A DNA stretch of 32,496 nucleotides, taken from Candidatus Brocadiaceae bacterium (GTDB lineage Bacteria; Planctomycetota; Brocadiia; Brocadiales; Brocadiaceae). The notes beneath the pieces are model-generated. The model did not search any database. It worked only from the letters and a program-made list of their open reading frames with translations, and had not been told where the DNA came from. The translations under genes were made by a program, and so were the position numbers. The stretch covers positions 1 to 32,496 of the forward strand of contig JACVXV010000011.1 of assembly GCA_015661205.1 (NCBI GenBank), in the 5' to 3' direction. Position 1 is the first letter of the stretch. Every line of letters begins with the position of its first letter. Positions 1-32,496 of this stretch are shown one piece after another.

Positions 1-990
1 CTCGTTAATCCACTGTTCAGCTTCGAGACAAAGACATCAAAATAACCACCATTAAAGGAGGTATCATAAGCACCGTTCGTCGTCGGAAAGCTTGTTGAAT
101 AAGTATACCCTGCCACATATACGTTCCCGCTTGTATCGAGGGCAAGGGATCCACCATAATCAAAACTACCAGCGCCCAGGTACGTTGATGCCTGCAGTCC
201 CGTTAATCCACCGTCCAACTTTGAGATAAAGACATCACTATAATAAACACCACCATTCTGAGAGGTATCGTATGCTCCGCTCGTCGTCGGAAAGTCTATT
301 GAATCAGTCCCTCCTGTTACATAAACGTTCCCGCTTGTGTCGAGGGCAATAGAATTACCCCAATCACCATAAGACCCACCCACGAACGTGGATGCTAGCA
401 TGCCCGTTAATCCACCGTTTAGCTTCGAGACAAAGACATCACATTCACCACCATTAAAAGAGGTATCATACGCTCCGCTCGTCGTCGGAAAGTCTGATGA
501 ATAAGTCACCCCAGTCACATATACGTTCCCGCTTGTGTCGAGGGTGAGAGAAGAACCCTTTTCACCATTAGACCCACCCACGAACGTGGATGCCAACAGG
601 CTCGTTAATCCACTGTCCAGCTTCGAGACAAAGACATCATAAGAACCACCATTAAAAGAGGTATCATACGCACCACTCGTCGTCGGAAAATCTGTTGACC
701 AAGTATTCCCCGTTACATAAACATTCCCGTTGATGTCAAGGGTGAGAGAACAACCTTCATCGTGAGAACTCGAACCGCCCAAGTACGTGGATGCCAGCAG
801 GCTTGCTAATCCACTGTCCAGCTTCGAGACAAAGACATCATTCCAACTATTATAAGCGGTATCATAAGCACCGCTCGTCGTCGGAAAGTCTGTCGAAGAA
901 GTACGCCCCGTCACATATACATTACCGCTTGTATCGATGGTGAGAGAAGTACCATTATCACTACCAGACCCGCCCAGGAACGTGGATGCC
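1..990 (-). repeat. Tandem ~190-210 bp coding repeats (SBBP units)
   Basis: Five near-identical units lie head to tail, with starts near 990, 800, 610, 400 and 190 reading leftward. Each contains CTCGTCGTCGGAAA (plus strand) and CGTGGATGCCAGCA-like blocks. They encode the SBBP propeller units, and their DNA-level similarity points to recent duplication or gene conversion. Confidence 0.8.
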
Positions 991-3014
991 AGCAGAGGGT
1001 CGATGATGAGGTCTTTGGTTTTGTCGTAGGAGGCGACGGTGAAACAGTATTCGGATTTTGGATTTTGGAATTCGGAATTTGGATTTGGGGAATCGGAGGT
1101 TGTTGATTTTGGATTTTGGGAGGGGTAGGATGGGTTAAGCGAAGAGGACCCATCAAACCCATCAAAATTGCAGGTGACATCATTTTCATATTTCAGCGCC
1201 TCGTTTTCTGCCGAAGGCACGGACAAACAGGGTTTGTCCATGCCACCCGGAATGCCTTCCTTTGTGTTCTTTGTGTCTTTGTGTGAGATATGTTTTTCGC
1301 TTCTTTCCTCTATTCTGTATTCAACTGCCACCTCCACCCTTTTCCCATCAATCTCCTGATACGCCACGGGCTTTGTGAATTTGACGAGACCAAGCTCTGT
1401 CTCCGCTACAAGCTCGCCGGAGTTGTTTATCTGTAATTTTGGATTTTGGAATTTGGATTTTGGACATGCTATTCCGCACTCCGCATTCCGTACTCCGCAA
1501 TCGTTCACTCCGCTCAGACTAATCTTAATCTGACCCGGGTCTGCCCCTGGCTTCACGTCTTGTAGAGACGTCCCCGCCGGGGCGTCTGTCCTCTCCGCCC
1601 CATTAATAAAGGTGGATACAGGGGGTTGTATGCCACTCAATCGTATTTTTATTTGTTCCGGACTTGCCCCTGGTTTTACGTAAAGGAGTTTTTCCACAGT
1701 ATTCCCATGCGCCTTTAATTTGAGTTCAACCCCCTCATAAATCTCGCCGAGGTTTACCATTTCATACGTGGAGATGTTACTCCTCCATTTGGACGGGTCG
1801 TTCCCCTTGAAACAACTGACCTTCGTGACGGACTCGCCCTCGCCCCTTATCCCCAAAACCCTTGCACCAACAAATTCCTCTTTCAGCGCAACACCGGGGA
1901 CACGGCTCGCCGTGTCCCTACGCGCAACGGTTGCGGCAACACGGCCCGCCGTGTCCTCACATAAATTAACCGTAGGGACACGGGGCACCGTGTCCCTTCC
2001 TTTCGTGGAATCGGTCGCACGCAAGCCCATTAACCGCCCATCCGACACACAATCCCCAAACCAAGACACATAATCCATGATGCGCGATTCACGTTTCTCC
2101 TCCACCCCGCCCACCACATCCCCTTTGGCCGAATGCATTACATACGCAAGGTATTGTATGGGAGAGGTGGGGACACGGCGCGCCGTGTCCCTTCCTCTCG
2201 TGGAATCGGCCACACGTAAGCCCATTAACCGGCCATCCGGCGCGCAACCCTCAAACCCCTGCCCCTCCGCTTCCCTGCTCCCCTGCCCCACATAATAAAG
2301 AGACGCATGCAATGCGTCTCTACAAACCCCATAAAGAGACGCATGCAATGCGTCTCTACAAACCCCCTGCCTCCAGCCTCTTCCTGATTCCTGAGACGCC
2401 CCGGCGGGGACGTCTCTACCGGACGGCAATGAATACACAATTTCGCCGTTTTTCGTGACAAACACCGTGCCTCCGAACGTCCTGGCGTAAAATGCCACGC
2501 TTTCATCCACCTGCCCTTCATTGGCGATAAAAGGCATCTGGAGTTTCTGCATCTTTTGGATGATTTCGGGGTGGTCTGCCGATGCGTTACCCGCAGACGG
2601 GTTCGAGGAGGGATTTGGGAATTTGGATTTTGGATCTAAAAATTGGGGGGATGGTTTGTCGGTATTTGAGGTTTGTGTTTCTGCGACCTCCACGGTTGAA
2701 CACGAGGACACGGGGATGCGTGATTCTGCGACCTCCTCGGTTGCACACGAGGACACGGGGCTCCGTGTCCCTACGACGGCCTCGGACATACGTGGGGATA
2801 TGGGGGGTTGTGATTCTGCGACCTCCTCGGTTGCACGTAGGGACACGGCACGCCGTGTCCCTACGACGGCATCAGCCACACGTGGGGGGACGTTGATTTG
2901 TGTTCCGGCAACAACGGGATCTCCGTGACCATTTCAGGCGAGGAAGATGGTGGATAAAAATACTGCTAAAATAATAACCACGACAATTCCAGGACGTCCA
3001 TTCCACCTATTCAT
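1..3014 (-). CDS. Secreted DUF7948/SBBP beta-propeller repeat protein, partial, with in-frame TGA
   Basis: This is the N-terminal part of a large secreted protein that leaves the window at base 1. ATG at 3014 follows an AGGAGG site and encodes a signal peptide (MNRWNGRPG, then IVVVIILAVFLSTIFLA). Codon 27 (2936-2934) is TGA, after which the same frame stays open to base 1. The mature part has a low-complexity linker, a DUF7948-like segment (PFIANEGQVDESVAFYART, about 2540-2480), more linker, the hinge YDKTKDLIIDPLLA, then about five SBBP repeats of 60-65 residues (LASTFLGGS...LDTSGNVYVTG...DFPTTSGAYDTS...DVFVSKLDSGLT). The family forms beta-propellers, usually extracellular; its ligand is unknown. 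At least ten palindromic or short-word repeats are translated within the linkers. The TGA may be a true nonsense mutation or a base error. No good start with an RBS is seen just after it. Confidence 0.8.
1049..1125 (-). repeat. Low-complexity CCAAAATCC / AATTCCGAATT repeat, translated in frame
   Basis: This is a run of near-repeats of TTTGGATTTTGG and TTCGGAATTTGG. On the minus strand it is read in frame as NPKSTTSDSPNPNSEFQNPKSEY. The same word family occurs at 1434-1466, 2612-2640 and 30026-30094. Confidence 0.7.
1434..1504 (-). repeat. Low-complexity repeats (TTTGGATTTTGG and CCGCACTCCGCATTCCG words)
   Basis: Two adjacent short-word repeats lie inside the SBBP gene: a TTTTGGATTTTGG run and a GCACTCCGCATTCCGTACTCC run. 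They are read in frame as CGVRNAECGIACPKSKFQNP. Both look like dispersed intergenic repeats that have become coding. Confidence 0.65.
1563..1589. repeat. GTAG-type hairpin repeat (AGACGTCCCC core), in frame
   Basis: GTAGAGACGTCCCC is followed by its inverted copy GGGGCGTCT. It is translated within the SBBP linker as DAPAGTSLQ. A second copy in inverted orientation lies at 2393-2419. Confidence 0.7.
1896..1998. repeat. Three GGGACACGG...CCGTGTCCC hairpin repeats, in frame
   Basis: Copies lie at 1896-1921, 1935-1960 and 1972-1998. Each pairs GGGACACGG (or a variant) with CCGTGTCCC over a short centre; the third begins GTAG. All are read through by the SBBP frame as RRDTASRVP, EDTAGRV and GRDTVPRVP. 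Confidence 0.75.
2169..2194. repeat. GGGGACACGG...CCGTGTCCC hairpin repeat, in frame
   Basis: This is a perfect GGACACGGCG/CGCCGTGTCC palindrome inside the SBBP gene, encoding GRDTARRVP. The flank AGPLMGLR-ADSTKG-like coding sequence is also duplicated around the copy at 1972-1998, so element plus flank was copied as a block. Confidence 0.7.
2295..2366. repeat. Two tandem 36-bp hairpin units, in frame
   Basis: Two exact 36-bp units (2295-2330 and 2331-2366) each hold the palindrome AGAGACGCATGC/AATGCGTCTCT. On the minus strand they encode GVCRDALHASLY twice. The unit length is a multiple of three, so the duplication kept the frame. Confidence 0.85.
2393..2419. repeat. GAGACGCCCC...GGGGACGTCTCTAC hairpin repeat, in frame
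   Basis: This is the inverted partner of the element at 1563-1589. It ends in CTAC on the plus strand and is translated as GRDVPAGASQ. Confidence 0.7.
2749..2864. repeat. Two GGACACGG...CCGTGTCC hairpin repeats in the SBBP linker
   Basis: Copies lie at 2749-2774 and 2837-2864. The second is a near-perfect palindrome running from GTAGGGACACGG to CCGTGTCCCTAC. Surrounding coding sequence (CTGCGACCTCCTCGGTTGCAC) is also repeated, giving an in-frame ATEEVAES-type repeat in the protein. Confidence 0.75.
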
Positions 3015-3330
3015 TTTCCAAATCCTCCTAAATGGTTTAAACGGGGGGGGACACGGGCACCGTGTCCCTACGGGTGGCGATGTGCGTGTTTACACAATCA
3101 CCGGTGTTTGCGGATGATGGCGTTCCAACCAATATTGACATGTGTGACATTATCTCACAGCAGATTCGAATTTGCAACTGGAACCTTACGTTTTGTGTGG
3201 TTGATTATTCGTTAATTGTATCAGGTTTTATTACACATATTATTTTTGCAAACCCGTTGGAATTGTTTGACGACGGGACACGGGCACCGTGTCCCTACGG
3301 ATGGTTAGGCGTGTTTACACAATCGTGCTA
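3015..3330. other. Intergenic gap with two copies of an extended hairpin repeat
   Basis: This is the divergent-end spacer between the SBBP gene and the EamA gene. Copies of GGGACACGGGCACCGTGTCC lie at 3047-3071 and 3275-3299. Similarity continues past each into CTACGG(G/A)TGG and GCGTGTTTACACAATC, so the repeat unit is about 60 bp. The ~200 bp between the copies shows no gene I can support. Confidence 0.6.
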
Positions 3331-4194
3331 TCAGAGAAAGGCGAGCATGATTACCCCTGAAATCATAATGATTGCGCCGATCAGGCGTTCCTTGATGTGC
3401 GTTTCTTTAAACCAGATAGCGCCGTACATGATGCCAAATAAGAGGCTTAGCCGCTTAACTGATATGACGTAGGGGACGGCTATCATGTTCACGGCCAGAA
3501 ATTGGGAGACCGTGGAAATTGCCATCGCCAGTCCAATCGCGCCAAACGACTTTGGCTTCGCTAGTAGCCCTTTCATGTTACCCCAATTTTTCCATAGAAG
3601 GATGGGGAGGAAGACTATGGCGATGGTCGGGAGATAGGTTGCGGCGAAAAATAAGGGGCTTGAGTGGACTATCGCTATCTTTGCCAGATTGGAGGTGATG
3701 CTGTAGATAAAAGCGACTATAATCATGTACATTGAGCCACGCTCGCGACGGATGGCCTTAAAGGGTTCTAAAATACCATTTTTTGTGGTGTTTACGTTGA
3801 GCAGATAGGCGCCGACCGTTGCCAGGAGGATGCTGATGATTCCATATTTATCCAGCCGCTCTCCGAGTATCAGGTCGGAGGTGAAGATCATAAAAATAGG
3901 GCTAAGCGCAAGGAATGGCAGCGTCAGAGACAGGGGCGACAGTTTTATCGCCTTCATGTACAATATGAGCGCCGTCACTTCGAGGGGCGCCAAAATGAGC
4001 AGGGTGAGAAAAAATGGCCAATCCAGGCTTGGTATTTCTATAAAGGGCAGGAGCAGGAGTAGAAAAGGCATGGAGAATCCCATACGCACCCAGGCGATAA
4101 GATACTCGCCGTTGTTTTTAAGCGACCGCTTGCAAAGGGCGTCCGCCGACGTCACAAAAAAGGCGGAAAGAAGGGAAAGCAGAAACCAGTTCAC
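3331..4194 (-). CDS. EamA-family (DMT superfamily) transporter
   Basis: This 287-residue protein is almost entirely hydrophobic and has about ten predicted membrane segments. It has the two-fold repeat of the drug/metabolite transporter superfamily: the first half ends near GAYLLNVNT, the second begins near RGSMYMIIVAFIYSITSNLAK. The C-terminal FGIMYGAIWFKETHIKERLIG block is the classic EamA helix 8-9 signature with the conserved KE. The likely role is export of a small metabolite across the inner membrane; the substrate cannot be read from sequence. The start is GTG at 4194 with only a weak upstream RBS. It appears to be a lone gene. Confidence 0.85.
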   Translation of the reverse strand: MNWFLLSLLSAFFVTSADALCKRSLKNNGEYLIAWVRMGFSMPFLLLLLPFIEIPSLDWPFFLTLLILAPLEVTALILYMKAIKLSPLSLTLPFLALSPIFMIFTSDLILGERLDKYGIISILLATVGAYLLNVNTTKNGILEPFKAIRRERGSMYMIIVAFIYSITSNLAKIAIVHSSPLFFAATYLPTIAIVFLPILLWKNWGNMKGLLAKPKSFGAIGLAMAISTVSQFLAVNMIAVPYVISVKRLSLLFGIMYGAIWFKETHIKERLIGAIIMISGVIMLAFL

Positions 4195-4253
4195 GGATAC
4201 TCACAGGAAAAAGATGAAAGTAATGATTACGAAGCAATGACTCGGCGTGAAAA

Positions 4254-4345
4254 AGCGCTTGGAACCACAGATTTCACAGATTACACAGATTTTGAATTTT
4301 AGTAACGGTTTACCGCAGAGGGCGCAGAGAACGCGGAGGAATAAA
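4254..4345. repeat. Short-word repeats (CACAGATTTCACAGATT and CGCAGAGGGCGCAGAG)
   Basis: Two adjacent near-tandem word repeats lie in the spacer between the EamA and kinase genes: CACAGATTTCACAGATTACA and CGCAGAGGGCGCAGAGAACG. A third word type (CACAAAGACACAAAGAACAC on the minus strand) lies near 1258-1285 inside the SBBP gene. Confidence 0.6.
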
Positions 4346-4350
4346 AGGAA

Positions 4351-4832
4351 TCACAATTTGTATCCAATGTTACGGAGAAGCTGTTTGCGCGCTTGTATAT
4401 CTTTCTCCCCTTCAACGCCTTTTGGGCTGTATCCATCGATGACGCCGAGAATGCCCCTCCCTTGTGACGTTTCGGCTACGATGACTTGCGTCGGATTGGC
4501 CGTAGCGCAGAAGATGGAACATACCTCGGGACACGCTTTAATGGCGTTCAGCACGTTCACGGGAAATGCATCCTTGATAAGCGCCACAAAGGTATGGCCT
4601 GCTGCAATGTCGCAGGCGTTTTGAATGGCGGCACCTTCAGGTTCGCATCGTTTCCCTCCGCACGAACGAGGCATGGACCGGAGGCCTCACAAAAGGCGAG
4701 GCCAAATTTAATGCCCGGCACGGCATTCACCATGATCTCATACAAATCCTCGACGGTTTTGATAAAGTGGGTTTGGCCGATGATGATATTGGACCCATCA
4801 GGGATTTCCATGGTGACAATTTTCATTTCCAT
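4351..4832 (-). pseudogene. Adenosine-specific kinase family (PF04008), frameshifted
   Basis: Two overlapping frames join into one ~160-residue protein. The first frame (from ATG 4832) reads [51 protein letters not shown] and EGNDANL. The second reads [53 protein letters not shown] and [11 protein letters not shown] up to the stop at 4351. Both match the adenosine-specific kinase family in order and total length. The shift is near 4650, consistent with one missing base; no homopolymer is there. It is either a fresh pseudogene or a sequence error. Biochemical support for the family name comes from archaeal members. Confidence 0.75.
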
Positions 4833-4856
4833 AGCAATTTAACTCTTTCTTTTTCA

Positions 4857-4885
4857 TGTAGAGCGAAGAGCCTCTTCGCTCTACA
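4857..4885. repeat. Perfect GTAG...CTAC hairpin repeat (14-bp arms)
   Basis: TGTAGAGCGAAGAG and CTCTTCGCTCTACA are exact inverted copies around a single C. It lies just upstream of the kinase gene start. It has the same GTAG/CTAC ends as other hairpins in the window but an unrelated core. Confidence 0.8.
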
Positions 4886-5044
4886 AGGCTGAAAGGATAT
4901 AGCCAGGGGTGAAGCCCCAAAACCAAGTTGTTTTTGATATTCTTTGCATGGAGTTCGACAACGAATATCGAAGGATAAGAAAACTTCGTACACTAAGCGG
5001 GGGACTAAACCCCATACGTGCTAAGTGAGCGCCGGGAGCTTTTT
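4886..5044. repeat. Partial copies of the GGCTGAAAGGATATAGCC repeat family
   Basis: GGCTGAAAGGATATAGCC followed by AGGGGTGAAGCCCC matches the repeat pair at 29157-29406. A second block, AGCGGGGGACTAAACCCC, follows near 5000. No gene is supported in this spacer. Confidence 0.55.
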
Positions 5045-5074
5045 CTCGTTCCCAAGCTGGAGCTTGGGAACGAG
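5045..5074. repeat. CTCGTTCCCAAGCT/AGCTTGGGAACGAG palindrome
   Basis: This is a perfect palindrome with 14-bp arms around GG, 12 bp past the stop of the M16 gene on the minus strand. It could act as a processed hairpin, but no T-run follows on either strand, so I do not call it a terminator. One half of it recurs at 29068-29081. Confidence 0.75.
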
Positions 5075-5085
5075 AAACCCCTGGC

Positions 5086-6626
5086 CTATTTCGCCATCTC
5101 CGTTTTTTCCTGGGGGGCATCTGCTGCTTGCTTTAACTCGATTACGTTAACCGTTCCAAAACTGTTCAGGGGTTTATCAAACTTTTCTTTGTTGCCGACG
5201 ACGAGTATCTTGATTTTGTCTGGATGCAGGTATTGATTGGCGACACGTTGAATGTCTTCCAGTGTAACCGCCTGCACCTTTTCCACATAAGTTTCAAAAT
5301 AATTGAAAGGCAGTTCTTCGTACTCAATATCAACCATTTGCCCGACGATGCTTGCGCTGGTCGTAAACCGGAAGATGAACTGGTTGGTGAAGGTTTCTTT
5401 GGCTTGCATCAACTCGTCCATAGTAATCGGGGCTTTTCGTATTTTTCCCAGTTCTTCCAGGGCAATGGAGATCGCGCGGTTGGTCGATTCCAGCTTGGTC
5501 TGGCACGAAATAAAGAATATGCCGATGTCTTTCGACGTCTGGAAGGCGCTGTTGGCGGAGTAGGCGAGTCCCTCGTCAGAGCGGATTCTGCCGGGAATAC
5601 GCGACGTAAAAGCGCCGCCGCCGAGGACGAAGTTCATGATCATAACGGGAAAGTAGTCCGGACTTTTCCGGGTAATACCCAGATGTCCCATGATGACGTT
5701 CGACTGGTTAACGTCTTTGTAGATGTAATTCACCGATTTTTCATATTTTCTTTCTACCTTGGGAACCTCTGGGAAGGCGATTGCCTCCTTTTTCCAGCCT
5801 GCAAACACGACATTCAGTTTCTTGATAATTTCTGCCTTGTTGAAATCACCGGCAATACCCATGATCACGTTGTTCGGATGAAAATATTTTTTGTGAAAGG
5901 CAACAATGTCGTCCCTCGTGATCGCCGCAATGGATTCCATGGTGCCATCTATCTTTCTGCTGTACGGATGGGCGCTATCATAGAGTATCTTCCTGAATTC
6001 CCTGTGTGAGATGTGCATCGGGTTGTCGTTCTCGCGCCTGATGGATTCAACGACCTCATCCCTTCTCTGGCTTATTTTGTCTTCCGGAAATGCAGGATGC
6101 ATCAGCACGTCCGCAAAGATTTTGAGGCCTTTGTCGATATCCTTCTTGAGCGTGGACAGGCTTGCGTAACCGGATTCACGGTCAATGGCGGTCTCCACGG
6201 AGGCTGCCGGAATTCAAGCTCCTCATTCATCGTATCCGCAGGCATGGAGACAGAACCGCCGTCTCTCATTACATGCCCGGTAAGGCTTGCCAATCCGGCC
6301 TTGCCTTGCGGGTCGTAGACGGCGCCTGTCTTGAAGCGGGCGGTAACGTTAAATATGGGTAAATCGTGGTCTTCCAGGAGGTATAAAATCATGCCGTTGT
6401 CCAACACGACGCGCTCTGCTTTGGGGGGAGTAAAATTGAGCGGGTTGAACTTAAAACCGGCAACCTGCTTTGCGCCTTCGGATTCCGGCTTCCCAACCGC
6501 GGGAGCTACCGCATGCTTGTGTCCCTCCGGCTGTGCGCTAACGTTCGAACAAGCGGCCAGGGAAAAAATCCACGTCAAAAATACAAAAGAAAATGCAATG
6601 TGTTTATGATAGTTATGTTTGCTCAC
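5086..6626 (-). pseudogene. M16 family zinc-peptidase homolog, non-catalytic partner lipoprotein, frameshifted
   Basis: Two frames join into a ~513-residue M16 protein. The start is taken as GTG 6626, eight bases after GGGAG. The N-terminus is a lipoprotein signal (FVFLTWIFSLAAC). The first M16 domain has VVLDNGMILYLLEDHDLPIF, but where the HxxEH site should be it reads KAGLASLTGHVMRDGG, so zinc ligands are absent. The second domain carries the R/Y motif (GGGAFTSRIPGRIRSDEGLAYS) that complements the active subunit in M16B heterodimers. The frame changes near 6205-6212, between EELEF and AASVETAIDRESGY, consistent with one lost base. It lies downstream of the catalytic M16 gene on the same strand, a usual paired arrangement. 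It is a true break or a sequencing error. Confidence 0.8.
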
Positions 6627-6641
6627 GTTAAAATCTCCCAA

Positions 6642-6738
6642 CTTTCTGGAAACAAATACCCGGCGAGGCAGTGCCTCAGACCGATTAAAAATGCATTCAC
6701 GCAGAGGGACACGGGCGCCGTGTCCCTACATACCGCTT
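6642..6738. repeat. Spacer with GGGACACGGGCGCCGTGTCC hairpin repeat
   Basis: The 97-bp spacer between the two M16 genes holds a hairpin repeat at 6704-6729 with arms GGGACACGG/CCGTGTCCC, flanked by CTACA on the right. A smaller GAGGCAGTGCCTC palindrome lies at 6665-6677. Confidence 0.7.
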
Positions 6739-8289
6739 CTAATAGGCATCCACCGGTTTCTCTGACGGTTTATTATTCGCCTTCCCATCATTCGGCGCTT
6801 TGCCGTTTTCTTTTTTCACCAGCATGGCTACCGTGCGATTGCTTTTGGTAAGATATTGTTTTGCAACCCGCACCACGTCGTCAGGAGTTACCTGCGCCAG
6901 CTTGTCCATAAAGGTATTAATGTACCGCCAGTCGGAAAGTGTTTCAAAGTTGCCTATTTCACTGGCAAGGCCTGATGCGGAGTTAAGGTCACGAATAAAC
7001 TCGGCTTCCAGTTGGTTTTTGATTTTCTGGATTTCCCAATCTGCAGGAGGGGTGTTTTTCAGCTTTTCGATTTCCTCATAAAAGGCCAATTCCAACTCTT
7101 CCACGGTGTGTGGCGCGCGCGGGGCCGCAAAAAACGTAAAGGTATCGGGATATTTCCCTACCCCATTGTAGGCGTGCGCCATAACGGCAATGCGCTTGCC
7201 CTCAATAAGAGACTTATACAGCCTGGCGGTGCGCCCTTCGGAAAGGAGCGAACTCACCACGTCCAGGGCATAGATGTCAGGGTGTCCAATCGCCGGGATG
7301 TGGTATGAAATCGCCAGGTAGGGGTTTGAGTCAAACTCAACCTCCACGCGGCGTTCACCCTTCTGTTCCGGCTCGACGGTCCTTACCTTCGGAGGCGCCG
7401 GTTGGCTTGGGATATTACCGAAAAAATTATCTACCAGCGATATCGCCACGGTAGGATTAAAATCACCTACCATCACAATGACGGCATTATTGGGGGCATA
7501 GTATTGCTTAAAATACCCCTCCGTTTCCGCTTTGGTAACGTTCTGTATGTCCGAACGCCAACCTACGGTGGGCCAGCGATAGGGATGGGCAATAAAGGTC
7601 ACGGCGTTCAACTGCTCAATTAACAAGCCGAAAGGACTGTTTTCGTTCCTGAGCCGCCGCTCTTCCATAACGACGTCACGCTCGGAATAAAACTCCCGGA
7701 GGACGAGGTTTTTCATGCGGTCTGATTCTATAAACGCCCACAGTTCCAGCTTGTTTGCAGGCAGATCGCAGAAGTAGTATGTGCCGTCCGTGGAGGTGGA
7801 GGCATTTAGCCCGGAAGCGCCGTGCCTCAGATAGAGGGCAAACACTTCGTCCTTCACGATCAACTCACGGAGTTTTTTTCGCGTCTCTTCCAGTTCCTTT
7901 TCAAGCAGCGCGATTTTTTGTTTGTCAGAAACATCTCCGTTTGCCTTTTCCGCGGTAATCTTTATGACCAGTTCGTCTTCCTTGTCAAGCAAGGGCTTTT
8001 CCGCCGCATAGTCTTTCGTTCCAAACATCTTTGTCCCTTTAAACATCATGTGTTCAAACAGGTGGGAAACCCCCGTGATGCCGGGTCTCTCGTCTACGGA
8101 GCCGACCTTGTAATTAATGCGGACGCATACGATGGGGACGTCATGCTTTTCCAGCATGAGCAGCTTCAAACCGTTTTTGAAGACGTGTTCCTTTACGTCC
8201 AGCTTCAGGGGATCAGCATAGATACCAGTGGAGGGGAACACGGATGACAGCATGAGGGAAAAAATTGCAATCAACGCCAGTTTTTTCAT
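6739..8289 (-). CDS. M16 family zinc metallopeptidase, catalytic subunit
   Basis: This 516-residue secreted peptidase starts at ATG 8289, which follows AAAGGAGTG with good spacing; an upstream in-frame ATG at 8355 would place 22 charged residues before the signal peptide. The signal is MKKLALIAIFSLMLSSVF. The inverted zinc motif HxxEH is at residues 76-80 (HLFEH in GVSHLFEHMMFKGT), and the later conserved glutamates lie in SERDVVMEERRLRNE. A ~60-residue charged, probably coiled-coil insert follows the motif. The C-terminal domain has LLSEGRTARLYKSL. It probably degrades peptides in the periplasm-like compartment together with the non-catalytic M16 partner encoded 112 bp downstream. Confidence 0.9.
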   Translation of the reverse strand: MKKLALIAIFSLMLSSVFPSTGIYADPLKLDVKEHVFKNGLKLLMLEKHDVPIVCVRINYKVGSVDERPGITGVSHLFEHMMFKGTKMFGTKDYAAEKPLLDKEDELVIKITAEKANGDVSDKQKIALLEKELEETRKKLRELIVKDEVFALYLRHGASGLNASTSTDGTYYFCDLPANKLELWAFIESDRMKNLVLREFYSERDVVMEERRLRNENSPFGLLIEQLNAVTFIAHPYRWPTVGWRSDIQNVTKAETEGYFKQYYAPNNAVIVMVGDFNPTVAISLVDNFFGNIPSQPAPPKVRTVEPEQKGERRVEVEFDSNPYLAISYHIPAIGHPDIYALDVVSSLLSEGRTARLYKSLIEGKRIAVMAHAYNGVGKYPDTFTFFAAPRAPHTVEELELAFYEEIEKLKNTPPADWEIQKIKNQLEAEFIRDLNSASGLASEIGNFETLSDWRYINTFMDKLAQVTPDDVVRVAKQYLTKSNRTVAMLVKKENGKAPNDGKANNKPSEKPVDAY

Positions 8290-8649
8290 TTTCTTTGCAC
8301 TCCTTTTGGGGTTTACCGGACAAATTACGTTATGGTGAATTTTAAGATGAAACACAATGCATTTGCAATGTATTTTTTTCCAAAGTCTCCGAAAACCTCA
8401 TTTATGTTTAGGGAATTTAAAGCAATCATGATATTGCGCCCAATTAAACCTTTCATTTTCTCTCTTCTTTGGTGTCCAATAGGACTGATAAAATAAAAAA
8501 CACTTGTAATTTTCTTTGTTTTTGCTAAATTGACTATCTGATTGAAAAAAGCACTTTCCTATCATCTCATCTCACCTTTTGTATACAAGGGGATGACGTT
8601 TGAGTCTGTTTATATTATGCTAAAGCGTTAAATTGAGGAAAGTCCGGTA
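8290..8649. other. AT-rich spacer upstream of hsdM
   Basis: This divergent spacer separates the M16 gene from hsdM. It contains the left copy of a ~95-bp direct repeat (8451-8545). The hsdM RBS is probably GAGGAAAG at 8634-8641. I see no convincing sigma-70 promoter pair and no gene. Confidence 0.5.
8451..8545 (+). repeat. Left copy of ~95-bp direct repeat flanking the defence island
   Basis: The block (TTTCATTTTCTCTCTTCTTT, then CAATAG, TAAAATAAAAA, AATTTTCTTTG, TTTTTGCTAA) aligns with 20717-20812 at roughly 80% identity by eye, same orientation, with one or two single-base gaps. Sequence outside the block does not align. Confidence 0.7.
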
Positions 8650-10236
8650 ATGCCTAACGGTAACGACAAATCCCTCGAATCCTGGATATGGGGCGCTGCC
8701 TGCTCTATTCGTGGCGCCAAGGACGCTCCGAAATACAAAGAATTCATCCTACCGCTCATATTCGCCAAACGTCTCTGCGACGTCTATGATGATGAGTTGA
8801 ACCGCATCACCCAGGAAGTCGGCTCGCGTGCCAAGGCGTTCAAGCTGGTGAAGCACGATAAAAAGCTTGTCCGCTTTTACCTGCCGCTGGAGCCGGAAGA
8901 CCCGGAAAAACCCATTTGGTCAGTAATTCGCATCCCCCCTAAAACAAAAGGGGTATCCCAGGAAGAGAAACGACAAGTCGGTGAAGGCGAACGTATTACC
9001 ACCCACCTCCGGGCAATCGCCGACGCCAACCCGCTCCTGAAGGGCATCATCGACCGCGTGGACTTCAACGCGACCACCCACGGCCAGCGCGACCTTGACG
9101 ACGACCGTCTTAGTAACCTCATAGAGGCGATCAGCGCCAAGCGGCTCGGCCTGAAAGACGTGGATCCCGACATTATCGGACGCAGCTACGAATACCTGAT
9201 CCGCAAGTTCGCTGAGGGCAGCGGCCAGAGCGCGGGGGAGTTCTATACCCCGGCGGAAGTCGGTATCGTCATGGCACATATCATGGACCCGGAACCCGGC
9301 ATGGACATATACGACCCCTGTTGCGGCTCTGCCGGCCTGCTTATCAAATGCGAACTGGTATTGCAGGAAAAGATGGGCCTGAGCTCGAAGAAAAAGTATG
9401 CGCCTGCCAGGCTCTACGGTCAGGAGAACGAGCCTGGCACCTGGGCGATGGCGAATATGAACATGATCATTCACGATATGGAAGGCGAGATACAGATCGG
9501 CGACACCTTTCGCAATCCCAAGTTCCGCAAGGGCAACCGCCTCCAAACCTTCGACCGCGTGGTGGCCAATCCCATGTGGAACCAGACCGAATTCAAGGAA
9601 AAGGATTACGATGCCGACGAGCTAGACCGCTTCCCCAAAGGAGCCGGCTTTCCCGGAAGCAAGGCCGATTGGGGATGGATGCAGCATATCCTCGCAAGTT
9701 TAAAGCCCGGAGGACGGGCCGCCGTGGTGCTCGACACCGGCGCCGCCTCCCGCGGCTCCGGCAATGCAAATACCAACAAGGAAAAGGACGTGCGCCGCTG
9801 GTTCGTCGAACAGGATGTCATTGAGGGTGTGCTTTACCTGCCTGAAAACCTCTTCTATAACACAACCGCGCCGGGCATCGTTATCGTGATCAACAAGGAA
9901 AAGCCCGGGGAGAGGCAGGGCAAGCTGTTCCTGCTGAACGCAAGCTGCGAATTCGTGAAGGGCGATCCGAAGAATTACATTCCGGAAAAGGCCGTTGTCC
10001 GTATTGCGGACACTTTTAAGGCATGGCGCGAAGAGGAGAAATACAGCCGCATCGTCACCCGTGAGGAGATCGCGAAGAACGACTTCAACATATCCCCCAG
10101 CCGTTATATACACACTGGAGCGGGCGAGGAGTACCGGCCTATTGCGGAGATTGTGGAGGAGTTGAACGCCCTGGAGGAGGAGGCGAAAGCCACCGATGCC
10201 GCGCTCAAGGCAATTCTGAAGAGGATCGGGGTATGA
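8650..10236 (+). CDS. hsdM: Type I restriction-modification methyltransferase subunit M
   Basis: This 528-residue N6-adenine DNA methyltransferase has the HsdM N-terminal helical domain (residues 8-50, SLESWIWGAACSIRGAK), the GEFYTP element (196-201), AdoMet motif I (YDPCCGSAGLL, 221-231) and the catalytic motif IV region at 307-310. The last reads NPMW instead of the usual NPPF/NPPY, and may mark a subfamily. GAGGAAAG lies upstream of ATG 8650. The gene overlaps the next by ATGA, indicating translational coupling. HsdM normally works with HsdS and HsdR; no HsdS gene is visible here. Its GC content is visibly higher than that of the large STAND gene downstream. Confidence 0.92.
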   Translation: MPNGNDKSLESWIWGAACSIRGAKDAPKYKEFILPLIFAKRLCDVYDDELNRITQEVGSRAKAFKLVKHDKKLVRFYLPLEPEDPEKPIWSVIRIPPKTKGVSQEEKRQVGEGERITTHLRAIADANPLLKGIIDRVDFNATTHGQRDLDDDRLSNLIEAISAKRLGLKDVDPDIIGRSYEYLIRKFAEGSGQSAGEFYTPAEVGIVMAHIMDPEPGMDIYDPCCGSAGLLIKCELVLQEKMGLSSKKKYAPARLYGQENEPGTWAMANMNMIIHDMEGEIQIGDTFRNPKFRKGNRLQTFDRVVANPMWNQTEFKEKDYDADELDRFPKGAGFPGSKADWGWMQHILASLKPGGRAAVVLDTGAASRGSGNANTNKEKDVRRWFVEQDVIEGVLYLPENLFYNTTAPGIVIVINKEKPGERQGKLFLLNASCEFVKGDPKNYIPEKAVVRIADTFKAWREEEKYSRIVTREEIAKNDFNISPSRYIHTGAGEEYRPIAEIVEELNALEEEAKATDAALKAILKRIGV

Positions 10237-11373
10237 GAAAGAAAAACACCAAAGTTCCAATTCGTGACGCAGTGAGTCACAAATTCTACGAGGCAATTAC
10301 AGAGATTCTTCGGGCTGCCCGTTCCAATGCCTATCGGGCCGTCAATTTCACCATGGTTAAAGCCTACTGGAACATCGGCCGGATGATTGTCGAAGAGGAA
10401 CAGCAGGGAAAGGAACGGGCGGGATATGGTGAAGCATTAATGGGTAATCTGTCTGAACGTCTGACTCTGGATTTTGGCAAGGGGTTCAATGTGTCTAACC
10501 TCTGGGCTTTTAGACAATTCTACCTGGCCTTTCCAATTCTCCGCACACTGTGCGGAGAATCTTTTGAAACGCAAATATCGCAACAGCAAAAGGGAGATGA
10601 CGTTTCTGTGCCGTCAATTCCAGCCTCATTGCGGAGAGAATTGACATGGTCACATTATCGTCTTCTCATTCGTGTGGAAAAACCAGAAGCACGGCAATGG
10701 TACATGCAAGAAGCCGCAGAACAAAATTGGGCTGTTCGCCCTCTGGAACGGCAGATCAATTCACATTACTACGAACGCCTGCTGATGAGCCGCGATAAGA
10801 AGCCCGTTATCAAGGAGATGCAGAAGAAGACCGCACCCCTTGCAGCGAAGCCTGATGACTTTATTAAAGATCCCTACGTCCTGGAATTTCTCGGACTCAA
10901 AGACAATCCCGATTTCCGCGAATCCGACCTCGAACAGGCGATCATAGGGAAGCTTCAGACTTTCATGCTGGAACTGGGCAAGGGGTTTGCCTTCGTGGCG
11001 CGGCAGCAGCGCGTCAGCACAGAGACAACAGACTTCTTCATCGACCTGGTGTTTTATGACTACCTACTGAAATGTTTCGTTTTGATAGATCTCAAAACAG
11101 GGGAGCTTAGCCATCAGGATATAGGCCAGATGGACATGTACGTCCGGCTCTACGAAGACAAGTATAAAAAGCCCGGACGACAACCCCACTATCGGCATCA
11201 TCCTCTGTACCGACAAGGACGAAACGGTGGTCAAGTATTCCGTGCTCAAAGAAAACAAACAGATCTTTGCATCAAAGTACAAGCTCTATCTGCCAAGCGA
11301 ACAGGCGCTGATCGAGGAGATCAAGCGGGAGAAGGCGATGATTGTGAGGGAGCAGGGGGAATGGTCTGGCTGA
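10233..11373 (+). pseudogene. DUF1016 / YhcG-type PD-(D/E)XK nuclease, frameshifted near the end
   Basis: The N-terminal DUF1016 helical domain (KAYWNIGRMIVEEEQQGKER, YGEALMGNLSERL, FGKGFNVSNLWAFRQFYLAF) is followed by the nuclease domain: DFFIDLVFYDYLLKCFVLID with LKTG gives the D...(D)xK core. After EDKYKK the frame shifts. Removing one A from the five-A run at 11166-11170 restores YKSPDDNPTIGIILCTDKDE and a C-terminus ending EQGEWSG at the stop 11371-11373, giving 379 residues, normal for the family. Unrepaired, the reading frame runs on to 11450. A homopolymer indel makes a sequencing error plausible. DUF1016 genes often sit in type I R-M loci. Here it occupies the place expected for hsdS and starts within the hsdM stop. 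Confidence 0.8.
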
Positions 11374-11541
11374 AAGCACGATTAATGAGATTTGCTCAGT
11401 GCCCTCTGTTTGGCACATTCAACGCCTCAGCGAAGTTTGCATCATTATAGAATTACGAGAAAATGTTGTGGGGATGTCCGTGCAAAACTGAAAAAACCAT
11501 AAAATAGTTCCTGTCTCTGTTTTCGACCACTTAATGGAACA

Positions 11542-11570
11542 GGTCAATTTCCTATAATCGGCAATTGACC
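11542..11570 (+). promoter_or_regulatory. Operator-like dyad around a TATAAT box upstream of the STAND gene
   Basis: GGTCAATT (11542-11549) and AATTGACC (11563-11570) are exact inverted copies. The 13-base centre contains a consensus TATAAT at 11553-11558, 46 bases before the ATG. No good -35 box is seen. A protein bound to the dyad would block this -10 element. Confidence 0.45.
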
Positions 11571-11604
11571 CCCTTTAACTCGATTACTACAATAAAAAGG
11601 TATT

Positions 11605-14600
11605 ATGAACATTCCTCCTTTTAATCCTGCAAATGGCGAACGTAATGCAATGATTGGATATGTGCCTCAATACAAGGTGGCAGCCGATCTTATTTATAAC
11701 GCATTATTGGACGGTACATTTGAGTGGGTAAAGATTGCAGACCCTGAGGCTGGAAGAGTTGATGATATCCAGATTGCGACAGCAGGGCAACTGGATGCAT
11801 ATCAGGTTAAGTGGGCTGAAACGATTAAATACATAACCTTTAAGGAACTAATATCTGATGGGAAAAAAGCCGGGAAACATAAGCCAAACCTTATGCGACA
11901 ACTTGCTGAGGGCTGGCAACAACTAAAAATACTTTATCAGAACCTACAGATACGCGTACATCTTATATCAAGGTATGTACCATCTCCAACCAAAGAAATA
12001 ATTCCACTTGATGAATCCCCACCTCTTGTACCACACTTTCAAGGATTCCTTAGCGATTGTTGGCGCGACAAAAGCTGGGTTGGCAAGGGATTGTCTGCCA
12101 TTCCTAAAGGCTGGCGATCAGCCATGTCTAAACTGCAAACAGCTACATGCCTTGACGATGGCGATTTTATCCATTTCGTAAAAGACTGCTCACTTCAATT
12201 CCAATATCAATTGCCGACTCAAAATGGGTCTCCTAATAGTGAAGAAGCCCGGAGGGTAGACGACACCAAACAGATATTCACGCTACTCCTCAGAATTGCC
12301 GGTGGTGAGCGTAGGATTGTTGAAATAACCCGTGCGGAATTACTCCAACATCTTCACTGGGAAAACCGTTTTAAGCCTCTCTTTAGGCATGAGTTCCAGG
12401 TTGATGAAAAACTCTACCAACCAATCAAGATGACTATTTCCGAGTTGGAATCAAGCCTTAACCATCACAAACAAGGCTATTTGGCATTGATTGGAACACC
12501 AGGCTCAGGAAAATCTACTACCCTTACCCAATTTCTGCGCTATCGGAAGGGGTTCCGGGTTATCCGTTACTATGCCTTTGTTAGAGACGATACCCGGCTT
12601 GGCAGGGGTGAGGCGGTCAGTTTTTTGCATGATATCGTTTTAGCCTTAAAGAATCATGGCATCCACGGTCAAAAGATAAGTTTTCCGCAATCCAGGGAGG
12701 AATTGTTAGAAAAATTAAGCTCACAGCTTTTAGAGCTAAGCGAAAGGTGGAAAAAGGACAGTGTCAAGACCTTGATTTTGGTAGACGGTCTTGATCATAT
12801 CGAAAGGGAGCAGTCACCTGAAAGATCACTCCTCAAAGACTTACCGTTACCTGAATCGTTGCCGGATGGTGTGGTTTTTATTCTTGGCTCGCAAAAGACC
12901 AGTCTGGATGGATTATCGCCCAGGATCCAAGCGCATTTGGAGGAAAATGGTAGAACCATCACAATACAGCTACTTGATAAGGCATCAGTATTTTCTCTTA
13001 TTGATTCTGCTACCTTTAAGACCACGCTTTCCTACGACCAGAAAGAAACGATATTAAGGCTTTCAGACGGACATCCATTAGCGCTGAATTACCTGGTTCA
13101 AAAATTACAGACAGTATCAAACAATAATGAGATTGATGATATATTGAATTCGACTGACCCATACAAGGGTCACATAGAACTCGATTACAAGGTTTATTGG
13201 AAAAAGTTTGAAACAGATCAAGAAATCCGCAATTTACTGGCGCTCATATCACGGTTGCGAGGTGCGGTAGACCTTAAAGAGGTTGTATCTTGGGTAGGCG
13301 AACCAGTCGTAACGCGTTTTATTAGTCAAGCCCAGCACTATTTCCGCAAAGAAACGGATACCCGTTGGCATTTTTTCCATAATAGTTTTCGCCAATTTCT
13401 GCTGGCTGGGACAAGTCGAAATATCTTTGGAAGTCAAGATACAGGACAACATCGAAAGTACCACAGGCAGCTTGCAGACTATGCCACCAAAGCTGGGGAC
13501 GGAACGGCCTGGAAATGGGAAGAAATCTATCACAGGGCAAGTGCAGGCGATGGAATGGCTGTAATTGCACTCGGGTCTCAAGAAAACTTAAGAAAACAGT
13601 TTTACGCATTACGTCCGCTCGAAGATATATTGGACGACATCACCCTTTGTTTACAAGCTGCTCGGGAAGAACTGGATGGCCTTGCTGTCGTTCGAGCATT
13701 ATTAATTGAAACGGAACTGCGTGAGCGAGAAGACAAAATTAAAGAGGCAGACATCCCTCGTTTACTAATAGAGATTTCTGGTGTTGATGCCGCAATTGGT
13801 TATGTTATCCGTCGCCGGGAATTGCGGATATCCGCAACGGAAGCGTTAAAATTCTGCAAATTATTAATAAGAAAAGGCTTCATGGAGGAGTCAAAGATTA
13901 TTTTTGATACCGCTGAGCCACTGAGTAAGCTAAGTGGTTCAGACCGTGTGGAATTTATGGATTTAGACGAACTTAAAGCCTGGGCCTCTATTGCGCATTG
14001 TTTTCGTTCATTGGAAAATATAATTAAGGCAATTGATAAACTCCAGGCCAATACTGAGCGCTCGTTTAACTTCAGAACGAGTGAAGAGGCGAACCGGGAA
14101 ATACGTTACTCTGTATTGATGGCCTTGGCAAATGGAATTCATGAAAGTAATGATACGCAAAAAACGAATATGCTAAGGGCATTGCTATCCGAACGTGAAG
14201 ACGCAGGAAATATCATTTTTGATCTTGATTATGACATCTGCATGAATCATAGACATTCAAATGATGCCTTGCCTGCTTTAGAGCGGATTTTGGAATGGGC
14301 TGACAAGGAAGAGTTGGGTGTAGAGGAAAAAACGCTAATTGCAGAATTGTTGTTTCGCATTAAAGGTGACAAGAAGGGTGCTGCTGAATGGATTGAAGGT
14401 ATTAATCAACCGCCTCTTCACAATGACACCTCTGGCAGTAAATGGGAAAATCTCTCGCCTTTTGTCCAGAGAATCCGCCTAAATCGTCTAAAATCGGCAT
14501 TAGGATTTCCTGAAGAATATTCAACAGCCGTACCTAATATTGAAGATGTGCAACTTAAATGTGCCGTCTTATTTGAAAGAATGTTAGTAATTCTTGCCAA

Positions 14601-17600
14601 TCTTTGGGGACGTTCCTGGCGTGGTGACAAAATCAATCCGGAAGAAATAATGAATCAGATACATCCTGCCTTGGTTTTATTCAATAAACCTTGTAAAGAG
14701 AGAAGCGAGCGCCTTTTCTGGTCTCAGTATAAGGGTTCTGCCGCAGATTATTTTAACTTTATGATAAACGCAGTGGCTGTACATGGGACGGAAGCCATTC
14801 TTGCCTTAGCAAATGCCTTTGAAAAACAATGGGTCGAACAAAATACTAAGCATTATTGGCAAACCGGATGGAAACGCCAAATATCACTTTATCTCCATCG
14901 GGCAGGGTGTCCCGCAGAGGTATTGAAAAAGAATCTATCTTTAGTTGAGCAGGGAATGGATATATGGGACGATTTACATCAATGGGTGAAAGATTGTGCC
15001 GAACAGGCATTTGCGTGGCTTAAAGCCGGTGAATTAGAACGGGCACGAGCCTTATTGCCGAGAATGCTTGAAACTTCTTTCGGTATTTATCATGAGGACG
15101 ACAATCAGTTCCTTCGTTGGGTTGGGTGGCTTAAAAAAGTCAACCTAATGCGACAAGAAGGCACGGTTGAACGTATACGACATTTTGTCGCCGCTCTCGT
15201 TATCCTTGAACGTTCGAATCGTGGACATGGCATTCAAGACGCGGCACGAGGAATAATGGAGAGCGTTGCCCTATGGAACCCTGACTATGCATTAGAATTG
15301 ATGGCTTGGCTAATGGAGCAAAAAGCCATTCATTATACAGCGGTTCTTGAGGGTTTAATTACGGCTTCTCTTAAGTCTTCCAATCCGACGATAGAAATCA
15401 TAGTAAGTGTTATTTGCCACCTGCTGATTCCTTTTCAAAGAAGCAGTTCCCAGGAATTAGCTTCACTTTTTGCTGAGCGGTGCGTTGAAACATTTGATAA
15501 GAAAAGGGTAATTCAGCTTTTACAGACTATTTTGAACGCCTTAGACACAAAGTCATATCCCTCTGTGAGAGAAGATTGGCTGAGAGGACTTGTAACAGGT
15601 TTAAGCCAAAGCGGTGTGGATGCTGCCTCTATAGTGGAAAAACTGCGCCAGATTCCGGCGAAGAAGGATGAAGGTACTGATCGTCCAGCAGTAATTCTTT
15701 CTTCTGGAGAATCTTTGGCCGAATCTGAGGTACTGCTGAGGGTTACTTGTTATGATGATTTAAAAACCCTATTACATTCAGTAACTGAAGTTAATTCATT
15801 CCGTTGGGATAATGTCGTTTCCAAAATCATTGATACATTGAATTATGAAGAAATTTCTGACTTAAGGCGTCAACTCGGCAAGATACATTCAGAGCCTATA
15901 GCATTACCTCTTTTTGCAAGCCGCTTAGCAGTCCTTGGGAAAAAGGGTGAAGCCATGATATTGGTGGAACAAGCCTTAAAGCAAACTTCACCTTCAGGCT
16001 GGAACCGTCAGTATGATGGCGGTACAAGGCTTAACGCAGTGAAATGCCTGACCGCTGTAGACCCTGAGAATGGCCCAAACAGGGCGTTTAAAATATTTAT
16101 AGACGATTATTTATCTGAGGCACGCTATCCTTCAGTGCATTTGCGCAACATAGACGAACTGCTTCCGTTCTTCTTTAAGCAAATACCTCTTCTTGATGTG
16201 TGGGACGAAATCCAACAACATATTTATCAACTTTCTGATTTTTCCCGCGAAGTGGAGTTTCCTCCAAGTCCTTCAAAGGCAATTGCCAAAAAATCTCATG
16301 CAGAGATTCAAGTCCATGTTTTAGTTTCGGCTTTCCATATTCCAGTCAGGGAAATAAGGCTGGAAGCACACAAGGCGCTGTGTCAACTGATAGCCGGCCA
16401 AGTAGCCGATTCACTCATTCGGGATTGTATGAAAATACATTTATTTGACAATGAAATGCATCAGGCTTGTGCGCTTTCTATTCTTGAAGCGGTAGCATCT
16501 TCACGGATAGATTTTATAAAGTATTTTCCAGACGAAATCTACAATCTGACCGCATCACCCAATATTACCGTACGCCAAATGGCAATAGGCCTGGTAAAAT
16601 TGGTTAATTTGCAGACAAAGCCAATTGATAAAAACCGCGGATATTTGCCCCTCACTTACAAATTAGAATTCCCTGAAATGGTTATGCCTGACTGGAATAT
16701 ACTTCTGGAAACAATACCGGAAGGACAACCATATCCGGATACTGATGATCCTATAGAACTGGTTCGTCCTTTTAATCCGATATTTCAAAGACTTTCAAAG
16801 CTGACAAACATACCTTTTCAAAACCTTTTAATAAGGGCTACGCATTTGATGAAGTCTTTGCTCCCTCAGAATCGTTGGAACAAACAGGCTGAAAAACACA
16901 TGCAAGATTGGCTTAGTGCAGCGGAACTAAGGTTTTCTTTCTGTCGTCCAAGGGCATCTGTTGCATTTCAAGCGCTCGCTCATATTGTTGCTGAACTTAT
17001 CGATACGGGTGATTTAAGTGACAATGCGTTCTCACAAATTCTGGGAGATTTTATTATTCACGACCCGGTACTTTCTTTGATGGAGCCGGTACCTCGACTG
17101 GTTGAAATTATTGGAATGAAAAGAGACGATACGTCTCCAATTTCAGAAGAAGCTTGGGTACGTGACGGGAATAAAGCGTTGCCCTTATTACTTAATGAGG
17201 ATAATAATGGCAGAATTGTTCTTGGTGAACTCAGTAGATTTACTTATTTTAACTGGGAACGTCCCTCTGAATACAGATTTTCTATGGTGTGTCATCCAGA
17301 TAGGCCAAAGATAGATAATTTACAAGATGCATTCGGTTTTTTCCCATACAATAATGATTGGTATGCCTACAATTATCCCAATTTAGCAGATGCTAGGAAG
17401 TATCCTTCGGCAGTTGTTTATGCAATACCGCGTCAAGTCGAAATTGGAAACTTGGAGTGGCTAGCAATCAACCCGGCAATACCAATTAGACTGGGCTGGC
17501 AGCTTGATTCTGATGGTCTCTTCCGGTGGGTTAACGCAGAAGGAGAAACCATGGTAGAAAGTATAAGGTGGCAAGATGGGACTATTCATAGATTCGAAAC

Positions 17601-17784
17601 TCGCTACCGTGAAACATGTTCGGAAGGTTGGCTGGTTGTGGCAACGAAAGAAGCGGTTGTTTCTATTTCAAAAATTATCGGCAAGGCAATACGATTTGGC
17701 GCAATTGCACGTCAGTATAAAGGCCGGAGTGATAGAGAATTGGTGCGTGATGTAGTGTTTGAACGAAAAGAATGGAACTTATAG
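11605..17784 (+). CDS. Giant Cap4-like nuclease / STAND NTPase, Avs-like antiphage protein
   Basis: This is a 2059-residue three-part protein. Residues 15-200 resemble the Cap4/DUF4297 nuclease fold, with a PD-(D/E)XK-like core RVDDIQIATAGQLDAYQVKW (D53/D54, Q67, K69). Residues 290-610 form a STAND NTPase: Walker A GTPGSGKST (297-305), Walker B ILVDGLDHI (391-399), ILGSQ sensor, DGHPLAL (488-494) and the winged-helix-end motif HFFHNSFRQFLLAG (589-602). Residues ~620-2059 are an alpha-helical, probably TPR/HEAT-like sensor with no recognised domain. The order effector-STAND-helical repeats matches Avs-type antiviral proteins that sense phage proteins and then cut DNA; that function is inferred. 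ATG 11605 has AAAAGG upstream. The gene is AT-richer than hsdM and hsdR on either side, suggesting insertion into the R-M operon. Confidence 0.75.
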   Translation: MNIPPFNPANGERNAMIGYVPQYKVAADLIYNALLDGTFEWVKIADPEAGRVDDIQIATAGQLDAYQVKWAETIKYITFKELISDGKKAGKHKPNLMRQLAEGWQQLKILYQNLQIRVHLISRYVPSPTKEIIPLDESPPLVPHFQGFLSDCWRDKSWVGKGLSAIPKGWRSAMSKLQTATCLDDGDFIHFVKDCSLQFQYQLPTQNGSPNSEEARRVDDTKQIFTLLLRIAGGERRIVEITRAELLQHLHWENRFKPLFRHEFQVDEKLYQPIKMTISELESSLNHHKQGYLALIGTPGSGKSTTLTQFLRYRKGFRVIRYYAFVRDDTRLGRGEAVSFLHDIVLALKNHGIHGQKISFPQSREELLEKLSSQLLELSERWKKDSVKTLILVDGLDHIEREQSPERSLLKDLPLPESLPDGVVFILGSQKTSLDGLSPRIQAHLEENGRTITIQLLDKASVFSLIDSATFKTTLSYDQKETILRLSDGHPLALNYLVQKLQTVSNNNEIDDILNSTDPYKGHIELDYKVYWKKFETDQEIRNLLALISRLRGAVDLKEVVSWVGEPVVTRFISQAQHYFRKETDTRWHFFHNSFRQFLLAGTSRNIFGSQDTGQHRKYHRQLADYATKAGDGTAWKWEEIYHRASAGDGMAVIALGSQENLRKQFYALRPLEDILDDITLCLQAAREELDGLAVVRALLIETELREREDKIKEADIPRLLIEISGVDAAIGYVIRRRELRISATEALKFCKLLIRKGFMEESKIIFDTAEPLSKLSGSDRVEFMDLDELKAWASIAHCFRSLENIIKAIDKLQANTERSFNFRTSEEANREIRYSVLMALANGIHESNDTQKTNMLRALLSEREDAGNIIFDLDYDICMNHRHSNDALPALERILEWADKEELGVEEKTLIAELLFRIKGDKKGAAEWIEGINQPPLHNDTSGSKWENLSPFVQRIRLNRLKSALGFPEEYSTAVPNIEDVQLKCAVLFERMLVILANLWGRSWRGDKINPEEIMNQIHPALVLFNKPCKERSERLFWSQYKGSAADYFNFMINAVAVHGTEAILALANAFEKQWVEQNTKHYWQTGWKRQISLYLHRAGCPAEVLKKNLSLVEQGMDIWDDLHQWVKDCAEQAFAWLKAGELERARALLPRMLETSFGIYHEDDNQFLRWVGWLKKVNLMRQEGTVERIRHFVAALVILERSNRGHGIQDAARGIMESVALWNPDYALELMAWLMEQKAIHYTAVLEGLITASLKSSNPTIEIIVSVICHLLIPFQRSSSQELASLFAERCVETFDKKRVIQLLQTILNALDTKSYPSVREDWLRGLVTGLSQSGVDAASIVEKLRQIPAKKDEGTDRPAVILSSGESLAESEVLLRVTCYDDLKTLLHSVTEVNSFRWDNVVSKIIDTLNYEEISDLRRQLGKIHSEPIALPLFASRLAVLGKKGEAMILVEQALKQTSPSGWNRQYDGGTRLNAVKCLTAVDPENGPNRAFKIFIDDYLSEARYPSVHLRNIDELLPFFFKQIPLLDVWDEIQQHIYQLSDFSREVEFPPSPSKAIAKKSHAEIQVHVLVSAFHIPVREIRLEAHKALCQLIAGQVADSLIRDCMKIHLFDNEMHQACALSILEAVASSRIDFIKYFPDEIYNLTASPNITVRQMAIGLVKLVNLQTKPIDKNRGYLPLTYKLEFPEMVMPDWNILLETIPEGQPYPDTDDPIELVRPFNPIFQRLSKLTNIPFQNLLIRATHLMKSLLPQNRWNKQAEKHMQDWLSAAELRFSFCRPRASVAFQALAHIVAELIDTGDLSDNAFSQILGDFIIHDPVLSLMEPVPRLVEIIGMKRDDTSPISEEAWVRDGNKALPLLLNEDNNGRIVLGELSRFTYFNWERPSEYRFSMVCHPDRPKIDNLQDAFGFFPYNNDWYAYNYPNLADARKYPSAVVYAIPRQVEIGNLEWLAINPAIPIRLGWQLDSDGLFRWVNAEGETMVESIRWQDGTIHRFETRYRETCSEGWLVVATKEAVVSISKIIGKAIRFGAIARQYKGRSDRELVRDVVFERKEWNL

Positions 17785-17861
17785 AATCCTATCCGAGTTT
17801 TTAATTTGCGAAGTATAGTCCTTAGAACCCAGATGCTTAAATGAGCCAACCCTGCTATATA

Positions 17862-17951
17862 CATAATCCGAACGAGTCGGAAGAATATTTTGCTTTAAGA
17901 AACGAGAGAATATACTACAGTTATGTGTTCTACTGACTCGTTCGGGTTATG
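17862..17951. repeat. 90-bp element with 17-bp terminal inverted repeats
   Basis: CATAATCCGAACGAGTC (17862-17878) and GACTCGTTCGGGTTATG (17935-17951) pair with one mismatch (a G:T wobble in RNA) across a 56-base AT-rich centre. It lies 78 bp past the STAND gene stop. It could be a MITE-like remnant or a large transcript-end hairpin; I see no clear target-site duplication and no T-run. Confidence 0.6.
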
Positions 17952-18000
17952 ATCATTCAAAAAATATCCAAAATAACATTCGAATCGACCAGAACCCCCT

Positions 18001-18228
18001 TCATTTTTCGCCTCTTGTCAAGGCCATGATTTCATCCGTTGTCATTTTTACGGTTGCTATGCCTCTTAATCGTCGATATTTTCGGGTTTTGCTGTTTCCA
18101 TTCCTTTTTATTACTAAATAGACACGTCCCTTTTCTTCAACAAAATCAACCTCCACGGCGGGATTTATCCCTAATTATTCACGAATGGGTTGAGGAATGG
18201 TTACTTGTCCTTTGGTTGTGATGCGCAT
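18001..18228 (-). pseudogene. AbrB/SpoVT-type antitoxin with premature TAA
   Basis: ATG 18228 follows AGGAGG closely. The frame encodes MRITTKGQVTIPQPIRE, then TAA at codon 18 (18177-18175), then LGINPAVEVDFVEEKGRVYL and onward in the same frame to TGA at 18001, 75 codons in all. TKGQVTIPxxIRExLGI is the swapped-hairpin AbrB motif. The stop is one substitution from CAA (Gln), which fits the motif. No toxin partner (for example a PIN domain) is adjacent. It is antisense to the surrounding island and lies where the 5' half of hsdR should be. Confidence 0.8.
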
Positions 18229-18299
18229 GATTTACCTCCTGTATGATGTAATACCGGCAATGGTAATACTTTTACAGGACAATGTCAACAGTTCAAATC

Positions 18300-20205
18300 A
18301 CATATTTCATCAAGGCCGCTGAACTGCTGTTCAAGGCGCCGGAGGCCGGGAAACCGACAATCCTGCTTATGATAGACCGAAACGAACCTGAATACCCGAA
18401 AGAACATCTTTGTGCTTATTGACGAGGCGCACCGTACAACAGGCGGAGACCTGGGCAACTTCCTGATGGCGGGACTGCCGAATGCAAGCTATATCGGCTT
18501 TACCGGTACGCCGGTGGACAAGACCGCCTACGGCAAGGGTACCTTCAAGACCTTCGGCTGCGAGGACGATCAGGGATACCTGCACAAGTATTCCATCGCC
18601 GAGAGCATCGAAGACGGCACCACGCTTCCGCTTTACTACAGCCTCGCGCCTAATGAGATGCTCGTGCCGCACGAGATCTTGGAAAAGGAGTTTCTTGCAC
18701 TGGCCGAGACCGAGGGGGTAGTGGACATAGAGGAACTGAACAAGATTCTCGAAAAGGCGGTAAATCTGAAGAACTTCCTTAAGGGCAAGGATCGCGTGCA
18801 GAAAGTTGCCCGCTTTGTGGCCGAACACTATCTGAAAAATGTGGAACCGCTTGGCTACAAGGCATTCCTCGTTGCCGTGGACCGCGAGGCCTGCGCCTTA
18901 TACAAGGAGGCGCTTGATGAAATATTCAAAGGGTGGGCGCTGCCGCCCGGGTATTCCGCGATCGTCTTCACCGGCAATAATAACGATCCGAAGCGCCTGA
19001 AGAAATGGCACCTTGACGAGAAGAAGGAGCGGCAAATCCGTAAGAATTTCAAGAAGCCAGGCGACTTGCCGAATATTCTTATTGTTACCGAAAAACTGCT
19101 TACCGGCTTTGACGCACCAATCCTTTATGCAATGTATCTGGACAAGCCGATGCGCGACCATACCCTGCTGCAGGCTATCGCACGGGTGAACAGGCCTTAC
19201 GAAAATGAGGCAGAGGAGATGGTGAAGCCGCACGGTTTCGTACTCGATTTCGTGGGCATTTTCGATAAGCTGGAAAAAGCGCTCGCCTTTGACAGCAATG
19301 AGATCAATGCCATAGTCAAAGACCTCGGCTTGCTGAAACACCTGTTCAAGGCAAAAATGGAGACCAAGTCACCGCCGTATCTGGCGCTTATTACCAGGAA
19401 TTTCGACGACAAAGACGTGGACAACCTGATCGAACACTTTCGGGACAAGGAGCGGCGCAAGGAGTTATTCAAGGAATATAAAGAGATCGAGATGCTCTAC
19501 GAGATTATCTCGCCCGATGCCTTCCTGCGTCCGTTCATCGGGGACTTTACGGCGCTTTCCTCTGTTTATGCAGTAGTGAGAAATGCATATACCAAGACGG
19601 TCTACGTGGATAAGGCCTTTCAGAAGAAGACCAATGAACTTGTGCAAAAACATGTTGGGGCTTTGATGATTGCAGAAACACCGGCAGAATTTGTCAAGAT
19701 TGACAAAGCAACCCTTGATACAATCAGACAGCGAAATGCAGGAAAAGCCACGAGGGTCATCAACCTTATTAAATCCATTGAGAAGGCGGCAGAGGAGAAC
19801 GGCGGCGACCCCTTTCTTGTCGCTCTGGCGGAACGGGCCAGGGTTGTTCAGGAGGGTTTCGAAGACCGGCAGACAACAACCGCCGAAGCCCTCGCCGACC
19901 TGTTGAGGGAGATCGGGAAGAACGAACAGCGGAAAATGGAGCAGGCCGCGAAGGGATTGGACGGACTGACCTACTTCGTCCTCTGCAAACTAACGGATGA
20001 CGGCATTCCGAATCCGGAGGCCGTAAGCCGGAAAGTTGCCGGGGCGTTCGCCGGTTTTCCGAACTGGCGGCAAAGTGACGCCGAACTACGCGAGGTACGC
20101 AAGCAGGTGACGTTCGCCCTCTTCGCCGAAGTGGAAGATATTGAAAAGGTGACTTCAACCGTGGAAGCGCTCTTCACCCTTTTGCAAAAGAGCTTCCGTC
20201 CATGA
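18300..20205 (+). pseudogene. hsdR: Type I restriction enzyme subunit R, 5'-truncated and internally deleted
   Basis: Homology starts abruptly near 18300 with AAELLFKAPEAGKPTILLMI, DRNE (the stretch after the helicase P-loop). It jumps at about 18384-18390, out of frame, to LNTRKNIFVLIDEAHRTTGG, so motif-Ia to motif-II sequence is deleted. From there the frame is intact to TGA 20205: DEAH box, TGTP, TEKLLTGFDAP, LLQAIARVNRPY and the C-terminal helical domain. The N-terminal nuclease domain and the Walker A motif are gone, so no functional restriction translocase can be made. The 3' piece could still be translated from GTG 18412 but would lack ATP binding. It overlaps the next gene by ATGA. 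Confidence 0.88.
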
Positions 20206-20510
20206 GCGCCTGGAGGAATAAGGAGGAGTTCAAGTCCCGTGTTCTCGAATGGGCGGACAAGCTTGATGTGATAACACGCTCCCTGTCGGTGAGACCGATG
20301 CGGAACAAATGGGCTTCGTGCTCGACGGCCGGGAACCTGTCGTTCAACAGCGAGCTGCTCGGCCTCGATAAAGGCGTGGGAGATTACGTCATCGTTCACG
20401 AGCTCCTGCACTTTAGAGTCCCCAACCACGGACGGCTTTGGAAAAGTCTTATGCGGGCGTATCTGGGAGATTATGAAAAATATGAGGAAAAACTGCTAAA
20501 AACCGGGTAG
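20202..20510 (+). CDS. YgjP-like (DUF45, M48-type) zinc metallopeptidase
   Basis: This 102-residue protein carries the zinc site HELLH (66-70) plus the third ligand H76 in VHELLHFRVPNHGRLWKSLM. The upstream block RPMRNKWASCSTAGNLSFNS is the other signature of the family (MRNKWGSCSSxGxLxxN). It is shorter than free-standing YgjP proteins (~160-240 residues) but typical of the short versions placed at the 3' end of type I R-M operons. ATG overlaps the hsdR stop (ATGA), so translation was coupled to hsdR. Its role in these operons is not established. Confidence 0.85.
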   Translation: MSAWRNKEEFKSRVLEWADKLDVITRSLSVRPMRNKWASCSTAGNLSFNSELLGLDKGVGDYVIVHELLHFRVPNHGRLWKSLMRAYLGDYEKYEEKLLKTG

Positions 20511-20545
20511 GTTGGGTTGAGTGAAGCGAAACCCAACATTTTTTT
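20507..20545 (+). terminator. Probable rho-independent terminator, built from a GTAG-led repeat
   Basis: GTTGGGTT (20511-20518) pairs with AACCCAAC (20530-20537) over an 11-base loop, followed by A and seven T at 20539-20545. It directly follows the metallopeptidase stop. The hairpin starts after GTAG (20507-20510) and resembles the dispersed GGTTGGGTTGAG repeat type. Confidence 0.6.
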
Positions 20546-20830
20546 GAATGCCTCGAACGGTTATCGTTGGGTTCTGCCTTGCACAACCCAGCCTCACAAC
20601 TCTTTCCCAAGAAGGTATGGATGGTCTTGCCATTTTTGTCAATTCTTTGTGAAAAATCTGATAATGTGTTACCCATTACTCTTCCGCTTATAATGTCACC
20701 ATCATTTCGTGCCGTCTTTTTCACTTTCTCTCTTCTTTGATATGCAATAGTGCTGCTAAAATAAAAATACTCGCAATTTTCTTTGGTTTTTGCTAAGCTG
20801 TCTAATCTCTGTTTTCGTAAGGATATAACC
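20546..20830. other. Spacer between the defence island and the glycyl-radical locus
   Basis: A further GTTGGGTT...AACCCA fragment lies near 20565-20592. The right copy of the ~95-bp direct repeat is at 20717-20812. The GRE RBS is probably AAGGA at 20819-20823. No gene is supported. Confidence 0.5.
20717..20812 (+). repeat. Right copy of ~95-bp direct repeat flanking the defence island
   Basis: It matches 8451-8545 in the same orientation (TTTCACTTTCTCTCTTCTTT, CAATAG, TAAAATAAAAA, AATTTTCTTTGG, TTTTTGCTAA). It ends 18 bp before the GRE start, so it may instead be a shared promoter-proximal element. Confidence 0.7.
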
Positions 20831-23335
20831 ATGGAAAATCCCCACAATACCCACCACTATGTATCGCGGGAAATCGACGGCTCGCCATCAACCGTTCGCA
20901 TCAAGACTATGCGTGACCGCTACCTCTCCGAGCCGTTGATGATTGATGCGGAATATATCAAATTCTATACAGAAGCGCATAAGAGGACGGATGGACTCCA
21001 CGTCCTGGAGCGAAGGGCGGAGTGTCATGCATATGCCCTGGAGAACATCACCCCCGTTATCCGTGATGCGGAACCTTTTGTCGGGAGTAAGACAAGATAC
21101 GTGCGCGGCGCCATTCCGTATTGCAACTATGCGTGCCAATATATCCTGAGAGAATTTCGGAAAGAAGACCATGAGGCGCAGGACAGGGTTACTGACCTGG
21201 GTACCGGTGGCGGGATAGAACAGGCAAGGCGTCTGGCTGCCGGCGGCGATTGTGAGTTCTTTTCGCAAAAATTTCTTCTTTCGAAAGAGGACAAGCTGTG
21301 GCTCAAGGAATGCGCTGAATACTGGCAGGGGAAGTGCATGCAGGACGTCGGCGACCGGTTGTGGAAGGCGGCTTACGGGAAGGCCGATTATATTGAGAAT
21401 GGCTGGAAGGCCGTCCTCTATACCGCCCCCCATGACCCTGCCCCTGAAGGCAGATACGTCCTCGATTTCGAGACTGCGCTTTCGGAAGGATTCAACCATA
21501 TTATTGAGAGGATACGGAAGAAGATAAGGGAGGCAGTCGTTACCGATTATCGCTCGGCGGAAAAGATATATTTCTGGCAGGCCGCCATCAGGGTGCTGGA
21601 GGCCACAATCAGATGGGCGCATAATTATGCGAGGAAGGCCGGAGAAACGGCAGAAAGTGAAACGGACGCCGGACGAAGGAAGGAACTCCTCATAATTGCA
21701 GACCGGTGCGAGCGTGTGCCGGCCCATCCCCCACGTGATTTCCGAGAGGCCATGCAGGCGTTCTGGTTTGTCTACCTGGCCGGCCATATCGAAGGCTCAC
21801 ACCTCGGATACAGCCCGGGACGTTTTGACCGGTACATGTATCCGTATTATCAAAGGGACATTTTTACAGGCAAGATCACCAACGAAGATGCGCTTGAGCT
21901 GCTCGAAGCGCTCCGGGTGAAGATGACGGAGATTGAGTACGTTGCCTCGTTCTCCTGGGAGGGTCTTGGCTCCGGAAATCTTTACCAGAATATGATCCTG
22001 GGCGGAACGGACGAAAACGGACGGCGGGGCGACAACGAACTGTCGATGCTGATCCTTCAATCCGCCATACATTGCCAGACCACCCAGCCGACCCTTTCTA
22101 TCTGGTATGACGACACGCTCAGCGACGCATTTCTCTTAAAGGCCGCCGAGTGCGTGAAAACGGGGTGCGGGTTTCCCGCTTGGTTTAACCTGAAGGTGTA
22201 TCTCCAGCACGAACTTCAGCGGAGCGGTCTGCCGCTCCCCGTTATCCGTAAGTATGCCGCAATGGGCGGATGTACGGAGCCAACGCTGGAAGGGATGAGT
22301 TACGGCATCGTCCAGGCCGGGTTTATTAATCATGCAAAGGTGTTTGAACTGGCCATGAACGGCGGTGTTGACCCACGAACCGGGATTCAGTTCGACCGGA
22401 CGCAGATACCGCTCCATTATGCCGGGTTGCTTGAGGCGTACAAGTTTCACTTACGCAATGCCATTCACAACTGGCAACGTTACTGGAACTATGTGATGGC
22501 CGCCCATCGCCAGACGTGTAATTTGATTTATTCTTCGGCGCTGGTCAGGGATTGTGTTGAACGCGGCCTATCACTTGATGACGGCGGCGCGGTCTGCAAT
22601 GGCGCCCCTACAACACTCAGCAGCGGGATGGTCAACGTCGTCAACGCCCTTGCCGCCGTAAAGAAACTGGTTGGCGATGATAAGATCTGCGCCTTGCCGG
22701 AATTACGCGCCGCTTGTGAGAATAACTGGCAGGGGCATGAAGAACTGCGCGGAAAGGTGTTGGACGCCCCCAAGTGGGGGAATAACGACGATTATGTGGA
22801 CGATATTTATGGGGACATCTTTCGTGTCTACTGTGACTATGTGAGCGAAGGGACGAACTATCTGGGGGAGCCGTATGACCCATCCATGCTGGCAATCAGC
22901 ACGCATACCCCTTTTGGAAAGGCGTGCGGGGCAACGACGGACGGACGGTATGCAGGCGAACCCCTGTGCGATGGGGTAACGTCGCCATATCCGGGCACTG
23001 ATATGAACGGCCCCCTCTCCGCGTTACTGTCTGCAAGCAAAATAGACCACACCATGATCCGCGGCGGATTGCACAATATGAAGTTCCATCCCTCCGCATT
23101 AAAGGGCGTCCAGGGTTCGAAGAAGCTCCTGGCACTGATCAAGACGTACTTCGACCACCCTGGGTTCCAGCTCCAATTCAACGTGGTGGATAGCGCCATG
23201 CTCAGGGATGCCCAAAGGCATCCGCAGAATTATCGGGAGTTGATCGTCCGGGTAGCCGGGTTTAGCGCGTTTTTTGTGGAACTCAGCAAGTCTATTCAGG
23301 ATCAGATCATTGCCAGGACGGAGTATGGTTTCTAA
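20831..23335 (+). CDS. Glycyl-radical enzyme of unknown substrate (PFL-like family)
   Basis: This 834-residue glycyl-radical enzyme has the thiyl-radical cysteine C481 in AAMGGCTEPTLEG and the glycyl-radical site G810 in VRVAGFSAFFVELSKSIQDQ near the C-terminus. A glutamate two residues after the cysteine (CxE) is the pattern of the dehydratase/C-N-lyase branch (glycerol, propanediol, hydroxyproline, choline enzymes) and not of pyruvate formate-lyase (CC) or benzylsuccinate synthase; here the motif is GCTEP instead of the common GCVEP. HTPFGKACGATTDGRYAGEP is also typical. The start ATG 20831 follows AAGGA; an in-frame start at 20783 is less likely. The activase gene follows after 3 bp. The enzyme is oxygen-sensitive. 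The substrate cannot be assigned from sequence. Confidence 0.88.
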   Translation: MENPHNTHHYVSREIDGSPSTVRIKTMRDRYLSEPLMIDAEYIKFYTEAHKRTDGLHVLERRAECHAYALENITPVIRDAEPFVGSKTRYVRGAIPYCNYACQYILREFRKEDHEAQDRVTDLGTGGGIEQARRLAAGGDCEFFSQKFLLSKEDKLWLKECAEYWQGKCMQDVGDRLWKAAYGKADYIENGWKAVLYTAPHDPAPEGRYVLDFETALSEGFNHIIERIRKKIREAVVTDYRSAEKIYFWQAAIRVLEATIRWAHNYARKAGETAESETDAGRRKELLIIADRCERVPAHPPRDFREAMQAFWFVYLAGHIEGSHLGYSPGRFDRYMYPYYQRDIFTGKITNEDALELLEALRVKMTEIEYVASFSWEGLGSGNLYQNMILGGTDENGRRGDNELSMLILQSAIHCQTTQPTLSIWYDDTLSDAFLLKAAECVKTGCGFPAWFNLKVYLQHELQRSGLPLPVIRKYAAMGGCTEPTLEGMSYGIVQAGFINHAKVFELAMNGGVDPRTGIQFDRTQIPLHYAGLLEAYKFHLRNAIHNWQRYWNYVMAAHRQTCNLIYSSALVRDCVERGLSLDDGGAVCNGAPTTLSSGMVNVVNALAAVKKLVGDDKICALPELRAACENNWQGHEELRGKVLDAPKWGNNDDYVDDIYGDIFRVYCDYVSEGTNYLGEPYDPSMLAISTHTPFGKACGATTDGRYAGEPLCDGVTSPYPGTDMNGPLSALLSASKIDHTMIRGGLHNMKFHPSALKGVQGSKKLLALIKTYFDHPGFQLQFNVVDSAMLRDAQRHPQNYRELIVRVAGFSAFFVELSKSIQDQIIARTEYGF

Positions 23336-23338
23336 AGG

Positions 23339-24280
23339 ATGCCGATGCAGATACAAAAGAAGCGTGGTAAACCATTGGGGTTAATCTTTAACATCCAGGA
23401 GTACTCGGTGCAGGATGGCATGGGTATCCGGACAACGGTATTCCTGAAGGGATGTCCGCTGAGGTGCAGGTGGTGCGCCAACCCGGAGGGGCAGTCGCCG
23501 CATCCGGAATTAATGCACAGCCGGGTCTTGTGCAAGAGACATCATCAATGCCTTTCACGGTGTCGCCATAATGCCGTTTCCCCTGATGCCGAAGGTTATC
23601 CGGTATTTCAACGCGAGATATGTCAAACCTGCGCGGAAATGGCCTGTGAGAAGGCGTGTCCTGAAAAGGCTGTTAAAATCGTCGGCACGTACTGGGATGC
23701 GGAATCACTTTATGAAAAAGTCAGCGCCTATAGGTTATTCTATCGCAATTCGGGGGGAGGTGTTACCCTGTCGGGGGGAGAACCGCTCGCCCAGCCAGAG
23801 TTTGTTGAGGCATTTCTTGTCCTGTGTGAAAAGACCGGTTTATCCGTTGGGGTTGAAACGAGTGGTATGTTTGATTGGGGCAGGGTAGAAACGTTTATCG
23901 CTAAATTTGAATTTGTTTATTTCGATATGAAATGCCTGGACGCCGGACTTCATCAGCGTGTTACCGGCTGTGGGAATGGCCGGATACTGGAGAATTTCAC
24001 GCGCCTGGCGGAGCTTGACCCATCCAGGATCATTGTTACCATTCCGGTAATACCAGGCATCAATACGTCAGAGGAGATGATCGGCAGGATTGCGGAATTT
24101 TGCAAAAAATTAAATCTCGTGAAAATACGTTTGCTCCCCTATCACCCTTTTGGCGAGGTTAAATACGGCGCCCTGGGCCGTGAGTATCTTATGGCGAGGA
24201 ATCTATCCATTGGCCAACCGGAGTTGGAACGCTATAGGGTAATAATCGTGGAAAGCGGGATAGATTGCTGGATAGAATAA
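23339..24280 (+). CDS. Glycyl-radical enzyme activase (radical SAM)
   Basis: This 313-residue radical-SAM activase installs the glycyl radical on the upstream enzyme. CX3CX2C is at C39, C43 and C46 (KGCPLRCRWCANPE), followed by SGGEPLAQPEF for SAM binding. Between them is the ferredoxin-like insert of this family. Cluster 2 is complete (C95, C98, C103, C107). Cluster 1 reads C65-x2-H68-x2-C71-x3-C75, so the usual second cysteine is histidine. The ATG at 23339 is 3 bp after the GRE stop; a second ATG at 23345 has a better-placed AAAGG. The pair forms a two-gene operon. Confidence 0.9.
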   Translation: MPMQIQKKRGKPLGLIFNIQEYSVQDGMGIRTTVFLKGCPLRCRWCANPEGQSPHPELMHSRVLCKRHHQCLSRCRHNAVSPDAEGYPVFQREICQTCAEMACEKACPEKAVKIVGTYWDAESLYEKVSAYRLFYRNSGGGVTLSGGEPLAQPEFVEAFLVLCEKTGLSVGVETSGMFDWGRVETFIAKFEFVYFDMKCLDAGLHQRVTGCGNGRILENFTRLAELDPSRIIVTIPVIPGINTSEEMIGRIAEFCKKLNLVKIRLLPYHPFGEVKYGALGREYLMARNLSIGQPELERYRVIIVESGIDCWIE

Positions 24281-24582
24281 CGGATAAAAGATGAAACAGT
24301 TTCTCTTGCGACCGCCTGTCCGGCGGTATTGCTTATAGTGGTCTGTCCTCATAAAAATTCCACGTTGCTGTCTTATCACTCAGTAATTGTCAGAATGTTG
24401 TCTGGAATTATCAACATCGGAATTGAACAGTTAACCTTCTAAGAATGTACTTCGAATGCTGGATTTGATGGCAAATACATCAATGCTTTGGTGGGTTTCG
24501 TCAATTGTTTTTTGCGCAGCAATAATCGCTAAGCCAAAATAATATTATTGACAAAAGGCACACATTGTCGCAAACTTATATC
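24281..24582. other. Spacer before the toxin-antitoxin pair
   Basis: No gene can be supported. A CCGCCTGTCCGGCGG hairpin lies near 24311-24325. On the minus strand about 35 codons (24434-24540) stay open and end FLEG-stop, without a start or known match. TTGACA occurs at 24548-24553, but no -10 box is correctly spaced. Confidence 0.4.
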
Positions 24583-24852
24583 ATGAAGGTTTTCCGATGG
24601 AACAACGAAAAGAATGAATTGTTGAAGAACAGTAGAGGTGTTTGTTTTGAACAAGTCGTTATTCTGATGGAACGTGAGGAAGTTCTTGAAACAATTGAGC
24701 ACCCAAATCAAGATAGATATCCAGGGCAAAAAATAGCAACAGTCAGGATTGAGGATTACGTTTATCTTGTACCTTACGTTCAGAAAAGCGACGAGATATT
24801 TTTAAAAACCATAATACCAAGCAGAAAAACCACAAACAAATATACGAGGTAA
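24583..24852 (+). CDS. BrnT-like toxin
   Basis: This 89-residue protein begins MKVFRWNNEKNELLKNSRGV, close to the BrnT start (F.WD..K...N...HGVSFE), and continues FEQVVILMEREEVLE and HPNQDRYPGQKIATVRIEDY to the FLKTIIPSRKTTNKY end, which matches the ISARKAT..E tail position. BrnT-type toxins are small RNases. The partner antitoxin starts 5 bp downstream. ATG 24583 is chosen over a TTG at 24565 because family members begin at this residue; no strong RBS is visible. Confidence 0.7.
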   Translation: MKVFRWNNEKNELLKNSRGVCFEQVVILMEREEVLETIEHPNQDRYPGQKIATVRIEDYVYLVPYVQKSDEIFLKTIIPSRKTTNKYTR

Positions 24853-24857
24853 AAAAA

Positions 24858-25142
24858 ATGAAAAAAACGATATTAGATGACGAGGAAAAAGATATTCTGG
24901 ATTCATATGAACGTGGAGAATGGAAGCCTGTTAAGAATCAAAAAGCAGAAATAACAAAACTAAGCGAATATGCAAAAAATACGCTTCAAAAAGACAAGAG
25001 AATAAATATTCGGATGTCATCAAAAGATTTAGATCAGGTTCAAGTGATTGCTGCACAAGAGGGAATTCCTTATCAAACACTGATATCCAGCATCATTCAT
25101 AAATATGTATCAGGATATTTATTAGAGAAAAAGAGGGCTTAA
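24858..25142 (+). CDS. Ribbon-helix-helix (CopG/BrnA-like) antitoxin
   Basis: The 94-residue protein has an acidic N-terminal half (EEKDILDSYERGEWKPV) and a C-terminal DNA-binding RHH domain: INIRMSSKDLDQVQVIAAQE, GIPYQTLISSIIHKYVSGYL. The strand-helix-helix order and GIPYQTLISS are typical of antitoxins in this class, which bind the toxin and repress their own operon. The RBS is GAGG at 24847-24850, inside the toxin's last codons. The TAA stop falls inside the first box of an attC-like site. Confidence 0.8.
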   Translation: MKKTILDDEEKDILDSYERGEWKPVKNQKAEITKLSEYAKNTLQKDKRINIRMSSKDLDQVQVIAAQEGIPYQTLISSIIHKYVSGYLLEKKRA

Positions 25143-25196
25143 CAAATCAATCATGCGGACTTCGTTTCACTCCGCCGCATATTTCCGGCGTTATTC
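25137..25196 (+). other. Integron attC-like recombination site
   Basis: GCTTAAC at 25137-25143 fits the R'' consensus RYYYAAC and contains the antitoxin stop TAA. The site ends with GGCGTTATTC (R' box GTTATTC at 25190-25196, imperfect against GTTRRRY). Between them ATGCGG (25153-25158) pairs with CCGCAT (25175-25180). The length of 60 bp and the position directly after a toxin-antitoxin cassette match environmental integron cassettes. No integrase gene is in the window. Confidence 0.55.
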
Positions 25197-25318
25197 TTAC
25201 CATAGTCATGCAAAGAGTTAAAATTTCAACCGTTTAGAGTATGATCAACGGAAACCATTATGTCAGGTCTCCACTTGACTACTTTGCCAAAGATTTAACC
25301 CCTTGGCTTTCTTCTGAT

Positions 25319-26211
<893 letters not shown>

Positions 26212-26338
26212 GTTTGTTATTAGATTTTCATCTCCCACTATAAGTAAGTGGGGACGGCTATGGCAGGCGCTGATGCGGTCGTTCGCGTTTGCTTTAATAA
26301 TTGTATAAGCAATATTTATTCATTTGGAGCAAGAATAC
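26212..26338. promoter_or_regulatory. bioD-thiC spacer: weak hairpin, no TPP riboswitch seen
   Basis: CCCACT (26235-26240) pairs with AGTGGG (26248-26253), a small hairpin without T-run. The CTGAGA and ACCTGA-type conserved blocks of a TPP riboswitch are not found here. GGAG lies nine bases before ATG 26339. Confidence 0.4.
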
Positions 26339-27670
26339 ATGAAAACCCAGTTAGAGATTGCGCGTGATGGCATTATTTCGGACGCTATGAAAGAGGCGGC
26401 TGTCTATGACGACGTTACCCCGGAATTTATTCGGGAAGGTATCGCCAGAGGACAGATCGTCATCTACGGCAACCCCAACCGGAAGGCGCGCGTAGTCGGC
26501 ATTGGCAAAGGACTCAGGACAAAGGTGAATGCCAGCATCGGCACCTCTCCCGATATCGTTGACGTCGAGATGGAAGTGAAAAAGGCCAAGGTCGCCGAGA
26601 AATACGGCGCGGACACGCTGATGGAACTTTCCACGGGTGGTGATTTACCCGCGATCAGAAGGCGCGTGCTGGATGCCATTTCTCTAACGGTGGGAACGGT
26701 GCCGCTCTACCAGGCGGCCATTGAAACGAACAAGAAGACGGGTTCCGTCGTTCACATGGAGGCCGATTTCCTTTTCGACGTTATAGAACAACAGGCGGAA
26801 GAGGGTATCGGTTTCATGGCGATCCACTGCGGCATCAACCTCATAACGCTCGAACGGTTGCGGAAACAAGGGTATCGCTACGGCGGGCTCGTCAGCCGCG
26901 GCGGCTCGTTCCTGACGGCGTGGATGAACCATAATAAAAAAGAGAACCCGCTCTACGAGCAGATCGACCGCCTTATAGCCATCATGAAAAAGCACGACGT
27001 CATCCTTAGCCTCGGAAACGGCCTCAGGGCAGGCGCTATCCACGACAGCACTGACCGCGCCCAGATTCAGGAACTTATCATAAACTCGGAAATCGCCGAA
27101 TACGCCCAAAGCAAAGGGGTGCAAATTATCGTAGAAGGGCCGGGGCATATCCCGATTGACGAAATCGAGGCCAATGTGCTGATACAAAAACGCCTCAGCA
27201 ACAACGCCCCCTTTTACATGCTGGGACCTATCACTACTGACATTGCGCCGGGTTATGACCATATTTCATCGGCTATCGGCGCGGCGCTGTCTTCGTCCTA
27301 TGGTGCTGATTTTATCTGCTACGTAACGCCGCCGGAGCATCTTGCGCTGCCCGGCCCCGATGACGTGCGGGAGGGCGTAATGGCCGCCCGTATTGCCGCC
27401 CACGTAGGCGACATGGTAAAACTAAAAGACAAGGCAAAGAACCTGGACCTCAAGATGGGCGTCGCCCGGAGAGACCTTGACTGGAAAACGCAGTACGAGA
27501 CGGCTATCACCAGGGAGCGCGCGCAAGAAATCCGCAGCAGCCGTCCCCCGATGGACGAAGACACCTGCACGATGTGCGGCAGCCTCTGCTCGCTGAAGGG
27601 TGTGATGAAATATTACGAGCAAGACCTCAAAAACAGCCGCAAGAAAAACGCGGACCCTATAGCCTTTTAG
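26339..27670 (+). CDS. thiC: ThiC-family radical SAM synthase (HMP-P synthase, or BzaF-type paralog)
   Basis: The 443-residue protein belongs to the ThiC fold: KVNASIGTSPD, ELSTGGDLPAIRR, GTVPLYQAA, HCGIN, SRGGSFLTAWM, SLGNGLRAGAIHDS, EGPGHIPIDEIEANV and LGPITTDIAPGYDHI are all family blocks. It is the short form lacking the long N-terminal extension of E. coli ThiC. ThiC converts aminoimidazole ribotide to the thiamine pyrimidine; the close paralog BzaF makes 5-hydroxybenzimidazole for cobamides. The C-terminal cluster motif reads CTMCGSLC (CX2CX3C), one residue shorter than the usual CX2CX4C of ThiC, and no TPP riboswitch is seen upstream, so BzaF-type function is not excluded. ATG 26339 has GGAG upstream. 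hflX follows after 10 bp. Confidence 0.85.
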   Translation: MKTQLEIARDGIISDAMKEAAVYDDVTPEFIREGIARGQIVIYGNPNRKARVVGIGKGLRTKVNASIGTSPDIVDVEMEVKKAKVAEKYGADTLMELSTGGDLPAIRRRVLDAISLTVGTVPLYQAAIETNKKTGSVVHMEADFLFDVIEQQAEEGIGFMAIHCGINLITLERLRKQGYRYGGLVSRGGSFLTAWMNHNKKENPLYEQIDRLIAIMKKHDVILSLGNGLRAGAIHDSTDRAQIQELIINSEIAEYAQSKGVQIIVEGPGHIPIDEIEANVLIQKRLSNNAPFYMLGPITTDIAPGYDHISSAIGAALSSSYGADFICYVTPPEHLALPGPDDVREGVMAARIAAHVGDMVKLKDKAKNLDLKMGVARRDLDWKTQYETAITRERAQEIRSSRPPMDEDTCTMCGSLCSLKGVMKYYEQDLKNSRKKNADPIAF

Positions 27671-27680
27671 GTGCTTTTGA

Positions 27681-28991
27681 GTGAAACTTAAAGACAATTC
27701 AATTACCGTACGGGCAGAACGCGCCATCCTTTTCCGTGTATTGCTGGGCAGAGACCGCAGCGACGAAGAAGAGCCGCTGAGCGAGCTTTGCCGCCTGGCA
27801 GAAACCGCGGGCGCCAAGGTCGTACAAAAGATGGCTCAGAACAGGTCAGAAATCGACCCCGTTTACTATATCGGAAAAGGGAAGGCATCTGAACTGGCGG
27901 AAGCAGCCATCGAATTGGACGCCGACGTGCTGATCTGCGACGACGACCTCAGCCCTTCTCAAGTCAAAAACCTGGAAAAGGTTATCGGCAAGAAGGTCAT
28001 CGACCGGAGCGAGCTGATCCTCGACATCTTTGCCACCCGCGCATCCACGTTTCAAGCCAAACTCCAGGTGGAACTTGCCCAGTTGGAATATACGAAGCCC
28101 AGATTAAAACGGATGTGGACGCACCTCTCCAGGATTGAAGGCGGTATCGGGACGAGGGGGCCGGGCGAGAAGCAATTAGAAGTGGATAAGCGCATCGTAT
28201 CAAGAAAGGTCCATTTTTTACGCAAGAAATTACATGAAATTGAAAAAAGGCAGGAACGGCTGGTAGAGTCCCGAAAGGAATTTTCTACCGTGTCCATCGT
28301 CGGATACACCAATGCGGGAAAATCCACGTTAATGAATGCCTTGACGGACGTCGGCACCTTCGTGCAAGACAAGTTATTCGCCACCCTCGACACCAAAACC
28401 GGCGTCTGCAAACTGGAAAATGGGCAGAAAGTTTTGATTAGCGACACGGTAGGTTTTATTCAAAAACTGCCGCACCACCTGGTTTCCTCCTTCAAAGCGA
28501 CACTCGAAGAGGCACGTCACGCAGACTTACTGCTCCACGTCGTAGACATCAGTTCACCCGTAACCCACAAGCAGATAGCGGCGGTGGAGTCCGTGTTGAA
28601 GGAACTTGGGTGCAATAATAAACCGACGATTATTGTATTTAACAAAATCGACGTCTTGAAAGACGTATCGGTTATTCCCCTGCTTCAGAATAACTACAAA
28701 GACAGTGTCATGATTTCAGCAATGACGCATCAGGGAATAGACGAGCTGAAGCGCAGGATTTTGGAAACGATAGAGAGGCACTTTCTGTGCGTGGATATGA
28801 CATGCAGCGCCGGCAACGGCAAGCTGATCGCATACCTTCACGGCCACGCAAACATCATGAGCGAACAATACATAGAAGAACAGGTAACGTTCCGGCTGCT
28901 CATAGACAAGAAGATTGTCCAGAAGATACAAGCCATGGATGACACCGTTCAAATAAAGGAAGTTACCAATACAAACCCAAGCGGCGTTTGA
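27681..28991 (+). CDS. hflX: Ribosome-associated GTPase HflX
   Basis: This 436-residue protein has the N-terminal HflX domain (PVYYIGKGKASELAE, DDDLSPSQVKNLE, VIDRSELILDIFATRA), the glycine-rich linker (RIEGGIGTRGPGEKQLEVDK), and a G domain with G1 GYTNAGKST (208-216), G3 DTVGFI, G4 NKID and G5 ISA. The family splits stalled ribosomes under stress. Start is GTG 27681, 10 bp after the thiC stop, suggesting co-transcription. The C-terminus (after HLFCV) is a normal HflX tail. No lesion seen. Confidence 0.93.
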   Translation: MKLKDNSITVRAERAILFRVLLGRDRSDEEEPLSELCRLAETAGAKVVQKMAQNRSEIDPVYYIGKGKASELAEAAIELDADVLICDDDLSPSQVKNLEKVIGKKVIDRSELILDIFATRASTFQAKLQVELAQLEYTKPRLKRMWTHLSRIEGGIGTRGPGEKQLEVDKRIVSRKVHFLRKKLHEIEKRQERLVESRKEFSTVSIVGYTNAGKSTLMNALTDVGTFVQDKLFATLDTKTGVCKLENGQKVLISDTVGFIQKLPHHLVSSFKATLEEARHADLLLHVVDISSPVTHKQIAAVESVLKELGCNNKPTIIVFNKIDVLKDVSVIPLLQNNYKDSVMISAMTHQGIDELKRRILETIERHFLCVDMTCSAGNGKLIAYLHGHANIMSEQYIEEQVTFRLLIDKKIVQKIQAMDDTVQIKEVTNTNPSGV

Positions 28992-29126
28992 TTCGGTTTA
29001 GCAGACCCATTCAACGGAGATGTAGCAAAATACAGTCCCCCGCCGGCGGGTTATTTTGCCAGCGCCAGCTTGGGAACGAGAAGACATGAACTTAACGCCC
29101 TTCGGCGACATTTTTCACGTTCGTGC

Positions 29127-29154
29127 GTAGGTGCGTATTGCAATATGCACCTAC
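29127..29154. repeat. GTAG...CTAC hairpin repeat
   Basis: GTAGGTGCGTATTG is followed by its near-exact inverted copy CAATATGCACCTAC. It has the same 5' GTAG and 3' CTAC ends as the hairpins at 2837-2864 and 4857-4885, but a different core. Confidence 0.75.
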
Positions 29155-29156
29155 AA

Positions 29157-29406
29157 TAGGCCCGAAGGGCTGAAAGTAGATAGCCAGAGGTGAAGCCCCT
29201 GGTAAATGCAATAACATAACCAGCCCCGAAGGGGTGACAGAAAAGGACGCCCACCATTGCAGAGGTACCTATTTTTTCTAAAATGTATTGTTGTTTTGAT
29301 CTCGAAAACAAAACATTCTGCCTCCCCTTCGGGACTTGTATTATTTTATTGTCTGTAACAGGGGGCTTCACCCCCCCCGCTATATCCTGTCGGCCTTTCA
29401 GGCCTA
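29157..29406. repeat. Inverted pair of ~90-bp GGCCTGAAAGGC...GGGGTGAAGCCCC repeats
   Basis: The left copy (29157-29246) reads GGCCCGAAGGGCTGAAAG, GATAGCC, GAGGTGAAGCCCCTGG, then AGCCCCGAAGGGGTGACAG. The right copy (about 29322-29406) has the same blocks on the minus strand. A partial third copy is at 4886-4917. The two copies could fold into one large cruciform. Confidence 0.7.
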
Positions 29407-29465
29407 ACTTTCAATTTCCTTACATGGACTTACATTAACACCTACCAGTACACCCGCATAAATAA

Positions 29466-29672
29466 AATGAAAATTCCTATGATCCGGATGTTTGCTTCGG
29501 AAAACCCTGCATTCGTGGTACTCGTATCTGGGTATTACTAATCCTTGATTTCCTGGCCGGCGGTATGAGTATTGAGGAGCTTCTTGCAGAATATCCTCAA
29601 CTGACGGTGGAAGACGTTCGGGCATCCATTGCTTATGGAGCAGAGATGGCTTGGTTTAATCGAACGGCTTGA
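29466..29672 (+). pseudogene. DUF433 antitoxin-like protein, 5' end lost
   Basis: The frame reads YDPDVCFGKPCIRGTRIWVL, LILDFLAGGMSIEELLAEYP, QLTVEDVRASIAYGAEMA to TGA at 29672, matching DUF433 proteins almost from their first residues. In-frame TAA at 29463 precedes it with no ATG, GTG or TTG before the domain; ATG 29467 is one frame off, so an indel or 5' loss is likely. DUF433 usually pairs with a DUF5615 toxin, absent here. Its 3' end runs directly into the methylase remnant. Confidence 0.8.
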
Positions 29673-30405
29673 CGCCAATCGTGAGGCATGCCAATCCGGC
29701 GTTTACAACGAGACCCAACTCCGGCGCGAGTTCATTGACCCATTCTTCAATGCCCTTGGCTGGGACGTTGACGACAAACTGCTCAAGGATATCATCAGAA
29801 ACCTGTACTATCCCGACAGCCCGTACGAGTTCTCCGTCCTGTCTGCCGACATCCTCGGCCAGGTCTACGAACAGTTTTTAGGCAAGGTAATTCGCCTCAC
29901 GGCAGGCCACCGCGCCGTAGTGGAGGATAAGCCGGAGGTAAAGAAGGCAGGAGGTGTTTACTACACGCCGTCCTACATTGTGGACTACATCGTGAAGAAC
30001 ACGGTGGGGAAACTCCTGAAAACCGAAATCCAAAACTCGAAACTCGAAACTCGAAATTCGAAATTCGAAATTCGAAATCCGAAACTTAAACTGAATGATG
30101 TTTCTAGAATCCGCGTCCTCGATCCCGCCTGCGGCTTCGGCTCGTTCCTGCTGGGCGCGTACCAGTGCCTGCTTGACTGGCACACCGCGACTGGTACGTT
30201 GCCGACGCCCCGGAGAAGTGGGCGACGGGCAAGAATCCCGTCCTGTACCAGGCGCAGGGCGGCGGTTGGCGGCTGACCACCGCCGAATGCAAACGCATCC
30301 TCCGAAACAACCTCTACGGCGTGGATGTTGACCCGCAGGCCGTCGAGGTAACCAAGCTGTCGCTCCTCCTGAAGGTGCTGGAAGGAGAATCCGAGCAGAC
30401 CACAA
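29640..30405 (+). pseudogene. Eco57I-type (type IIG-like) adenine methylase, heavily deleted
   Basis: Fragments appear in family order. The N-terminus is YNETQLRREFIDPFFNALGW, DVDD. An in-frame deletion follows (about 29775) that removes the nuclease and linker regions. Then come LSADILGQVYEQFLGKVIRL, KKAGGVYYTPSYIVDYIVKN and motif I DPACGFGSFLLGAYQ. After LDWH the frame shifts near 30180 at a CACAC stretch; the other frame continues RDWYVADAPEKWATGKNPVL, LRNNLYGVDVDPQAVEVTKL and SLLLKVLEGESEQ. Motif IV (NPPY) and the rest are missing; downstream to 30626 the frame has no recognised homology. A low-complexity repeat is inserted in frame before motif I. It is non-functional. Confidence 0.85.
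30026..30094 (+). repeat. AATTCGAAATTCGAAA low-complexity repeat, in frame
   Basis: About seven near-copies of a CGAAACT/CGAAATT word are read as TEIQNSKLETRNSKFEIRNP within the methylase, between VGKLL and the segment leading to motif I. The same word family occurs in the SBBP gene. Confidence 0.75.
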
Positions 30406-30867
30406 CGTATCCTTGCATTCTCGTCATCGGGAATGTCAAACCGCCCACAGCCTTTGTTGCAGCCAAGACGAAAACACTTGAGTATGAAGGCTTGGAAGGC
30501 TATGTAAAAGAAAAACCCATTCCAGTGCAACCCGGAAAGAGTTGCCTTCACTATTTCTCCAGAAAAAACAAAAAAAGCTTGTATTCTTTTTCATTTTTGT
30601 ATATCTTCGCAGTGAAAGGGTCTTGATATTGCAACAAAGGCGGTCACGGTGTCAGAAGTCCCATCGACGATCTGTAAACCGGTTTATACAGACTGTATAA
30701 ACCGGAATGGACAATTAGGCAACCAAGCAGAAAGTGCTTAATAAGAAACAAGTTACAATAGGCGACAAGAAAATACGGCAACTTCTTATAGATACTGAAA
30801 CAGTCTGTGTTTGCTGTTTTATACAGACGGTATATTCATTGTTAGAAGCCAAAGGATGCGCAGAACC
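30406..30867. other. Gap between the methylase remnant and the Abi gene
   Basis: The first ~220 bp stay open on the plus strand (to 30626) but show no recognisable protein. The rest holds three related dyads (30679-30837). GTTAGAAGCC near 30841 could be the R' end of a lost attC site, but its partner is not visible. Confidence 0.45.
30679..30837 (+). promoter_or_regulatory. Repeated operator-like dyads upstream of the Abi gene
   Basis: Site 1 is a perfect palindrome CCGGTTTATACAG-A-CTGTATAAACCGG (30679-30705). Site 2 (30816-30837) shares 14 of 15 core bases: TATACAGACTGTATA versus TATACAGACGGTATA. A third, inverted core ACAGTCTGT lies at about 30799-30809. Such spaced cores suggest binding sites for one dimeric repressor. 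Confidence 0.55.
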
Positions 30868-31656
30868 ATGAGTAAAATTCCCTGGGGGCCAATAAGGTCT
30901 TCTCTTACAGAAAATTTTTCCTTTGGCGACATCAAGAAAATTGTTGGTTATGCAGGCATAGATATGCCTCAACTAGCACACCTCGAACAAAAATCTCAGG
31001 GGAGTGCTTCAAAATCGCAGTTACTCAGTGCAATTGATAATCAAATTGGGCTTATGGATTCCAATAGCACTGGAGTTGTTGCATCAATATGCTGCGAGGA
31101 AATGTTGAAAAGAAAGCCAGACCTTATTGGTAAGCTTGATCACGTTCTTTCACGGGTTGGCTGGAAGTTCTCTGGCACAACTCTTCTACCAGTTGAGATT
31201 TTCGATATATCGGAACTGAAGGACATCCCTGAAAATGCGCATGAAGATATTCAAAAAGCCGCGAGTAGATAGCGAGACGGTGATTTAAGCGGAGCTCTGT
31301 CTGCTTCATGCGGCGCATTAGATTCCGTAACAGGCGCCATATATCAAGAATTCGAGCTTGGTGATCCTAATAAGGCATCCTTCCAAGAGAGGATAAAAAG
31401 GTCGATAGATGCCATCAGAGCCAAAGAAAACTTGTTGGGGGAACTTCAAGATATAGGTTGGGGTGAATCAGACACTAAACCATTGGCCTCAAATCTCGAA
31501 GGTTCATTAAATCAAGCTGCCTTTGTTATGCAAAAATTGAGATCAAACATGGGTGATGTTCATGGGGCAAAACCCGTTATTTCTGCGCTTGTTTATGACT
31601 CCATTAAATGGTCATTGCTACTGCTCAGAATTTTGGTAACTCGCAAAGGCTTCTAA
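30868..31656 (+). pseudogene. Abortive-infection family protein (Abi_C domain), interrupted by TAG
   Basis: ATG 30868 begins MSKIPWGPIRSSLTENFSFG. The N-terminal half ends HEDIQKAASR at TAG 31270-31272. The same frame continues RDGDLSGALSASCGALDSVT, GAIYQEFELGDPNKASFQER and MGDVHGAKPVISALVYDSIKWSLLLL to TAA 31656. The second half is the Abi_C-type domain; SRxRDGDLSGA is its usual entry, with leucine at x, one base change from TAG. If TTG is the ancestral codon the protein would be 262 residues. Upstream are repeated dyads; downstream the stop lies in an attC-like site. Function by family: phage-triggered growth arrest, mechanism unknown. Confidence 0.75.
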
Positions 31657-31737
31657 CAATCGCATGCACTCGGACAGCAAAAAGCGTCGCGCCTTTGTCT
31701 CGCCACTTTTTGCTGCCGGTTATGGGCAGCGTTAGCA
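31651..31737 (+). other. Integron attC-like recombination site
   Basis: The site starts TTCTAAC (31651-31657, containing the Abi stop TAA) and ends GTTAGCA (31731-31737); CTAAC and GTTAG pair. Inside, CAGCAAAAAG (31675-31684) pairs exactly with CTTTTTGCTG (31706-31715), and the stem extends through CGG/CCG with A31674 left unpaired, the extrahelical-base feature of attC. The outer boxes deviate by one or two bases from RYYYAAC/GTTRRRY. Length is 87 bp. Confidence 0.6.
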
Positions 31738-31759
31738 AAAGATATAGCCAGCCAGCCAA

Positions 31760-31855
31760 GTAGGGCAGGCACTGCCTGCCGAAACAAAATGATGCGTATG
31801 ATTTGCCAATGTGTCGTTTATGCAATGGTGAAGGTGGGCAATGCCCACCCTGCTT
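31760..31855. repeat. REPIN-like repeat, copy 1
   Basis: The element runs from GTAGGGCAGGC with hairpin GGCAGGCA/CTGCCTGCC, through a ~55-bp spacer (TTTGCCAATGTGTCGTT), to hairpin GGTGGGC/GCCCACC and CCTGC. Copy 2 is at 32395-32488 in the same orientation with about 85% identity by eye. Confidence 0.8.
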
Positions 31856-31871
31856 ATTTAAGGAGCATGAA

Positions 31872-32142
31872 ATGAAATTCGAATGGGATCCGAAGAAGGC
31901 TCTCTCAAATTTGCGAACGCACAAGGTATCATTCGAGGAAGCCATGACGTCATTTTATGACCTGTTATTGGCAACTTTTAACGACCCGGACCACTCGGTT
32001 GGCGAGCAAAGATTAATTACTGTGGGATACTCTTCTCGTGGACGCTTGCTTGTAGTCTCACATAGATAAAGGGGCAAATCCGTCCTTTATTATCAGCGTC
32101 CGGCTTGCAACCACTCAAGAAAGGAAAAGACATGAAAGCTAA
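31872..32142 (+). pseudogene. brnT: BrnT toxin, frameshifted near the C-terminus
   Basis: ATG 31872 begins MKFEWDPKKALSNLRTHKVS, FEEAMTSFYD, then NDPDHSVGEQRLITVGYSSR and GRLLVVSH, a clear BrnT. The frame then hits TAA at 32067-32069. Shifting by one base gives DKGANPSFIISVRLATTQER, KRHES and TAA at 32142, the normal BrnT end (ISARxAT..ER). One extra base near 32060-32064 explains this. BrnT is a ribonuclease-fold toxin neutralised by the downstream antitoxin. Without the C-terminal strand it is probably inactive unless the shift is a sequence error. Confidence 0.82.
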
Positions 32143-32344
32143 AGCAAACAAAAACAGTGATGAATTACGTCCCGAATACCACTTTGACTATTCAAAAGCA
32201 GTTCGTGGCAAGTACTACAAACGCATTTTAGACGAGGGCGCTAACATTGTTATGCTTGAACCGGACGTGGCCAAGGCGTTTGTCGATTCTGCCTCGGTAA
32301 ATGACGCGCCGAGGTCGCTTCTTGATTTAACACGAACGACTTAA
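32132..32344 (+). CDS. Antitoxin partner of BrnT (BrnA-like)
   Basis: This 70-residue protein starts at ATG 32132 with AAAGGAA just upstream, overlapping the corrected brnT end by 11 bases. It reads NSDELRPEYHFDYSKAVRGK, YYKRILDEGANIVMLEPDVA and KAFVDSASVNDAPRSLLDLT. RPEYDFS..VRGKYY....G.NVV.L.PDVA..FPDS..VN.ALR is a common antitoxin pattern found beside BrnT-type toxins. The C-terminal helix reads NDAPRSLL where family members have NDALR. The TAA stop is directly followed by an R''-like box. Confidence 0.75.
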   Translation: MKAKANKNSDELRPEYHFDYSKAVRGKYYKRILDEGANIVMLEPDVAKAFVDSASVNDAPRSLLDLTRTT

Positions 32345-32345
32345 C

Positions 32346-32394
32346 GTCTAACAAAACACCCCAAAGGACGAACTGCTACCCGTCGCTCACCCAT
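32346..32394 (+). other. Partial attC-like site (R'' half)
   Basis: GTCTAAC at 32346-32352 fits the attC R'' consensus exactly and begins one base after the antitoxin stop. About 40 bp later the sequence runs into REPIN copy 2, and no R' half is seen before the window ends. Confidence 0.4.
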
Positions 32395-32488
32395 GTAGGA
32401 CAGGCACTGCCTGCCGCAACAAAACGGTGCATGTAATTTGCCAATGTGTCGTTAATGCATTGGTGATGGTGGGCGATGCCCACCCTAC
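32395..32488. repeat. REPIN-like repeat, copy 2
   Basis: The element runs from GTAGGACAGGC to GCCCACCCTAC with the same two hairpins and spacer words as copy 1. Its ends are intact: GTAGG at 32395 and CCTAC at 32484-32488. Confidence 0.8.
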
Positions 32489-32496
32489 TTAAAGCC

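Follow-up and report, generated by a model that had tools for sequence, protein, structure and literature searches.

Dispersed REP hairpins and heptad words translated in frame in the loops of a DUF7948-SBBP protein family of the Brocadiaceae

Background

What allows a single gene to hold about 11 hairpin repeats of four cores, together with runs of short repeated words, in a reading frame that stays open for 959 codons? The question is raised by one end of a contig of Candidatus Brocadiaceae bacterium (assembly GCA_015661205.1, genome G000), of which JACVXV010000011.1, positions 1-32,496 (C42), is the window, i.e. the whole stretch of DNA analysed here. On its minus strand an ORF for a DUF7948 and SBBP beta-propeller protein (3..2879) runs from a GTG at 2879 until it exits the contig end, and its product matches Pfam PF25778 (155.1 bits) and five copies of PF06739 (136.3 bits), both above the cut-off. 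The initial annotation had counted at least ten in-frame hairpins and about 970 open codons, both borne out by our counts, while its three hairpin cores become four. It further took the product for a secreted protein and proposed, by analogy with the protein-coding palindromic elements of Rickettsia, that such repeats build disordered linker sequence.

Results

The hairpins and word repeats of the focal gene are confined to four linkers, and the rigid conserved blocks and the propeller are without them. Linker 1 (2547..2933), which follows the signal peptide, contains 45/90-bp repeats and two GGGACACGG hairpins, and linkers 2 to 4 are situated inside DUF7948: linker 2 (1887..2429) with hairpins, a 36-bp tandem duplication and a 91-bp duplication, linker 3 (1422..1631) with a AGACGCCCCGGCGGGG hairpin, an incomplete copy of the terminal part of block B and heptad words, and linker 4 (1044..1319) with a GGACAAACAGGGTTTGTCC hairpin and word repeats (CTTTGTGTT and GGATTTT heptads). 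They separate the DUF7948 blocks N (LQMPFIANEGQ...GEIVY; 2430..2546), B (LKEEFVG...IKIRLSG; 1632..1886) and Q/F/R (1320..1421), and the last of them is followed by block T and the SBBP repeats (3..1043), which are free of dispersed repeats; all these segments are given on the minus strand.

Palindromes of at least 10 pairs number 7 in the focal gene, against a mean of 0.085 and a maximum of 2 in 200 shuffles. The most frequent hairpin, F1, has the core GGGACACGG-N4-CCGTGTCCC and is present in five clear copies on the minus strand, three of them translated as RDTASRVP (1897..1918), RDTVPRVP (1975..1996) and RDTARRVP (2170..2191), and the other two as VGTRSPVS (2750..2771) and, in a copy with complete GTAG...CTAC feet, VGTRRAVSL (2840..2861). 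Only the two F1 reading frames that avoid TAG (VGTRxxVS and RDTxxRVP) are used. A decayed F1-type hairpin lies at 1936-1961, and a further F1 hairpin with a 3-nt loop is located upstream of the native start codon (3048..3068, minus strand). The remaining hairpins are two of the AGAGACGCATGCAATGCGTCTCT kind (2299-2321 and 2335-2357), an F4b hairpin (GAGACGTCCCCGCCGGGGCGTCTC type, core AGACGCCCCGGCGGGGACGTCTCT; 1564..1587, minus strand) and its inverted copy (AGACGCCCCGGCGGGGACGTCTCT type; 2394..2417, minus strand), and an F7 hairpin GGCATGGACAAAC...GTTTGTCCGTGCC (core GGCACGGACAAACAGGGTTTGTCCATGCC; 1216..1244, minus strand). Arrays of 7-bp words occupy 1049-1119, 1436-1464, 1471-1499 and 2611-2635. 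Some of this content has been copied on the spot: the frame-preserving 36-bp unit noticed in the initial annotation is a 100% identical pair (2295..2366, minus strand), each unit of which holds a AGAGACGCATTGCATGCGTCTCT hairpin and is read as GVCRDALHASLY, the 91-bp unit is duplicated at 86% identity, and linker 1 is built of 45/90-bp units. Hence, several hairpin copies arose by local duplication, and the independent insertions number fewer than ten. As a separate observation, the F1 loop is 4 nt long in 5/5 focal copies (1897-2861) and in 12/50 copies elsewhere, the other 38/50 having 3 nt. The uniform 4-nt loops of the focal copies would be explained most simply by local duplication from a single source copy.

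The main hairpin families of the genome, F1 to F5, share the consensus GTAG...CTAC, with one tag at each end; the GTA..TAC feet are intact in 16/50 non-focal F1 copies and most of the others retain one foot. A search for the F1 pattern, which counts copies with a 4-nt loop only, found 24 sites in the genome and 0 with the reversed control. The hairpins are thus GTAG-tagged palindromes of 20-40 bp, with a high copy number and a mainly intergenic location, and a RAYT gene is flanked by the same REP; they belong to the double-footed GTAG class of REP elements. Among five Y1_Tnp genes in the genome, the RAYT of contig C285 carries F1 and that of C168 carries F3, both in the gene flanks and, in frame, immediately behind the HUH motif (L031 812-832 and L054 1589-1619, respectively). 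The in-gene F1 copy of C285 has decayed and is readable as CRDTAPVSP and GGGACACGGCGCCCGTGTCCC, and a 78-bp segment made of hairpin plus tail is common to this RAYT gene and linker 1 of the focal gene (82% identity). The C168 protein scores 87.0 bits against NF047646 (REP-associated tyrosine transposase, curated cut-off 80), and the C285 protein, which is interrupted by its insert, scores 68.5 bits, under that cut-off. Homologues of the C285 protein are found in 29/33 genomes of the family, Candidatus Brocadia included, and across the family 10/13 of the intact HUH-to-Y spans inspected contain an in-frame hairpin of the GTAG...CTAC type; a scan of genome contigs returned only three Candidatus Brocadia loci. 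The link to a RAYT thus holds for two hairpin families, F1 and F3, and no RAYT matching the F4 or F7 families was found in the genome. That two hairpin families reside in the RAYT genes of one genome is a side observation, and the in-gene placement itself has been published for subclass 2.4 TnpA-REP, in which the segment from HUH to Y contains an in-frame double-foot REP with GTAG and CTAC ends (Quentin et al. 2018, PMC6006769). The C285 and C168 RAYTs share this signature, as judged by hairpin features.

We then placed these hairpins in a sample of 530,589 bp of the genome with 416 predicted genes (75% coding). Of the 147 hairpins in this sample, 132 are intergenic and 10 belong to the focal gene; another 2 overlap a gene end and 3 fall within weak ORFs (64-94 aa). 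None of the 137 non-focal hairpins lies in any other confident gene of the sample, the genes being called by a simple codon-usage script that could miss repeat-containing ones. Thus, with 132/137 of the other hairpins intergenic, the focal gene family is the exception, and a genome-wide protein-coding role for the hairpins, as the parallel with Rickettsia had implied, is rejected on this sample. The word repeats are divided between the focal gene (6/14) and intergenic sequence (8/14). Hairpin density in the sampled counts is about 1 per kb in intergenic DNA versus about 7 per kb in the focal linkers, the sampled contigs having been chosen partly from repeat-hit lists, which inflates density and leaves location unaffected. 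Further, 73 matches of the focal gene to intergenic sequence cover linkers 1, 2 and 4, with 0 in the blocks or the SBBP part.

Two other observations deserve mention. A scan for repeat coverage revealed one more gene in the window with in-frame heptads (KTEIQNSKLETRNSKFEIRNPKLKL), an N6 adenine methylase-like ORF (29629-30276, plus strand; PF02384, 25.3 bits) that has them just before DPACGFGSFL, stops soon after this motif and seems truncated or frameshifted. A dispersed repeat of about 57 bp (TGCCGACCATAAAGGCCGGCGCTGCAAAAAAAGCCGTTGCCGTAGGCGACCTAATT) recurs in L046, L038, L044, L051, L041 and L035, the 5' end of a predicted ferredoxin-like gene being one of its many sites.

Comparison with orthologues, which the initial annotation had proposed, revealed that some of the repeats are absent from them. 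Across 25 DUF7948 genes from this genome and its family, four blocks of 117, 255, 102 and 75 nt align without gaps, and the linkers vary in length (195-591, 99-570 and 74-354 nt). In the nearest homologues (L091, L092 and L102) the signal peptide runs straight into block N; hence, the focal gene has gained its linker 1 by insertion. The insertion sites are the same across genera of the Brocadia family and each lineage fills them with its own dispersed repeats, which in the relatives are visible as other peptides, such as CHSERSEES, NPPLEKGGF and HGQALLVRA. In two of these relatives (G024 and G012) the linker hairpins have dozens of dispersed copies, which often form inverted pairs, about 30-110 bp apart in the copies read.

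An AlphaFold model of the intact paralogue L024, of low overall confidence (mean pLDDT 54.5), gives pLDDT values of 74-81 for the strands and about 30-38 for linkers 2 and 4, and places the linker 3 site at a turn between strands 218-223 and 227-230; in insert-less paralogues this site is a tight turn. These predictions fit tolerant loops. A Foldseek search of the paralogue model against the PDB gave no match at E <= 0.001. The initial proposal on disordered linkers survives in part: in this planctomycete the linkers in which the repeats are read in frame are predicted to form turns or to be disordered, but a general coding role finds no support.

The state of the focal copy is less simple. 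Its native start is an ATG at 3014, preceded by a Shine-Dalgarno sequence (AGGAGG, 3024-3029), and opens a signal peptide MNRWNGRPGIVVVIILAVFLSTIFLA (2937..3014, minus strand) of 26 codons that ends at an in-frame TGA (2934..2936, minus strand), where the orthologues have a sense codon (LAEHGHKGKPS). For the GTG at 2879, no Shine-Dalgarno sequence is evident. As the TGA splits the signal peptide from the ORF, the secreted nature of the protein derives from its homologues and is not encoded by the assembled copy, which would not make a secreted protein; the focal copy may have been recently silenced or misassembled. The blocks are nevertheless under purifying selection: dN/dS between the focal gene and its nearest homologue L091 is 0.12, and the changes private to the focal gene are 16 synonymous and 4 nonsynonymous, the neutral N:S ratio being 2.77. 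Hence, the focal blocks were constrained up to the recent past, which excludes an old pseudogene.

Discussion

Taken together, we consider it likely that a few loops of the DUF7948-SBBP family tolerate the insertion of REPs and words, that selection removes the insertions which break the frame, and that the family as a whole serves as a repeat sink. Resident RAYT (HUH tyrosine) transposases would spread the double-footed GTAG REPs, heptad words would form a second class of dispersed short repeats, and selection would purge inserted copies from almost all genes. The DUF7948-SBBP family would be the exception because a few loops that join beta strands of DUF7948, as well as the segment following the signal peptide, would accept almost any peptide. 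A copy landing there would survive if its net length is a multiple of three and it is not read in a TAG-containing frame, and surviving copies would grow by local duplication, so that each gene would end with its own mosaic linkers. The inserted peptides would be neutral, and the family secreted. Several observations count against this reading: the RAYT link does not extend to F4 or F7, the heptad words have no known mover, the methylase-like ORF also carries heptads in frame, and the protein may no longer be made from a focal gene with a TGA after its signal peptide.

The TGA, like the linker frameshifts of four paralogues (C64, C152, C130 and C123), also favors a pseudogene reading, in which repeats would accumulate without counterselection in the focal gene and, perhaps, in half of the paralogues that this genome contains. 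Of the 25 homologues, 18 keep the frame through their linkers, including one (G011) with a later stop in the SBBP part, and 7 are broken: six by a net linker frameshift (the four paralogues, G024 and G025) and one (G029) by stops within linker 4. Frame disruption, which the initial annotation had named as a test of its reading, is frequent, and always in the linkers. Not one of the seven breaks falls in the DUF7948 blocks, which make up half of the length, and with a linker share of 0.504 this distribution has a chance of about 0.008. Together with this bias, 959 codons open through about 11 hairpins, the dN/dS value and the 16:4 ratio allow at most a very recent loss. We hence regard general decay of these genes as unlikely.

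Selected diversification or phase variation is possible. In its broadest form, the DUF7948 linkers would be selected landing sites, with the influx of REPs and heptads acting as a generator of diversity and, through 7-bp slippage in linker 4, as an on/off switch, a proposition that we view as quite doubtful. The first component, by which insertion in loops would be selected for building or diversifying the surface linkers of a secreted family, agrees with insert sites that are shared between genera and differ in content in almost every gene, and with the expansion of the family (11 matches in this genome and up to 11 in relatives). But many paralogues are minimal, linker 3 having only 99 nt in 11/25 homologues, and the inserts are the same repeats as those in intergenic DNA, which makes selection for insertion improbable.

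The second component would make these genes phase-variable contingency loci, whose frame is switched by slippage of the 7-bp arrays in linker 4. The three linker-4 frameshifts coincide with heptad arrays: all three paralogues of this genome broken in linker 4 have arrays of 4-5 copies, one of them 4.0 perfect copies of TCCGAAA. Moreover, in all six net frame breaks the linker length is 2 modulo 3, as expected from the loss of one 7-bp unit. Most arrays are, however, short and degenerate, and 3/6 breaks lie in linker 2, which has no demonstrated array of this kind, so that we hold phase variation to be very improbable.

That the TGA and the frameshifts are assembly or sequencing errors merits hardly more than a passing thought, for the breaks cluster in the linkers, indel errors do not typically take the form of a TGA substitution and the repeats are genuine, as many contigs contain copies of them, even if the conserved adenosine-specific kinase nearby (PF04008; 4351-4832, minus strand) changes frame exactly between profile positions 61 and 62, either by real decay or by an assembly indel, which keeps a sequence error in the focal gene possible.

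Returning to the repeat sink, its closest precedents are the GTAG-tagged REP palindromes of 20-40 bp known from several phyla, which are mostly intergenic and in some cases translated in frame (Di Nocera et al. 2013, PMC3733652). Like these, the focal hairpins are GTAG-tagged, mostly intergenic across the genome, and in frame in the gene. The published in-frame REPs, however, are scattered over unrelated genes, many of them for DNA replication and repair, whereas the sampled hairpins within confident genes are all in one family, in a few fixed loops and together with heptad words. The focal gene also differs from the subclass 2.4 case in encoding a host protein and not a transposase. The Rickettsia palindromic elements (RPE) likewise place palindromic repeats in frame in protein genes; the intragenic repeats of R. 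conorii are of the CGTC type (RPE-4 and RPE-6), not GTAG, and occur in diverse genes (PMC3733652), in contrast to the insertion seen here, which is found only in the tolerant loops of a single family. The inverted hairpin pairs of G024 and G012 are reminiscent of REPINs, the likeness lying in the pairing of hairpins. As in-frame REPs outside Rickettsia have been published, including those in RAYT genes, the parallel drawn in the initial annotation is not new. Searches of the literature on the peptide words and on palindromic repeats of anammox genomes turned up no publication that describes either. What is new is that, in several genera of a single bacterial family, the loops of one paralogous group are the principal place within genes where many unrelated repeat families reside.

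A practical consequence is that words like NPKSEIRNPKSE, RDTVPRVP or CHSERSEES, when met in the annotated proteins of such genomes, may stem from dispersed DNA repeats and need not mark conserved domains. More generally, this expanded family of anammox bacteria offers a natural experiment in which non-coding mobile hairpins turn into protein sequence: with rigid blocks next to repeat-filled loops, the rates of insertion, duplication, frame loss and survival are measurable against intergenic copies.
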